From assembly GCF_000024625.1 (NCBI RefSeq), contig NC_013407.1, positions 744,001 through 808,000 of the forward strand: a stretch of DNA of 64,000 bases. Reading direction: 5' to 3'. A program made the position numbers and the translations under genes. The notes beneath the pieces are model-generated. The model was not told the origin of the DNA. It did no database searches and saw only the letters and a program-made list of their open reading frames with translations. Origin of the DNA: Methanocaldococcus vulcanius M7. Lineage in GTDB: Archaea > AGJL01 > Methanococci > Methanococcales > Methanocaldococcaceae. Positions 1 through 64,000 of this stretch are shown here, piece by piece (the stretch's first letter is position 1; each line of letters starts with the position of its first letter).

Positions 1-904
1 TATTAATTAAAATCAGCACGGATCGTGATGGAAACTGAGATCAGGGGCAAAACTATTTATCTTTTTTATATTAAAATCAGCACGGATCGTGATGGAAACT
101 TGATTGCATCATTTCCATCGGATTCTGTGTTGTTTCAAATTAAAATCAGCACGGATCGTGATGGAAACACATCAAGATTAACTGAAGAGGAAGTTAATGT
201 TGAAATTAAAATCAGCACGGATCGTGATGGAAACACATCAAGATTAACTGAAGAGGAAGTTAATGTTGAAATTAAAATCAGCACGGATCGTGATGGAAAC
301 ACATCAGATATATACTTATTATACCACTGTGTTAATTAAAATCAGCACGGATCGTGATGGAAACTACCGTAATCTACTCCGAAGTATTTGCATAATTCAC
401 TGTATTAAAATCAGCACGGATCGTGATGGAAACACATCAGATATATACTTATTATACCACTGTGTTAATTAAAATCAGCACGGATCGTGATGGAAACTAC
501 CGTAATCTACTCCGAAGTATTTGCATAATTCACTGTATTAAAATCAGCACGGATCGTGATGGAAACACTTTTGAATTTACTTAATGATGGATGGAGATCT
601 GCATTAAAATCAGCACGGATCGTGATGGAAACATTTTATTTAGTTCTTCAACAACTCTTACAAGTTCATCAACATTAAAATCAGCACGGATCGTGATGGA
701 AACTTATGATAATTACCCTATAAATGCATTGTTAAAAATATTAAAATCAGCACGAGTCGTGATGGAAACCTTTGTTAGAGGAAAGTAAGTTATCAGCTTG
801 TTATACATTAAAATCAGCACGGATCGTGATGGAAACAAGAATACTCCTGCACTGCTATAAACTTGTTTAGTCCAATTAAAATCAGCACGTCTTGTAATAA
901 AAAA
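1..904 (+). CRISPR. CRISPR array 1, 3' portion; upstream part lies outside the window
   Basis: Fourteen copies of a 30-bp repeat that begins ATTAAAATCAGC and ends GTGATGGAAAC start at 6, 70, 139, 205, 271, 335, 404, 468, 537, 603, 674, 740, 807 and 875. They enclose 13 spacers of 34-41 bp. The copy at 740 has a two-base change (GAGTC for GGATC), and the last copy at 875-904 is degenerate after its first 15 bases. Degeneration at the high-coordinate end, the GGAAAC repeat ending and the layout of array 2 all say that the leader is to the left, before position 1, and that transcription is on +. Only 10 of the 13 spacers are unique: 169-204 equals 235-270, and the pair 301-334/365-403 is repeated at 434-467/498-536. 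No cas gene is in the window. Confidence 0.98.
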
Positions 905-966
905 GATAAAAGAAATTTGATTAATCAACTCTAAAAGAGACAGATTGCCTAACGTTATGATATAGG

Positions 967-1065
967 AATTAGGACAGATCCTATGGAACTTAAACTTTTT
1001 AAAGGATGTTTCTCTCATTTATAATTCTTTTAATTATCAAAATCAGACCTTTTTATGAATGTTAA
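967..1065 (+). repeat. Decayed CRISPR repeat copies trailing array 1
   Basis: After the degenerate repeat at 875 two weaker copies can be aligned by eye. The segment 967-989 matches the last 24 or so bases of the repeat with about five differences and two single-base gaps (GATCCTATGGAAC against GATCGTGATGGAAAC). The segment starting near 1036 keeps only the 5' part (ATCAAAATCAG). Their spacing of about 70 bp fits the repeat-spacer period. I read them as old leader-distal units losing sequence. Nothing else is recognisable between 905 and 1133. Confidence 0.55.
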
Positions 1066-1133
1066 TTCCTAAAAATTATATCAATTTTTATAAAAAATTA
1101 AGTTAAAATAGCCATCTTCAAAAAGTTTTAATT

Positions 1134-1760
1134 TTATTTAGAGTTGTTTTCTATAACTTTAAGAACTTCTAATCCGAATACTCTTGCGTAGTTAGGAGAT
1201 TGTGCAGTTATTATATTTCCATCAACAACGACTCCTTTATCCTCATATATTGCTCCATATTTTTTTAATTCTTCTATTGCCTCGGGATCTGGGAAGACAG
1301 TTGCTTTTTTACCCTTTAGAATACCTGCTCTTGCTAAAACAACAGGAGATAAGCAAATAGCTGCAACAACTTTATGATCTTCATAAAATTTCTTAACTAA
1401 GGATAACAATTCAGTATTATTCCATAGATATTCTTTGGAGCCGATCCCTCCTGGTATAACTATTGCCACATATTCGTTAGGGTTTACTTCATTTATGGTT
1501 TTATTTACAGTTATTTTATTTCCAAGCATACCTATGCATGTGCCTTTTTTTGTAGAGACGACATCTACTTTTAATCCATTTGCTTCAAATACTGCCATTG
1601 GTTCAAATAACTCCTCATCTCGGAAGTCCTTTGGAGCAATAACCATTAAAACTTTTTTATTACTCATAATTTCCCTCTTTTCGTTTGGAGAGGATGTGCA
1701 CATTGAAGAGAGTAGTGTAGTTATTATCAGCGCTATTAAGATCAATTTTAACTTTGCCAT
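1134..1760 (-). CDS. DJ-1/PfpI family protein with an N-terminal export or anchor segment
   Basis: The 208-residue protein has a PfpI/DJ-1 glutamine-amidotransferase-like fold from about residue 33: an acidic elbow (DEE, 48-50), the VIPGG strand near 101-105 and the nucleophile elbow AICLSP with Cys136. In PfpI proteases and DJ-1 chaperone/deglycase relatives the residue after this Cys is usually His; here it is Leu, so protease activity is doubtful. Residues 4-19 are hydrophobic and are followed by Cys21, which suggests a signal or lipoprotein-like anchor, although SSMC is not a standard lipobox. The GTGAG ribosome site lies just before this ATG, so the exported form is favoured over the internal Met32. 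It resembles MJ0967. Substrate unknown. Confidence 0.85.
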   Translation of the reverse strand: MAKLKLILIALIITTLLSSMCTSSPNEKREIMSNKKVLMVIAPKDFRDEELFEPMAVFEANGLKVDVVSTKKGTCIGMLGNKITVNKTINEVNPNEYVAIVIPGGIGSKEYLWNNTELLSLVKKFYEDHKVVAAICLSPVVLARAGILKGKKATVFPDPEAIEELKKYGAIYEDKGVVVDGNIITAQSPNYARVFGLEVLKVIENNSK

Positions 1761-1950
1761 GCTCTCACAAATAGTTCAACAATAGTTTATATGCATTTAG
1801 ATAATATTTTTTATTGAATGATATTTTATTATCATTATTGTCTTATATCTTAATCTTAAAAATTTTTATTTTATGTTATAACTTAAATTATATTAAAAAT
1901 TATATTAATTATTATTTAGTTTATTTAGTATATTTAGTTTAGGGATTGAC

Positions 1951-2742
1951 ATGATTGCGGTTGTATTTGATAGTGCTGGAACTCTTGTAAAGATTATGAG
2001 GGCAATTAAGAATCTAAAAAAGAATAAGTTTATTTGTAATAGGCAGACGGTTGATATTGTAGATGAAAAGGAAGGTAGGGCGTTAGTGATAATTAAGGAT
2101 GATCCTTTGGAGGTTGTAGATAAAGCAGATTCGGATATGTTAATATCCGATCTTTTAAAGAGTGCAAATATTGGAATATCATATTGCAATCCTCCAATAG
2201 ATAAGGAGGGAATTTTTAAAGATGAAAAAACGAGAGTTAAAGAGTTGCAAGATCCTCTAAATATTTTAAAGAGGTATGATGTTGAAACCGGATATGGTAG
2301 TGCGTTGATCGTTGATACAAGGTCTGGAGAAGTTGAATATACGATTGCAACTGCGGGATGCCTATTTAAAGAAGTTCCTGAGACCATTAGAAAATTAAAA
2401 GATATGGGAGTTGAGGTTTTCATTGCCTCGGGAGATAGGAAAGGATTTTTAAAGAAATTAGCTAAGATAACAGGAGTTAAAGAGGATCATATTTTAGCCG
2501 AGGCACATCAAAAAAAGAAAAAAGATCTAATTAAAAAATTAAAGAGTAGAGGTTATTTTACAATAATGGTAGGAGATGGAGCTAATGATGTTCCTGCAAT
2601 GTTAGAGAGCGATCTTTCTGTTGTAACTTTACAAAATGGAAATGTATCAAAAAAAGCTCTGGAAACTGCGGATGTAAAAATATATAACATAAGAGAGATC
2701 GTGGATATATGTAAAAAAATAAAAAATGAAAATAAAAAATGA
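1951..2742 (+). CDS. Soluble HAD-superfamily ATPase/phosphatase resembling P-type ATPase catalytic domain
   Basis: The 263-residue protein shows HAD motif I as D7-S-A-G-T11, a motif II Ser in FIASGD (about 158-162), basic motif III residues around 188-196 and motif IV GDGANDVPA (208-216). The last is the hallmark of P-type ATPases and phosphoserine phosphatases. There are no membrane segments, so it is cytosolic. It appears orthologous to MJ0968, described in the literature as a soluble P-type-ATPase-like phosphatase; the natural substrate is unsettled. AGGGATTGAC precedes the ATG. It is a single gene, divergent from the PfpI-like gene and convergent with apgM. Confidence 0.9.
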   Translation: MIAVVFDSAGTLVKIMRAIKNLKKNKFICNRQTVDIVDEKEGRALVIIKDDPLEVVDKADSDMLISDLLKSANIGISYCNPPIDKEGIFKDEKTRVKELQDPLNILKRYDVETGYGSALIVDTRSGEVEYTIATAGCLFKEVPETIRKLKDMGVEVFIASGDRKGFLKKLAKITGVKEDHILAEAHQKKKKDLIKKLKSRGYFTIMVGDGANDVPAMLESDLSVVTLQNGNVSKKALETADVKIYNIREIVDICKKIKNENKK

Positions 2743-2771
2743 AAGAGAAGATAAAAAAGGAAAATAAGTGG

Positions 2772-4010
2772 TTATGCTCCAAATTTCTCATTTCTTCCAG
2801 TTAGGTCTAATAAAATTTTCATAATATGTTCTCCTTTGATCCAGTGTAGGCCCCCCTTAGCACAAGAAAATTCGTTAAAGTTTTCAACATCATCAACTCT
2901 AACACTTTTTCCCCAGATAACTATCGGAATAGGATCAGCGGAGTGATCTTTCATCTCTATTGGAGTTGAGTGATCCCCTGTCAATACAAAGTAAACATCT
3001 TCTTTACTTATATGTTCAAAAACGTATGAAAGCATGTTATCTATCTTTTCTAAAACTTCTTTTTTAAGATCATAATTTCCGTCATGGCTTGCTTCATCTG
3101 CTCCCTTTACGTTAACTAAAACGAAATCATATTTCTTTAATGCATCAACTAATGCCTTTGCCTTACCCATAAAGTTTGTGTTTGGAGTTCCTGTGGCTCC
3201 TTCTACTTCTATTGGATCCAATCCGACCATTTTTGCAATACCTTTTATTAATCCAGTTCCACAAATACATGCTCCTTTCATTTTATATTTATCATAGAAT
3301 TTCTCAATTTTTGATACTACTCCTGCTCCTCTTGGAAGGATAATATTAGCCGGAGGTAGTCCTTTTTTTCTTCTTTCTTCGTTTATCGGGTGGTTGTTTA
3401 ATTTTTCATAAACTATTTTTAAGAGTTTATTTAAGATCTCTGCGGTTCTTTTTGCCTCTTTGGAATCATCGAGAGGTTTTATTTCATTAACTTTTACTCC
3501 TTCTTCGTGTGGATCTCCATCGCTTACTTTGCAAGATAGCCCTTCCCCTCTAAGAACTAAAACCCCCCTGTATCCTTTTGATGATTTGAATATAATTTTA
3601 ACTCCATCTATTTCCAAACCATCAATAACTTTTTCTAACTGTTCGGCTTCCTCAGGGCTGATTCTTCCCGCCCTTCTATCCAAAACTACAAAGTTTTCAT
3701 CAACAGTTGCAAAATTACATCTAAATGCTACATCTCCTTCTTTCAAATCTAAACCTACACCAAACGCTTCTAACGGCCCTCTTCCAGTGTAAACCTTGTA
3801 AGGATCATAGCCCAATATTGAAAGATGGGCTGTATCACTCCCGGGCCTTATTCCTATATCGATCGCGTTCATCAAACCACAGATTCCTTCCTTTGCTATT
3901 TTATCCATTGTTGGCGTTTTTGCATCCATTAGTGGAGTTTTTCCCTGCTCGTTTGGTCTATCTCCTAATCCATCTATTATAAATATTACGCATTTTTTTT
4001 CGTTCTTCAT
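2772..4010 (-). CDS. apgM: 2,3-bisphosphoglycerate-independent phosphoglycerate mutase, archaeal type
   Basis: Interconverts 3- and 2-phosphoglycerate in glycolysis and gluconeogenesis. The 412-residue protein belongs to the alkaline-phosphatase-superfamily aPGAM group. Visible signatures are IIDGLGDRP (about 11-19, first metal Asp), PGSDTAHLSILGYDP (56-70, with the catalytic Ser) and TGDHSTP near the C-terminus (metal binding). The GGAGG site 5 bp before ATG fixes the start. It is the last gene of a minus-strand operon with the GH15 and GH57 genes, starting 9 bp after the GH57 stop, which ties lower glycolysis to glucan breakdown. It looks like the MJ1612 paralog. Confidence 0.95.
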   Translation of the reverse strand: MKNEKKCVIFIIDGLGDRPNEQGKTPLMDAKTPTMDKIAKEGICGLMNAIDIGIRPGSDTAHLSILGYDPYKVYTGRGPLEAFGVGLDLKEGDVAFRCNFATVDENFVVLDRRAGRISPEEAEQLEKVIDGLEIDGVKIIFKSSKGYRGVLVLRGEGLSCKVSDGDPHEEGVKVNEIKPLDDSKEAKRTAEILNKLLKIVYEKLNNHPINEERRKKGLPPANIILPRGAGVVSKIEKFYDKYKMKGACICGTGLIKGIAKMVGLDPIEVEGATGTPNTNFMGKAKALVDALKKYDFVLVNVKGADEASHDGNYDLKKEVLEKIDNMLSYVFEHISKEDVYFVLTGDHSTPIEMKDHSADPIPIVIWGKSVRVDDVENFNEFSCAKGGLHWIKGEHIMKILLDLTGRNEKFGA

Positions 4011-4019
4011 AGTCCTCCC

Positions 4020-5417
4020 TCATGCAATTATAAACTCATTATCGTATTTGTCATTTTCACTACCACTACGATTCTTTTTATCATTTTCTTTTTCATTATA
4101 TATACTTTCCGCTTCTTCTAAGGAATTTAAATTTTTTTTCATTAAATCCTCTTTTTCTACTCGGTATAGCTCTACAGATCCATGCTCTTTTTTTCTTCTG
4201 TTAGATTTGATGTTTAGTAAGAGGGTTTTTATGTGATATTCGAAATCGTATAGGGTATTTAAATATGTTGCATATGCATCAAATGGAGTGTCAAAGTGGC
4301 TGAAATAGTTGTGAACGTTCATATCGCAAAGGCCTTTAATTGATTGATAGTAGAGATTATCGCTTGTTTGTAAAACTTTATAAATTTTATATATCTCCTT
4401 AAATTTCCCACACATTTTTAATTTTTCTTCATTCTTTTTTATAAATCTTCCAAGGGATTTTAATTTTTCAAAGGAAATTCTTTGCATTTCATTTCCAAGC
4501 CATGCACTCACATCCCTCTCAGTGTCAGCCCAAGATATTGTAGAGAACTCATGAACGTAGAGTTCTCCTCTTGGCTCTAATCTTTCTACAACTTCACTAA
4601 CATTGACAACTTCTAAGTGTTCATATTTTCCAATCTCTGCAGGAAGATGTTTTAAAAACTCAAATATTCCGGTTTCTTTCCAATGGTGCTCTCCAAACGT
4701 TTCATAATCCATATAAATATTTATAACCTCTCCAGGAGTTGAAGCTAACCATGTAGCGTATTTATCTGCTGTTAATGGATACTGATCCCAATCTTTTGCT
4801 GAAAATCTAAATCCAATATCATCACTTAATCGATAATTTCTTAAAAGAACTTTCATTCCATCTGGAGAGTGGTATAAGTAGTTTGGAGATCTCCATCCAA
4901 GTATTTTTTCAATTCCTTCTGTAAATATTGCTTCAAATCCAACATCTTTTGCGATTTTAGCAATTCTATTATTGTATATTAATTCAGTATTTCTAAAAAT
5001 TTTTGCTTTATAGTTAAATAGATCCTTATAAAGTTCTCTATGCATTTCAATATCTTCAATAAACTCCTCTTCATCCTCATATAAACTTGTTAGGGAGTGA
5101 TGATACGTTTCTGCGATCAACTCAACATTTCCAGTTTTTACAAGATCTTTAAAAAGGTCTAATACATACTCATTAAACTCTAAGGCCTGTTCTATGAACA
5201 CTCCTGTGATGGAATAGTTGACTTTAAAGTCATATTCATCTATCAAGTCCAATATAAGCTCATTTGTTGGAATGTAGCATTTTTCAGCTACTTTATTAAA
5301 CACTTCCTTATTTAATCTCACGTCCACGTATTTTTCCCAAAGGTTTGTTTTTTCCTGATCAATATCTTTATTCAATCTATGGGGTTGATGCACTTCAAAG
5401 TTGAATGTTAGTAGCAT
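4020..5417 (-). CDS. GH57 family alpha-amylase-like glucan hydrolase
   Basis: GH57 proteins act on alpha-glucans (amylase, branching enzyme or glucanotransferase). Seen here: HQPHR near the N-terminus (family motif 1), an FRNTEL segment that fits the region of the nucleophile Glu, and MDYETFGEHHW, which fits motif 4 with the acid/base Asp. The likely start is the ATG of MLLTFNF at 5417, about 465 residues, preceded by GATGAT. An upstream TTG at 5447 gives ten more residues with no better ribosome site. The C-terminus is a charged, low-complexity tail rich in Lys, Glu and Asn. It lies 70 bp after the GH15 gene in the same operon and has no signal peptide, so it probably works on internal glycogen. 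MJ1611-like. Exact specificity cannot be read from sequence. Confidence 0.9.
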   Translation of the reverse strand: MLLTFNFEVHQPHRLNKDIDQEKTNLWEKYVDVRLNKEVFNKVAEKCYIPTNELILDLIDEYDFKVNYSITGVFIEQALEFNEYVLDLFKDLVKTGNVELIAETYHHSLTSLYEDEEEFIEDIEMHRELYKDLFNYKAKIFRNTELIYNNRIAKIAKDVGFEAIFTEGIEKILGWRSPNYLYHSPDGMKVLLRNYRLSDDIGFRFSAKDWDQYPLTADKYATWLASTPGEVINIYMDYETFGEHHWKETGIFEFLKHLPAEIGKYEHLEVVNVSEVVERLEPRGELYVHEFSTISWADTERDVSAWLGNEMQRISFEKLKSLGRFIKKNEEKLKMCGKFKEIYKIYKVLQTSDNLYYQSIKGLCDMNVHNYFSHFDTPFDAYATYLNTLYDFEYHIKTLLLNIKSNRRKKEHGSVELYRVEKEDLMKKNLNSLEEAESIYNEKENDKKNRSGSENDKYDNEFIIA

Positions 5418-5487
5418 ATGTATCATCTCAAAATGATTTTTCTTCAATTATTTGGCTAAAACACGTAAAATATTTTTTAAAACATTT

Positions 5488-7335
5488 TTACGGAATGAAT
5501 ACATTGTCATTCTCATACACATAAATAAGGAACATTGCATTGCTCCATCCTAATGGAATTGCGGATATTGGCACGCCTAATTCTTTATGAATCTGTTCTG
5601 GAAACAGACCGTCAAAGCTGTATTTAACTGCCCAATCAAACAATTTTTTAGATTTTTCAATATATGGTTTCCTTTTATCTTTATCAACCCCTTTACTTTT
5701 TAAAACGTTATATAATCTTCTATAATATAAAGAAAGCCATAGTGTAGTTATTATCCAAGGATTTCCTCCAAAGTATGTATCTTCAGGGTATCTTCCAATC
5801 CCTCCAACTTTGTAGTTAAATGCCTTCTCGATGGATTCAGCTGTCTTTATCATTCTTTCATCATCAACTGCTATTAAGTTGAAAGGATAACTTAAACCCA
5901 AAATGCTTGTATCGATCTCTTTATTTAGAGGATTTATTGATTTTGCGAACCTTTCTTCATCTTCTAAGTAAAATCTCTTAGGGACCTCTTTTTTTAGATA
6001 TTCTAAGGTTTTACCCCAATGTTTAACATCTTCTCTTTTATTTACCGCTTTGCTCATACTGTATGCACATTTCAATCCTGCATAGACCGCTCCGATTGTA
6101 TATGCAAAGACACCAAATTTCTCCTCCCATAGATCAAAGCATGGGGTAAAGTTTAAAGCAACATTATTTAAATAATTTCCAGCTTTTTCTATATTTTCCC
6201 AATATCTTTCAACGAATTTTCTATTTCCAGTTAGCCGATAATGAACATCCATTGCCCAAAGTAGAGATCCAATCTGATCGTTCTGTATAGCAGTTAGCCG
6301 AGGTTTTCCATTTACATAATAGTTTTGTAGCCAAGAACCATCTGCATTCTGTATTTTTGACATAAATTCAAAGAATCTGTCTGAGACCCCTCGTATTCCA
6401 AATAGATCAAGGGCTATTGAGATATAGCTTCCATCTCTTCCCCAAACATATCTATAATCTGGATACAGGGAAGGAGCTGCGATTATTCCTCCTTCCTTAT
6501 CACAAAGCATTAATAGGGCCATTAATGCTCTTTTTGTTATGGAGTATATTTTATAATTCTGTCTTAGTTCTGGATGTATTACCCTATTTATTTTTTCTAT
6601 AATGTTTTTCCAATAGTTTAGTGATAGATTTTTTATATTTTCGCTATTGTTTTTTATAATTCTAAGTTGTTCAGTTATAATTGATAGATCTCCATCAAAT
6701 TTTTGGGGGAGTATGTAGATGTTAAATGCCAATGTTCTATTTTTATCTATTTCAATATTCCAAGAAATTGCACTATCAGTTAAAATACCTGAGCTTTCTC
6801 TATGTTCTTTCAAGATACCATTTTCTATATCGATATATGCACTGGTTTTGCTATATCTGTTTCCACACTGAAATGAGTCGATTTTTTTATCACTTCCTAT
6901 GCAAAAGATGTATTTTCCATTACACTTAACAATACAGTCCTCATCCTCGATATATTTGACTGTATTAACTTCAGGATTTTCTCCAATCCTTAAATTTTCA
7001 TAAAAAAATAGTTTGAATCTTATTTTTTCATCAAGTTTGTTTTTTATATAGATACGTTTTATTAAAACGTTATGGGAGACAGGAACAAAGTCCTTTACAG
7101 TTAATATGATCTTTTCATCTTCTAAGATCGTCTTAAATATATTTGTTTCTCCAATATACTTTTGTGTTATGTTCCAGTCCTCATCCCAGTGCCACTTTAC
7201 CTTATTATCGTATATTGCCAATGCAGAGTCAAAGAAGTGTGTCTCATAGCCAATGTGGGGATAGAACATATACTCAATTTCCCCATAATCTCCAATTTTC
7301 GTTAATAGGCAGTTATTTCCAACGATCCCTCCCAT
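5488..7335 (-). CDS. GH15 family glucoamylase-like protein
   Basis: Predicted to release glucose from the non-reducing ends of alpha-glucans, or possibly to act on trehalose, as some archaeal GH15 members do. About 615 residues. The N-terminal third is the beta-sandwich domain typical of prokaryotic GH15 enzymes. The C-terminal (alpha/alpha)6 domain contains RYVWGRDGSY, a DLWEEKFGVFAY segment with the likely general acid Glu, and GLFPEQIHKE with the likely base Glu. The start is the ATG at 7335 because GTGAT lies 4 bp upstream; the earlier GTG codon is part of that ribosome site. First gene of the GH15-GH57-apgM operon. No signal peptide. MJ1610-like. Confidence 0.93.
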   Translation of the reverse strand: MGGIVGNNCLLTKIGDYGEIEYMFYPHIGYETHFFDSALAIYDNKVKWHWDEDWNITQKYIGETNIFKTILEDEKIILTVKDFVPVSHNVLIKRIYIKNKLDEKIRFKLFFYENLRIGENPEVNTVKYIEDEDCIVKCNGKYIFCIGSDKKIDSFQCGNRYSKTSAYIDIENGILKEHRESSGILTDSAISWNIEIDKNRTLAFNIYILPQKFDGDLSIITEQLRIIKNNSENIKNLSLNYWKNIIEKINRVIHPELRQNYKIYSITKRALMALLMLCDKEGGIIAAPSLYPDYRYVWGRDGSYISIALDLFGIRGVSDRFFEFMSKIQNADGSWLQNYYVNGKPRLTAIQNDQIGSLLWAMDVHYRLTGNRKFVERYWENIEKAGNYLNNVALNFTPCFDLWEEKFGVFAYTIGAVYAGLKCAYSMSKAVNKREDVKHWGKTLEYLKKEVPKRFYLEDEERFAKSINPLNKEIDTSILGLSYPFNLIAVDDERMIKTAESIEKAFNYKVGGIGRYPEDTYFGGNPWIITTLWLSLYYRRLYNVLKSKGVDKDKRKPYIEKSKKLFDWAVKYSFDGLFPEQIHKELGVPISAIPLGWSNAMFLIYVYENDNVFIP

Positions 7336-7626
7336 AAAAATCACGCTTTGTTGTTGATAATAAGAAATTTATTTCCCTTTATTTTAATTTTTATATATTT
7401 GCTCCATATCTGGTTTTCATTCTATAATGTTATTTTTCATGTTATTTCAATATTGATTCAATAAAAGAAACGGATCTAAATTTTGATATTGATTAATTAT
7501 AAAATTAAAATAATAAATTATAAATTGAACTTATATAGTCGGTATTAACTATTTTATTTATTTTGATAATTTTATTTAATATCTAATAATACTAATATAT
7601 AATTACTTTAATATTCCAATTTTGAT

Positions 7627-7842
7627 TTAATTTTTTAATTTTATAGTCCATTTCTTTTCATCTTTTAAAACGCATATTTTATCCTCTCGAGCCAGCCATC
7701 CAATAGCCATTTTCACGATGTTAGAATTGTATCCCTCTTTTCTCAACGCTCTTTCAATTTGGGAGAGGGATTTTTCTCCATCTTCTAACAGATGATAAAC
7801 CCTCCCTGCGGTTTCTCCAATTTTTGCCCAGAGATCCTCCAT
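7627..7842 (-). CDS. Small winged-helix domain protein (DUF2582-like)
   Basis: A 71-residue protein that is essentially one winged helix: helices around KIGETAGRVYHLL and LSQIERALRK, a recognition-helix region NIVKMAIGWLAREDK, and a basic wing (KDEKKWTIK). Small proteins of this type occur widely in archaea and bacteria and are presumed to bind nucleic acid. The GGTGATAAT site before ATG is ideal. It sits alone between the GT4 and GH15 genes with AT-rich gaps of about 220 and 290 bp, so a role in regulating the glycogen genes is possible but not shown. Confidence 0.8.
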   Translation of the reverse strand: MEDLWAKIGETAGRVYHLLEDGEKSLSQIERALRKEGYNSNIVKMAIGWLAREDKICVLKDEKKWTIKLKN

Positions 7843-8059
7843 ATTATCACCAAAAGTTTTAAAAACTCCTTTTATTCTTAATGATCACTGTTAGATTCGT
7901 CTATTTTTCTCGTTAATTATTCATCTTAATTATTTATATCAATGTTTAATAATTATATCAATTTTTCTATATACTTCCAAATCTTTAATATCACAATTTT
8001 TCAGTTAATTTGATCGCTCAACTTAATCATCCTTATCTATTTATACATCTTATATTGTG

Positions 8060-9229
8060 TTATTTCATCATATCTATCGCAATATTGTAAACATCCACAG
8101 TTTCTTTGGCAATATTGTCCCAACTGTATTTTTCATAAACATCCTTTTTTGCATTTTGAACTATATAGTTCCTCAAACCCCAATCCGACAAGACCCTATC
8201 AACTCCCCACGCAATAGAATTCGGGTCTTTTGGATAAACCCATATTCCATTAACTTCGTGCTGTATTATCTCCTTTAAACCTCCAACGGAACTAACTACA
8301 ACAGGGGTTCCCGCAGCCATTGCCTCCAAAGCAACTATACCAAACGGCTCATACACAGAGGGTATTACAACAACATCCGCAGAGTTGTAAAGTTTTTTTA
8401 ATGTTTCCCCATTTACAAACCCCAAAAATATAACCTTATGCCTTATTCCCAACTGATAACAAATATCTTCTAAATAGTCCCTCATATCTCCTGAACCAGC
8501 GATTACTAATTTTGCATTATGCTTCTCCAATATTTTTGGCATTGCTCTTATTAAATATTCTATTCCTTTTTGATATGTTAATCTTCCAACAAATAGAATC
8601 ATCTTTTCATCATCTTGAACTCCTATACTTCTTCTAAAATTCATCTTTTCTTCCCAACTTAGATTAAGATCGAATTCCCACGGGTTTATTCCATTATAAA
8701 TAACTTTAACCTTATCTTCTGGTGTATTGAAGGTAGAGCAGACCTCTTCTTTTAAAGATTTACTTACTGTTATAACCTGACAAGATTCATATGTGGAAAG
8801 ATATTCTAATCCAAATATTGTTCGAGAATCGTCAGAGTATATTCCTCCACATCTTCCGATTTCAGTGCTGTGAATGGATTGGACGTAGGGCATTTTACAG
8901 ATGTGCTTTAAATTTGCCCCAACAAAGTGTGTCATCCAATCGTGGCAGTGCACAACATCATATTTTCCTATTCCTAAAATTCCAAGCTTTTTTTCCATTT
9001 CCTCAGCCATTAGCATACTCCACGTTAAAAAGTGAGGATGAGATATGGGCTTTACTCTGTAAACGTTGACTCCATTAATATTTTCGTAGTCGGGCATGTC
9101 ATATCCCACAGTTATTACATCTACCTCATGTCCATTTCTAACTAACCCTTCTGCTAATCCCTTGCAATGAATCGCAAGCCCTCCTACGATTCTTGGCGGA
9201 TACTCCCAAGTTATCATAGCAATTTTCAT
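8060..9229 (-). CDS. Family 4 glycosyltransferase (GT-B fold)
   Basis: The 389-residue GT4 retaining glycosyltransferase has an N-terminal domain starting MKIAMITWEYPP with the glycine-rich acceptor loop VGGLAIHCKGLAE, and a C-terminal donor-binding domain with VGRLTYQKG and the E-x7-E signature in PSVYEPFGIVALEAMAAGTP. It is encoded divergently from the GT5 glycogen synthase. It could take part in alpha-glucan synthesis, as archaeal GT4 glycogen synthases do, or transfer another sugar; the sequence does not decide this. Start supported by GATGGTATTATG. MJ1607-like. Confidence 0.9.
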   Translation of the reverse strand: MKIAMITWEYPPRIVGGLAIHCKGLAEGLVRNGHEVDVITVGYDMPDYENINGVNVYRVKPISHPHFLTWSMLMAEEMEKKLGILGIGKYDVVHCHDWMTHFVGANLKHICKMPYVQSIHSTEIGRCGGIYSDDSRTIFGLEYLSTYESCQVITVSKSLKEEVCSTFNTPEDKVKVIYNGINPWEFDLNLSWEEKMNFRRSIGVQDDEKMILFVGRLTYQKGIEYLIRAMPKILEKHNAKLVIAGSGDMRDYLEDICYQLGIRHKVIFLGFVNGETLKKLYNSADVVVIPSVYEPFGIVALEAMAAGTPVVVSSVGGLKEIIQHEVNGIWVYPKDPNSIAWGVDRVLSDWGLRNYIVQNAKKDVYEKYSWDNIAKETVDVYNIAIDMMK

Positions 9230-9397
9230 AATACCATCATTTAGATTTTTAAATATGATGTAAATCTTAGAAAGGTATAAAAACTATCTAATAGATACTT
9301 TAAATTAGATGATATAAAAAGATTGTGATACGTTATACATTATTATATCTTACATTAAAAATTAAAAGCATAATTTCGCGTTTTCAAAGTGATAGCC

Positions 9398-10963
9398 ATG
9401 AAAATTGTAGTTCTCGCCCCAACGATAACGCCCATTGTTTCTTATGGGGGATTGGGAGATGTAATGAGAGATCTTCCTAAATTTTTAGAGAAAGAAAATG
9501 AAGTCCTTGTTTTAACTTTAAACCATAATGGTAGGTATTTTAAATTACCCTACGAAAAAATTAAGACAATCAAGATAATGTATAAGGGGACGAAAATCGT
9601 TTTTGATGTTATAAGGACAAAGCATCCAACAACAGGCATTGAATTGATCGTTTTTAGCAATGAGAATGTGAACAACTTAGACGTGTGGGATCCTGTAAAG
9701 TATGAGATATTTGCCGATTTGGTAATTGCATATTTAGATGATGTTGATAAACTCGATGTTGTCTCTGGGCATGATTGGATGTGCGGTTTGGCAATAGCAA
9801 AATGTAGTGATATTTTAGATATTCCTACAACTCTTACAATACATAACGAGGCATTTAAAGGAGATGTCGTTGAATACAAAGGAGAGGTTATGACCTTCTT
9901 GGAATTGGGATTGAAGTATGCTGACGCAGTAAATACTGTAAGTCCAACCCATGCTGAGGAAATAAAAAATCTTCCACATATTAAAAGATATATAGAAAAT
10001 AAACCATTTTGTGGTATATTAAATGGAATAGATATTGAAGAATACGATCCAGTTAAAATAATTGATAGAATGATCGCCCTATCCAACAACAAACTTGATC
10101 CAAGGAACTACGCTTATATTTCTCCTTACTCTGCCGAGGATGCATACGATATAAAACCGAAAATAAAGTATTCATGGTTTTACAAGGGAGGGATCTTTGA
10201 ATACATAGAGGACTGGAATAAGATAGAGAAAGAGATCTCCGCAACTAACGTGGAGGTTCATGGAAATGTTCGAGGAGATATAGAAAATCCCATGATTGGA
10301 TTTGTAGGTAGAGCAACGTATCAAAAAGGATTTAACACGATATTTGAAACAATTCCTGAAGTATTGAAAAAACATGATGATATAAGATTCGTATTTTTAA
10401 CGAAAGGAGACAGAGATATTGAAAATAAGCTAAAAGATCTCGCAGATGAGTATGAAGATAATATATTGGCGTTGATCGGCTACTCTTTACCATTGTCATC
10501 ATTGGTATTTGCAGGAAGTGATTGGATCATGATGCCTTCCTACTGGGAACCCTGTGGTTTGGTTCAGATGGAAGCAATGGCATACTGCACTCCTGTTATT
10601 GCCACGGAGACGGGAGGGTTGAAAGACACGATTATTCCTTTGGATCCAAATCCCTGTGAACATCCAAATTTTGACAAGGCAACAGGGGTTTTATTTAAAG
10701 TTCCAGATAAATTAGGTTTAATGTGGGGAATAGAGCATGCTTTAAATTGGACATTTTATAAATTAAATGAAATATGTATGTTTATGCAATATTTAAGATA
10801 CGAATGTCCAAAATATCCATACGATAAAAATGCTCCACTCTCAATGATGATGAAAAATTGCTATCATCACGTATTTAGAAATTTAAGTTGGCAGAACTCT
10901 CCATCCATAAGGAGATACAAGGGTTTATTTGGAGGAGGAATTTACCAACACTGTTTAAAATAA
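9398..10963 (+). CDS. glgA: Glycogen synthase, GT5 family
   Basis: Elongates alpha-1,4-glucan from a nucleotide sugar. The 521-residue GT-B protein has the GT5 glycine-rich substrate loop near the N-terminus (SYGGLGDVMRD), the HDWMCG segment, FVGRATYQKG in the C-terminal domain and the catalytic E-x7-E region SYWEPCGLVQMEAMAYCTP. The start is the ATG at 9398, because the GTGAT at 9389-9393 (whose GTG is also in frame) is the ribosome site. It faces the GT4 gene across a 168-bp divergent promoter region, which suggests joint control of glycogen synthesis. MJ1606-like. Confidence 0.93.
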   Translation: MKIVVLAPTITPIVSYGGLGDVMRDLPKFLEKENEVLVLTLNHNGRYFKLPYEKIKTIKIMYKGTKIVFDVIRTKHPTTGIELIVFSNENVNNLDVWDPVKYEIFADLVIAYLDDVDKLDVVSGHDWMCGLAIAKCSDILDIPTTLTIHNEAFKGDVVEYKGEVMTFLELGLKYADAVNTVSPTHAEEIKNLPHIKRYIENKPFCGILNGIDIEEYDPVKIIDRMIALSNNKLDPRNYAYISPYSAEDAYDIKPKIKYSWFYKGGIFEYIEDWNKIEKEISATNVEVHGNVRGDIENPMIGFVGRATYQKGFNTIFETIPEVLKKHDDIRFVFLTKGDRDIENKLKDLADEYEDNILALIGYSLPLSSLVFAGSDWIMMPSYWEPCGLVQMEAMAYCTPVIATETGGLKDTIIPLDPNPCEHPNFDKATGVLFKVPDKLGLMWGIEHALNWTFYKLNEICMFMQYLRYECPKYPYDKNAPLSMMMKNCYHHVFRNLSWQNSPSIRRYKGLFGGGIYQHCLK

Positions 10964-11234
10964 AATAATTTTTAAAAATTTTAAAAACTTTTCAAATATA
11001 TAATAATATATCAAATAATGGATGGAAATCAATAAAAAATAAAATAAATGAATTAAATGTAAGAAAATATATCAAAAATATAATTTAAGAGAAATTTAAA
11101 ATAACGGTCTATCATCTCTAAAACCTTTAAAACCGGATAAAAATTTTGTAAATTAAAAATTACTAAAAATTTAAAATAAAACCAAAAAAAGAAAAATAAC
11201 TAAAAATAATAAAAAGATACTTAGGGGAGAAAAG

Positions 11235-12455
11235 ATGCTAAATTACTACTATGAAAATGCTTTAAAGGTTGGAGAGATAAAACTAAAAGACGTAGAAAAT
11301 GTTAACTTCACGAATGCATATTCCAATCTAATGGAAAAATTGGAAAACGGAGACGTTGGATTTAGAGAAGTTATCTATGAAGAAGATATAGAAAAATACG
11401 AATCACTAAGAGGGTTTAAAAACGTTGTTGTTATAGGAATGGGAGGATCTATACTTGGAACTGTGGCAATATACAGGGCAATATCTCCATTTGAGAATGG
11501 TGCATACTTTATAGATAACAGCGACCCTGAAAAAACCCTCTCCCTACTTAAAAATTTAGATCTAAACGAATCAATAATATATGTGATCAGCAAGTCAGGA
11601 AATACTCTCGAAACGCTTGTAAACTACTACCTTATAAAAAAGAGGATTGAAAAAATAAATAACTTTAAAGGAAAAATCGTATTTATCACAAATGGAGGAA
11701 AATTAAAAAGAGAAGCTGAAAAAAATAATTATCCGATATATTCAATCCCCGAAAACGTTCCTGGGAGATTTTCGGTCTTTACATCTGTTGGATTAGCCCC
11801 ACTCTATTCATTAGGAGTTAATATATCTGAAATATTGGAAGGAGCAAGAGAAATGGATAAAACATGCCAAAATGATGATATATTCGAAAATCCTGCACTT
11901 TTAAATGGTGTTATTCACTATCTCTACGATAACTTAGGAAAGGATATATCTGTGATTATGAGTTATGTGGAAAGTTTGAAATACTTTGGAGGGTGGTATA
12001 AACAACTTATTGGAGAAAGTTTAGGAAAAAACGGATATGGAATAACGCCTCTCCTATCAATAGGGGCAAAAGATCAACACTCTCTATTACAACTATACAT
12101 CGACGGAAAAAAAGATAAAGTAATCACATTTATGATTGCTGAAAAATATAGATTGGACGAAAATATCGCTTTTGAAGATGTAAATGATGAAGAAATTGTT
12201 TGTAAATACTCAGATATAATAAAAAGCCAGCAAAAAGCTACGGAAATATCTTTAACCAACAATGGAGTCCCAAATGTTAGAATAACAATCGATGAGGTAA
12301 ATGAGAAAACAATGGGGGCTCTTCTATATATGTATGAAATGCAAGTTGGATTTATGGGGGAACTTTATAATATAAATGCCTACAATCAACCAGCAGTTGA
12401 AGAAGAAAAAAGAATATGCTGGGATTTAATAAAAAGTAGTAAAAAGCAAATCTAA
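11235..12455 (+). CDS. pgi: Glucose-6-phosphate isomerase
   Basis: Interconverts glucose 6-phosphate and fructose 6-phosphate. The 406-residue protein is the classical PGI/SIS-fold type, not the cupin type of Thermococcales. It shows the phosphate-binding VIGMGGSILGT (about residues 66-76), ISKSGNTLET (119-128), the IGESLGKNG segment with the catalytic Glu, and QHSLLQLY near the C-terminal third with the ring-opening His. Start set by GGGGAGAAAAG before ATG. It precedes the phosphofructokinase by 112 bp and may be cotranscribed. MJ1605-like. Confidence 0.95.
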   Translation: MLNYYYENALKVGEIKLKDVENVNFTNAYSNLMEKLENGDVGFREVIYEEDIEKYESLRGFKNVVVIGMGGSILGTVAIYRAISPFENGAYFIDNSDPEKTLSLLKNLDLNESIIYVISKSGNTLETLVNYYLIKKRIEKINNFKGKIVFITNGGKLKREAEKNNYPIYSIPENVPGRFSVFTSVGLAPLYSLGVNISEILEGAREMDKTCQNDDIFENPALLNGVIHYLYDNLGKDISVIMSYVESLKYFGGWYKQLIGESLGKNGYGITPLLSIGAKDQHSLLQLYIDGKKDKVITFMIAEKYRLDENIAFEDVNDEEIVCKYSDIIKSQQKATEISLTNNGVPNVRITIDEVNEKTMGALLYMYEMQVGFMGELYNINAYNQPAVEEEKRICWDLIKSSKKQI

Positions 12456-12516
12456 TTTATAAAATTATCTTAATGAATAACTAACGATCTATTGATGATT
12501 TTTATCTAACTTTTAA

Positions 12517-14635
<2,119 letters not shown>

Positions 14636-14667
14636 CAAATTTTATAAAAATAATTGAGGTGGTGGAG

Positions 14668-15258
14668 TTGGAATATCGGATAAAAAATATGAGAAAGAGT
14701 GATGTAAAAAAGTTAAAAGTTGGAGATGTAATTTATTTAAGTGGAAAAATATACACAGCCCGTGATGAAGCCCATTTAAAAATAATTGAAATGGTAAAAA
14801 ATAATGAGGAATTACCATTTGATTTGAAAGAAGGAATAATATATCACGCAGGGCCAATAATGCGAAAATGTGGAGATAAATGGACTTGTGTTTCAATAGG
14901 ACCAACAACATCTGCAAGAATGAACAACATTGAAGAGGAGTTTATTAAATTAACTGGTATCTCCGCGATAGTAGGTAAGGGAGGAATGAAATCAGAGTTA
15001 TTAAAGACATTTAAAGAGTTTGATGTTGTTTATTTATCTGCTCCAGGAGGGTGTGCAGCTCTGCTCGCAAATTGTATAAAAGAAGTGGTTAATGTTTATT
15101 TTTTAGAGGAATTGGGAATGCCCGAGGCAGTTTGGGAATTGGAAGTTGAAAATTTTGGTCCACTAATCGTATCTATGGATGCTCATGGACGTAGTGTTTA
15201 TGAAAATGTTAACAAAATAGTAATGGAAAATTTAAAACATATTCTTTCTGAAATTTAG
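14668..15258 (+). CDS. fumB: Class I fumarate hydratase beta subunit
   Basis: About 196 residues corresponding to the C-terminal (beta) part of class I fumarase/tartrate dehydratase. It works with a separate [4Fe-4S]-carrying alpha subunit that is not in this window. Motifs: VIYLSGKIYTARDEAH, IYHAGPI, SIGPTTSARMN, IVGKGGM and APGGCAAL, all typical of the beta domain. Three in-frame starts exist: GTG at 14659, GTG at 14662 and TTG at 14668. The GAGGTGG ribosome site overlaps the GTG codons, so the TTG, 6 bp after GGTG, fits best. It lies 32 bp after arfB and converges with the DUF167 gene. MJ0617-like. Confidence 0.88.
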   Translation: MEYRIKNMRKSDVKKLKVGDVIYLSGKIYTARDEAHLKIIEMVKNNEELPFDLKEGIIYHAGPIMRKCGDKWTCVSIGPTTSARMNNIEEEFIKLTGISAIVGKGGMKSELLKTFKEFDVVYLSAPGGCAALLANCIKEVVNVYFLEELGMPEAVWELEVENFGPLIVSMDAHGRSVYENVNKIVMENLKHILSEI

Positions 15259-15260
15259 AT

Positions 15261-15569
15261 TTATTTGGTTTTTTCGAGTTCTTTTTTTAAGATTTCTTCA
15301 ACATATCCTTTTTTTGCTCCTAAAATTAAAATTGTTTTTTGTGAACTTGTCTTTCCGAGTATTATTTCTACATCTTTTTTAAAGAGGTTTCCAAAAAATT
15401 TAATTATCTCTTTGTTAGCTTTTCCTTCAATTGCAGGAGCTTTTATTTTTACTGAAAGCCGTTTTCTCCATTCGTTTATGCCCGCTATTTCATTTCGTTT
15501 TGCATTTGCTTGGACATCAATATCTATTAAAATCCCATCCTTTCTCTCTTTAATAATCGTCTCTATCAT
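15261..15569 (-). CDS. DUF167/UPF0235 family protein
   Basis: A small basic protein of about 102 residues of the DUF167 (YggU) family, recognisable by VQANAKRNEIAG, LSVKIKAPAIEGKANKEIIKFFG and the C-terminal KTSSQKTILI. The function of the family is not established. GGAGG lies 5 bp before the second of two consecutive ATGs, so 15569 is preferred over 15572. It overlaps the 3' end of tes by 20 bp on the same strand and is probably translated from the same message. MJ0618-like. Confidence 0.88.
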   Translation of the reverse strand: MIETIIKERKDGILIDIDVQANAKRNEIAGINEWRKRLSVKIKAPAIEGKANKEIIKFFGNLFKKDVEIILGKTSSQKTILILGAKKGYVEEILKKELEKTK

Positions 15570-17070
15570 CATCTCCTCCTATCCTGTGTATTTTTTTCCA
15601 TTCCTCTAAAGGAATCGAAAACTTATCTTCAACCTCCTGCCTGTGAAGTGTGTTATAAGAGCAGAATGGAATTATCCTATTGTCAGGCGTTGCATAGTGA
15701 ATACAACACCTTTGAACTCTCCTGACATCAAAGTTGTAAGGATCCATAAAGTGCATGCAACTTATCATCAACATATGGTAATGAAGTTCTGCAAGTGCAT
15801 CGTAATCGCTCTTTAAAACACTTAATATCAGATCAATGATTTTTTTAATATTCACTGACTTTGGAGCTTTATTTAAGTCAATTAATGAAGGTAATTTTAT
15901 CGCAATTTCTCCTAAAACTCTAACATCATGCATTTTTGATCTTCCGAGTTCCTCTATTTTTTCTTTTATCAACTCTAAAAATCCCTCAACATCAATAAAT
16001 CTTGTTAATGGAATTAATTTTCCATCTTCATCAACAAAAACATAAGTTGATGTTCCGCAGTGTTGATGAGCACTTAACGTTGGTTTTTTCTCTCCAGTTA
16101 ATTTTTCTACAAGAACAGAGATCGGAGCAACGGAAGGAACTGGATAAAAATCTTCTTCTGAAATATCCCCACCTGTCTGCTCTTCAACTAACTTTATAAA
16201 GTCAGGAATTGTTATTCTACCTTCTAAAAGCGTTTTTTCATCGACTCTTCCAGTAAAAGAAACAGGTTGGAAGTTTATTCCTCTAATAACATTTACATTC
16301 TCAGCAGCGTATCTTATAATGTCTCCAACCTCTCCATCATTAACTCCTCTAACAAGAGTAGGAACCAAAACAACACTATCAAACCCTACTTTCTTACAAT
16401 TTTCAATAACTTTTTGTTTTATTGGAAGTAGATTTTTCCCCCTCGCAATTAAATACGGTCTCTCTGACAATCCATCAAACTGTAAATATATTGTAGATAA
16501 CCCCGCTTCTTTTAGTTTTTTGAGATAATTTATATTTTTTAATTTTATACCGTTAGTTGCTAACTGGATATGTAAAAATCCCATTTCATTTGCTAATTTT
16601 ATTAATTCAGGAAGATCTCCTCTAACCGTTGGTTCTCCTCCTGCAAACTGTATCGCAGGAGTTGGTGGAATTTCCCTTCTTAAATTTTCCATCATTCTTT
16701 TTATTTCTTCAAAAGATGGCTCATAAACTTTTCCTGATTTATTGGCATTTGCAAAGCATATGGGGCAGTTTAGATTACATCTGTTTGTTATATCTATATT
16801 TGCGAGTATGGTTGTTGATTTGTGATTAGGGCAAAGACCACAATCGAGAGGACATCCATTTTTTATTTTTGTGTTGGTTATTGAGATTTTTCCCACAAAT
16901 TCGTATTTTTCAAATTTTTTGTATAGGTTTGCATCTCCCCAGTATATATCTTTAAACTCCCCATGCTCAGGACATGTTTTTTTAATTATTATCTTGCCAT
17001 CTTCCTCCACTATTGTTGCGGGTATTCTTTTTAAACATGTGGGGCAAAGAGATAATGTTTTTTTCTCCAT
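15550..17070 (-). CDS. tes: Radical SAM tetraether lipid synthase
   Basis: The 506-residue radical SAM protein closely resembles MJ0619. That protein was first proposed to methylate the methanopterin precursor and later shown to be Tes, which joins two phytanyl chains of archaeal diether lipids to make tetraethers (GDGT). Seen here: a rubredoxin-like metal site with C9-x2-C12 and C33PEH36, an extra cysteine group C73, C77, C80, the radical SAM triad C98-x3-C102-x2-C105, the AdoMet-binding AGGEPT, and further cysteines near the C-terminus (SCMHFMDP, RCCIHYA, FCSYN) for another cluster. GGTGATGAA precedes ATG. A hyperthermophile would need this for its membrane. Confidence 0.93.
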   Translation of the reverse strand: MEKKTLSLCPTCLKRIPATIVEEDGKIIIKKTCPEHGEFKDIYWGDANLYKKFEKYEFVGKISITNTKIKNGCPLDCGLCPNHKSTTILANIDITNRCNLNCPICFANANKSGKVYEPSFEEIKRMMENLRREIPPTPAIQFAGGEPTVRGDLPELIKLANEMGFLHIQLATNGIKLKNINYLKKLKEAGLSTIYLQFDGLSERPYLIARGKNLLPIKQKVIENCKKVGFDSVVLVPTLVRGVNDGEVGDIIRYAAENVNVIRGINFQPVSFTGRVDEKTLLEGRITIPDFIKLVEEQTGGDISEEDFYPVPSVAPISVLVEKLTGEKKPTLSAHQHCGTSTYVFVDEDGKLIPLTRFIDVEGFLELIKEKIEELGRSKMHDVRVLGEIAIKLPSLIDLNKAPKSVNIKKIIDLILSVLKSDYDALAELHYHMLMISCMHFMDPYNFDVRRVQRCCIHYATPDNRIIPFCSYNTLHRQEVEDKFSIPLEEWKKIHRIGGDDDRDDY

Positions 17071-17507
17071 TTCATCACCATGTATGTTGTAATTTTTGCA
17101 ACTCCGAAATGTTTAAATGTATTATTTTTAATTTTAATTTTTTAATTATTTTCATTGTCCAACTATTTATTAGATGTTGAGATAAAACCATTAATAGATT
17201 CGTTCTTTCCGCTAATTAATTAAATTTTTATAGTTTATGAGGTTATAAGGTGTTAATTATATTTTTTGTAAATTAAGTTAAGTTTTTACAATAATATGAT
17301 ATATTGGGAGAGATATATAAGACCTATGGAACTTTTTTTAATAATTAAATTTCATTTTTTATTATTCTTATTCTTTTTTATATAATATCCATAAATCATA
17401 TTAATAATATACCCTAAATAATCTTATTAATATATTACACAAATATTTCATGAACTACGTATATTTAACATTGTATATTTAAACGTACTGGTGTAAAGGG
17501 GGTAGTA
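17071..17507. promoter_or_regulatory. Divergent intergenic region between tes and mptN
   Basis: 437 bp, very AT-rich, with no convincing gene. TATA-like boxes are present for both sides. GTATATTTAAC at 17459-17469 lies about 45 bp before the mptN ATG, and on the minus strand ACATTTAAACAT near 17109-17120 lies about 45 bp before the tes ATG. The middle of the region contains long A/T runs and no inverted repeat that I could trust. Confidence 0.5.
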
Positions 17508-18377
17508 ATGAAGTTTGGAATAATAACAACAGAGAGGGATGAAGTGGTTAACGATCTAATAAGATGCTGTGAAAATTTAAAGATCGACTATAAAATTATA
17601 AGTCCTTCAAGTATAGTGGCAGGTTTTGGTGTGGATTTTAAATTAAAATACTATAAATCATTCTTAGATGAGTTAAACTGCTATTTTGTAAGAAACCTTG
17701 GATGGGAAAGTTTCTTCAGATTTGATGTTTTAGAATACTTAAATAAATTTGTTCCAGTGATAAATCCTCCTGAGGGATTAAATAGGGCTTCAAATAAATT
17801 TTTAACATCTATGCTTCTTGAACTGCATAATATTCCTCAACCAAGAACAATAGCCACTGAAAATATAAACGAAGCAGTTATGTGGGTAGATAAATTCGAA
17901 GATGCGGTTTTAAAGCCAATATTTGGATGCAGGGGGGAGGGTATTGTAAGATTAAAAAAAGAAATGTCAATAGCTGTTAAATTAAAGACCTTAACTGAGT
18001 TTAAGGAAAAATACGGGGTTTTTTACATACAAGAGTTTATAGAACCGATTGGAAAAGATCATAGAGATATTAGAGCTTTTGTTGTAGATGATGAAGTTGT
18101 AGGGGCGATGTATCGAATAGGAGGAGAAAATTGGAAAAATAATGTTTCTCAGGGAGGAAAGATTGAGGTCTGTGAAATAACCGAGGAAATTGAAAAGATT
18201 GCTTTAAAAGCGAAAAATGCTCTTGGATTGTTCTATGCGGGTGTTGATATAATTGAATCAGAGGACGGTTTGAAGGTTCTTGAAGTGAACTCTACACCTT
18301 CGTGGATTGGTCTATCTAAGGTCTGTGAGACAAATATTGCTGAAAAATTAGTGGAAAAGATTATCCAAAAGATTTGA
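17508..18377 (+). CDS. mptN: Tetrahydromethanopterin:alpha-L-glutamate ligase, RimK-like ATP-grasp
   Basis: Adds the terminal glutamate that turns methanopterin into tetrahydrosarcinapterin. The 289-residue ATP-grasp protein of the RimK/CofF family shows NPPEGLNRASNKFLTS, AVLKPIFGCRGEGI (ATP loop), YIQEFIEP, DIRAFVVDDEVVGAMYR and the metal-binding VLEVNSTPSW. It resembles MJ0620 (MptN) more than the F420 ligase CofF (MJ1001), which is the main alternative. AAAGGGGGTAG precedes the ATG. It is convergent with dcd. Its neighbour tes was earlier linked to methanopterin, so the adjacency deserves care in interpretation. Confidence 0.85.
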   Translation: MKFGIITTERDEVVNDLIRCCENLKIDYKIISPSSIVAGFGVDFKLKYYKSFLDELNCYFVRNLGWESFFRFDVLEYLNKFVPVINPPEGLNRASNKFLTSMLLELHNIPQPRTIATENINEAVMWVDKFEDAVLKPIFGCRGEGIVRLKKEMSIAVKLKTLTEFKEKYGVFYIQEFIEPIGKDHRDIRAFVVDDEVVGAMYRIGGENWKNNVSQGGKIEVCEITEEIEKIALKAKNALGLFYAGVDIIESEDGLKVLEVNSTPSWIGLSKVCETNIAEKLVEKIIQKI

Positions 18378-18414
18378 ATGTAGGAATATATATTTTTATA
18401 TTTAACTTCTAATT

Positions 18415-19023
18415 TTAATCTTTAAAATCGTTATGGATCAAAGATGGAACAACTGTTTTTTGATACTTATATTTTGAGGACTTTCTTTCAGAATAACCAA
18501 CATTTGCAGGAGACAATAACTTACTAAAAATTAACTGCCCAATTCGCTGATCTTTATATAAAATAACTGGTTTGTCAAATGCAGCAATTTCTAATGTTAT
18601 TTTCCCTTTAAATCCTGCATCGATCCATCCAGCGGTTTGATGGGATGTTAAAAAAACTCTTCCTAAACTACTCCTTCCCTGATACTGTGCAGAAATATCA
18701 TTTGGTAGTTCTATATATTCATTTGTAGTTCCTAAAATTCCTCCTTTTACTACATGATCAACACCATATCTCTCTTTAAAATAATCGATCTTATCATCGC
18801 ATAACTGAAAATTTAGAGGACAGACCAAAATAGAATGTTTTATTTTTATTTCTTCATAATTTAGTTCCTTTGATAAATCGTAAACCTCATCCCTATAAAT
18901 AATAAATTCTCCTCCCAACGTAACATCATAACTACACGGCCCAACAAATTTTTCATTAAAAGGTTCTATAACAAGTTTTCCTAATTCTATATATTCCAAT
19001 ATATCTTTATCACTAAGAATCAT
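18415..19023 (-). CDS. dcd: Bifunctional dCTP deaminase/dUTP diphosphatase
   Basis: Converts dCTP to dUMP in one enzyme, supplying dTMP synthesis and keeping dUTP low. About 202 residues. The sequence closely follows MJ0430, the characterised DCD-DUT: GPCSYDVTLGGEFI, YQGRSSLGRVFLTSHQT and AGWIDAGFKGKITLE with the catalytic Glu, then RIGQLIFSKL. The C-terminal tail SERKSSKYKYQKT is the flexible part that closes on nucleotide in this family. The start is the ATG at 19023, because GGTGAG lies 5 bp upstream and contains the alternative GTG codons. Confidence 0.95.
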   Translation of the reverse strand: MILSDKDILEYIELGKLVIEPFNEKFVGPCSYDVTLGGEFIIYRDEVYDLSKELNYEEIKIKHSILVCPLNFQLCDDKIDYFKERYGVDHVVKGGILGTTNEYIELPNDISAQYQGRSSLGRVFLTSHQTAGWIDAGFKGKITLEIAAFDKPVILYKDQRIGQLIFSKLLSPANVGYSERKSSKYKYQKTVVPSLIHNDFKD

Positions 19024-19084
19024 CACTCTCACCACACACTTTCTAAACCCTACTTATTTTTATAGAATAATTTTTAAATTTTAC

Positions 19085-19498
19085 CCCTTCCATAAATAAA
19101 AACCATATTAATTTAAAAACATTAATTATTTTATTTATCTTGTTGTTTGTTTTTATTTTTTTGATTTTTAGGTTTTTAATTTAGATTTTTGTTTTTTAGT
19201 TGGTTTTTGTTGGTTTCTGAGGGTTGGTTTGTTTTATTATTTTGTATATTTGGATGCTTTTATTTATGGAGTTTTTTTAGAGTTTTTAGTTATTTATAGT
19301 TGTTTTTAGAGATCCATGGTTGATTAATTATATTTTATGTTTTTGTTTTCTATTTATTGTTATTTTTTAAATAAAAGTTTGAATTGTTTTGTTAAAAGGT
19401 TTATAAAGAAAAGGGGTTATCTATGGGTAGAAATTTTATAGTGTAGAAAAATATAAATATCAGTAAAAATATTATAATGAAATAAGAAAAATTACCTT
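19085..19498 (+). promoter_or_regulatory. Leader of CRISPR array 2 with TATA box
   Basis: About 400 bp without a gene, directly before the first repeat. From about 19130 to 19390 the + strand is very T- and G-rich with few C (runs of TTTTT, GGTTTTTG, GAGTTTTTTT), unlike other spacers between genes here. A box TTTATAAAG at 19400-19408 preceded by AAAAGG would place the pre-crRNA start near 19430, about 70 bp before the first repeat. Methanocaldococcus arrays are known to have long leaders of this kind. Its position defines the direction of growth and transcription as +. Confidence 0.8.
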
Positions 19499-20628
19499 AT
19501 TAAAATCAGCACGGATCGTGATGGAAACACATATTGTATTGGAAAAGATGAAATAGAAACAAATGCTGAATTAAAATCAGCACGGATCGTGATGGAAACA
19601 TATATTGTCTAACTGTTTTATTCAACTTATCAATATCAATTAAAATCAGCACGGATCGTGATGGAAACTTTTTAACATATTTAGATACAGTAGCTAATAT
19701 CCATTAAAATCAGCACGGATCGTGATGGAAACAAACTTTTTTGGCTTGTTTTATAACCAACTCCATTATTAAAATCAGCACGGATCGTGATGGAAACAAG
19801 TTCATTATATCTCTGAACTGCACTTTACTGGCTATTAAAATCAGCACGGATCGTGATGGAAACTACGGTTCTATCACATAATACATATTCAATGTTTGAT
19901 AAAAATTAAAATCAGCACGGATCGTGATGGAAACATACATCACAGGAGTAGAATTTAGTAAAGCAGATAGATCATTAATTAAAATCAGCACGGATCGTGA
20001 TGGAAACCACATTTTACACAAGTGTATGTTTTTCCTGCCCCTGCACTTCCTATTAAAATCAGCACGGATCGTGATGGAAACTTACATATACTTCGTTCAA
20101 TCGGGGCTCGTGCCCCATCACAATGATTAAAATCAGCACGGATCGTGATGGAAACTCCCTACGAGGGCTGATTTTAACTAAAAAAAAATTAAAAATTAAA
20201 ATCAGCACGGATCGTGATGGAAACACATAGAACAGATTAAAATAAGTGATTTAAAAAGGAAGATTAAAATCAGCACGGATCGTGATGGAAACACATAGAA
20301 CAGATTAAAATAAGTGATTTAAAAAGGAAGATTAAAATCAGCACGGATCGTGATGGAAACACATAGAACAGATTAAAATAAGTGATTTAAAAAGGAAGAT
20401 TAAAATCAGCACGGATCGTGATGGAAACACATAGAACAGATTAAAATAAGTGATTTAAAAAGGAAGATTAAAATCAGCACGGATCGTGATGGAAACAAGG
20501 GTTCCCCGTCAAAGTCGTTGGAGACAACAGCATTAAAATCAGCACGGATCGTGATGGAAACTTAAAATAAACGATCCATTTGGTTGGGGTTCGAATAAAT
20601 TAAAATCAGCACAGGTTGTGATGGAAAG
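19499..20628 (+). CRISPR. CRISPR array 2, complete, 17 repeats
   Basis: Same 30-bp repeat as array 1, starting at 19499, 19570, 19639, 19703, 19768, 19834, 19905, 19978, 20052, 20126, 20195, 20263, 20331, 20399, 20467, 20532 and 20599. The last copy is altered (ACAGGTTG for ACGGATCG, final base G). Spacers are 34-44 bp. Four consecutive spacers (20225-20262, 20293-20330, 20361-20398, 20429-20466) are identical, giving an exact 68-bp tandem repeat. The leader is on the left and degenerate copies are on the right, so older spacers lie to the right. No cas genes are nearby; both arrays share a repeat and so probably one Cas set encoded elsewhere. Confidence 0.99.
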
Positions 20629-20664
20629 AATTTTACTGGTATAAACTCAACTTCTGTTTCAGAG

Positions 20665-20765
20665 GTAAAATAACCTACGTTTTGTGATAGAATCAGGAAA
20701 AAAGTTATAATTTTTAAATATTAAATTTTATACTTATTAAAATCAGATCTTGGATATTAATTTCT
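20665..20765 (+). repeat. Decayed CRISPR repeat copies trailing array 2
   Basis: A strongly degenerate copy at 20665-20694 keeps TAAAAT at one end and GTGAT.GAA.C at the other. A further one at 20736 keeps only ATTAAAATCAG, the first 11 bases. Spacings of 66 and 71 bp from the repeat at 20599 fit the array period. This mirrors the decayed tail of array 1. Nothing else is seen up to the gene end at 20809. Confidence 0.6.
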
Positions 20766-20808
20766 ATCAAAAGAATAAAAAAACTAAAAAAATTAATCAT
20801 TATCTGGC

Positions 20809-21462
20809 TTAGTGAAAAGGTGTGGATAAGGTTGTATCTGATTGAGAGTTATTATTAAAGAACTGTCCTTTAAGCATTGCAATAACAAATCTTGTCTCGG
20901 CCTTATCGAGTTCTTTTAATGAATTTCCTTCAATTATGAATGTGTTGTTTACTTTCTTAATCATTGCTGGAGTATTGGTTTTTATAAACTCAATGATCAT
21001 GGTTTTGTTATTGTGTTTTAAATACTCACTTTCATTTAGTTTTAACACAGTTATTGCCTTTTTTCCGTTAGAGAAGATACTTTTAACAGTAATATTATCT
21101 CCTGATCTGTTTAACTCTACAACAATATTGTGAGGATAAAACTGATTAAACCATTCTAATTTAGTTATAAAATCGATTATAGATATACCTCCCTCTTCTG
21201 GTTTTAAACTCATGTTTCCACAAATATAAATCAAAATTTTAGAGTGATAATAGTTGTATATCTCCTGATCCGTTGTATTTATTAGTTTTACATTCTCAGC
21301 TTCTCCAAGAGTAGCTCTTAAGGGAACCTCAATTGGAGTATTATTAACTTCGATTAATATACTTTTTTTTAGGTTTATATCTTTTGGATTTGTATTTAAA
21401 CACATTGTAGCTGAAACTACAAGTAATATAATCCCGAATATCATAAAAAATAATTTTCTCAT
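20809..21462 (-). CDS. Unknown exported or membrane-anchored protein
   Basis: About 217 residues, family not recognised. The N-terminus MRKLFFMIFGIILLVVSATMC is a signal peptide or anchor with a Cys at its end, though the lipobox is imperfect. The rest is predicted to lie outside: it has many Asn-x-Ser/Thr sites for N-glycosylation (NNT, NTT, NMS, NRS, NIT, NES, NKT) and alternating beta-like segments. The ATG overlaps the stop of the upstream signal peptidase gene as ATGA, so the two are translationally coupled. A longer reading frame up to 21543 lies inside the signal peptidase and is not the start. The coupling suggests a protein handled with, or helping, that peptidase. Confidence 0.75.
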   Translation of the reverse strand: MRKLFFMIFGIILLVVSATMCLNTNPKDINLKKSILIEVNNTPIEVPLRATLGEAENVKLINTTDQEIYNYYHSKILIYICGNMSLKPEEGGISIIDFITKLEWFNQFYPHNIVVELNRSGDNITVKSIFSNGKKAITVLKLNESEYLKHNNKTMIIEFIKTNTPAMIKKVNNTFIIEGNSLKELDKAETRFVIAMLKGQFFNNNSQSDTTLSTPFH

Positions 21463-22127
21463 TCTCTCCCTCCTTTTAAATAATAGTAGAGGTAGTATAT
21501 TACGAATAGTAATATCACTAAATACCAATATTCTTTTAACCATAGGGATATATAGCCAATATATGGAATAACTAATGGATGGCCATCGATCACCACAACT
21601 CTCTGTTTTATCTGATTTACAGAAACAAGTTCTGGATCATGTATTGGGTTATTATCTCCTTTTATTATAAAGTATTTTTCGTTATTATAATTTACTTCAT
21701 CAATAACTCTGTGAATTACAGGAGTTGTTGGACTTTTGGGTGCGAATATTTCTAAAAGTTTGTATGTTCCTGTTTTTGCTTTTAGATCTCCTAAAAACTT
21801 TACTGAGATGTCTTTAACACTGCCTTCATTAAATATACATAGTGTTTTGTAAGGGTTTAAATTGAATCGATAGTATATATCATTTAAAAGATATTGATAA
21901 CTTGGCCAGTGAGCTTTATACACAACAATGTCTCCAACTTTAACGTCATTTGGGTTAAACTCAAAACCTGCATTCTCAACTACAACAAGATCTCCTCTTT
22001 CCATTAGAGGATACATACTGTTGGACACTACAACATTAACGTGGCTCCATATTAAAAACAAAACCACTAAGAAGATTGTCCACTCAACTATATCTCTTTT
22101 TTTAATTTTATTAAGATTTAGTTCGAT
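21459..22127 (-). CDS. Archaeal-type signal peptidase I (S26B family)
   Basis: Cleaves signal peptides on the outer face of the membrane. Motifs: SNSMYP with the nucleophile Ser, PVIHRV with the catalytic His that replaces the bacterial Lys, and GDNNPIHDP with the Asp residues of the SEC11/archaeal group. A second membrane segment lies at the C-terminus (YWYLVILLFVIYYLYYYL). The first canonical start, GTG at 22067, would cut through the first membrane helix. The frame stays open upstream to a stop at 22152-22154 and encodes a basic stretch (KIKKRD) plus the rest of the helix (IVEWTIFLVVLFLIW). GGGGTGG lies 5 bp before an ATC codon at 22127, exactly where ATG is expected, so I place the start there with reservation. 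MJ0260-like. Confidence 0.85.
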   Translation of the reverse strand: MELNLNKIKKRDIVEWTIFLVVLFLIWSHVNVVVSNSMYPLMERGDLVVVENAGFEFNPNDVKVGDIVVYKAHWPSYQYLLNDIYYRFNLNPYKTLCIFNEGSVKDISVKFLGDLKAKTGTYKLLEIFAPKSPTTPVIHRVIDEVNYNNEKYFIIKGDNNPIHDPELVSVNQIKQRVVVIDGHPLVIPYIGYISLWLKEYWYLVILLFVIYYLYYYLKGGRE

Positions 22128-22340
22128 AATTCCACCCCAAAAAGAATGAGTTTATTGATTATCTAAATTTTAACTACTAATTTAACTATTTACCAATTAA
22201 TTTTAATGGTTTTATAGTAGGTAGTTTTATATTATAATCTTGTAATTTAGTATTTTTATCTTATTTTTATTTTTATCTTTAATTCAAAGGTTCCATTTTG
22301 TTTTTAATTTTTAATTTTTAATTCATTATTTTATTTAATC

Positions 22341-22994
22341 TTAATATAATGGTAGATTTTTCCCCATCCTGGGAATTAAAGCCATAATTACACTTTCCCT
22401 ACAAAGATCTTTTCTTGTTATGTTTGCATCTGTTAAATATCCAATTAACCCAATATTTTTTCCAATATCTTTGATTTTAGATATTTTCTCAGCAATTATT
22501 CCTCCTTCTACTCCTTTTAGCACATTTTCATATACGATCTTTGGATATTCAAAACCTTGGGAGATCCCAACTGTATCTCTAACTCCATCATAAACTACAC
22601 AAACGTGAACATCAACCCAATGATTACCTATCTTTACCATTCCTGCCTCTATACCAACAGAATATGTGCATTGAATAGTTTCAAAAGCATTTTTGGCTCT
22701 ATTGTATGCTCCCAAATACGTCTCCTCCAAGCCGATGGGATGAGATGAGACACCACTCTCAACATCCACACCTACAACTTCAACAGTCCCTAACACTCTT
22801 TCGAATCCCTCTCGAACTGCTTCCAACTTAACTGGATTTTTAGAACCAACACTTACGATCCTTGATTTATGACGAGCCATGCTTAAACTTTTTGCTTTTT
22901 TAAAACAATCCTCATCATCACATAGAAATTTTCCGAATAAGAAAATTTTAGCATCTTTTCCACAAATCTCGCATTTTTTTCCATTTAAATCCAT
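22341..22994 (-). CDS. DUF84/YjjX-like inosine/xanthosine triphosphatase with N-terminal zinc knuckle
   Basis: Residues from about 45 on form the DUF84 domain (RIVSVGSKNPVKLEAVREGF, SGVSSHPIGLEET, YSVGIEAGM, DVHVCVVYDG). This family hydrolyses non-canonical purine triphosphates such as ITP and XTP to protect nucleic acids. In front is a 40-residue cysteine module, CEICGKDAKIFLFGKFLCDDEDC, which looks like a treble-clef or zinc-ribbon element. The internal Met at residue 40 could start the enzyme domain alone, but the whole frame is continuous and starts at a normal ATG. Divergent from infB. MJ0261-like. Confidence 0.85.
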   Translation of the reverse strand: MDLNGKKCEICGKDAKIFLFGKFLCDDEDCFKKAKSLSMARHKSRIVSVGSKNPVKLEAVREGFERVLGTVEVVGVDVESGVSSHPIGLEETYLGAYNRAKNAFETIQCTYSVGIEAGMVKIGNHWVDVHVCVVYDGVRDTVGISQGFEYPKIVYENVLKGVEGGIIAEKISKIKDIGKNIGLIGYLTDANITRKDLCRESVIMALIPRMGKNLPLY

Positions 22995-23382
22995 AATATC
23001 CCTTAAAAAATTATTCTTTTATCGGATCTGAAAGTTAAGTATTTTCATTTAGTTTGTATTAAATAAAGTATATATAAGTTAAGCATCAAATAAGAAACTC
23101 ACAAGACAGTTTGATATATTAATTGTATTATTAAACAACTTTCTAATAGATCTTCTTTAAACGATTGTTCTTCTCCCTATTAAGAAATTAAATTTAAAAA
23201 GAATATGAGTAATAAACAAATTACTTCAGTATTTTTAGTAGTTATGATAATTAAAATCAGTTAAAAACCAAATAAAACATAAAAAACAAAAAAACAAATA
23301 AAAAAGGACATGGACCTTTAAAAATTGTAATAAACATTTGATTAAGTTATTAATAAGCTATGGAAAGATATAGAGGGATACT
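22995..23382. promoter_or_regulatory. Divergent intergenic region before infB
   Basis: 388 bp, AT-rich, no gene seen. For infB a box CCTTTAAAAATT near 23314-23325 would start transcription about 40 bp before the ATG. For the DUF84 gene the minus-strand AACTTATATATAC (about 23067-23079) is suitable. An isolated ATTAAAATCAG at 23250-23260 equals the first 11 bases of the CRISPR repeat, but nothing around it supports a repeat relic. Confidence 0.45.
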
Positions 23383-25755
23383 ATGGCTAAAAAGAAAAAT
23401 AAAACAAAAAAAGATGAAAAATCTCAAAATCTTAGATGTCCAATTGTTTGTGTGCTGGGACATGTAGATCATGGAAAGTGTTTAATACCAAGTGAAAGTG
23501 TGTTAACTGAATTTGGAAAAATAGCAATAAAAGATCTCTTTGATAAAGGAACAACAATAGTTAAAAAAGATGAGAATACTGAGGTAAAAGAACTAAATAT
23601 TAAAGTTTTTGGAGTAGGAAAAGAGGGATTATCTCAAATAACCGCAACCCATGTGTGGAGATTGAAACATTGCGGAAAAATGATAAAAGTGTTATTAAAT
23701 AACAATCTTGAGATAACAACAACTCCTGAACATCCTTTCCTGACAAACTTAGGATGGTTGCCTGCTGAGGAATTAAGAATCGGATTAAAAGTTGCAATAC
23801 CCGATGTTAATAATAAAGAAATAAAAATAGAAGAGAATAAAGATTTAATAGTTGGGAAGTTATTACTTGGAATAGACGAGGATGAAATTCCAGATCTTAA
23901 AAATCTGAAATTTGTGGAGATTAAGAATATTGAAAAGATAAACTATGACGGTTATGTATACGATCTAACTACAACTACTCATAATTTTATCGCAAATGGC
24001 ATTTTAGTCCATAACACCACACTGCTCGACAAGATAAGACAGACAAGAGTTGCAAAAAGAGAAGCAGGAGGGATAACCCAACATATTGGAGCGAGTGAGA
24101 TTCCAATAGAAGTTATAAACCAACTTTGTGGAGATCTGCTAAAAACGTTAAAGGCAGATTTAAAAATCCCAGGACTTTTGGTTATAGATACTCCCGGGCA
24201 TGAAGCATTCACCTCATTAAGAAAAAGAGGAGGATCTCTGGCAGATATTGCGATATTGGTTGTAGATATTAACGAGGGCTTTAAACCGCAAACAGTTGAG
24301 GCAGTTAATATATTAAAACAATGTAAAACACCGTTTGTCGTTGCAGCAAATAAAATCGACTTAATTCCTGGATGGAACTCTAAAAATGTTCCATTTATCC
24401 TAAACTTTAATGAAAAAAGCCAGCATCCAAATGCATTAACAGAATTTGAAATAAGATTGTATGAAAATATAATAAAACCATTAAATGAGCTTGGATTTGA
24501 AGCGGATCTCTATTCAAGAGTTCAAGACGTAACAAAAACCGTTTGTATAATTCCTGTTTCGGCAATTACTGGAGAGGGTATTCCTGATTTACTTATGATG
24601 GTTGCGGGTTTGGCTCAGAAATTTTTAGAGGAGAGGTTAAAACTTAATGTTGATGGTTATGCAAAAGGAACGATATTAGAAGTTAAAGAAGAAAAAGGTC
24701 TTGGAACGACAATTGATGCGATAATATATGACGGTATTGCAAGAAGAGGGGACTATTTAGTTGTAGGATTACCAAACGATGTTCTTATCACAAAGGTAAA
24801 AGCACTGCTAAAACCAAAACCGTTAGACGAAATGAGAGATCCAAGAGATAAATTTAAACCAGTGAATGAAATTGTCGCAGCTGCTGGAGTTAAGATAGCC
24901 GCTCCTGACTTAGATAAAGTTATTGCGGGCTGTCCAATAAGGATCGTGCCAAAAGAAAAGATAGAGGAAGCAAAAGAAGAGGTTGTAAAAGAAGTTGAAG
25001 AGGCAAAGATAGAGGTTGATGATGAAGGAATCCTAATAAAGGCAGATACTCTCGGATCTTTGGAAGCGTTGGCTAATGAGTTAAGAAAGGCAGGGGTTAA
25101 AATTAAGAAAGCAGAGGTTGGGGATATAACTAAAAAAGACGTGATTGAGGTTGCATCATACAAGCAAACAAATCCTTTAAATGGTGCAATAGTTGCATTC
25201 AACGTGAAAATACTGCCAGAGGCACAGAAAGAGATAGAAAAATATGGAATAAAGGTATTTTCAAACAATATACTATATAAGTTAGTTGAGGACTTTACAG
25301 AGTGGATTAAGAAAGAAGAGGAGAAGATGAAATATGAGGAATTTGAAAAATTAATTAAACCAGCGATTGTGAAAATCCTTCCAGAATGTATATTTAGGCA
25401 GAAAGATCCTGCAATCTGCGGAGTTGAAGTTCAATATGGGACTTTAAAAGTTGGCTACCCCCTAATGAGGGAGGATGGAATGCTGCTCGGGTATGTTAAA
25501 GAAATAAAAGATAAAGGAGAGAATGTAAAGGAAGCAAAAGCAGGAAAGGCAGTTTCTATCTCCATAGATGGAAAGGTTGTGTTAAAGAGGCATGTTGATG
25601 AAGGTGACTATATGTATGTGGCAGTTCCAGAGAGTCATGTTAGAGAACTCTATCACAAATACATGGATAAGTTGAGACCTGATGAAAAAGAGGCGTTGTT
25701 AACATATATGGAGTTAATGCAAAAATTAACAAATAATATCTTCTGGGGACGATAA
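23383..25755 (+). CDS. infB: Translation initiation factor aIF5B (IF-2 homolog) interrupted by a mini-intein
   Basis: GTPase that promotes ribosomal subunit joining. The reading frame is 790 residues. Removing the in-frame intein at residues 33-211 leaves a 611-residue factor of normal archaeal size. The G domain has G1 GHVDHGK plus T after the intein, IDTPGHEAF (G3) and AANKIDL (G4). The C-terminal domains follow, including ADTLGSLEALANELRKAGVKIKKAEVGDITKKDV in two stretches. Without splicing the P-loop is split between Lys and Thr, so the factor should be inactive until splicing occurs. The ATG follows GAGGGATACT. MJ0262, the M. jannaschii ortholog, also has an intein at this site. Confidence 0.97.
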   Translation: MAKKKNKTKKDEKSQNLRCPIVCVLGHVDHGKCLIPSESVLTEFGKIAIKDLFDKGTTIVKKDENTEVKELNIKVFGVGKEGLSQITATHVWRLKHCGKMIKVLLNNNLEITTTPEHPFLTNLGWLPAEELRIGLKVAIPDVNNKEIKIEENKDLIVGKLLLGIDEDEIPDLKNLKFVEIKNIEKINYDGYVYDLTTTTHNFIANGILVHNTTLLDKIRQTRVAKREAGGITQHIGASEIPIEVINQLCGDLLKTLKADLKIPGLLVIDTPGHEAFTSLRKRGGSLADIAILVVDINEGFKPQTVEAVNILKQCKTPFVVAANKIDLIPGWNSKNVPFILNFNEKSQHPNALTEFEIRLYENIIKPLNELGFEADLYSRVQDVTKTVCIIPVSAITGEGIPDLLMMVAGLAQKFLEERLKLNVDGYAKGTILEVKEEKGLGTTIDAIIYDGIARRGDYLVVGLPNDVLITKVKALLKPKPLDEMRDPRDKFKPVNEIVAAAGVKIAAPDLDKVIAGCPIRIVPKEKIEEAKEEVVKEVEEAKIEVDDEGILIKADTLGSLEALANELRKAGVKIKKAEVGDITKKDVIEVASYKQTNPLNGAIVAFNVKILPEAQKEIEKYGIKVFSNNILYKLVEDFTEWIKKEEEKMKYEEFEKLIKPAIVKILPECIFRQKDPAICGVEVQYGTLKVGYPLMREDGMLLGYVKEIKDKGENVKEAKAGKAVSISIDGKVVLKRHVDEGDYMYVAVPESHVRELYHKYMDKLRPDEKEALLTYMELMQKLTNNIFWGR
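23479..24015 (+). other. IF2 mini-intein, 179 residues, no homing endonuclease
   Basis: Starts at Cys33 of the precursor (CLIPSESVLTEFG, block A), has block B as TTTPEHPFLT with the conserved Thr and His, and ends with block F (YDGYVYDLTTTTHNFIAN) and block G (GILVHN). The next residue is Thr, the C-extein nucleophile. All splicing residues are present, so it should splice. The linker between the two halves is only about 60 residues (from roughly VNNKEIKIEENKD to IEKIN), with no LAGLIDADG motifs. The M. jannaschii counterpart is recalled as about 546 residues with a DOD endonuclease, so this copy has lost it or never had it. Confidence 0.97.
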
Positions 25756-25958
25756 TGAAAAGGTCTCAATTATATATTTTTTAATTTAAGCTTTCTTTTT
25801 GATTTTCTTAATTCTTTTTTATAAATTTTCTAACGGATTTTAAATTTAAAATTAAATATGCTAAATAAACTAAAAAAAGACAAAAAATTTAACAAAACTT
25901 AAAAAATGAAATTTATTAAAATAAAATTTTATTGTTTGTTAATTAATGGTATTATCAA

Positions 25959-26780
25959 TTAGATCAAGTGAGGATTGTTTTCTACAGAGATGTAGAGTTG
26001 CCCTTTTGGCTTGTTATGGACGTAATCTCCAATAAATTTATAGAACGTTCCCTCAATTGGGGTTCCTTCATCTTTTTTACTTAACTTTATAACTGGATTT
26101 TCAACTATTCCCTCATATTTAAATGATGGTAAGACCTCATCAACTTTTCCATAAACAACGATTGCTCCTGCCTTCATTTCTCCTCCAACTCTCACGTCAA
26201 CGTCTCCATCAATAATAATTATTCCACCATTTTGGTGAATTCCAGCCATTATTCCAACATTCCCCTTTATATGAATGAGTCCTTTTCTCATAAACTCTCC
26301 AATCTCGTTTCCAGCATTTCCTTCAACTATGATCTTTCCACCACTCATTCCCCTCCAGTCCCCTCTGTATGCAGATCCGACATAATCTCTGGCACTTCCT
26401 TTTATTAAGAGTTCTCCCCCTTTCATATTTTGCCCGGCCCAACTATCTGCATTTCCATTGACGATTATTTTACCTCCCTTCATCTCAGCTCCAACATACA
26501 TTCCTACATCTCCTTCAACTATAACTTCCCCTTTTGTCATCTTTGAACCTACATACTTTAATTTATTGTTGGAGTTTTTAATCACAACTCTTGGCTCTCC
26601 CTCTATCTCATTCAACTCCACATCAAAAAGATCTCCAACTTTAACTCTCTTTCTTCCTTGAACTAACTCTAAGTTTTTTATTTCCTCCAAACTTAAATTT
26701 TCTATAACATTTGGTATAACTTTGTCCATCTCCACAGGAACGATTATATCTTTTTGGAGAGTCAATATCAACTCTTTCAT
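25959..26780 (-). CDS. fwdC: Formylmethanofuran dehydrogenase subunit C
   Basis: Structural subunit of the enzyme that fixes CO2 to formylmethanofuran, the first step of methanogenesis. The 273-residue protein carries the beta-helix of the GltB C-terminal type. Repeated G-x-x-M/K-K-G-G-x-I/L units run from about residue 80 to 210 (for example VGAEMKGGKIIVNGNADSW, AGQNMKGGELLIKG, VGGEMKAGAIVVYGK). GGTGATGGC precedes ATG. Last gene of the fwd operon, 64 bp after the YbjQ-like gene. MJ1171-like. Confidence 0.95.
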   Translation of the reverse strand: MKELILTLQKDIIVPVEMDKVIPNVIENLSLEEIKNLELVQGRKRVKVGDLFDVELNEIEGEPRVVIKNSNNKLKYVGSKMTKGEVIVEGDVGMYVGAEMKGGKIIVNGNADSWAGQNMKGGELLIKGSARDYVGSAYRGDWRGMSGGKIIVEGNAGNEIGEFMRKGLIHIKGNVGIMAGIHQNGGIIIIDGDVDVRVGGEMKAGAIVVYGKVDEVLPSFKYEGIVENPVIKLSKKDEGTPIEGTFYKFIGDYVHNKPKGQLYISVENNPHLI

Positions 26781-26844
26781 GCCATCACCATTATTTTTTT
26801 AATATTTTTTATGATAAGATTTTTTATTCTATATTTGGCTTTTA

Positions 26845-27099
26845 TTAATACCTTTTAACGATAACTGCCGTTCCATATGCATAATATGTCAACTCCGGAA
26901 CGGAATAATTTTCATTTGAGATCTCAGCAGTTAATTCATTCGATATTCTTATTCCAATAACAGCGTTTGCACCCATATTTTTGGCAATATCAATTAAATC
27001 TTCTAATGCATCCTCTGGATCGTCTCCATAGCCAATAATAACCCCTAAATACTCGACTATTTTAAATCCATCTAATGTATCTGTTGTAGATGTTATCAT
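26845..27099 (-). CDS. UPF0145/YbjQ-like protein
   Basis: About 84 residues of the YbjQ (DUF74) family: TSTTDTLDGFKIVEYLGVI near the N-terminus, AKNMGANAVIGIRI in the middle and YYAYGTAVIV at the end. These form a small pentameric domain of unknown function. GTGAT lies 6 bp before the ATG at 27099; the TTG at 27105 is less likely. It sits inside the fwd operon between fwdA and fwdC, as recalled for MJ1170 in M. jannaschii, so it may help assemble or stabilise the complex; this is inference from position only. Confidence 0.85.
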   Translation of the reverse strand: MITSTTDTLDGFKIVEYLGVIIGYGDDPEDALEDLIDIAKNMGANAVIGIRISNELTAEISNENYSVPELTYYAYGTAVIVKRY

Positions 27100-27226
27100 T
27101 CTCAATCACAACAATAATTTTGAAAGATATTTAAGGTCTAAGGAAGATTTAAAGGTAGTTTAAGGGGATAATCCAAAAAGTTAATAACGTTAGTTTTTCA
27201 GTTTTAATTGTCTTAATATTAAGTTT

Positions 27227-28930
27227 TTAATTTATATCTGTTGCATCGATCTTTATAACTCTCCAACTATTTGCATATTTATCAGAGACAGGATAGTTGT
27301 CAATATTGACAGAGTAGTATCTTCTAAACTTCTCTTCCACATCCTTTAATACTTCATTCATTAAATCCTCTCCAACTTGGACATCAACATATATTGTGTC
27401 TCCAAAGATCTGTTTAACAATATTTCCATCTTTAACTACCACATCTCCTCCTTTCAAGACATATTTTGCATATCTAAATGCTTTTTCAATTTTCTTACCA
27501 TCTTTCTCTTCTGGATCTATTGCATATATTGCTATATCTGCCTCAGCTCCAACTCCCAAGTGTCCTTTTGTCTCACTTAATCCTAAAACCTTGGCTTGAT
27601 TAGCCCTTGTTATTTTTGCGATTTCATATAGATCATATTCTTTATCTGCATCCGCTACATGACTTCTCTGCTGTGCCCACTTGTGAACTTTGTTGTATAA
27701 CCACTCATCCCTATACTTTTTACTCATTAACCATGCAATAACTCTCGGGTATCTAATAAATGGCCCAGCATTTGGGTGATCTGTGGTTAATAAAACCTTA
27801 TCTGTATTGGTGTGTAGGAAGAGTTCCAAACCAATTGCCCACTGAACTGCATAGACAGGTCCTTTTGGACTGTAAATGAAAGGAACAACTCCAGAACCTG
27901 TTTCAAGTTCAACATCACAGTTTGCCCACTTTAATCCATTAGTCATGTGTAGATCGTATTCCATTGGGCCATCAGCAGTCATTGTAGTGGTTTCATCTAA
28001 TGTGATCTGCCCTACATCAATAACCACATGTTTTGATTTGTTTACATATTCTGCAATTTCTATTGCCTTACTTTCAAAGTCCTTCCATGAGGTTCCTCCA
28101 TAGGAGTGGAATTGACAATGGGTGTTGTAGTAGGATGTTTCCCTCTCTCCAACTCTTGGTTTTGCCTCTATTCCCTCAACACACTTCATTGTCTCTAATG
28201 TTGTCTCCCAGTTTCCAGGATGTCCCAAGTTGTTTGGATGGACGTGGATTGAGTGAGGTAAACCAAGCATCTCGTTAACTTCTGCTAAACCTCTAACGAT
28301 CTCTCTTGGTGTTATATCGAAGTATGGGACTGGATCATCTAAGCTGTGAACGTTTTTACCCCAACCCCATGCCTCTGTTCCTCCAGGGTTAACGATCTTT
28401 ATTGCAAAACCTCTTGTTGCCTTTAACAGCCAAGCAACATATGCAGCACATGCCTTAATATCACCCTCTTTTAAATATTCCATAACCATCCAGTTATTTC
28501 CAAATAATGGCATTGCTGCTTTGTCTATCTGTGGGGTTTCTATAAACTCTTCGTGTGTGTGTCTTGCAATTAGTGGAGGCATTGCTGCCTCAACAACCAT
28601 CGTATATCCCATTTCTGAATATTGATAACCTGTTTTGTATGTAGATGGAACTGAAAATCCAGTTCCAGTTCTTAATCCCTTTTTGGCATAGATGTCTTTT
28701 ACACTATCTTCTGGTCTAAATATCCTTCCTACGTTAACTTTTGCTCCTGCAAGGTGGCTGTGAGAGTCAACTCCTCCGGGCATTACTACACAGTTGGAAG
28801 CATCAATAATCTTTGCGTTGTCAGAAACGCTCTCAACGATCTTTCCATCTTTAACACATATGTCCATTTTTTCTCCATTAACACCATTTAAAGGATCGTA
28901 GACGATTCCATTTTTAATAATGTATTCCAT
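27227..28930 (-). CDS. fwdA: Formylmethanofuran dehydrogenase subunit A (amidohydrolase)
   Basis: The 567-residue amidohydrolase-superfamily subunit holds the binuclear metal site that condenses formate with methanofuran. Seen here: VVMPGGVDSHSHLAG with the H-x-H metal ligands (about residues 49-63), FAIKIVNPGGTEAWGWG (the carboxylated Lys region), HSIHVHPNNLGHPGN, and LLTTDHPNAGPF with the conserved Asp. GGTGATAGG precedes ATG. The fwdB subunit, which holds the tungsto- or molybdopterin and would feed formate to FwdA, is not in this operon. MJ1169-like. Confidence 0.97.
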   Translation of the reverse strand: MEYIIKNGIVYDPLNGVNGEKMDICVKDGKIVESVSDNAKIIDASNCVVMPGGVDSHSHLAGAKVNVGRIFRPEDSVKDIYAKKGLRTGTGFSVPSTYKTGYQYSEMGYTMVVEAAMPPLIARHTHEEFIETPQIDKAAMPLFGNNWMVMEYLKEGDIKACAAYVAWLLKATRGFAIKIVNPGGTEAWGWGKNVHSLDDPVPYFDITPREIVRGLAEVNEMLGLPHSIHVHPNNLGHPGNWETTLETMKCVEGIEAKPRVGERETSYYNTHCQFHSYGGTSWKDFESKAIEIAEYVNKSKHVVIDVGQITLDETTTMTADGPMEYDLHMTNGLKWANCDVELETGSGVVPFIYSPKGPVYAVQWAIGLELFLHTNTDKVLLTTDHPNAGPFIRYPRVIAWLMSKKYRDEWLYNKVHKWAQQRSHVADADKEYDLYEIAKITRANQAKVLGLSETKGHLGVGAEADIAIYAIDPEEKDGKKIEKAFRYAKYVLKGGDVVVKDGNIVKQIFGDTIYVDVQVGEDLMNEVLKDVEEKFRRYYSVNIDNYPVSDKYANSWRVIKIDATDIN

Positions 28931-28995
28931 CCTATCACCGTTTTAATTTTAAACTATTTTAAATTAATTTAATATTATTAATAGGAATTGCTCAA

Positions 28996-29397
28996 TTATT
29001 CTCCCGTTTCTATGTATTTTTTCCTCATTAAAGCCCTCATATCTAAAAGTTCTTCATCTGTTTTCTCTACTTCAACATAAAATCCAGGATAGCCCTTAAA
29101 TGTTGGCATTCCAGTGCTGTGTGTATCTGGCTTAACAACACAGTTTGCCCAAGGTCCCATCGGGATATATATCATCCCTTCAGGCATTCTTTCTGTTGCT
29201 TTTTTCACATGAACCACAACTTCTCCGTATTCGGACTTAACTTTAACTTTATCTCCTTCTTCAACTCCAAGTTTTTCCATATCTTCTTCATTGATATAAA
29301 CAACACCTGCTGCTTTTACATACATATCCAAGTTTTTTCCGGCCTCCATTGCCTCTCCTTGCCATATTGTCCTTCCAGTGTTTAAAAAGAACTTCAT
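28996..29397 (-). CDS. fwdD: Formylmethanofuran dehydrogenase subunit D
   Basis: The 133-residue molybdopterin-dinucleotide-binding domain (double-psi barrel) corresponds to the C-terminal part of formate dehydrogenases. Typical segments are NTGRTIWQGEAMEAGKN, VYINEEDMEKLGVEEGDKVKV and IPMGPWANCVV with THSTGMPTFKG. It completes the active site of FwdB, which is encoded elsewhere. GGTGATAAA precedes ATG. It lies between fwdG and fwdA. MJ1168-like. Confidence 0.95.
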   Translation of the reverse strand: MKFFLNTGRTIWQGEAMEAGKNLDMYVKAAGVVYINEEDMEKLGVEEGDKVKVKSEYGEVVVHVKKATERMPEGMIYIPMGPWANCVVKPDTHSTGMPTFKGYPGFYVEVEKTDEELLDMRALMRKKYIETGE

Positions 29398-29500
29398 TTT
29401 ATCACCGAACTATGATTTATTGTTAAATGACTCCTTTTTGTATTTTCATCCCTTTTTGTCATGTTTTTTATTAATTTTTTAAGTTTTTATTATTTGCTAA

Positions 29501-29749
29501 TTATTTTCTTTTAAAAACGAGTTCTATTGCCCCTACTGGACATGCCTCTATGCACGCTCCACAACCACCACAAAGATCTTTGTTAATTATTGCAACAGCT
29601 CCATTTTCTACTCTAATAACAACATCATCACTGTAAGGACCCTTACCTCCCCATGTTTCTGGATTTTTAGCGTTTACTGGACAAGCTATTACGCAATTAC
29701 CACATCCGTGGCACTTTTCTCGATAAACAACCAATTCATAAGCTTTCAT
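29501..29749 (-). CDS. fwdG: Formylmethanofuran dehydrogenase subunit G, two-cluster ferredoxin
   Basis: The 82-residue ferredoxin has two [4Fe-4S] motifs, CHGCGNCVIACP and CGGCGACIEACP. The first is followed by an insertion (NAKNPETWGGKGPYSDD) as in FwdG/FmdG. It carries electrons between the polyferredoxin FwdF and the catalytic subunits. GAAGGTGAGGAA precedes ATG. It is separated from fwdF by 133 bp and from fwdD by 103 bp. MJ1167-like. Confidence 0.95.
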   Translation of the reverse strand: MKAYELVVYREKCHGCGNCVIACPVNAKNPETWGGKGPYSDDVVIRVENGAVAIINKDLCGGCGACIEACPVGAIELVFKRK

Positions 29750-29882
29750 TTCCTCACCTTCTAATGTTGATTATATTTAGTTTCATTATATTTTTATATT
29801 TTTATGTTTAGTTAAATTTATTTAATTTTGTTAGGTTATATTAAACCCATTTTACTTTTTTAAATGCTTATTTTAGCAGATT

Positions 29883-30953
29883 TTACTGATTCATAAGTTT
29901 TTTAAATGCTTCCTTCCATGCAATTGCTACCGGTTCTCTTTCGAAGTTTATTTCAGTTCTTTTAACTTTTATTGCGTTAATTGGGCATGCCTTACTACAA
30001 GCTCCACACAAAACACATAGATTTTGATTTATTATGAGTCGTGGCACTTTTTCTGCCTTGTCTTTTGGCATTGGGAATTCTAACGCACCACACGGACAGA
30101 TAGCTACACAAGCTCCACAGGCGTTGCAGGCATCAACATCAATTATAACTTCTCCTTTGAATGGTTTTTCAACCTCTATCGCTTCTGCTGGGCAAATAAA
30201 GGCACACCATCCACAGGTTACGCAGGCATCCTTATCAACAACTGTTTTTCCGTTAATGTCTTTATATAATTCTGCTTTTGGTATTCTTTTCATCATTGGA
30301 CATTTGTAGCAAATAACCTCTATTGCATTGTGCGGACAAACAAATTCACAAACTTTACAGTATACGCATTTATCTGAGTTAACTTCTATATCTGTTATTG
30401 GTTTTGGGTTTGATGGCGTTGGATAGCAGTATTTTAGGTCTATGGCATCAGCAGGACAGTAATCAGCACAGATTCCACACAAAACACATTTCTCCTTGTT
30501 TATGTTTACTTCTCCAATAACAAACTTACTTCTCTCAGCCAGTGTTTTTTCAACTTCTATTGCTGATTGTGGACAAACCATTTCACACTGCTCACACAAG
30601 ACACACTTATCCTGTGAAATTTTAATATCTCTTTTTATCTTTGGGTATCTTTCATCTTCTTTTATTGATTTTCCATTTATTTTCAAATCCATTGCATTAA
30701 AAGGACATGCTGATGCACACATTCCACACAAAACACACTTTTCTTCATCAATATCCAATTTTGGGGCAATAATATCCCCTTTTGCAATAGCTCCAAGAGG
30801 ACCCATTGCTATTGCTTCAACAGGACATATGTCTGCACATATTCCACAACCAACACATGGTTCATCATTCCATAAAAGTTCTCTTGTTTCTATCTTTCCA
30901 TCTCTATATATCCTAAATCCGTTTTCGAATGTTTCTTTTACTTGCTCGATCAT
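29883..30953 (-). CDS. fwdF: Formylmethanofuran dehydrogenase subunit F, polyferredoxin
   Basis: The 356-residue protein contains eight C-x2-C-x2-C-x3-C-P motifs, from CVGCGICADICP near residue 33 to CVLCGACSKACP near the C-terminus, so it should carry eight [4Fe-4S] clusters. In this family it wires electrons to the core, probably from heterodisulfide reductase/hydrogenase partners. An extra CYKCP pair sits between motifs 5 and 6. The ribosome site GGAGGAA is formed by the last codons of the upstream HTH-ferredoxin gene, 2 bp away, so both are translated from one message. MJ1166-like. Confidence 0.95.
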   Translation of the reverse strand: MIEQVKETFENGFRIYRDGKIETRELLWNDEPCVGCGICADICPVEAIAMGPLGAIAKGDIIAPKLDIDEEKCVLCGMCASACPFNAMDLKINGKSIKEDERYPKIKRDIKISQDKCVLCEQCEMVCPQSAIEVEKTLAERSKFVIGEVNINKEKCVLCGICADYCPADAIDLKYCYPTPSNPKPITDIEVNSDKCVYCKVCEFVCPHNAIEVICYKCPMMKRIPKAELYKDINGKTVVDKDACVTCGWCAFICPAEAIEVEKPFKGEVIIDVDACNACGACVAICPCGALEFPMPKDKAEKVPRLIINQNLCVLCGACSKACPINAIKVKRTEINFEREPVAIAWKEAFKKLMNQ

Positions 30954-30955
30954 GG

Positions 30956-31396
30956 TTATTCCTCCTTAACAAATTTTAGCGAGTTAGTAGGACATTGAAG
31001 AGTGCATGAACCGCAGAGATAACAGGAGTTTTCATCTATCTTTAACTTAAAGTTATCCAGTGTGAGTGCTACACACACAAGACATGAACCGCAAGCGATA
31101 CATGACTTTTCATTCCATATGAGTTTTACACCATATAATTCTTTTATTAAGTTTTTTGCAAGGTTTTTATCATCTGTTAATGAATGGATCAACTTTGATC
31201 CATAATTCGGAGGAAGATCTTCTATTGTTTTAGCAACATTTAAGATTTTCCTCTTTGGATACCTTCCAGAAAGATAATGAGAAACGATAGACCTATCGCT
31301 TTTAATAATCTTTGCTATTTCTCTTTGAATCATTCCTTTTCTTCTTAGTTTCATTGCAACTATTGCCTTTATCCCTGAAAGAATATGCTCTGGCAT
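30956..31396 (-). CDS. HTH-ferredoxin fusion protein, probable regulator heading the fwd operon
   Basis: About 146 residues. The N-terminal half is a helix-turn-helix: RRKGMIQREIAKIIKSDRS followed by IVSHYLSGRYPKR as recognition helix. The C-terminal half is ferredoxin-like with a normal motif CYLCGSCTLQCP and an abnormal first motif CIACGSCLVC, spaced C-x2-C-x2-C-x2-C without the usual Cys-Pro. This suggests DNA binding controlled by an iron-sulfur cluster. The GTGAG before Met6 favours 31396; an ATG at 31411 is the alternative. It starts the fwd operon and may autoregulate it. MJ1165-like; I know of no experiment on its function. Confidence 0.8.
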   Translation of the reverse strand: MPEHILSGIKAIVAMKLRRKGMIQREIAKIIKSDRSIVSHYLSGRYPKRKILNVAKTIEDLPPNYGSKLIHSLTDDKNLAKNLIKELYGVKLIWNEKSCIACGSCLVCVALTLDNFKLKIDENSCYLCGSCTLQCPTNSLKFVKEE

Positions 31397-31483
31397 TGTC
31401 TCACATGACATTATTGATGTTATTTTACAATTATTATATATAGGGTATGTATAAAATCCAAGTAGAAACTAATATATATTGCT

Positions 31484-31498
31484 GTGAGCATTGCTCAC
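31484..31498. promoter_or_regulatory. Palindromic operator candidate in the fwd divergent promoter region
   Basis: Perfect inverted repeat GTGAGCA-T-TGCTCAC, 7-bp arms with one central base. It is GC-richer than its surroundings and too tight to be a good RNA hairpin, so a dimeric DNA-binding protein is the likely reader. It lies about 45 bp upstream of the minus-strand TATA box CTATATATAAT (near 31434-31446) of the fwd operon. Confidence 0.6.
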
Positions 31499-31515
31499 TT
31501 TTTAATGACATTCTA

Positions 31516-31541
31516 AAAATAGGAATAAAAGTTCCTATTTT
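31516..31541. promoter_or_regulatory. 26-bp palindrome near the divergent HTH regulator promoter
   Basis: Perfect 10-bp arms AAAATAGGAA and TTCCTATTTT around a 6-bp centre. It lies between the first palindrome and the TATA-like sequences (TTTATATTGG, TTATATTAATATATC, about 31555-31584) of the plus-strand regulator gene. It could be an operator, or in RNA a hairpin, though no transcript is predicted to start upstream of it. Confidence 0.55.
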
Positions 31542-31641
31542 GGAAGACAACCTTTATATTGGTAAATTATATTAATATATCATTGACCATAAAAAATAAA
31601 TATCACGATGATTTAGATTAGAAGAATTTACGGTGATCAGT

Positions 31642-32586
31642 ATGAGAGAGATATTAATATCTGAATGTATAGAATTATTAAGGGCTCATAAGTTTATTGT
31701 TTCAAAACCACTGGGAAGAAGTTGTTTTGATATGGTTGCAAGTAAGGAAGATATTCGACTTATTTTAAAAATATTAAAAAATATAGACAGTTTAAGTAAA
31801 GATCAGTCAAAAGAATTAAAAAAGATCAGCAAGATACTTCATGGAACTCCTTTAATAATTGGAATAAGGACAAGAAACGCTCCAATGGAGCACGGAGTTG
31901 TTTATGATCGATATAATATAAAGGCAGTTACTTTTGAGACATTTAGGGATTATTTAGAGGGAAGTCCGCCCATGGTTTATGCAAATAGAGGAGGATTTTT
32001 TGTAAAGATAGATGGAAATGTATTAAAAGAGGTTAGAGAGTCGATGGGCATTTCGGTTGGGAAACTTGCAGAGGTTGCAGGTGTTTCAAGAAAGGCAATA
32101 TACAAATATGAAACGCAGATGGCTAATCCATCAGTAGATGTAGCTATTAAAATAGAGGAATTTTTAGATGTCCCACTGGTTAGGGGCATAGATCTGTTTG
32201 AGCCCGTTGAAGACGAGGATGTTGAGAACAAATTAGAAAATTTAGAGGATTTTAAAAAGGAAGCAATAAATTTTTTAAATGACCTGGGATTTAAATCGTT
32301 CGTTGTTGAGAAAGCACCTTTCGATGCTGTGGCAGAAAAAGATACCGAAAAAGATATGAATATTCTACTAACCAACATAGAGGAAAAAAGTAGTGAGGAA
32401 GTAAAGAGAAAGGCACTTTTTGTTAGAGAACTTTCTAAAATGTTGGATGGATATTCTCTCCTAATATTAGAAGAAAAAGAAAAAGAATACAAAAATTTAC
32501 CGGTTATTAGTTTAAATGAATTAAAAAAGATGGATGATGCTCTTGAATTGATAGAGCATATAAAGTCCATGTTAAAATCATTTTAA
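31642..32586 (+). CDS. Putative HTH-type transcriptional regulator (XRE domain with nuclease-like halves)
   Basis: About 314 residues. A central Cro/C1-type HTH (about 130-185: LKEVRESMGISVGKLAEVAGVS, then RKAIYKYETQMANPS) lies between two related regions, each resembling a small restriction-endonuclease-like fold without obvious catalytic residues (HKFIVSKPLGRSCFDMVAS and LGFKSFVVEKAPFDAVAEK). It matches the family known as putative HTH-type regulators such as MJ1164. The start is ATG at 31642 after GGTGAT; the GTG at 31633 is part of that site. It is divergent from the fwd operon and probably regulates it or itself through the palindromes between. Confidence 0.85.
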   Translation: MREILISECIELLRAHKFIVSKPLGRSCFDMVASKEDIRLILKILKNIDSLSKDQSKELKKISKILHGTPLIIGIRTRNAPMEHGVVYDRYNIKAVTFETFRDYLEGSPPMVYANRGGFFVKIDGNVLKEVRESMGISVGKLAEVAGVSRKAIYKYETQMANPSVDVAIKIEEFLDVPLVRGIDLFEPVEDEDVENKLENLEDFKKEAINFLNDLGFKSFVVEKAPFDAVAEKDTEKDMNILLTNIEEKSSEEVKRKALFVRELSKMLDGYSLLILEEKEKEYKNLPVISLNELKKMDDALELIEHIKSMLKSF

Positions 32587-32611
32587 AATTTGATTCAGTT
32601 TTTTACTGTTC

Positions 32612-33457
32612 TTATTTTGACTTTTTATATTCTGTTATGTAATATTTTAATATTCCAGCGTTTAATAGCCAAGTATTTAAAATATCCGCAACTAATGCTA
32701 AAATTAGAACGGTAGCAATGTTTGCCAGTATCTCTGCTACTGGGATGAATAACTTCACTACAATCAGTAGGATAAGCATTGCAGTTATTGTTGTTAAAGT
32801 CATAGTTAATCCTGTCTTCATTGCTTCTTTTACTGTTTCATCAAAACTCTTTGTTAATCGTTTTAAAACTCTTGTAGTTAATAAAATGTCTGAATCTACA
32901 CTGTATCCGATAACCATTAAAAGTGCTGCAATAGTTGCAGACGAAAGTTCTATTTTCAGTAAACTCATTCCTCCCAATGCCATTATTATATCCGAGAGAG
33001 CGGAGAGGATTATAGCCCCACTTGGTACTGGACTTCTGAAATATAGGTAGACAACAATAGCCATAAACAAAAATGCAAACCCAACGGCTTTAAATCCTTC
33101 TTCAAAAAACTTTTTACTTAAAGTTGCTCCGATAGTTTTTTCTGAGTAATCCAACTTACTTAAACTATCCACATGAAAGAACTCCATAACCTTCTGTTTT
33201 ACAAAATCAACATATTCATTTTTACATCTGATTACAATGTAATAACCATCCGCTGATTTAAGTTTTTTCACGGTTGCTTTTCCATCGAGCATTTCTTTTA
33301 ATGGAGTAATATCAATATCTTTATTTACTTTTATCGTTATTTCAGTTCCTCCTGTTATATCTATACTTTTTGGAATCCCATTAACACCGATCAACACGAT
33401 GGAGAGGATTAAAAGGCATAAAGGGATAGCTATCGATACTCTATAATCCTTTATCAT
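32612..33457 (-). CDS. secF: Preprotein translocase subunit SecF
   Basis: Assists protein export with SecD in the cytoplasmic membrane. The 281-residue protein has the SecD/SecF layout: a first membrane helix (VSIAIPLCLLILSIVLIGVNG), an outer domain with GIPKSIDITGGTEI, then five helices. Conserved segments are GATLSKKFFEEGFKAVGFAF, GYSVDSDILLTTRVL and AMKTGLTMTLTTITAM. secD is not adjacent, which is unusual because the two are often neighbours. Convergent with the HTH regulator gene and divergent from the membrane winged-helix gene. Confidence 0.93.
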   Translation of the reverse strand: MIKDYRVSIAIPLCLLILSIVLIGVNGIPKSIDITGGTEITIKVNKDIDITPLKEMLDGKATVKKLKSADGYYIVIRCKNEYVDFVKQKVMEFFHVDSLSKLDYSEKTIGATLSKKFFEEGFKAVGFAFLFMAIVVYLYFRSPVPSGAIILSALSDIIMALGGMSLLKIELSSATIAALLMVIGYSVDSDILLTTRVLKRLTKSFDETVKEAMKTGLTMTLTTITAMLILLIVVKLFIPVAEILANIATVLILALVADILNTWLLNAGILKYYITEYKKSK

Positions 33458-33719
33458 CGTTCCAACCTCTTACTCTTTACATTATTTAAATTTAATTTAA
33501 TCGCAATCGTTTATTTAATTACTTTATTCAATAGATCTTATCTATTACATTCGTTTGAAAATTATGTTATTATCTTTTTTAACATTATATCTTTTTTCTC
33601 TTAATTAGCTATTATAATGTTGTAATTTTTATGTTTCAAATTTTTTAACATTAAGTTGTTAGAGAACTTTAAGATAAATTTTTATATAAAAACAGTTGTT
33701 ATATAGATACAAATACTTT

Positions 33720-35078
33720 ATGGTCAAGGTGATATTCATCAAACCAAGAGATGCGGTTATTTTTTTATTGTTATTGTTTGTAGCGATCAACGCATCTTCC
33801 TCGTATGTAATTAAAAATCTAAATATTGACTGCATTGTTAATCCTGATGATACAATAAATGAGACAATAAAATTTGTGGTATACAACAACGAGGACAGAA
33901 ATCTTACTGAAATATCGTATACAATCCCTCAATCAATAAAAAATTTTACAATAACATCATCTAACGGGGTTAAAGGATACAGTGCACTATACAACGAAGG
34001 GGTTACAGAACTTGATATAGAGTTTAATAAACCATTGTCAAAAGGGGACTCAACAAATATAACAATAAATTGTATAGTTAGAGATGCAATATGGACTAAA
34101 AATGGAATTAAACAACTGATAATGAGCTTTCCAATATCATCAAACAAGGCAGAGATAAAGATCGTTCTTCCACCTGGAGCGGTTATTCTTTCTCCAGAGG
34201 GAAATCTACTCGTCACCCCTTCAGGATATAAAATAACAACAGATGGAAAGCATCAAATAATTATATGGGATCTTTCACTAAATAAAGAAATAACCTTTAC
34301 AATAACGGTAAAATACACCTTCATATCCTACCCTACACATAACATTATAGAACATCCACTTGTTAATGAGAATTTGAAATATTTGTTGATAGTAGTTGTT
34401 ATAGGGGCGGTTATATTTGCGGGATTGTTTATAAGGGAAAGAAAACTTAGAAAAAATAATATAAAAAAGTTAGATGATTTAAATAATGAGATAGCATCTT
34501 TAAAAAATACTCTAAGTGAAAAAGAAAACCAACTTAAAGAAAAAGAAATACAATTAAATGAAAAAATAGATGAAATCAGAAAATTAGTGAGTAAAATAAA
34601 AGATCTTGAAGAAAAACTCGCAAGTGCAAGTAAAAATCTACTAAGTAAGGATGAGATAATAAATATCCTAAATGAGAAGATCGTTGATTATGAAAGTAAA
34701 ATTCAGAGGTTATTGGAAGAAAACTCAACATACAAGGAAAAAATAAACGCCTTAACTAAACAGATCGAAGACCTAACAAGAGAAAATCAACATCTCAAAG
34801 AAAAAATTATAAATCTAAGTAATATTGCTAAAAAATACGTAGAAGAGAAGAAAGGTGTCTTGTGGGACTTTTTAACTGAGGACGAAAAGATAATAATAGA
34901 TCTAATAAAAAAGCATGGGCATATTACACAAAAGGAGATTGTTGAGATGACTGGTATGAGTAAACCTAAGGTATCGAGAATAGTTTCGGAATTAGAAGAT
35001 AGGAAAATCATAAGAAAAGAAAAGATAGGAAGAATAAATAAATTGACACTTACTGATGAAAGTAAAAAACTTCTATAA
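33720..35078 (+). CDS. Membrane-anchored winged-helix protein with coiled coil
   Basis: About 452 residues in four parts. There is a signal or anchor (AVIFLLLLFVAINASSS); an external beta-rich domain to about residue 215; a membrane helix (YLLIVVVIGAVIFAGLFI); a long heptad-rich coiled coil full of Lys/Glu; and a C-terminal winged helix (EDEKIIIDLIKKHGHITQ, then KEIVEMTGMSKPKVSRIV). It therefore could carry an outside signal to DNA. The start is uncertain: ATG 33720 lacks a ribosome site and is close to the expected transcript end from the TATA box at 33681-33688, while GGTGAT at 33728 would serve a codon near 33738, which is ATC. Partner and target genes are unknown. Confidence 0.8.
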   Translation: MVKVIFIKPRDAVIFLLLLFVAINASSSYVIKNLNIDCIVNPDDTINETIKFVVYNNEDRNLTEISYTIPQSIKNFTITSSNGVKGYSALYNEGVTELDIEFNKPLSKGDSTNITINCIVRDAIWTKNGIKQLIMSFPISSNKAEIKIVLPPGAVILSPEGNLLVTPSGYKITTDGKHQIIIWDLSLNKEITFTITVKYTFISYPTHNIIEHPLVNENLKYLLIVVVIGAVIFAGLFIRERKLRKNNIKKLDDLNNEIASLKNTLSEKENQLKEKEIQLNEKIDEIRKLVSKIKDLEEKLASASKNLLSKDEIINILNEKIVDYESKIQRLLEENSTYKEKINALTKQIEDLTRENQHLKEKIINLSNIAKKYVEEKKGVLWDFLTEDEKIIIDLIKKHGHITQKEIVEMTGMSKPKVSRIVSELEDRKIIRKEKIGRINKLTLTDESKKLL

Positions 35079-35264
35079 AAATTTAAAAATAAAAATTATG
35101 AAAAGTAAAAATAAAAATATAAATAAAGAAATTAAAATTAAAAAATTAAATAGAGGGATAATTTAAAAATATGATTTAAAAAATATATTAAACATTTAAT
35201 AAACAATAAATACCTAATAAATTATATAAAATAAATTTAATAAAAGTGAATCTCGGGTGAGATG

Positions 35265-36485
35265 ATGAAAAAAATACTGATTTCTGTATGTGGGGAGGGT
35301 TTTGGACATACAACCCGATGTATTGCGGTTGGAGAGGCGTTAAAAGATGACTATGAAATAGCTTACATTGCATACGGAAAAAGTAAAGATTTTATTGCTA
35401 AATACAACTATCCCGTGTTTGAGACATTCCCCGAGATTAAACTTAAAGGAAAAGATGGAAAGTTCGATATAAAATCGAGTATATTTAATAAAGAGTATAG
35501 CCCTAAAAAAGCGGTTAAAAAAGAGTTAAAAATTATAAAAGAATACAACCCCGATTTAGTGATTTCTGATTGTAAATATAGTACTGTTGTTGCAGCAAAA
35601 CTTTTAAAAAAACCAGTTATGTGTATAAGCAATCAAAACTATACTCGATATAAATTAAAAACTGATTTAATTGTTTATCCAACGATGAAAGCCCTAAATA
35701 TGATAAATGAAAGATGTGAAAAATTTATCGTTCCTGATTTTCCACTACCCTATACAATATGTGAATATAACTTAAAAATTATAAAAAATATGGAGTTTAT
35801 AGGGCCATTAATACGATACGATATTGATTATTCAGATAACAACCAAAATAATACAGAAAAAGGCCACAATAAAGATTACAATGTTGATAATGATTACATA
35901 CTCAGTGTTATAGGTGGTTTTGAATACAGATATAAAATACTGGAAAAACTTGGAAATATTGCATTAAAAAATGATTTGAAAGTTAAACTTGTCTGTGGAA
36001 GTTATGATGTGGCTAAGCGATTAAAAAGAGACCTGCATTTAACTACATATAAAAATGAAAATATAGAAATAATTCCAATAACAACAGATATGAAAGAACT
36101 CATTAAAAATGCTGAGTTTGTAGTATCTCATGGAGGACATTCCACAATAATGGAATCCCTATCTTTTGGAAAACCATTAATTGTGATTCCTGATTTAGAT
36201 CATCCAGAACAGGGGAACAATGCAAAAAAAGTAAATGATTTAGGATGTGGAATACATCTCTCCTACAAAAATCTTGAAAAATTAGAGGAAGCAATATTTG
36301 ATATAAGAAATTTAAAATTCTATAAAAGAAATGCACTAAAAATGAAAGAACTTGCACAAAAATATAACGGAAAGAAAAATATAAAAAAGATTGTAGATGA
36401 ATTTTTCGAAACGAGAAAAAATTTAAGAAAATACTACTTAACCAACAAACTTATCAACAAATTTAGACCCAACATAAAATCCTAA
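35265..36485 (+). CDS. GT-B fold glycosyltransferase-like protein
   Basis: About 406 residues. The start [19 protein letters not shown] and the later [22 protein letters not shown] with [11 protein letters not shown] are the hallmark of MurG/UDP-glycosyltransferase (GT28/GT1-like) C-terminal nucleotide-sugar sites. The region around 195-215 is Asn/Asp-rich and low complexity. GGTGAG lies 5 bp before the second of two ATGs, so 35265 is preferred over 35262. It lies 40 bp before cofD and resembles MJ1255, whose acceptor is unknown. The C-terminal 40 residues are basic. Confidence 0.85.
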
Positions 36486-36525
36486 AAAACTACTGAAAAC
36501 TTTTAACTTCTTTAACGGTGAGATC

Positions 36526-37452
36526 GTGATTACAGTTCTATCCGGAGGAACAGGGACGCCAAAACTCTTGCAAGGGTTAAAAAGAGTAGTAGACAGTAAA
36601 AATCTTTCTATAATAGTTAATACTGGCGAAGATACTTGGATAGGAGATCTTTATCTTTCCCCTGATGTAGATACTGTTTTATATACACTTTCAGATTTAA
36701 TAAATGAAGAAACATGGTATGGAGTAAAGGAGGATACTTTCTATACCTACAATCAATTAAAAATGCTTGGATTTGATGAGATTCTAAAAATAGGAGATAA
36801 AGACAGAGCATTAAAAATGCACAAAACATACTATTTGAGAAGAGGATACAAACTTTCAGAAGTTGTGGAAATGGAAAGGAAAGCATTAAATATCGATGCA
36901 AAAGTAATTCCAATGACAGATGATAAAGTTGAGACAAAAATACTTTCAAAAATTGAAGGAAAAGCCGATTTATTAAAATTTCACGACTTTTGGGTAAAAA
37001 GAAAAGGTGAAGTTGAAGTTTTAGATGTAATATATGAGAACTCGATATATGCGAAACCTTGCAGTGAAGCGATAAACGCAATAAAAAATAGTGAATTCGT
37101 TATAATTGGTCCCTCTAATCCAATAACATCAATAGGCCCAATTTTAAGTTTAGATGGAATAAAGGAAGAATTAAAACACAAAAAAGTTATTGTTGTATCT
37201 CCGATAGTAGGAAACTCAGCTGTTTCTGGACCTGCAGGAAAATTGATGAAAGTTAAAGGTTATGATGTTTCAGTTAAAGGGGTATATGAATATTACAAGG
37301 ACATAATAGATGTTTTAGTTATTGACTCCAAAGATAAAGATATTTCAGGAGAAATTCCCTGTGAGGTTTTAATAACAAACACCATTATGAAAACAATAGA
37401 CGATAAAATAAGATTAGCAAAAAATATAATAGAATTTTGTGGTTCTTTATGA
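36526..37452 (+). CDS. cofD: 2-phospho-L-lactate transferase, F420 biosynthesis
   Basis: Transfers the phospholactyl group to the deazaflavin FO to form F420-0. The 308-residue protein has the N-terminal nucleotide-binding LSGGTGTPKLLQGL, NTGEDTWIGDLYLSPDVDTVLYTL and GDKDRALKM, then IIGPSNPITSIGPIL and VSPIVGNSAVSGPAGKLM, all diagnostic for CofD. It starts with GTG after GGTGAGATC. Its stop overlaps the next gene as ATGA. MJ1256-like. ArfB at 13955 supplies an early step of the same pathway. Confidence 0.96.
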   Translation: MITVLSGGTGTPKLLQGLKRVVDSKNLSIIVNTGEDTWIGDLYLSPDVDTVLYTLSDLINEETWYGVKEDTFYTYNQLKMLGFDEILKIGDKDRALKMHKTYYLRRGYKLSEVVEMERKALNIDAKVIPMTDDKVETKILSKIEGKADLLKFHDFWVKRKGEVEVLDVIYENSIYAKPCSEAINAIKNSEFVIIGPSNPITSIGPILSLDGIKEELKHKKVIVVSPIVGNSAVSGPAGKLMKVKGYDVSVKGVYEYYKDIIDVLVIDSKDKDISGEIPCEVLITNTIMKTIDDKIRLAKNIIEFCGSL

Positions 37453-38498
37453 GGCCGGTAGCATTGATCACCACAAAACCGGGATTCGAGCCAGAACTTA
37501 AAAAAGAAATTGAATCCCTTAAAATAAAGAAAAAGGTTGTATGGACACCATTTAGAGGATTACTAAAAGTATTATCTTACGATCCTAACAAATTTTTAAG
37601 AGAAGTAGAGTATAATAAGGAAGAACTTAAATTTTTATTTCGAGTAATTCCATTAGAAAAAGAGTGTGAGACAAATATAGAAAGCATAAAGAGGGCAGTT
37701 TTTTCTTTAATTGAAAAGAAAAAAGATAAAATAATTGGTAAATCTTTTGTTGTAAGATGCAACAGAAGAGGATCGCATTCATTTAAAAGTGAGGATATAG
37801 AAAGAGAAATTGGAAAATACATCTTAGATAAATTTAATAATTTAAATTTAAAAGTAAATTTAAAAAACTGGGATTTTAAAGTAAATATTGAAATCTTACA
37901 AGATGAATCTTACGTTTCAGTATTTACTGAGAGTTTTAAAGATATTTCAATACATAAAAACATACAAAACTTAGAAAAGTTAAAAAAGTATGAAGCGAGA
38001 CCATTGAATAGATCAGAGAGAAAAATGCAGGAGTTAATAGAAAAGTTTCCAGAGTTGTTTATCGATCTTAATTGTGTGGTAGATATAGGCGCATCTCCAG
38101 GAGGTTGGGCTAAACTCTTATCTAAATTAGCAAAAAAGGTTTATGCGATAGATACCGGAGAATTAAAAGTTAAAAATGACAATATCATTCATATAAAAAA
38201 GAGGGCAGAATCTGTAAATTTTAAAGAGGATATTAACGAAGATATTGACCTAATAACTAATGATACTAATTTATATCCTATTGAATCGATTTTGTTAACA
38301 CTAAGATTTGTAAACTATTTGAAATCAGGAGGTTATATTATCCACACAGTAAAAGCTGAGGACTATTCTAAAAAGAAATCCTCTTTGAGTGAAATTTTAG
38401 AGATATTGAACCGTAGATCAGATATTCACATATATAAGATAATTAATTTAAAGGCAAATACTAAAAATGAACTCACATTGATACTCAAAAAAGTGTAG
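37449..38498 (+). CDS. THUMP domain and FtsJ/RrmJ-like RNA methyltransferase
   Basis: About 349 residues. The N-terminal half (about 50-165) looks like a ferredoxin-like plus THUMP RNA-binding region. The C-terminal half is a 2'-O-ribose methyltransferase with the AdoMet loop VVDIGASPGGWAKLL, the catalytic Lys/Asp positions around LNRSERKMQELIEKFP and LITNDTN, and Lys in HTVKAED. The overall plan resembles bacterial RlmM, which methylates 23S rRNA C2498, but the target here is unknown. The ATG overlaps the cofD stop, so it is translationally coupled to it. MJ1257-like. Confidence 0.85.
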   Translation: MRPVALITTKPGFEPELKKEIESLKIKKKVVWTPFRGLLKVLSYDPNKFLREVEYNKEELKFLFRVIPLEKECETNIESIKRAVFSLIEKKKDKIIGKSFVVRCNRRGSHSFKSEDIEREIGKYILDKFNNLNLKVNLKNWDFKVNIEILQDESYVSVFTESFKDISIHKNIQNLEKLKKYEARPLNRSERKMQELIEKFPELFIDLNCVVDIGASPGGWAKLLSKLAKKVYAIDTGELKVKNDNIIHIKKRAESVNFKEDINEDIDLITNDTNLYPIESILLTLRFVNYLKSGGYIIHTVKAEDYSKKKSSLSEILEILNRRSDIHIYKIINLKANTKNELTLILKKV

Positions 38499-38523
38499 CA
38501 AAAATATTATGGAATATTTCCGA

Positions 38524-38536
38524 AAAATATATATAC
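38524..38536 (+). promoter_or_regulatory. TATA box of the histone gene
   Basis: AAAATATATATAC with CCGAA just upstream as a BRE-like element, 44 bp before the histone ATG. Transcription would start near 38556, leaving a short leader with GAGGTGAT. Confidence 0.55.
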
Positions 38537-38579
38537 TGCAAAATAGAAAATTGAAAATGTAAATTTCTGAGGTGATATT

Positions 38580-38783
38580 ATGGCTGAGCTTCCAGTTGCA
38601 CCATGCGTAAGGATATTGAAAAAGGCGGGAGCAGAGAGAGTTAGTGAAGAGGCAGGAAAATACTTTGCTGAGGTATTAGAAGAAATTGCATTAGAGATCG
38701 CTAAGAAATCTGTCGAATTGGCTAAGCATGCGAAGAGAAAGACCGTTAAAGTTGAAGATGTAAAGATGGCTTTGAATGGATAG
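38580..38783 (+). CDS. Archaeal histone
   Basis: The 67-residue single histone fold of the HMf type has no tails: [21 protein letters not shown] (helix 1 and loop), [28 protein letters not shown] split over the long helix 2, then [14 protein letters not shown] (loop 2 and helix 3). Dimers wrap and compact DNA. GAGGTGATATT before ATG is the strongest type of ribosome site in this window, which fits high expression, and a T-rich tract at 38821-38832 is a good terminator. MJ1258-like. Methanocaldococcus has several paralogs, so I give no symbol. Confidence 0.97.
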
Positions 38784-38820
38784 AGCCACCCTTACATAAT
38801 AATTATTAATATGCAACACC

Positions 38821-38832
38821 TTTTTATTTTTT
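38821..38832 (+). terminator. T-rich transcription terminator after the histone gene
   Basis: TTTTTATTTTTT on the coding strand, about 40 bp after the histone stop and preceded by a short C-containing stretch. Archaeal RNA polymerase terminates at such tracts without a hairpin. Confidence 0.5.
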
Positions 38833-38949
38833 GTGGATATTAATCTTTATATTTTAATACTCGAATTTATATTGAATTAAAATTAAATACTCCCTTTTTA
38901 ATACTTTGAATGACTCTTTTAGACGGATCATGATAAAAGGTGAAAAAGA

Positions 38950-39630
38950 ATGAGGATCGTTTTTGACTTGGGCGGATCGGTTGTGATGCCAAAAGAAGGA
39001 GCAGATCCAGAAAAAATTAAAAAATATGCAAATACTTTTAAGGAAATTAAAGATGAAGGGCATGAAGTTGCGATAGTAGTTGGAGGAGGTAAAACTGCAA
39101 GGGAGTATATTGAAATAGGTAGAAAACTCGGAGCAAATGAAAGTTTTTGTGATGAGCTTGGGATAATGGCTACGAGAATGAATGCAATGATACTAATAAC
39201 CGCCTTAGGAAATTATAGTATAAAAAAAGTCCCTACATCATTTGAAGAGGCAGAGTTTATTTTAAATTTGGGAAAAATTCCTGTTATGGGAGGAACACAT
39301 CCTGCACATACAACGGATGCGGTAGCTGCTTCATTAGCAGAGTTCATAAACGCAGATCTATTAGTTATAGGAACGAATGTCGATGGTGTTTATGATAAAG
39401 ACCCAAATAAATATTCAGATGCAAAAAAACATGAAAAGATGAGTGTAAAAGAACTTGTGGAATTGTCATTATCCTCTTCATTAAAAGCTGGATCTTCCTC
39501 AGTAGTTGATCCCCTTGCAGCGAAAATTATTGAGAGGGCTAAATTAAAAGTAGCAGTAGTCAAGGGAACTCCAGAAGAACTCCTAAATGTCAGTAGAGGA
39601 GTCATAAACGGAACAATAATAGAGGGATAG
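38950..39630 (+). CDS. pyrH: UMP kinase, archaeal type
   Basis: Makes UDP from UMP and ATP for RNA and DNA precursors and UDP-sugars. The 226-residue amino-acid-kinase-fold protein has MRIVFDLGGSVVMP, AIVVGGGKTAREYIEIGRKLG, GGTHPAHTTDAVAASLAEFI (UMP site) and LVIGTNVDGVYDKDPNKY (ATP site). GGTGAAAAAGA precedes the ATG. The stop is followed after 2 bp by the small zinc protein gene. MJ1259-like. Confidence 0.95.
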   Translation: MRIVFDLGGSVVMPKEGADPEKIKKYANTFKEIKDEGHEVAIVVGGGKTAREYIEIGRKLGANESFCDELGIMATRMNAMILITALGNYSIKKVPTSFEEAEFILNLGKIPVMGGTHPAHTTDAVAASLAEFINADLLVIGTNVDGVYDKDPNKYSDAKKHEKMSVKELVELSLSSSLKAGSSSVVDPLAAKIIERAKLKVAVVKGTPEELLNVSRGVINGTIIEG

Positions 39631-39632
39631 AT

Positions 39633-39827
39633 ATGGAAATACCAAAACATAGACATTGTTTAAACTGTGGGATTTCTATTCCACCAGATCAAGTATTCTG
39701 CTCAGAAAAATGCAGATTAGAGTATATGCAAAGAAGAAAGAGAATGTTAAGGACACAATACATGTTTTTAGCAATTGCAGGGCTTATCATTCTCTACTAC
39801 ATAATTACAATTGCATTCAAAGTTTAA
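39633..39827 (+). CDS. Small zinc-binding membrane protein (DUF2116-like)
   Basis: The 64-residue protein has an N-terminal zinc site HRHCLNCGISIPPDQVFCSEKC (Cys-x2-Cys and Cys-x3-Cys, in two parts), then a basic stretch KRRKRMLR preceded by YMQR, and a single membrane helix FLAIAGLIILYYIITIAF. The zinc end is expected inside the cell by the positive-inside rule. Function unknown. Its ribosome site GAGGGATAG is within the end of pyrH, 2 bp apart, so the genes are coupled. Confidence 0.85.
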   Translation: MEIPKHRHCLNCGISIPPDQVFCSEKCRLEYMQRRKRMLRTQYMFLAIAGLIILYYIITIAFKV

Positions 39828-39862
39828 CCAAAAACTATTTAAAACATATTCTCCTCAATAAA

Positions 39863-39995
39863 TACTGCCCTACATTCTCTCTATTGTCCTGACCTCAGGT
39901 TGGGACTCGTTGATGATCCAGTTGAGTTCCGTTCCTTTTCCCCAAAGGAACGAAAAAACGATGAAACTGGGGAGGCGGAGGGCGATTCTAACAAG
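39863..39995 (+). ncRNA. GC-rich structured RNA candidate upstream of rps6e
   Basis: In an otherwise AT-rich gap this 130-bp stretch is strikingly GC-rich and codes for nothing visible. Pairings seen: GCCCT (39867-39871) with AGGGC (39979-39983); CCAGTT (39918-39923) with AACTGG (39965-39970); GTTCCTTT (39931-39938) with AAAGGAAC (39944-39951) around a 5-base loop; and CCTG/CAGG (39888-39899). TGATGAT and CGATGA lie beside the middle stem as in kink-turn RNAs, and ACA triplets follow at 39991-39998, so an H/ACA-type guide is possible. A TATA-like TATTTAAAAC (39836-39845) fits a + strand start near 39864. GC-rich islands in M. jannaschii are known to reveal small RNAs. Confidence 0.65.
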
Positions 39996-40104
39996 ACAAT
40001 CTCAACATTAAAATATTGAAAAACAAGACGTTTTTATTAACAGAAATTAAAATTTAAACAAACATTCAAAAATAAAAAATAAAAAGAAACAAAGAGGGAT
40101 ACTA

Positions 40105-40497
40105 ATGCCAACAGCTAAATTCGTTGTTGCAGATCCAAAAAACGGAAAATGTTATCAAATTGAAGCAGACAACACCCCATTAGTAGGGAAGAAGATCGGA
40201 GAAATATTCGATGGTAAAATAATCGGATTAGAGGGGTATAAATTACAAATAAGAGGAGGAACCGATTCAAGCGGTTTTCCAATGAGACCAGACATACATG
40301 GCAGTAGGAAAGTTAGAGTATTGTTAAGCGCTCCTCCTGGATTTAAACCAAGGAAAAAAGGAGAAAGAAGAAGAAAGACAGTAAGAGGAAACACGATAGC
40401 TTCAGATATTGTCCAAATAAATGTCAAAGTTGTTGAATACGGCGAAAAAACCATTCCAGAATTATTGGGTCTTGAAGGAGGAAGCGAAGAACAATAA
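40105..40497 (+). CDS. rps6e: 30S ribosomal protein S6e
   Basis: The 130-residue archaeal S6e lacks the eukaryotic C-terminal phosphorylation tail. Diagnostic segments are FVVADPKNGKCYQIE, FDGKIIGLEGYKLQIRGGTD, GFPMRPDIHGSRKVRVLLS and GFKPRKKGERRRKTVRGNTI in parts. GAGGGATACT precedes ATG. It stands upstream of aIF2-gamma, a common archaeal pairing, but here the gap is 393 bp. MJ1260-like. Confidence 0.97.
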   Translation: MPTAKFVVADPKNGKCYQIEADNTPLVGKKIGEIFDGKIIGLEGYKLQIRGGTDSSGFPMRPDIHGSRKVRVLLSAPPGFKPRKKGERRRKTVRGNTIASDIVQINVKVVEYGEKTIPELLGLEGGSEEQ

Positions 40498-40890
40498 ATA
40501 ATTAAAAATAATTAAAATAATTAATCTAAAATAATTAAAGGACGTGTAAATAACTCTTACCATTAATCAACAACTTTTTTTATTTTTGGAGTATAATGCA
40601 AGATTCAATGTCTCTATTTTAAATACGTAGTTTATAAAGAATTTTAAGTTAGGGATAATGAAGAATAAGAAAAAATTTTAAAACTTCTATAAAAAGTTAT
40701 AAATATAAATTCGTAATAACCCCAATTAATAAGGATTATTTAGTAATCACAAAGATAAATATAAAATTGTAGGATTCAACTAAACAAAAAATAAAATTAA
40801 AATAAAAAATTAAACAAAATAGATTAAATTATATTAAAAATTATAAACTAATTAAACAATAAAGGTCAAAAATAATTAAAGGGGATAGAT
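40498..40890 (+). promoter_or_regulatory. Long intergenic region between rps6e and aIF2-gamma
   Basis: 393 bp, AT-rich, no credible gene. A T-tract at 40575-40587 (TTTTTTTATTTTT) is a likely terminator for rps6e. A TATA-like TTATAAATATAAATT near 40696-40710 would give aIF2-gamma its own promoter with a leader of about 160 bases. The remainder is A/T repeats without stable pairing that I can support. Confidence 0.45.
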
Positions 40891-42126
40891 ATGACAAAGA
40901 AAAAACAGACAAAACAGGCAGAAGTTAACATAGGTATGGTAGGACACGTTGATCATGGAAAAACGAGTTTAACTAAGGCCTTAACAGGAGTTTGGACTGA
41001 CAGACATAGCGAAGAGTTAAGGAGAGGAATATCTATTAGATTAGGTTATGCCGACTGTGAGATAAGAAAATGCCCACAGTGTGGAACTTACACTACAAAA
41101 CCAAGATGCCCCAACTGCTTAGCAGAAACAAAATTCTTGAGAAGGGTTTCTTTTGTTGATTCTCCGGGACATGAGACGTTAATGGCTACAATGCTTTCCG
41201 GAGCTTCTTTAATGGATGGAGCAATTTTGGTTATAGCCGCTAATGAACCCTGCCCTCAACCTCAAACAAAAGAACACTTAATGGCTTTGGAGATTTTAGG
41301 AATTGATAAAATCATAATTGTGCAGAATAAAATTGATTTAGTTGATGAGAAACAGGCAGAAGAGAACTATGAACAGATAAAAGAATTTGTTAAAGGAACC
41401 ATAGCTGAAAACGCTCCAATAATTCCGATCTCAGCTCATCATGAGGCAAATATTGATGTTTTGTTAAAGGCAATACAGGACTTTATTCCAACACCTGAAA
41501 GAGACCCTAATGCCACGCCAAGAATGTATGTTGCAAGAAGTTTTGATATAAACAAACCAGGAACGGAAATTAAAGATCTTAAAGGAGGAGTATTAGGAGG
41601 AGCAATAGTTCAGGGTGTCTTTAAAGTAGGAGATGAGATCGAAATCAGGCCGGGAATAAAAGTAACAGAAGAAAATAAAACATTCTGGAAACCATTAACA
41701 ACCAAGATCGTTTCATTAGCCGCTGGAAACACCACACTTAGAAAAGCACATCCTGGAGGTTTAATCGGAGTTGGAACAACATTAGATCCTTATTTAACAA
41801 AATCAGATGCTTTAACTGGAAGCGTTGTTGGATTACCAGGAACTCTACCTCCAATAAGAGAAAAAATAACAATAAGAGCTAATTTATTAGATAGAGTTGT
41901 AGGAACGAAGGAGGAGTTAAAAATAGAGCCATTGAGAACTGGAGAAGTTTTAATGCTTAACATTGGAACCGCAACAACTGCAGGGGTTATAACATCAGCA
42001 AGAGGAGATGTTGCAGATATAAAATTAAAACTTCCAATCTGTGCAGATGTTGGAGATAGAGTGGCTATAAGCAGAAGAGTTGGATCAAGATGGAGATTAA
42101 TTGGTTATGGGACAATTGAGGGCTAA
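40891..42126 (+). CDS. eif2g: Translation initiation factor aIF2 subunit gamma
   Basis: GTPase core of the factor that brings initiator tRNA to the ribosome. 411 residues. G1 GHVDHGKT (18-25), switch 1 with [15 protein letters not shown], a zinc knuckle [10 protein letters not shown] plus PRCPNC, G3 DSPGHE, G4 QNKIDL and G5 SAHHEANID, then the two beta-barrel domains. Its P-loop is the same sequence that carries the intein in infB, but here it is uninterrupted. AAAGGGGATAG precedes ATG. MJ1261-like. Confidence 0.97.
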
Positions 42127-42300
42127 AATTTTCATTATAACAAGTAAAATATCAAAATGAAGAATATTTAGAAATTATAAATAGTTATGATAGAAAAATT
42201 ACCAAAACGTTTAATGATTTTTTAGGATATTTTTCCTTTTTTATCAAATTTTTATCTATTGTTTAGTTTTTAATGTTAATTAATCAGAAGGGGATCGTTT

Positions 42301-43386
42301 ATGATAGAATATCTTCTAAAAAATAGAGATCAGATAATTAAAAAAATGGAAAAAATTAATGACATTGATAAAAAAGAAGTTGAAGAACATTGGATTTTAA
42401 ACGATTTTGACGATCCTGTGGACTTAAACTTCGCAGGAGGAGATGGAAGTTGTAATAAAATAGATTACATCTCTTTTTCATTCTATGGTGTTGGAGCAGT
42501 TAGTTTTATGCATAGAAACGGAGAAAAAATAAGGCAAGTTGGTGAGGAATATATTTTTGACATTGCACATCCCTTAGAGATTGAAGATAGAATTAGGAGA
42601 TTTATGCAAATACTTGAATTAAAAACAGCAATGTATGTTTTGAAAAATTATAATGTAGATTACTACCTCTTCGATGGCTCTTTATTCTCACTATTGATCT
42701 CTACAAAGAAAGGGATGGAGGCGTATGAGGAACAACTAAAAAATGTATTTCTTGAATATAAAAAGGAATTTAGTAAAAAAATTGATGAAGAAATAGAAAC
42801 TGGAGAAATTGGGGTCATATCAAAAGATCTCGAATATAATTTAAATGAAAAAATATTGATAGAACATGTAGAATATATTATAACCCTGACAAAATTGATT
42901 AATGAATTTAAGGATAAATTAATAGGAATCTCAAAAACATCAAAAATAAATATCTACTTCGACAGAAACATGCCAGACATTGCAATATTTACAAAATATA
43001 CTGATAAAGCAGGATATTCAAAACCCATCGATTTTCTTGGGAAAATAGGTGATGAAAAAAAAGAAAAACATAAACAACTGAGCAGTATAGTGAAAGGGAT
43101 CCATTTTATAGAAAAACACCCATTTAATGCAAAAATTGGAACAGCATATATCCAATTTATACGATTAGAAGACAACTGTGGGGTTGTGGGCTTAACAAGC
43201 TTTAATAAAGTTGATGAAGGAGTAATCTCATCAATAAAAGAAATATCAATAAATGGCTACCCTTATATTTTAAAAAAAGCACATAATACAGTAGAACTAA
43301 CTACAAAAAAGCTTGAAACCATTGCAAAGATGTTGAATATAGATGATCCAATTGCGAGACATATATTAGGTAAAAGAAAAAAATAA
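42301..43386 (+). CDS. nurA: NurA-domain nuclease
   Basis: The 361-residue protein has NurA signatures: FAGGDGSCNK with the first catalytic Asp (about 48), YYLFDGSLFSLL with the second acidic site (about 123-134), and the C-terminal HNTVELTTKKLETIAKML. NurA is a 5'-3' nuclease that works with the HerA ATPase in DNA end resection; herA is not in this window, so it is separated from its usual partner here. GGGGATCG precedes ATG. It lies between aIF2-gamma and metG, on the same strand as both. Confidence 0.85.
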   Translation: MIEYLLKNRDQIIKKMEKINDIDKKEVEEHWILNDFDDPVDLNFAGGDGSCNKIDYISFSFYGVGAVSFMHRNGEKIRQVGEEYIFDIAHPLEIEDRIRRFMQILELKTAMYVLKNYNVDYYLFDGSLFSLLISTKKGMEAYEEQLKNVFLEYKKEFSKKIDEEIETGEIGVISKDLEYNLNEKILIEHVEYIITLTKLINEFKDKLIGISKTSKINIYFDRNMPDIAIFTKYTDKAGYSKPIDFLGKIGDEKKEKHKQLSSIVKGIHFIEKHPFNAKIGTAYIQFIRLEDNCGVVGLTSFNKVDEGVISSIKEISINGYPYILKKAHNTVELTTKKLETIAKMLNIDDPIARHILGKRKK

Positions 43387-43465
43387 AAATAAACTTAAAA
43401 AATAAAACAATTAAAATTTAAAAGTTAAATGATAAAAATAGCATAAAAATATTTGAGGGATAAAC

Positions 43466-45433
43466 ATGCGATACCTAATAACCACCGCCTTAGCATACAC
43501 AAACGGCCCCTTACATTTAGGACATGCAAGAAGCACCTACATCCCAGCAGATATTATGTATAAATACTTAAAGTTAAGAGGAGAGGATGTTATACACGTT
43601 GGAGGGACAGACAACCATGGAGTTCCCATAACATTAACTGCTGAAAAAGAAGGAAAAAGCCCAGAGGAGATCGTTGAAAAATATCACAATGAGATTAAAG
43701 AGGACTTAGACCTGTTAAATGTTGAGTTTGATGCCTTTGGAAAGACACACAGCCAAATACATATAGAGACAGCTCAGGAGTTTTATTTAAAGTTGAAAGA
43801 GAATGGTTATATTTATGAGAAGGAGATAGAGCAATTTTACTGTCCAAAATGTAAAAAATTCTTACCAGATAGATACGTTGAAGGAATCTGTCCCTACTGT
43901 GGAGGAGAAGCAAGAGGAGATCACTGCGAAGTTTGTGGAAGACACTTAGAGCCATTTGAGTTAAAAAACCCATACTGTGTAATTTGTAAAGGAACACCAG
44001 AAATTAGAAAAACAAAACACTACTTTTTCAAGTTGAGTGCTTTAAAAAATGAGTTAGAGGAATATATTAAAAATGCAGAGGAGATGCCAGAACATGTTAA
44101 AAACATGGCCTTGAATTGGATTAAAGAGTTGCATGATTGGGACATTTCAAGAGACATAAGTTGGGGAGTTCCAATTCCTGGAACTAATCAAGTAATGTAT
44201 GTTTGGTTAGAAGCCCCTATTGGATATATCTCATTTTCAAAGATGTTAGGAGATATTTGGAAGAAATATTGGTTAGAAAAAGGCACAAAGATTTATCACT
44301 TCATTGGGAAAGATATAACGGTTCATCATGCTGTCTTCTGGCCGGGGATGTTAATTGCTCATAAGGGATTTAATTTACCAGCAGCAGTGGTTAGTGGTGG
44401 TTATTTAACCTTAGAAGGACGAAAGATGAGCACAAGTAAAAAATGGGTTGTTTGGGTTAAGGACTTTGTTAAAAACTTTGATGCTGATTATTTAAGATAT
44501 TATTTGATAATGTCAGCTCCTCTCTTTAAAGATTGTGATTTCTCATTTGATGATTTTAAAAATAAAATAAATAATGAACTAATTAACATTATTGGTAATT
44601 TTACACATAGGGTTTTAACGTTCACACATAGAAAGTTTAAGAAAGTTCCAATCGTTGATGAAAACAGATTGAAAGAAGAGGATAAAGCGTTATTAAAAAA
44701 GTGTGAAGAGACGATTAAGGCAGTAGATAAAAATATAAGAAGTTTTAAATTTAGAGATGCGTTAGTTAATATACTACATCTTGCTATTGATGGAAACGCT
44801 TACTTCCAAAAGATGGAGCCATGGGCAGTTAAAGATGAGGAAAGATTAAAGGAAATATTATATACCTGTTGTAAGACAGTTAAAACTCTCATCTATTTGT
44901 TGTATCCTTACATGCCCAAAAAAGCACTTGCACTGTTGGAGTTGATGAACGAAGAACTCGATCTGAATTTAAGAGGAAATGAGTTAAAAAAACCAAAGAT
45001 AATATTTAAAAAGGTAGAAGACAGAAAGATAGAGGAAATGAAGAAAAAACTATATAAAAATGATAAAAATGAAAACAACAATAAAACTGCAGAGGGAGAA
45101 AAAATGGAGCAGATAGACATAACATATTTAGAAAAGATCGATTTGAGAGTTGGAGAAGTTGTAGAGGCAGAGGATATACCAAAGTCCAAAAAGTTATTAA
45201 AACTTATAGTTGATTTAGGAGATGAAAAGAGACAGATCGTCTCTGGAATTAAAGATTACTACAAACCAGAGGAGTTGGTTGGTAAAAAAGTTATAGTCGT
45301 TTGTAATTTAAAACCTGCTAAGTTGTGTGGTGTTTTATCTGAAGGAATGATCTTGGCAGCTGAGGATGATAAAGGAAATGTTGTTTTATTAACAGTAGAT
45401 AAGGATATAAAAGCAGGAAGCAAAGTTAGGTAA
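43466..45433 (+). CDS. metG: Methionyl-tRNA synthetase
   Basis: Charges tRNA-Met. The 655-residue class I enzyme has the HIGH motif as HLGH (17-20), a zinc region with two knuckles ([27 protein letters not shown]), the KMSKS motif as KMSTS, and an anticodon-binding helical domain. After a Lys/Asn-rich linker (about 535-550) there is a C-terminal tRNA-binding OB domain ([28 protein letters not shown]) of the Trbp111/EMAP-II type, fused in cis. GAGGGATAA precedes ATG. MJ1263-like. Confidence 0.98.
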
Positions 45434-45507
45434 AATTAAAACAGGAAAATAAACATAAACTTTAACTTAAATATTTAAAAACGAAAATATAAACTTTGGG
45501 GACACAA

Positions 45508-46230
45508 ATGAAGGAAACAAAAGTAGATTTACATGTTCACTCCATAGTGAGCAAGTGTTCTTTAAATCCAATTTTTTTACTTAAAAAGATCTGCAAAAAA
45601 AAGAATATACTCCCTGCCGTTTGTGATCACAATAAACTCACAAAATTGGACTTTGCAATTCCTGGGGAAGAGATAGCAACTAAAACAGGAGAGTTTATTG
45701 GGTTATTTTTAAATGAGGAGGTTCCTTCAAACTTGGATATTTATGAGGCATTGGATAGGGTTAATGAGCAGGGTGGGTTGGTATATTTACCTCATCCTTT
45801 CGATCTACATAGGAGAAGAAGTTTGGCTAAATTTGGAATTTTAGAAGATAAGGAGTTTTTAAAACAGGTAGATATTGTTGAAGTTTTTAATAGTAGATGT
45901 AGGGACATTACTGCAAACTTAAAGGCCTTTGAGTATGCTGAGAAGTATGGTTTTGCAATGGGATTCGGAAGTGATGCTCACTTCATTTGGGAGATTGAAA
46001 ACGCCTATGTTGTATTTAATGAGTTAGATTTCGAAAAACCAGCAGATTTATCTCCAAAAGAGTTCTTAAAATTTCTAAAAATAAAAAATGATGAATTAAT
46101 AAGATCAAAATCCTCTTTACTAAAAAATCCCTGGAAAACTCAATACCACTATGGTTCATTAGGGAGTAAATATAATATAACCCTTTATAGCAAGGTTCTA
46201 AAAAAGATTAGAAGAAAATTTGACATTTAA
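45508..46230 (+). CDS. PHP-domain metal-dependent phosphoesterase-like protein
   Basis: About 240 residues. PHP metal ligands are visible in order: VDLHVHS, AVCDHN, a Glu in IPGEEIAT, LPHPFDLHRRR and GFGSDAH. PHP proteins include phosphatases, polymerase exonucleases and tRNA or histidinol phosphatases; the substrate cannot be told. The start is ATG at 45508 after GGGGACACAA; the TTG at 45496 is less likely. Convergent with the zinc-ribbon gene. MJ0417-like. Confidence 0.85.
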   Translation: MKETKVDLHVHSIVSKCSLNPIFLLKKICKKKNILPAVCDHNKLTKLDFAIPGEEIATKTGEFIGLFLNEEVPSNLDIYEALDRVNEQGGLVYLPHPFDLHRRRSLAKFGILEDKEFLKQVDIVEVFNSRCRDITANLKAFEYAEKYGFAMGFGSDAHFIWEIENAYVVFNELDFEKPADLSPKEFLKFLKIKNDELIRSKSSLLKNPWKTQYHYGSLGSKYNITLYSKVLKKIRRKFDI

Positions 46231-46254
46231 AGATATTTAATCATTAACATACAT

Positions 46255-46827
46255 CTATGGCTTTCTTTTAAGTCGATAACCGCAATAAGGACAAATTATC
46301 CACTCTGGTTGAATAGGACGCTTACAATTTGGACATCTTAATACTGCCTCTTCCTCTTCTTTTAATTTTGCTCCACAGTGAGCACAATGTTTCCAAGAGT
46401 CGGAGATGTAGTTGTTGCAGTTTGGACACTTTGCAATCTCTTCTTCAAATTTCATGCTTTTGATTTCTGCACCACAATTTGTGCAAAAATTCCATCCCAA
46501 ATCGATCGGTGAGTTGCAGGACGTACAAAGAGGAACAAATGTAGAAAATTTCGTTCCCAATGCTTTTTTGACTTTCTCAAGAGTTATCATTGCTTCTCTT
46601 CTAAGAATTTCATCAGGATCGTATTCTATAATTTGATTTAGCAAAGTAATAATTTCATTTAATGTTACTTTATCATAAGTATCTAAGTAGATAAGTGCCT
46701 CTGGTCTGACTTCTGCAATTTCTTGTAGTTTTCTTAACGTTACGAGTTTTGTAGCAGGAACTGAACTTCTCAATCCTGAGACAATACTCATCTTTTCTTC
46801 ATCAGTTAAAGGAACTACTCTAACCAT
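46255..46827 (-). CDS. Helical-repeat protein with three zinc ribbons
   Basis: The 190-residue protein has a HEAT-like helical N-terminal part (LRSSVPATKLVTLRKLQEIA, and VTLNEIITLLNQIIEYDPDE, with REAMITLEKVKKAL). Three zinc ribbons in tandem follow, each Cys-x2-Cys...Cys-x2-Cys: CTSCNSP/CTNCG, CPNCNNY/CAHCG and CPNCKRP/CPYCG. Such ribbons usually mediate protein or nucleic-acid contacts. No enzymatic motif. GGGGAGGGG precedes ATG. MJ0416-like, function unknown. Confidence 0.85.
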   Translation of the reverse strand: MVRVVPLTDEEKMSIVSGLRSSVPATKLVTLRKLQEIAEVRPEALIYLDTYDKVTLNEIITLLNQIIEYDPDEILRREAMITLEKVKKALGTKFSTFVPLCTSCNSPIDLGWNFCTNCGAEIKSMKFEEEIAKCPNCNNYISDSWKHCAHCGAKLKEEEEAVLRCPNCKRPIQPEWIICPYCGYRLKRKP

Positions 46828-46918
46828 ACGCTACCCCTCCCCTTTTAATTTTTTATTTATGATTATTTCTATCATTATTATTACGCATATTATTACAAAT
46901 AATTTACTTTCAAAGCAA

Positions 46919-47398
46919 TTACTTAACAGTTAGATGCTTATTAACCCAAAGGTCTCCTAAGGACAGTAACTTATCCATACAGTATAACGTAGCGGAAGGA
47001 AGCTCATTTTCAGAAACATTTAACAATCCTGAGAGTTCCGCATCCCTTCTATCTATTTTAAATTTATAGTATGGCTGAATTCCTCCATTTCCAGCATAAT
47101 AACAGATTATTTGGACTTCATCTACGTCAGTATTTTTAAACACGTAGTATGTTATTATTGCAATATCTTTTCTGCTTTGTGCATCTAACCCATAAGGTGA
47201 AGTTCTATCTCCAATTTTAGTTTTTACCTGATAAACTATGGCAGTTTTTACCCCATTTATTGTTCTATTCTCTATCTTTATTACATCATGTTCTTTATAT
47301 AACACGTCAGGATATTTTTTTGGGAATATTACAACACATCCACACAGTATCACAACTGCAAGAACCACAACTCCCCCAATAATTTTAAATTTATGCAT
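46919..47398 (-). CDS. Unknown exported lipoprotein-like protein
   Basis: About 159 residues, family not recognised. The N-terminus MHKFKIIGGVVVLAVVILCGC is an export signal, and VILCGC resembles a lipobox. The outer part is about 135 residues with NRTINGVKTAIVYQVKTKIG and an ITYYVFKN core. Start at the ATG after GAGAGGGGTT; the reading frame from 47413 begins in the ribosome site. A TATA-like TTTATATAAAT (about 47460-47470) lies 60 bp upstream. Divergent from the RNA ligase gene. Confidence 0.75.
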   Translation of the reverse strand: MHKFKIIGGVVVLAVVILCGCVVIFPKKYPDVLYKEHDVIKIENRTINGVKTAIVYQVKTKIGDRTSPYGLDAQSRKDIAIITYYVFKNTDVDEVQIICYYAGNGGIQPYYKFKIDRRDAELSGLLNVSENELPSATLYCMDKLLSLGDLWVNKHLTVK

Positions 47399-47642
47399 AA
47401 CCCCTCTCCCCACAAGATGTTCTTTAAAATTGGTTATATAACTAAGAACTATTTGCAGAATTTATATAAATACTATTTCTTTTCACTCTCTATTTATATG
47501 TTTATCCCTCGTATTTATTATATTTCATTTAACAATATATAATCTTCATAGCAAAAACTTGTATAACCCAAATAAAAAACAAAATAAATAGTTAAATAGA
47601 TTAGATTAAAATTAAAAAACAACACAATTAAGGGGAAGAGTT

Positions 47643-48815
47643 ATGAATGTTTTATCCTATGATTTAAATAAAATTGCTGAAAAGCTTAACATTTCATTAA
47701 AGGATTTAAACAAAGCATTTAAAAAGAGAATTTTAAGAGAGAATGAGTATAAAGATGTAAAAACACTCATATTTAAAAAAGATTTTAGGGGGATAGAGAA
47801 AGGAACAGTAATATTTTTAAATAAAAATCTTGATGTAGTTAGAGGTTATCCTAAAACTTATCGAGCAATAACTCTATATCCTACAATAAAAAAGCATTTT
47901 GTTGATAAGGTTGTTGTTGAAGAAAAGTTAAATGGATACAACATAAGAATTGTAAAGATAGAGGGAGAAGTATATGCGTTAACAAGAGGTGGGCATATAT
48001 GCCCATTTACCACAAAAAAAGTAAAAAAATTTTTAGATTTAAGTATATTAGATGAATTTAATAACTATATGTTATGCGGGGAGATGATTGGAAAAAACAA
48101 TCCCTACACTCCTTACTACTACGAAGAAGTAGAAAGGGGCTATGAAAATTTAGGTTTTTATATATTTGATATAAAAGAGAGGGATTCCAATAGATCCCTT
48201 CCAATAAATGAAAGAATAGCCCTCTGTAAAAAATATAACTTACCATACGTAAAACCACTGGCTATCCTTGATAAAGATACTGCCCACTTACATATAAAAG
48301 AGATAATAAATGATTTAAACAGAAGAAAGAGAGAAGGAGTTGTTATGAAAGACCCTGAAATGATAGTTCCTCCAATAAAATACACTACCCACTATACTCA
48401 ATGTGAAGACCTAAGATCTGCGTTTACGTTTTTCTTTGACTTAGGTGTGGATTTTTTATTTAGTAGGGTTGTAAGAGAGGGCTTTATGAGTTATGAGTTT
48501 AAAGATAGTGAAGAGGATTTAAAAAAGAGAGCAGAAGATTTAGGAGAGGCAATATTGGTTCCGATGGTTGAGACAATACGAAAAATTTCAAATGGAGAAA
48601 GGGTCTCTGAGGATTTTGAATTGATATTTGATAGTGAGGATGATGTTGATGAATTTATATATTTTATGAGAAAGATGAAAATGTTAATTGTTATAAAGGA
48701 TATTAAAAAGATCGATACCAATGAGGGAGTTAAAATAAAGGTTTTAATTGGAAAAATTTATAATAAAACCAATGATAAAGTTATAAGCTATTTAAATGGG
48801 ACGCTCTGGGAATAA
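47643..48815 (+). CDS. ATP-dependent RNA ligase, Rnl3 family
   Basis: Joins RNA ends or circularises RNA through ligase-AMP and RNA-adenylate intermediates. The 390-residue protein has nucleotidyltransferase motif I as EEKLNGYN with Lys95, motif Ia/III around YALTRGGHICPFTTK and GFYIFDI, motif IV EGVVMKDPE and motif V-like PPIKYTTHY. A C-terminal helical domain follows (about 240-390). It matches the archaeal ligases typified by the Methanothermobacter enzyme MthRnl and Pab1020. AAGGGGAAG precedes ATG. The biological RNA substrate is not established. MJ0414-like. Confidence 0.9.
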   Translation: MNVLSYDLNKIAEKLNISLKDLNKAFKKRILRENEYKDVKTLIFKKDFRGIEKGTVIFLNKNLDVVRGYPKTYRAITLYPTIKKHFVDKVVVEEKLNGYNIRIVKIEGEVYALTRGGHICPFTTKKVKKFLDLSILDEFNNYMLCGEMIGKNNPYTPYYYEEVERGYENLGFYIFDIKERDSNRSLPINERIALCKKYNLPYVKPLAILDKDTAHLHIKEIINDLNRRKREGVVMKDPEMIVPPIKYTTHYTQCEDLRSAFTFFFDLGVDFLFSRVVREGFMSYEFKDSEEDLKKRAEDLGEAILVPMVETIRKISNGERVSEDFELIFDSEDDVDEFIYFMRKMKMLIVIKDIKKIDTNEGVKIKVLIGKIYNKTNDKVISYLNGTLWE

Positions 48816-49035
48816 CAAACTTTAAATACTCCTTACTCTTTTAAAATTTTATTATTTTATTAATTGTTGAACTACCAATTTTGGTTAATTGAGGTTATTT
48901 ACCACCCAAGTAGTGTTAACTAAATCAATATTAAATTTAATAGCAGGGTATTAATAATAAACACAATTATAATATCCAAGATTATGGGTAAAATTTATCG
49001 GAATTGAAAATAATTAGATTAGAAAGGGGATAGGT

Positions 49036-49812
49036 GTGAAAATAAATGAAAAAGAATTGGCTCTAAAACTCGCCCTTCCAGTTATTGCAGTTATAGTATG
49101 GGAATTGTTAGCAATATATATAAACAATCCAGTTATTCTTCCAAGAGTTGAAGCAGTTGTAAATGTTTTAATACATCCAAATCAGGGGATATTAGGGACA
49201 GGAAACTTAATAGAGAATACACTAATCAGTATAAAAAGGGTTTTAAGCGGATTTTTCTTAGCTTCTGCTGTTGCAATTCCACTGGGAATATTAATGGGAC
49301 ATTATAAAACAGTCAACAACTTATTTGATACAATAATTGAACTGTTAAGGCCAATTCCTCCTCTGGCCTGGGTTCCATTATCTCTGGCATGGTTTGGATT
49401 AGGAGAGATGTCAATGATCTTTATAATATTTATTGGAGCGTTTTTTCCAATATTGATAAATACAATCTCAGGAGTTAAGAGTGTTCCAACACCGTTAATA
49501 GAAGCAGCACTAACATTGGGAGCTAAGGGAAGGGATATTCTTCTAAAAGTAGTTATTCCTGCATCATCTCCAAGTATTTTAACAGGTTTGAGGGTTGGGG
49601 CAGGGATTGCATGGATGTGTGTTGTAGCTGCCGAAATGCTACCTTCAAGTAATGCAGGTTTAGGTTATCTAATAATGTATGCCTACTCTATCAGTAGGAT
49701 GGATGTAGTTATTGCGTGTATGATAATTATTGGAATAATTGGTTTGATATTAGATAGAGGTTTGAGATATATTGAGGATAAATATTTTGTGTGGAGAAAG
49801 ATGATGAAATAA
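49036..49812 (+). CDS. ABC transporter permease, nitrate/sulfonate/taurine type
   Basis: The 258-residue inner-membrane protein has about six helices and the permease EAA loop EAALTLGAKGRDILLKVVIP contacting the ATPase. It is closest in pattern to SsuC/TauC/NrtB permeases (RPIPPLAWVPLSLAWFGLG is typical). It starts with GTG after AAAGGGGATAG. The ATPase gene follows after 127 bp, but no periplasmic-type binding protein is adjacent, so the substrate is open. MJ0413-like. Confidence 0.92.
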   Translation: MKINEKELALKLALPVIAVIVWELLAIYINNPVILPRVEAVVNVLIHPNQGILGTGNLIENTLISIKRVLSGFFLASAVAIPLGILMGHYKTVNNLFDTIIELLRPIPPLAWVPLSLAWFGLGEMSMIFIIFIGAFFPILINTISGVKSVPTPLIEAALTLGAKGRDILLKVVIPASSPSILTGLRVGAGIAWMCVVAAEMLPSSNAGLGYLIMYAYSISRMDVVIACMIIIGIIGLILDRGLRYIEDKYFVWRKMMK

Positions 49813-49939
49813 AACATCCAGAACATAAAAAACTAAAAAACTAAAAATCTAATTGTTAAAAATCTAATTGGATGAACAAATAATAATATTAATAATAACT
49901 AAGTAATAACTAAGAATAATAATTAAATTAAGGGATAAA

Positions 49940-50716
49940 ATGAACGTAAAACTAAAAGTTGAAAATTTATCAAAGATCTTTGAGTTTAATGGAAATAGGG
50001 TTAAGGCCTTAGAAAACATCAACTTAGAAGTTTACGAAAATGAGTTTTTAACAGTAATGGGACCGAGCGGATGTGGAAAGACCACTCTCTTAAGAATAAT
50101 AGCTGGCTTGGACACTCCAACTGAGGGGAGAGTTTTACTTGATGGAAGAGAAGTTAAAGGGCCAGGAGCGGATAGAGGGGTTGTTTTTCAACAATATACT
50201 CTAATGCCCTGGAGAACCGTGTTAAAGAACGTTACATTTGGATTAGAACTGAGGGGAGTTCCAAAAGATGAAAGGATTAAAATAGCAAAAAAATTTATTA
50301 AAATGGTTGGTTTAGAAGGATTTGAAGATGCGTATCCTTATCAACTAAGTGGAGGAATGCAACAGAGGGTAGCAATAGCAAGAACTTTGGCAAATAATCC
50401 AGAAATTGTCTTGATGGACGAGCCATTTGCAGCGTTAGATGCTCAAACAAGAAACATACTGCAAAATGAGTTATTAAAAATATGGCAAAAAGATAGAAAA
50501 ACAGTATTCTTTGTTACTCACAGTATAGACGAGGCAATATATCTCTCAGATAGAGTAGTTGTTTTAACTGCAAGACCTGGAAGAATTAAAGAGATCGTTG
50601 AAATAAAATTAGAAAGGCCAAGAGATAGAACAAGTATAGAGTTCCTTGAATACAGAAAACTACTTTTAGAAATATTAAAAGAAGAAGTATTAAAAACAAT
50701 AAAAAGAGGGGAGTAA
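49940..50716 (+). CDS. ABC transporter ATP-binding protein, nitrate/sulfonate/taurine type
   Basis: The 258-residue ATPase has Walker A GPSGCGKTT (about 42-50), Q-loop QQYTLMPWR, signature LSGGMQQR, Walker B IVLMDEPFAALD and the switch His in VTHSIDEA. The PWRTVLKNV region is typical of the SsuB/TauB group. It energises the permease encoded just upstream. AAGGGATAAA precedes ATG. MJ0412-like. Confidence 0.94.
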   Translation: MNVKLKVENLSKIFEFNGNRVKALENINLEVYENEFLTVMGPSGCGKTTLLRIIAGLDTPTEGRVLLDGREVKGPGADRGVVFQQYTLMPWRTVLKNVTFGLELRGVPKDERIKIAKKFIKMVGLEGFEDAYPYQLSGGMQQRVAIARTLANNPEIVLMDEPFAALDAQTRNILQNELLKIWQKDRKTVFFVTHSIDEAIYLSDRVVVLTARPGRIKEIVEIKLERPRDRTSIEFLEYRKLLLEILKEEVLKTIKRGE

Positions 50717-50780
50717 TAAAACCCTTAAAAAGTGAGATAAAAATATAAAAATTAAATAAAATGAAATTAAAGGGATTAGT

Positions 50781-51605
50781 ATGCTAACAAAGAGAATTAT
50801 TCCATGTTTGGATATTAAAGATGGAAGAGTTGTTAAAGGCACAAAATTTTTAAATCTTAGAGATGCAGGAGATCCTGTTGAATTAGCACAGTATTATGAT
50901 GATGAAGGAGCAGATGAACTTGTGTTTTTAGATATAACTGCATCAGCAGAGAAAAGGAGCATATTAATAGATGTTGTAGAAAGAACTGCGGAAAAGGTTT
51001 TTATACCTCTAACTGTTGGAGGCGGAATAAAATCCATAGAGGATTTTAGGATGATCCTGAGAGCAGGGGCTGATAAGATCTCTATAAACACATCTGCGGT
51101 AAAGAATCCCATGTTAGTAAAAGAAGCAAGTGAGATCTTTGGTTCTCAGTGTGTTGTTGTTGCTATCGACGCAAAAAGGCATTATGTAAAAGAAGATGAA
51201 ATTGAGAGTATTAAAGAAGATGGGAAAAATATATTCAAAGTTGAGGATGGCTATTGTTGGTTTGAAGTTTACATTTATGGAGGAAGAAAGGAAACAGGAA
51301 TTGATGCTGTGAACTGGGCTAAGAAGGTTGAAGAATTAGGAGCAGGAGAGATCTTACTAACAAGTATGGACAAGGATGGAACTAAAAGCGGATATGATAT
51401 AATTTTAACAAGAGAAATATCAAAAAGCGTTAAATTGCCAGTTATTGCCTCTGGTGGAGCAGGAAAACCAGAACATGTTTATGAAGCTTTTGTTGAAGGA
51501 AAGGCAGATGCTTCACTAATGGCAGGCATTTTACATTACAAAGAATACACTATAAAAGAAATAAAAGAATATTGTGCTGAAAGAGGTATTCCTATGCGTC
51601 TTTAA
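50781..51605 (+). CDS. hisF: Imidazole glycerol phosphate synthase cyclase subunit
   Basis: Closes the imidazole ring in histidine synthesis with ammonia from HisH. The 274-residue (beta/alpha)8 barrel has the catalytic Asp in [13 protein letters not shown] and the second in VVAIDAKRH, with phosphate sites TVGGGIKS and [10 protein letters not shown]. An insertion after AIDAKRH ([16 protein letters not shown]) is slightly longer than in bacteria. No other his gene is nearby. AAAGGGATTAGT precedes ATG. MJ0411-like. Confidence 0.96.
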
Positions 51606-51704
51606 TAATTAAATAAACCAAAAAACTAAAAAACAAAACTAAAAAACTAAAAAATAAATGAGAAATAGAGAAAAATAATATTGAAGAAAGATCGATGTGA
51701 GAAC

Positions 51705-52490
51705 TTAAAACTCATCAAGATCGCTTTTTTCTTCCTCAGTTATTCCCGATATTGCCTTTGCTAATTTTAAAGCCCTTAAAGATGCAAGATCTTTTTCTAA
51801 GTAGATACTTGCTAACTCATTAGCAAGAGAGAGCAACTCCTTTGTAAACTTTGTTTTTTTGAGTTTAACTATTGGACTACTCTCTACCCACTGCCTCTCA
51901 ATGTTTTGATCATAGGGCAATATTCCGATAACATCATCTATTATCTCACTAATATCTGTCAAACCCCTATACTTGTTTACGATTATTCCTGTTAATCCAA
52001 TACCTAAATCCTTTAAGAGCTCCATAGTTTTCAAAGAATTTACAATGGATGGAATGCTATCTTCCCCAACAACTATAACCTTATTTATTAGTTCTAATTC
52101 TCCAACGTATCCCAATATTGGGTTATCTTCTGTTATATTTGGAGGAAAGTCATAGACGATTATATCATATTCCTCTTCAAGGGTTTGAATCAGCGTTTCA
52201 AATCTGTCAAGTTCTGGTTTATATCCAAAAACATCTGAGGAAACATCTGTATGTATAATATCTAAGTCGTCATGTTTTGAGATAATATCCTCTATTGTAG
52301 AGTGTCCAGCGAGATATGTATTTAGGTTATGTTCTCTTCCCTCTAATCCGAAGAGTATCGCAGACGTTCCCCCATATATATCACAATCAATAAGTATTGT
52401 TTTTGCTGAATGGCTTAAAATATAGGCAAAATTCGCAGCGATCGTTGTTTTTCCTGTTCCTCCTTGAATATTATAAAATCCAATTTTCAT
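51705..52490 (-). CDS. MinD/ParA-like ATPase with altered Walker A motif
   Basis: About 261 residues of the SIMIBI P-loop class. The start MKIGFYNIQGGTGKTTIAAN is the MinD/ParA layout, but the signature Lys of the deviant Walker A (KGG) is Gln, so the usual dimer-activating Lys is absent. Switch II DFPPNITEDNP and the base site VNKYRG are visible. The C-terminus after about 235 is helical and acidic rather than the basic membrane-targeting helix of MinD. GGTGAG lies 5 bp before the second ATG (52490). It heads towards hisF convergently and lies 124 bp downstream of the large exported protein gene on the same strand. Confidence 0.85.
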   Translation of the reverse strand: MKIGFYNIQGGTGKTTIAANFAYILSHSAKTILIDCDIYGGTSAILFGLEGREHNLNTYLAGHSTIEDIISKHDDLDIIHTDVSSDVFGYKPELDRFETLIQTLEEEYDIIVYDFPPNITEDNPILGYVGELELINKVIVVGEDSIPSIVNSLKTMELLKDLGIGLTGIIVNKYRGLTDISEIIDDVIGILPYDQNIERQWVESSPIVKLKKTKFTKELLSLANELASIYLEKDLASLRALKLAKAISGITEEEKSDLDEF

Positions 52491-52616
52491 CATCTCACCA
52501 GAATGAAATTAAATTATTACTGGCATTTTTATTTTTGCATGTTTTTATATATTTTTATTTGGGTTTTTATTTTTATTCTAATTTTATATTTTTATTTTTT
52601 TATTTTCAATTTTATG

Positions 52617-54731
52617 TTAATCTAAGATAACGATCTTTGGTGGGTTAACAATAACATATTTACACTCTTCTCTGTTAAATTCTTCATATTTATATTTCCC
52701 ATTGAAATCTTTCTTAAATACTGTTATTTTTATTCCAGTATTGTTTTTTATTAGCAGGAATTTACCTTTATAGTGGATACTGTTCTTATTGTAATTGTAT
52801 AACCAATTTGCTAAGTTTCTGAAAGATACAATATCTGTTGCATTTTCTTTTAATTGCATTATTAAAGATGGGCTGTAATTTCTAATATCCGATATGTATA
52901 TCCCGAAATCCTCCTCCTTTGGTGGAATATAGGTTGTTTTAACAACATTTACTCCATAAACATCTCTTAACGGATTTGGAACCCTGATAACAGGAATTCC
53001 ATTTATCACCTCAAAGCCCTTCTCTCCAGGAACAACTGCATAATTTACTTTATCTTTTATATCCAATCTCCAACTTAGATTTTCGTTTTCAATACCAAAG
53101 ATGGCATCTACCAAATACTTATCAGAACTCTCTAAGAAGAGTCCATCGCAACCGCTTGCAAGAGCATAAGCATAATTTTTGACAAACCAGTGGTTGAAGT
53201 ATTCATACTTCTCCCACATTTTACTTTCATTTTCAGGAGATACAGGTTTTCCTTCGTAATACCATGTTGAGGGCTCGTTTGCCTTTCCATTCCAGTATGG
53301 CTCTCCCTGATCTACGTGGTAGTATTCAACTTCACTTTTAGCCCCCTCTTCCCAGTATCCATAATCTCCCGTTCCTTTATAACTTATCACTTTTGGATAG
53401 TAGTTTCCTATTGGATCGTTTCTAAATGTTTCTGGGGCTTTGTCAGTATAGATGAGTGGGTAATAACTTAATGCTAAGAGATCATATGATCCATTTAAAT
53501 ATTTTAGATTGCTTTCTTCGGTGTAGGGGTTGAAGTATATGTGTGTGTAGTTTGTCCATGGCTTTTTAAACCAGTAATCGTAATAAAGATCTCTAAGTTC
53601 ATCTAAATTGACATTTTCTTTCTCTACCAAGGTTATTCCTTCACTACCTGTTATAATATAGCTAACATTTATACCGAATGCCTTTAATGCTTTTATTTGT
53701 TTTAATTTTGAATTCAATATATTTTCGTTTAAAACATCTACTTTTATCTTTCTACCTGCAACATCTACTGCGTAGGATCCGTCTTCATCCGGGATTATTT
53801 TATCTACTGCAACCCCTGTGGCAAGAATATGCTTATAGTATGGAGGAACTTTGTTTATATATGCAAAGACCCCTCCATTTTTTGCTATATAACTTCCAAT
53901 AATATCTAAGGTGGATTTATCATTTAATGACGTTGGATACAAGATTAAAAGTTTGTTCTTTTTTATTTCATAGACACCATCTCCTATTCTTTTGTAGTTG
54001 AGTTTATAAACGGGTGGGGAAGAAACATCTACTGGAGGTTTAAATATCAAGACCCCATCTTTATCTTGATATACATATTTTTTTGGATAAATTAAAAAGA
54101 CATCGTTTTTATCTACAAATATGTAGTCGTAATAGTTTGGAATACAGTTTTCATGTGGTGTGTACGTATATTTGTAATAGTAGTCGTTTGATTCGTTTTT
54201 TGGAGGATTGAAGTATATTTCTCCATTCTTTCCGACTGTGATATACTTTTTAGGATACAGTATAAATGTCGAGTTTTGAATCAACACATAGCCGTCATAG
54301 TTTGGGATTTCAGTGTTATTTGGAATTTTTATCTTATACGGTTTAACAAACTCATATTTGCTATTATTTTCATATTTTGGAGGGTTGTAGATTAAGGTTC
54401 CATCTTTTTCTCTGTAAACATAGTATTTTGGATAAACAAATATGATTCCATCCTTAGTTATATAAGTGTAGTTACCATAGTCAGGAATTTTTGATGGGGA
54501 GTATTTTTTAATCCCAAGTTTTAACATTACCTTTTCATCTATATTGTCGCTATCTACACAAAATACAACAAGAGCATTAGAGTTCAACAGTCGATCGATT
54601 TCTTTGGCATTTGCATCTGAAAGTTTTACAAAGGTTATGGGAATTGAGCTTGTGTATTTGTAGTTCAAGGCATCAGAGAAAGATAATCCCGCAACGAGGA
54701 TCATTAATGTTAAGATTACAATTTTTTTCAT
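52617..54731 (-). CDS. Large exported protein with tandem beta repeats, unknown function
   Basis: 704 residues, family not recognised. It has a cleavable signal peptide ([21 protein letters not shown]). Three repeats of about 58 residues start near 82, 143 and 198. Each has P-x-Y-x-x-Y followed by a DG/N turn, an IYPKKYV-like strand, K-D/N-G-x-L/I-x-F/Y and PPK/V, and a shortened fourth copy is near 248-266. From about 285 to 600 there is a mixed alpha/beta region with segments such as [22 protein letters not shown] and [14 protein letters not shown], reminiscent of secreted glycoside-hydrolase-like barrels, but I cannot name a family. It is Tyr- and Asn-rich with many glycosylation sites. 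GAGGTGG precedes ATG. Confidence 0.8.
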
Positions 54732-54932
54732 TCAATCCACCTCGAAACGTCAACTCATTCTATCATCATCTATATTTTATAATATTCCTATTTATAATAT
54801 TTTTCCTTGGTATTTATTCAATAATCTATTTGAATGGTTCATCAGTGTGTAGTAGTTAATCACACGTAATTTGATATAAAATTTTTATGTAAATTTTTAA
54901 TAATAAGATTTACTAATTTTTATAGTCAAGTT

Positions 54933-55307
54933 TTAGTGAGAGATTTCCTCAAAACTCTCAACATACATTAGTGGATAGTCAATATCCTCAATATATTTTA
55001 ATTTTAAATTAGCAATAGTTTTATTTATCTTTATTTTTAAATGAACATTTAGCATTTTTCCATCTAACGAAACATACTTTTCTCCAACACCCTTAATCTC
55101 TACCTTTATATCATATACACATGGCTGATTTTTCATTGCTTCCTCTATTGCTTTTTCTAAAATGTCCTTATTTTTAGCACTTACAGGGGTTCCAACAAAT
55201 TGATGAAACAAAGCTCCAAGCGTTATTCCTCCTTCAAAGACAGCCCTCTCTCTTTCAGATAGATTTTCAAAATATTTTTTGAATATTGGATTTTCTTCTA
55301 ACTTCAT
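54933..55307 (-). CDS. mptD: Dihydroneopterin aldolase MptD, methanopterin biosynthesis
   Basis: Cleaves 7,8-dihydroneopterin to 6-hydroxymethyl-dihydropterin and glycolaldehyde in methanopterin synthesis. The 124-residue protein is of the archaeal type, unrelated to bacterial FolB: RERAVFEGGITLGALFHQFVG near the N-terminus in two stretches, and QPCVYDIKVEIKG in the middle, as in MJ0408. GGGGATAAT precedes ATG. It lies 41 bp downstream of nadA on the same strand, so they may share a message. Confidence 0.9.
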   Translation of the reverse strand: MKLEENPIFKKYFENLSERERAVFEGGITLGALFHQFVGTPVSAKNKDILEKAIEEAMKNQPCVYDIKVEIKGVGEKYVSLDGKMLNVHLKIKINKTIANLKLKYIEDIDYPLMYVESFEEISH

Positions 55308-55348
55308 TATTATCCCCGTTAACGAATTAATTGTTTTTTATTTTATTT

Positions 55349-56269
55349 TCATTTTACTTCAAGCATTTTTTCAATAGCAATTTTTGCTTTTTTAATAACT
55401 TCTTTATCTAATTTAATCTCGTATTTTTCTTCCAATAGGCATTTCTCTAACTTCTCCAAAGTTATTTTTTTCATTTCATTACATATGGCATCTTTTCTTA
55501 ATGGAATTAATTTTTTCTTTTTTCCAATCTTTTCGAGTTCAATCTCAAGACGATTTATCATTCCAACTTCCGTTCCAATTATAAATTCCTCATCCTCTGA
55601 ATTTAAAACGATTTTTAATATTCCGCTTGTGCTTGCAATATGATCGGCATGATCTTGTAATTCAGGATTACATTCTGGATGAATCAGCACTTTTGCGTTT
55701 GGGTATTTTCTTTTTAGTTTTTTTAAATCGTCTAACGTAAATTTTTTATGAACATAGCATCCTCCTCCTTCTGGGATGGCAATAACCTTTTTTTCAGTTC
55801 TTTTTTTTACAAAATAAGCTAAGTTATTGTCTGGCCCAAAGAGAACTAAATCTTCTTTTAGAGAGTTTACGATCTTATCTGCATTTGCGGAGGTGCATGT
55901 TATATCTGCCAGTGCTTTTGTTTCTGCGGTTGTATTTACATAAACAACCAGTGGAGCTTCTGGATAAAGTTTCCTATATTGTTTTATAATTTCAGGAGGT
56001 AGTTGATGAGCCATTGGACACTGGGTTCCTTCAATTTCTGGGATTAAAACCTTTTTTTCAGGATTTAGTATTTTTGCCGACTCTCCCATAAAATCGACGC
56101 CACAAAAAACGATAATATCTGCATCTGTTTCTTTTGCTTTAATGCAAAGTTCAAGTGAATCCCCTAAAAAATCAGCTATTTTTTGGATCTCTTTTGGTTG
56201 GTAGTTGTGGGCCAATATTACTGCATTTTTTTCTTCTTTTAATTTTTTTATTCTTTCTTCAATCTTCAT
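55349..56269 (-). CDS. nadA: Quinolinate synthase A
   Basis: Condenses iminoaspartate with dihydroxyacetone phosphate to quinolinate in NAD synthesis, using one [4Fe-4S] cluster. The 306-residue three-domain protein shows AVILAHNYQPKEIQKIADFLGDS, VFCGVDFMGESAKILNP, VYVNTTAETKALAD and CTSANADK (Cys ligand), FGPDNNLA, HPECNPE (Cys ligand) and EVGMINRL. GAGGGATAATT precedes ATG. No nadB or nadC is adjacent. MJ0407-like. Confidence 0.96.
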   Translation of the reverse strand: MKIEERIKKLKEEKNAVILAHNYQPKEIQKIADFLGDSLELCIKAKETDADIIVFCGVDFMGESAKILNPEKKVLIPEIEGTQCPMAHQLPPEIIKQYRKLYPEAPLVVYVNTTAETKALADITCTSANADKIVNSLKEDLVLFGPDNNLAYFVKKRTEKKVIAIPEGGGCYVHKKFTLDDLKKLKRKYPNAKVLIHPECNPELQDHADHIASTSGILKIVLNSEDEEFIIGTEVGMINRLEIELEKIGKKKKLIPLRKDAICNEMKKITLEKLEKCLLEEKYEIKLDKEVIKKAKIAIEKMLEVK

Positions 56270-56483
56270 AATTATCCCTCATTAATCGTCCCAATAGATC
56301 ATAATAAATAATCCAATTAAGTTTATTTTCGTGTTTTGATTGCAATACTCTTACATTATATTCTTAGTTTATTAAGTTATTTTGTTATTTTTAAGTTATT
56401 TATGCTTTTTAATTATTTTTTAATTTTAATTAATTTAGTTTTATTTAATTTTTGTTAATTTTGTTAAATTTGTTTTATGTATC

Positions 56484-57386
56484 TTATATCTTATATCCTG
56501 CTCTTTCTAATCGTTCAATAACTTTGCTCCACGTTGGAAGATTTGTTTGACAACCTTTCGCTTCAACTACATAAGAAGCAGTAGCAGAACCAATTAATCC
56601 ACATTTTTCTAAATCGTAACCTTTTACATAGGCAGTTAAGAACCCTGCCCTATAACTATCTCCTGCTCCCGTTGGATCTGCTGGATTTTCAACTTTGATA
56701 CAAGGAATTTCAATTTTTTTATCTTTTGTATAAATAATACTTCCTTCACATCCTCTTGTTATTACCAAAACATCTACCCTATCTAAATAATCCCTAATAT
56801 CAAATTTTAAAAGGTTTGAAGCCCTTTCAAATTCATGCTGATTCATAAATAAAAAGTTTGTATTTTCTATAACGTCTTTCAATAAATTTCTTGAATATTG
56901 GGGAAGATCTTGCCCAGGATCAAACGAAACAAGATTATTCCCATAGGAATTTTCTGCACATCTTGCATTAAACTCTGGATCTCCAGTAGCTATGTGAACT
57001 ATTTCAGTATTAAAATTTGGAGGATTTAACTCTTTGTAGTGCTTTGCCGCACCCCATAAAAAGAAAGTTATCTGATCGTTATTTTTATCTGTAAAGATCC
57101 ACGCCTTTGGTGTTTCTTCTTCTTCCGAATAGTAAAGTTTTGAGATATTTATATCTAAATTTTTTAGATACCTCTCATAACCGCTGTTCTTAAAATCATA
57201 GCCAACACAGGAGAGGAGTTCAGAATCAACTCCAAGTTTTTTTATACCAACCGCAGTATTTGCAGCAGCTCCACCGTAGTATTTCCTTGCAGATGGTATT
57301 TGAATCGAAGTATTTACTTCTGGAAACTTTTCTATATTGAATATATAATCAAGGGCAGTGTGCCCTACACATGCAATTTTTTTCAT
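56484..57386 (-). CDS. PfkB-family nucleoside kinase
   Basis: About 300 residues, ribokinase fold. YYGGAAANTAVGIKKLG is PfkB signature 1 and DPTGAGDSYRAGF is signature 2 with the catalytic Asp. It closely resembles MJ0406, characterised as a broad-specificity nucleoside kinase (inosine, cytidine, guanosine) despite an older label of sugar kinase. The start is ATG at 57386, because the GGTGG used as ribosome site overlaps the GTG at 57395. Divergent from the DUF2111 gene; possibly salvage linked to nearby NAD synthesis. Confidence 0.9.
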   Translation of the reverse strand: MKKIACVGHTALDYIFNIEKFPEVNTSIQIPSARKYYGGAAANTAVGIKKLGVDSELLSCVGYDFKNSGYERYLKNLDINISKLYYSEEEETPKAWIFTDKNNDQITFFLWGAAKHYKELNPPNFNTEIVHIATGDPEFNARCAENSYGNNLVSFDPGQDLPQYSRNLLKDVIENTNFLFMNQHEFERASNLLKFDIRDYLDRVDVLVITRGCEGSIIYTKDKKIEIPCIKVENPADPTGAGDSYRAGFLTAYVKGYDLEKCGLIGSATASYVVEAKGCQTNLPTWSKVIERLERAGYKI

Positions 57387-57550
57387 AACTACCACCTTTG
57401 TCTTTGGAATGGGGTATTTTTGATAAATTTCGTAAATAGAATAAAATATTAAAACGAAATAAATAAAAGAAATGATGAAAAATTGTTTATATATGATAAA
57501 CTTAAAGATTAATTATTGAACTATTACTTAAAGATTTTTAGGTGGAACAT

Positions 57551-57937
57551 ATGATAGTCCTATCTGAGAATTCCGAAGCAAAGGATCTGATTCCAATAGC
57601 AAAATCAGTCCATTTTTTAGTTAACAAGCTTCCTGTTGCTATGAGAAGTAAAAACAAGCCAGGAGTAAGGTTGGAAAAAGGAGAAGTTGTTGATACGAAT
57701 TATGATGGATACGTATTAAAAATAGCAATAGAAACAGGAGATATAGTTAAAGCCACTCCAATTGTTGGGCCATATGCTGGCCTTCCTGTTATCGTAACTC
57801 CAATAAAAGAAGATGACAAAGTTATTGGAGCGATAGGGGTTGTAGATATTACTGCTGGAATATTTGAGGATATACTGGCAATAGCAAGGAGACCTGAGCT
57901 GTATAAGTTCTTACCTGACGATGTATTTCCAAGATAA
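57551..57937 (+). CDS. DUF2111 family protein
   Basis: About 128 residues. DUF2111 is a family largely limited to methanogens and of unknown function. The conserved look is AVHFLVNKLPVAMRSKNKPG-like at the N-terminal third (here SVHFLVNKLPVAMRSK), then TPIVGPYAGLPVIVTPI and VIGAIGVVDITAGIFED, which suggest a small PAS/roadblock-like alpha/beta domain. GGTGG lies 5 bp before ATG at 57551. It is 210 bp upstream of the marker 5 gene, on the same strand. Confidence 0.8.
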   Translation: MIVLSENSEAKDLIPIAKSVHFLVNKLPVAMRSKNKPGVRLEKGEVVDTNYDGYVLKIAIETGDIVKATPIVGPYAGLPVIVTPIKEDDKVIGAIGVVDITAGIFEDILAIARRPELYKFLPDDVFPR

Positions 57938-58147
57938 TTCTTTTAAAGGGATCAAAAATAAAAATAAAAATTGGAAATAGTTAATAGTTAATCACAATAA
58001 AAAATAATAAAAAATAACCACAAAAAATAAAAATAAAAAAATTAATAGAAAATGAAAAATAAGAATTTAACGTGCAAAAAATAACATAAACAATTAAACA
58101 AATGAGAGTATATAAAATAGATAAAATCAATTGTAAAGGTGAAAATT

Positions 58148-58597
58148 GTGAAGAAGATATTTATCTACCCTCCAAACAGTTTAATTTTAACGGATTTAGT
58201 CGAGAGATTTGGCCATAAGCCCTTAAACTTAAATATTGTTATTGGAAAGCTTGTTAGAACTCCAGAAATTGACAGTCCGCCAATGAACATAACTGATGAG
58301 GAGCCAAAAAAAGGTTTGAAATATGCTGCTGTTGAAGTTCCTTCAGGTGTTAGGGGAAGAATGGCATTAATAGGGCCCTTAATTGATGAAGCAGAGGCAG
58401 CAATAATAATGGATGAAGCCCCGCTTGCCTTTGGATGTATTGGTTGCCAAAGAACAAATGAATTAACATTATATTTAGTAAAAAGGAAAAATATTCCTAC
58501 TTTGAAAGTAAAATATCCCTCTAATGAAGAAGAAGCAGAGCTTTTAGTAAATAAAATAGCAAACTTCTTAAAAAGCTTAGAAGAAGGAAATCAATAA
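58148..58597 (+). CDS. Methanogenesis marker protein 5
   Basis: About 149 residues, belonging to a protein family found only in methanogens and anaerobic methane oxidisers. Recognisable segments are [23 protein letters not shown] at the start (in parts), [19 protein letters not shown] and the Cys pair [12 protein letters not shown]. Members often cluster with other marker proteins tied to methyl-coenzyme M reductase maturation. The start is GTG at 58148, 5 bp after GGTGA; the GTG at 58139 is part of that site. Convergent with top6A. Confidence 0.8.
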
Positions 58598-58619
58598 CTC
58601 AAAATCGATATTTCCAATT

Positions 58620-59729
58620 TTAAGGTAGCCATGTGCTTTCGTCTTTTATTTTTTCTGGAAGATAGGTATTAACTACATACTTTAACCCATACTTTGCTAA
58701 TGACTGCTGTTCTGCCCTGACACCCATATCTAACATCTGTTTTAATGCCTTCTGCCACTCAGGGAAACTTCTAACGAAATCATCATTTTTTAACCCATCT
58801 TTTATTCTCTTAATATCCTGTTCTTTTAGTGGATGTGTTGGTAGATCGTAATCGACTATATCTTGAGGAGTTACCCCAATCAACCTCGCAGAGGGAATGG
58901 AAAGTTTATCAGCCAGATGTATTGCTTTTCCACTTCCGACCTTCAATGTTCTATAAATGTTCAGATACCCGTAAGGGTCTCCATCCGTAAAAACCAAAAC
59001 AGGAATATCATACTCCTCATGTAATCTTTTTATAAACCTCCTTGTAGCTCTTGCAGGAACTCCTTTTAAAGATACCAATATACAGTTATGTTTATCCCAA
59101 AATCTCTCTGCATTTAACCTTGCAAACATACCTGATGTTTCTATTGCCAGTATAAAATCAGCATTTGTTTCAAGATTAAGTTTTGTTATGTCGTTTGGAA
59201 TGTTATATGCTCCAGTTCCTAATTTAGAACAATCAACGACGAGTTCTCCTTCCGGTGTTTCCTCTATTATTTTTAATGGCCCTACTACTGAGGAACCATC
59301 CTCCTCTGGAATAAACCCTAAATGTTCTCTCAAAACTCCGAGTGCTGCTTCCAAGTCCTCAATAACGTTGTTTGATGCCTGCTGTTCGTCAAATCTCGCT
59401 TCTCCCCAGTTTTTTGAGACATAATATGCTTCCCTTAATGTTGAGAAATCATCTGTTTCTAATAACTGTTTTGCAAATTCCATCATTTTAGTGGTTTGAG
59501 CAAAAATCTTTGCCTGATTTACAGTTAGAGTTCTTGCTTTTTCTTTACCAACCAGTGTAAATGAACCCTTTTCTCTATCAAACATTGCATTGGATAAACT
59601 TCTAATTGGCATCGTTATTTTCGGTCTTTTTCCTTTCATTAAATCATTATACATCTTTTTAGCCAAATCGATAATTTTCTGTCTCGCAATTTCTCTCGGC
59701 TTTTTTGATAGCGTAGGAATCTTAACCAT
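58620..59729 (-). CDS. top6A: DNA topoisomerase VI subunit A
   Basis: Spo11-like DNA-cleaving subunit of the archaeal type IIB topoisomerase. The 369-residue protein has a winged-helix part with the catalytic Tyr (REAYYVSKNWGEARF, about residue 106) and a Toprim domain (LVFTDGDPYGYLNIYRTLKVG) for metal binding. The ATPase subunit gene top6B is not next to it, although the two are often paired. GGTGAGGTAGA precedes ATG. Divergent from ftsZ. MJ0369-like. Confidence 0.97.
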   Translation of the reverse strand: MVKIPTLSKKPREIARQKIIDLAKKMYNDLMKGKRPKITMPIRSLSNAMFDREKGSFTLVGKEKARTLTVNQAKIFAQTTKMMEFAKQLLETDDFSTLREAYYVSKNWGEARFDEQQASNNVIEDLEAALGVLREHLGFIPEEDGSSVVGPLKIIEETPEGELVVDCSKLGTGAYNIPNDITKLNLETNADFILAIETSGMFARLNAERFWDKHNCILVSLKGVPARATRRFIKRLHEEYDIPVLVFTDGDPYGYLNIYRTLKVGSGKAIHLADKLSIPSARLIGVTPQDIVDYDLPTHPLKEQDIKRIKDGLKNDDFVRSFPEWQKALKQMLDMGVRAEQQSLAKYGLKYVVNTYLPEKIKDESTWLP

Positions 59730-59874
59730 TCTACCTCACCAGATAATTTTTTAAACTAAATGTATTACATATTATCGTTATTGTTAATTTAAGATATGAA
59801 CAACCAATAGATTTTTATACCTCATCTTAAAATTGAATAATAATGATATATTACAGTGATCTTGCAGGGGAATA

Positions 59875-59885
59875 CTATATAAATA
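59875..59885 (+). promoter_or_regulatory. TATA box of ftsZ
   Basis: CTATATAAATA, 75 bp before the ftsZ GTG. It would start transcription near 59908, before a pyrimidine-rich CCCTCCCCTTTC stretch. Confidence 0.45.
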
Positions 59886-59960
59886 TACATATATAATCAT
59901 TTGGTCAACCCTCCCCTTTCTTTCATTTATTAATTTAAAAATTTATATGGAGGTTATAGC

Positions 59961-61055
59961 GTGAAGTTTTTAAAAAGTGTATTAGAGGAAGGAAAGAACC
60001 TTGACGAGTTTGATGAGTTGGATTTAACTCCTGAAGATAAAGAGTTGTTAGAATATCTCCAACAAACAAAGGCAAAAATCACTGTTGTTGGATGCGGTGG
60101 AGCAGGAAACAACACGATAACAAGGTTAAAAATGGAAGGGATAGAAGGGGCTAAAACCGTTGCCATCAATACAGATGCTCAACAACTAATCAGGACAAAA
60201 GCAGATAAAAAGATCTTAATCGGAAAAAAATTAACCAGAGGTTTGGGAGCTGGAGGTAATCCAAAAATTGGAGAAGAAGCAGCAAAAGAAAGTGCGGAAG
60301 AGATTAAAGCTGCGGTTCAAGATTCGGACATGGTATTTATTACATGCGGTTTAGGAGGAGGAACAGGGACAGGATCATCTCCAGTAGTGGCTGAGATCTC
60401 TAAGAAGGTAGGGGCTTTGACAGTTGCAGTAGTCACCCTCCCCTTTGTAATGGAAGGAAAAGTTAGAATGAGAAATGCAATGGAGGGTTTGGAGAGGTTA
60501 AAACAACATACCGACACATTAGTAGTAATTCCAAACGAGAAATTATTTGAAATCGTTCCAAACATGCCTTTAAAACTTGCATTCAAAGTGGCTGATGAAG
60601 TTTTAATTAATGCAGTTAAAGGATTAGTTGAGCTTATCACAAAAGATGGACTAATAAATGTTGATTTTGCTGATGTTAAGGCAGTTATGAGCAATGGCGG
60701 TTTAGCGATGATTGGAATTGGAGAGAGCGATAGTGAGAAAAGAGCAAAAGAAGCTGTAAATATGGCATTAAACTCACCTTTGCTTGATGTAGATATAGAT
60801 GGAGCTACTGGAGCGTTAATCCACGTTATGGGTCCAGAAGATCTTACCTTAGAGGAAGCAAGAGAAGTTGTGGCAACAGTATCTTCAAGATTGGATCCAA
60901 ATGCTACAATCATCTGGGGAGCTACAATAGATGAGAACTTAGAAAATACTGTAAGAGTTTTACTTGTAATCACAGGAGTTCAGTCAAGAGTTGAATTCGG
61001 AGAAACGGGACTTAAAAGGAAAAAATTAGAATTAACAGGAATTCCAAAAATTTAA
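59961..61055 (+). CDS. ftsZ: Cell division GTPase FtsZ (FtsZ1 type)
   Basis: Tubulin-like protein that polymerises into the division ring. 364 residues: [13 protein letters not shown] (T1 loop), [18 protein letters not shown], the tubulin signature [11 protein letters not shown] (about residues 133-143), and VNVDFADVK-like T7 (here [11 protein letters not shown]) with catalytic Asp. An N-terminal extension of about 38 residues precedes the fold, as in the M. jannaschii protein MJ0370. It starts with GTG after GGAGG. secE follows after 9 bp. Confidence 0.97.
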
Positions 61056-61064
61056 GGGGAGAGT

Positions 61065-61274
61065 ATGAGAGATCTAAACAAAAAAATTGAAGAACTCAAA
61101 GAGTTCTTAGAAGAATGTAAAAGGGTCTGGTTAGTTTTGAAAAAACCTACAAGAGATGAGTTTTTAGCGGTTGCAAAAGTAACTGCAATGGGAATTTCCT
61201 TGCTTGGAATATTGGGTTATATAATCCACGTTCCAGCCACATACATAAAAGGCATTTTAAAAGCAAAGCCATAA
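61065..61274 (+). CDS. secE: Preprotein translocase subunit SecE (Sec61 gamma)
   Basis: The 69-residue single-span protein clamps the SecY channel. Amphipathic helix KKIEELKEFLEECKRVWLV in the cytoplasm, the conserved KKPTRDEFLAVAKVT turn, then the membrane helix MGISLLGILGYIIHVPATYI. GGGGAGAGT precedes ATG. It is cotranscribed with ftsZ, as in M. jannaschii (MJ0371). It fits with SecF and signal peptidase elsewhere in the window. Confidence 0.95.
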   Translation: MRDLNKKIEELKEFLEECKRVWLVLKKPTRDEFLAVAKVTAMGISLLGILGYIIHVPATYIKGILKAKP

Positions 61275-61493
61275 ATTTTTAACTGGTTTTATTTACATAC
61301 TTCAATATAATTATTTTTGTAAAGTAAAGTTAAATAGACAAGAATATAAATTATTATTCGAATTACTATTTTAGTATTAGTTTTTAACTAAAATTTAAAA
61401 GTTTGGCAACTTTTATGTTAATTATCAAATGAAAATAATAAACTTAACAAACAAATTTTTTAAATGATAAACAATAATAATTGAGGTTAAGTT

Positions 61494-62714
61494 ATGTTAA
61501 TAGTTGATGTAAATCATGGGGGCTTGATTCTTGCAGAGGAGTATCTAAAACTTGGATATGATGTAGAGATCTTTGACATATACAAAAAATTGAAAAAATC
61601 AGCAGAGGCACTGGCAAAATATAAAAAACTAAAAGAGACGTATGGAGATAAGATAAAAGTAATCTTTACTACTCCAAATTTCGATAAATATAATAAAATA
61701 ATTGCTCCAATTCATTGTCCAATAGATTGCGATTTTTTACCATTTAACGATGCAGTATCTTTCCTAATCGAAAAAAAATATGGAAAGTTGTATAGAAAAA
61801 TAATAAACATAACAGGAGTAAAAGGAAAAACCACAACAACATCGTTAATAGCCCATATTTTAAAAGATCAATACAACATTTTTCTCCATAACTCTAACTC
61901 TGGCTCTATCTCTCCTCCCGCAGTGTTGGCTGTGCTAAATAAATTGAATAATATATCTCACATTGATGATTATGATTATTTTATTTTTGAAACATCATTA
62001 GGCCTTGTTAAGTGCAAATTTGGAGCCATAACCAATATTTTAGAAAACTACAAAATCGCAGGGGGAAGAAGATCTGCGTTAATTGCAAAATTTGGAAGTT
62101 TAAAAAATGCCGATTATTGTTTTGTAAATAAAAAAGATGTAGAAAAATATCATCTAACCAATTTAAATTTTAAAAAAGACATCTCAATTTTGGACATTGA
62201 AAAATCAGAAATTATACAGAAGTATCCTTTAAAATTTAAATATAATGGCATAAACTTTGAGTTTAATGAAAAAGTATTTGGAAATCATTTTGTAGAGAAT
62301 ACCATATTTTCATTTGAGATCTGTAAGTTTTTAGTCGATGTTGACCATATTTTGGATAGGTTAAAATCGTTTAATCTAAAAAATCGTATGGAGATTAAAA
62401 AAGTTGAAGATAAAGTTATTGTTAAAAATGTAAACCCTGGATTAGATATAAAAGCGATAAAATACGCGATTAAAGATTTTTTAGAGGTTTTCAATGGAGA
62501 CATTTATATAGGTGGGGACTTTGGAATTGTCTGCGAAGAGATAGATGTTAAAAAACTTGCAGATGTATTAAAACAGTTTAATTGTAAATATTACCTTGTG
62601 GGGGATATTGGAAAAGAGTTAAGAAAGTATATTGATGGAGAGATTGTAGATGAAATTAAAGAGCATGACTTCAATAAAGGCGTGTTATTGATCCTTAGAA
62701 AAAAACTATCGTAA
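61494..62714 (+). CDS. cfbE: Mur ligase family protein, probable coenzyme F430 synthetase
   Basis: The 406-residue Mur-type ATP-dependent ligase has P-loop GVKGKTTTTS (108-117), FETSLGLVKC with the conserved Glu, and an ADP-binding C-terminal region with the FNLKNRMEI arginine segment and NPGLDIKAIK. Methanogens have no murein; one known member of this family is CfbE, the last enzyme of F430 synthesis, which closes a ring on the nickel tetrapyrrole. The other likely candidate would be an unrelated cofactor or pseudomurein-like ligase. No other cfb gene is adjacent. GAGGTTAAGTT precedes ATG. Confidence 0.7.
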   Translation: MLIVDVNHGGLILAEEYLKLGYDVEIFDIYKKLKKSAEALAKYKKLKETYGDKIKVIFTTPNFDKYNKIIAPIHCPIDCDFLPFNDAVSFLIEKKYGKLYRKIINITGVKGKTTTTSLIAHILKDQYNIFLHNSNSGSISPPAVLAVLNKLNNISHIDDYDYFIFETSLGLVKCKFGAITNILENYKIAGGRRSALIAKFGSLKNADYCFVNKKDVEKYHLTNLNFKKDISILDIEKSEIIQKYPLKFKYNGINFEFNEKVFGNHFVENTIFSFEICKFLVDVDHILDRLKSFNLKNRMEIKKVEDKVIVKNVNPGLDIKAIKYAIKDFLEVFNGDIYIGGDFGIVCEEIDVKKLADVLKQFNCKYYLVGDIGKELRKYIDGEIVDEIKEHDFNKGVLLILRKKLS

Positions 62715-62786
62715 ATTTAGATTTTTTAATTTTTTGTTTTTATAATTTAGTTCATAAAATATGAATTTTAATTCAAAATAGAAAAC

Positions 62787-62794
62787 TTTATATA
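62787..62794 (+). promoter_or_regulatory. TATA box of pstS
   Basis: TTTATATA, 49 bp before the GTG at 62843, with GAAAAC upstream as possible BRE. Start of transcription is expected near 62816. Phosphate-responsive control is likely by analogy, but I see no operator. Confidence 0.45.
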
Positions 62795-62842
62795 CCATTG
62801 TGTAGCTTACACTTTTATCGTAAAACCTTGAAAGGTGATGAT

Positions 62843-63973
62843 GTGAAAAAAATATTGGCAATAGCACTGGGGTTGTGCTTAATAATCCCAATAATCTCAC
62901 TTGCAGGATGTGTCAGCAGTGAAAAATCTTCCTCATCAACAATAATAATCAGAACTACTGGGGCTACATTTCCAAAATATCAAATCCAAAAATGGATCGA
63001 GGACTATCAGAAAACTCACCCAAATGTAAGGATTGAATATGAAGGCGGAGGTAGTGGATACGGACAAGAGGTATTTGCAAAAGGTTTAACAGATATTGGA
63101 AGAACAGACCCTCCTGTTAAGGAAGATATGTGGAAGAAATTCTTATCAACTGGAGATCAGCCATTGCAATTCCCTGAAATTGTTGGAGCAGTTGTTATAA
63201 CCTACAACATCCCAGAAATAGGAAATAAAACCCTAAAATTAAGTAGAGATGTTTTAGCAGATATATTCTTAGGAAAGATCACATACTGGGACGATGAAAG
63301 AATTAAAAAAATAAACCCAGAAATTGCTGATAAACTTCCACATAAAAAGATTATCGTTGTTCATAGAAGTGATGCAAGTGGAACAACTGCTATATTTACA
63401 ACATATTTAAGCTTAATTAGTAAGGACTGGGCTGAAAAGGTTGGAGCTGGAAAAACTGTTAATTGGCCAGTTGATAATATGGGAAGAGGAGTTGCTGGAA
63501 AAGGGAACCCAGGAGTTGTGGCAATAGTTAAATCAACACCTTACACAATCGCTTACACTGAACTTTCATACGCTATTGAAGATAATCTTCCAGTTGCAGC
63601 ACTTGAAAATAAAAATGGAAACTTCGTTAAACCAACAGATAGTACAATAAAAGCAGCTGTTTCAGCAGTTAAAGCAAACATTCCAAGTCCAACAGAGGGA
63701 TACAAAGAGGACTTAAAACAGATGTTAGATGCTCCAGGAGATAACGCTTACCCAATAGTTGCATTCACACACCTACTTGTCTGGGAAAACAAAGAAATGA
63801 AAAATGGCAAGCACCACTATACACCAGAGAAGGCAAAGGCAATAAAAGATTTCTTAACCTGGGTTTTAACAGAAGGGCAGAAGCCAGAGCATTTAGCTCC
63901 CGGCTATGTAGGATTACCTCAAGATGTTGCTAAAATAGGATTAAATGCTGTAAATATGATAAAAGAGCAATAA
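62843..63973 (+). CDS. pstS: Phosphate ABC transporter substrate-binding lipoprotein PstS
   Basis: Captures phosphate outside the membrane for the Pst transporter. About 376 residues. The N-terminus MKKILAIALGLCLIIPIISLAGC ends in a clear lipobox LAGC. Binding-loop segments are TTGATFPKYQIQKW, EGGGSGYGQE, DIGRTDPPV and HRSDASGTTAIFTTYL, all typical of PstS. The start is GTG at 62843 after AGGTGATGAT; the longer frame from 62798 has no ribosome site and no function. Permease and ATPase genes would lie beyond the window, to the right. Confidence 0.94.
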   Translation: MKKILAIALGLCLIIPIISLAGCVSSEKSSSSTIIIRTTGATFPKYQIQKWIEDYQKTHPNVRIEYEGGGSGYGQEVFAKGLTDIGRTDPPVKEDMWKKFLSTGDQPLQFPEIVGAVVITYNIPEIGNKTLKLSRDVLADIFLGKITYWDDERIKKINPEIADKLPHKKIIVVHRSDASGTTAIFTTYLSLISKDWAEKVGAGKTVNWPVDNMGRGVAGKGNPGVVAIVKSTPYTIAYTELSYAIEDNLPVAALENKNGNFVKPTDSTIKAAVSAVKANIPSPTEGYKEDLKQMLDAPGDNAYPIVAFTHLLVWENKEMKNGKHHYTPEKAKAIKDFLTWVLTEGQKPEHLAPGYVGLPQDVAKIGLNAVNMIKEQ

Positions 63974-64000
63974 CGTTAAATTAAAACATATCCCAATTTA

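Follow-up and report, generated by a model that had tools for sequence, protein, structure and literature searches.

The promoter region of the fwd operon was compared across 36 Methanococcales genomes (about 54 Mb). The comparison suggests that a conserved palindrome, site A, is the operator of a helix-turn-helix (HTH) ferredoxin protein acting as a local autoregulator, and that a neighbouring palindrome is a separate, recent NrpR-type operator; the probability of this reading is estimated at about 0.68. Both palindromes lie in the 64-kb window, i.e. the whole stretch of DNA analysed, in a gap (31412–31641) which separates the HTH-ferredoxin gene, leading the fwd operon on the minus strand, from a divergent XRE-type gene on the plus strand. 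The host genome comprises 1,761,737 bases in three contigs. FwdF, FwdD and FwdA were recognised by NCBIfam models over the cut-off (NF042909, NF042908 and NF042911, respectively), and fwdG was named from its position and ferredoxin motifs. Genome-wide motif counts were obtained by pattern searches. The coordinates are presented in Table 1.

Table 1. Genes, palindromes and promoter elements around the gap, with window positions.
Feature	Position	Strand	Remark
fwdF, fwdG, fwdD, fwdA, 3' of the HTH-ferredoxin gene	27227–30953	−	NCBIfam models and position
HTH-ferredoxin gene, fwd operon gene 1	30956–31396	−	orthologue in 36/36 Methanococcales genomes
Predicted fwd transcription start	31412	−	about 26 bp from TATA centre; distance from PMC5512572
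Site B position, degenerate here	31420–31436	−	about −39 to −23 from ATG, by analogy with L008–L011
TATA2 (TATATATA), presumed fwd TATA box	31435–31442	−	8/8 match to TWTATATA
TATA1 (TATATATT), conserved	31473–31480	+	upstream purine-rich on + strand
Site A: palindrome 1 plus one flanking base per side, AGTGAGCAATGCTCACA towards fwd	31483–31499	−	
Palindrome 2; core 31520–31537, TAGGAATAAAAGTTCCTA	31516–31541		matches NrpR operator GGAA-N6-TTCC
TATA3 (CTTTATAT), presumed XRE TATA box	31550–31557	+	kept in the 11 genomes sharing this layout
XRE-type regulator gene	31642–32586	+	NCBIfam PRK04140, 398.8 bits, cut-off 263

The inverted repeats which an earlier note on this DNA had placed at 31484 and 31516, 17 bp apart, were both confirmed in the sequence. 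Palindrome 1 is GTGAGCA-T-TGCTCAC (31484–31498) and palindrome 2 is AAAATAGGAA-TAAAAG-TTCCTATTTT. The second has 10-bp arms and a 6-nt spacer, which makes it an interrupted palindrome. When the 230-bp gap was dinucleotide-shuffled, palindromes with 7-bp arms, a gap of at most 1 and no fewer than 4 G/C in each arm turned up in about 0.07% of cases, the same arm class without the G/C condition in 14%, and 10-bp arms with a gap of at most 8 in about 2%. Across the whole window, one further palindrome passed the 7-bp-arm G/C criterion and two further passed the 10-bp-arm criterion. The window also contains a perfect palindrome with G/C-rich arms, TGGGCATATATGCCCA, at 47990–48005. The symmetry of either palindrome by itself is modest evidence and suggestive only, and comparative evidence was therefore sought. 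Both palindromes appear to exceed chance because palindrome 1 is conserved and palindrome 2 matches a known operator.

Phylogenetic footprinting, which the earlier note had proposed as a check, found palindrome 1 kept upstream of fwd throughout the order. Of the 35 alignable Methanococcales promoters, 34 have the form TGTKAGYANNRCTMACA ahead of their fwd TATA box, and 34–35 of the 36 genomes carry site A, the copy of L016 being weak. Among 30 distinct versions of the site, positions 2, 3, 12, 15 and 16 were nearly invariant (GT..C..A core). The half-sites covary, GTGAG/CTCAC versus GTTAG/CTAAC; the 4/14 pair changes jointly from G-C to T-A in 26/30, which was reached by 0 of 5000 shuffles, the shuffling ignoring shared ancestry. 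The strict pattern GTKAGYANNRCTMAC was detected at 23 places in the 36 genomes, 21 of them at most about 125 bp upstream of an HTH-ferredoxin gene, and away from fwd only at G002:C1:1472327 and G033:C1:1484265. The reversed control of the pattern resulted in 8 scattered matches. Within the host genome, the sequence second closest to palindrome 1 differs from it at 3 positions. Genome G003 retains the HTH-ferredoxin gene, and site A is absent from it. At the fwd locus of this genome (L012, 543–1433 and 1507), fwd is divergent from a gene which by eye encodes a LysR-type regulator, not an XRE protein. On these comparisons, palindrome 1 is an order-wide element and an almost single-target candidate operator.

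The position of site A relative to the promoter elements is nearly constant. It starts 54–57 bp before TATA2 in 34 of 35 genomes, and the 46 bp determined for the outlier, L007, probably reflects an ambiguous TATA call. The distance from TATA2 to the start codon varies between 37 and 89 bp. TATA1 is located between site A and TATA2, at 19–21 bp from where site A begins. The M. jannaschii elements are given as MRCCGAAAAG for the strong BRE and TWTATATA for the TATA box in PMC5512572. On average, the flank of TATA1 matched the BRE at 4.4/9 on the divergent strand and at 3.1/9 when read towards fwd, with purine counts of 6.2/9 and 4.3/9, respectively. Since the sequence upstream of it on the plus strand is purine-rich and resembles a BRE, TATA1 probably faces away from fwd. 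Because of this BRE-like flank the gap looks like two promoters placed back to back, site A lying between TATA1 and the predicted start of the TATA1 transcript near 31503. A conserved TTTCTACTTGAATTT-type block was observed between TATA1 and TATA2 in the window (31457–31470) and in relatives; on the opposite strand it forms the BRE-like element of TATA1, and its conservation extends beyond what a BRE needs.

A second copy, site B (TGTTAGTTATGCTAACA and similar), is well formed in many relatives near the predicted fwd transcription start. The spacing between sites A and B was 77/78 bp in nearly all Methanococcaceae and 64–67 bp in those Methanocaldococcaceae that have site B, and in L014 both sites are near-perfect. 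Site B is degenerate in the host genome and in several close relatives (L002–L007), and a two-site model is therefore not general. The placement of site B fits repression, and the fixed distance of site A would suit a role either in blocking TATA1 or in assisting TATA2. Transcription starts have been mapped in M. maripaludis.

The putative binder of site A is the HTH-ferredoxin protein, because its gene is always present with fwd, leading the operon in 36 of 36 genomes, and the XRE gene is adjacent in only 11. At every fwd-type locus read, fwdF adjoins the HTH-ferredoxin gene. A phylum-level search for the protein gave only the same 36 genomes, and a single-protein query against genome contigs, an insensitive scan, resulted in Methanococci loci only. 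The start codon lies in a conserved ATGCCAGAG at 31396, about 16 nt past the predicted transcription start, and all orthologues begin with MP[EDK]. The ORF call at 31411, whose ATG coincides with the predicted transcription start, is probably 15 nt (5 codons) too long because ATGCCAGAG is conserved in relatives; the true start is thus probably the ATG at 31396.

Eight cysteines, arranged in two four-cysteine cluster motifs, are invariant in all 36 proteins, and the 2[4Fe-4S] ferredoxin domain was recognised in the window protein (Fer4, 34.9 bits). The AF2 model (pLDDT 94.6) comprises HTH helices at residues 2–88 and a ferredoxin fold at 90–144. In Foldseek comparisons, the C-terminal half matched 2[4Fe-4S] ferredoxins (1fdn, 1vjw) and the N-terminal half weakly matched XRE-type HTHs of controller and antitoxin proteins. 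The XRE/HTH_3 type was assigned in 15 of 15 members, with the best value of 9.5e-7. The domain pairing is unusual, and no solved protein combining both halves was found. As the eight cysteines are invariant, a redox response of the protein is plausible.

A different role was also considered, in which the protein would carry electrons as a Fwd subunit, its HTH being degenerate, and site A would be bound by another regulator encoded elsewhere. The C-terminal ferredoxin half could indeed serve Fwd directly, and the HTH homology of the window protein is below the Pfam HTH_3 cut-off (17.8 versus 23 bits). However, the helix region R35..S39-H40-Y41..G44-R45.P47 is invariant or nearly so, the HTH is modelled with confidence as a helical bundle, and the near-confinement of site A to one operon fits a local regulator. 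By sequence, the protein is not a component of the solved Fwd complexes, in which the search gave only FwdF/FwdG-type ferredoxins. This role was considered improbable.

Two paralogues of the HTH-ferredoxin were observed, L037 (G022:C1:499405–499875) and L038 (G033:C1:1369958–1370431). By eye, both are near genes of kor-type 2-oxoacid:ferredoxin oxidoreductases, and L037 is also near a CODH-like gene. In genomes G022 and G033, site A also deviates most in sequence. The context of the paralogues may point to a family whose members serve enzymes that depend on ferredoxin.

The other neighbouring protein, the XRE-type regulator, could be thought to bind palindrome 1, palindrome 2 or both, and to control fwd together with its own gene. 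It has a clear HTH_3 domain, and in 11 Methanocaldococcus genomes its gene is divergent from fwd, the gap being common to both. Nevertheless, XRE orthologues were detected in 35 of the 36 genomes, and outside the 11 they are located elsewhere; the 19 further upstream regions that were read contained neither site A nor GGAAN6TTCC. Site A stays with fwd and not with the XRE gene, and palindrome 2 is missing from 9 of the 11 genomes retaining the divergent XRE gene. The XRE protein was rejected as the palindrome binder on this phylogenetic co-occurrence, and control of fwd by it is considered very improbable. The assignment of one palindrome to each neighbouring DNA-binding protein is not supported, since the upstream regions of XRE orthologues read elsewhere carry neither motif and palindrome 2 matches the operator of NrpR, a protein encoded elsewhere in the genome. 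The literature search resulted in no paper giving the HTH-ferredoxin or the XRE gene a regulatory role.

The operator consensus of NrpR is GGAAN6TTCC (PMC2723118), and this inverted repeat is present in palindrome 2 at 31522–31535 (GGAATAAAAGTTCC). The core of palindrome 2, TAGGAA-N6-TTCCTA, is an exact 12/12 match to the extended operator at nifH. The short form was found 58 times in the host genome, mostly intragenic, versus 14 in the control. The extended form was found only twice, once in palindrome 2 and once about 25 bp ahead of the nifH ORF. When its 18-bp pattern was reversed as a control, about 0.4 matches per genome resulted. In relatives, the extended operator precedes glnA, glnK, amtB and nifH, as well as a probable nadE and a molybdate/tungstate-type transporter (all gene names by eye). 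NrpR itself is encoded in the host genome, with PF01995 detected twice at G000:C1:1654658–1656007 (E 2.5e-67). In the related strain FS406-22, NrpR operators precede the nif operons (PMC8809328). At L116 and L118 (G001 and G004), NrpR-type operators were observed before a probable NH3-dependent NAD synthetase gene, which may belong to the NrpR regulon. As palindrome 2 matches the NrpR consensus and its extended form occurs only twice in the host genome, the binding of one palindrome by the XRE protein is not supported, and an input from nitrogen is the likelier reading.

The footprinting was unfavourable to palindrome 2, which was recovered in the closest sister only and is absent from the other nine genomes sharing the XRE–fwd gene order. 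The refuting condition named in the earlier note, absence from close relatives, thus applies to palindrome 2 and does not apply to palindrome 1. Its geometry also differs from that of the other NrpR targets. In 11 of 12 of those, the TATA box starts 9–28 bp before the operator; here the operator begins 47 bp past TATA1 and 30 bp short of TATA3, and neither neighbour is a nitrogen gene. These findings, together with the reversed-control frequency, the 2% of shuffles with 10-bp-arm palindromes and the folding of the region's RNA with z = −3.5, speak for a palindrome that arose by chance or for a hairpin in a transcript, an explanation to which somewhat less than an even chance was given. On the other hand, the 12-base match is exact both to the nifH operator and to the operators at nitrogen genes of relatives, and the sister genome G008 retains the identical 18-mer amid changed surrounding bases. 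A structured RNA was rejected, since there was no Rfam match and the hairpin is not conserved past the sister. A nitrogen operator specific to this lineage is the probable identity of palindrome 2, and even to slightly better than even odds were given to a working NrpR site, most likely acting on the transcription of the XRE gene.

The binding protein, the sign of regulation, the transcription starts and the signal we infer from these comparisons. A dimer of the HTH-ferredoxin would read the two GTKAG half-sites of site A through its XRE-like HTH domain, and the protein would be an autoregulator with essentially one target, acting on the opening step of methanogenesis. Bound site A would probably block the divergent promoter (TATA1) and set the use of the fwd promoter, and in relatives site B near the fwd start may add direct repression. 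The likely signal would be the redox state or the occupancy of the two [4Fe-4S] clusters, tying fwd output to the ferredoxin supply. Palindrome 2 would be an NrpR-type nitrogen operator gained recently in this lineage. In M. maripaludis, Fwd subunits are slightly elevated under H2 limitation (log2 0.20–0.28; PMC2723118), which is compatible with redox control but not specifically. The compact regulatory switch that the earlier note saw for fwd was upheld as a module, with palindrome 1 conserved and tracking the HTH-ferredoxin gene, but not in its assignment of proteins. A bidirectional version, a switch for the entry of CO2 into methanogenesis in which the HTH-ferredoxin would sense the redox state of ferredoxin and select either the fwd or the divergent transcript, and in which a nitrogen input through NrpR would have been added in the M. 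vulcanius lineage, is considered unlikely; in it, two operators about 77 bp apart would flank the back-to-back TATA boxes.

The first step of methanogenesis depends on ferredoxin, and little is known about how it is tuned in hydrogenotrophic methanogens. The present analysis specifies a candidate regulator and a candidate operator for fwd, both open to genetic tests in M. maripaludis. The candidate regulator is a DNA-binding domain fused to a ferredoxin, the kind of protein that feeds the enzyme which it would control. If palindrome 2 functions as proposed, a direct link from nitrogen to methanogenesis is predicted in one lineage.

Three known systems were compared with the locus. Palindrome 2 resembles the NrpR operators of Methanococcales (PMC2723118, PMC8809328) in its exact consensus and flanks, and the same class occurs at nifH; in contrast to those operators, it is off the usual TATA placement and beside a non-nitrogen operon. 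Tfx of Methanothermobacter, the regulator of fmdECB which binds near the operon promoter, is likewise a small HTH protein encoded beside a formylmethanofuran dehydrogenase operon (PMC3087415). The HTH similarity to Tfx is weak, and membership in the Tfx family was rejected, as TIGR00721 scored 19.1 bits versus the cut-off of 60.25 and covered residues 16–45 only. Tfx serves the Mo enzyme, whereas the operon here encodes the W enzyme. Tfx is not known to have a ferredoxin domain. An MsvR-regulated promoter was also rejected, since neither TTCG nor CGAA, and hence no TTCGN7–9CGAA box, occurs in the gap. MsvR, a redox-responsive regulator of methanogens (PMC3729527), shares with the proposed system autoregulation, inverted-repeat boxes overlapping promoters, a divergent promoter pair (in M. 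thermautotrophicus) and a redox signal, the autoregulation and the signal being proposals here. MsvR, however, uses thiol cysteines and TTCGTAN4TACGAA boxes, whereas the HTH-ferredoxin, the proposed regulator of fwd, carries two cluster motifs.
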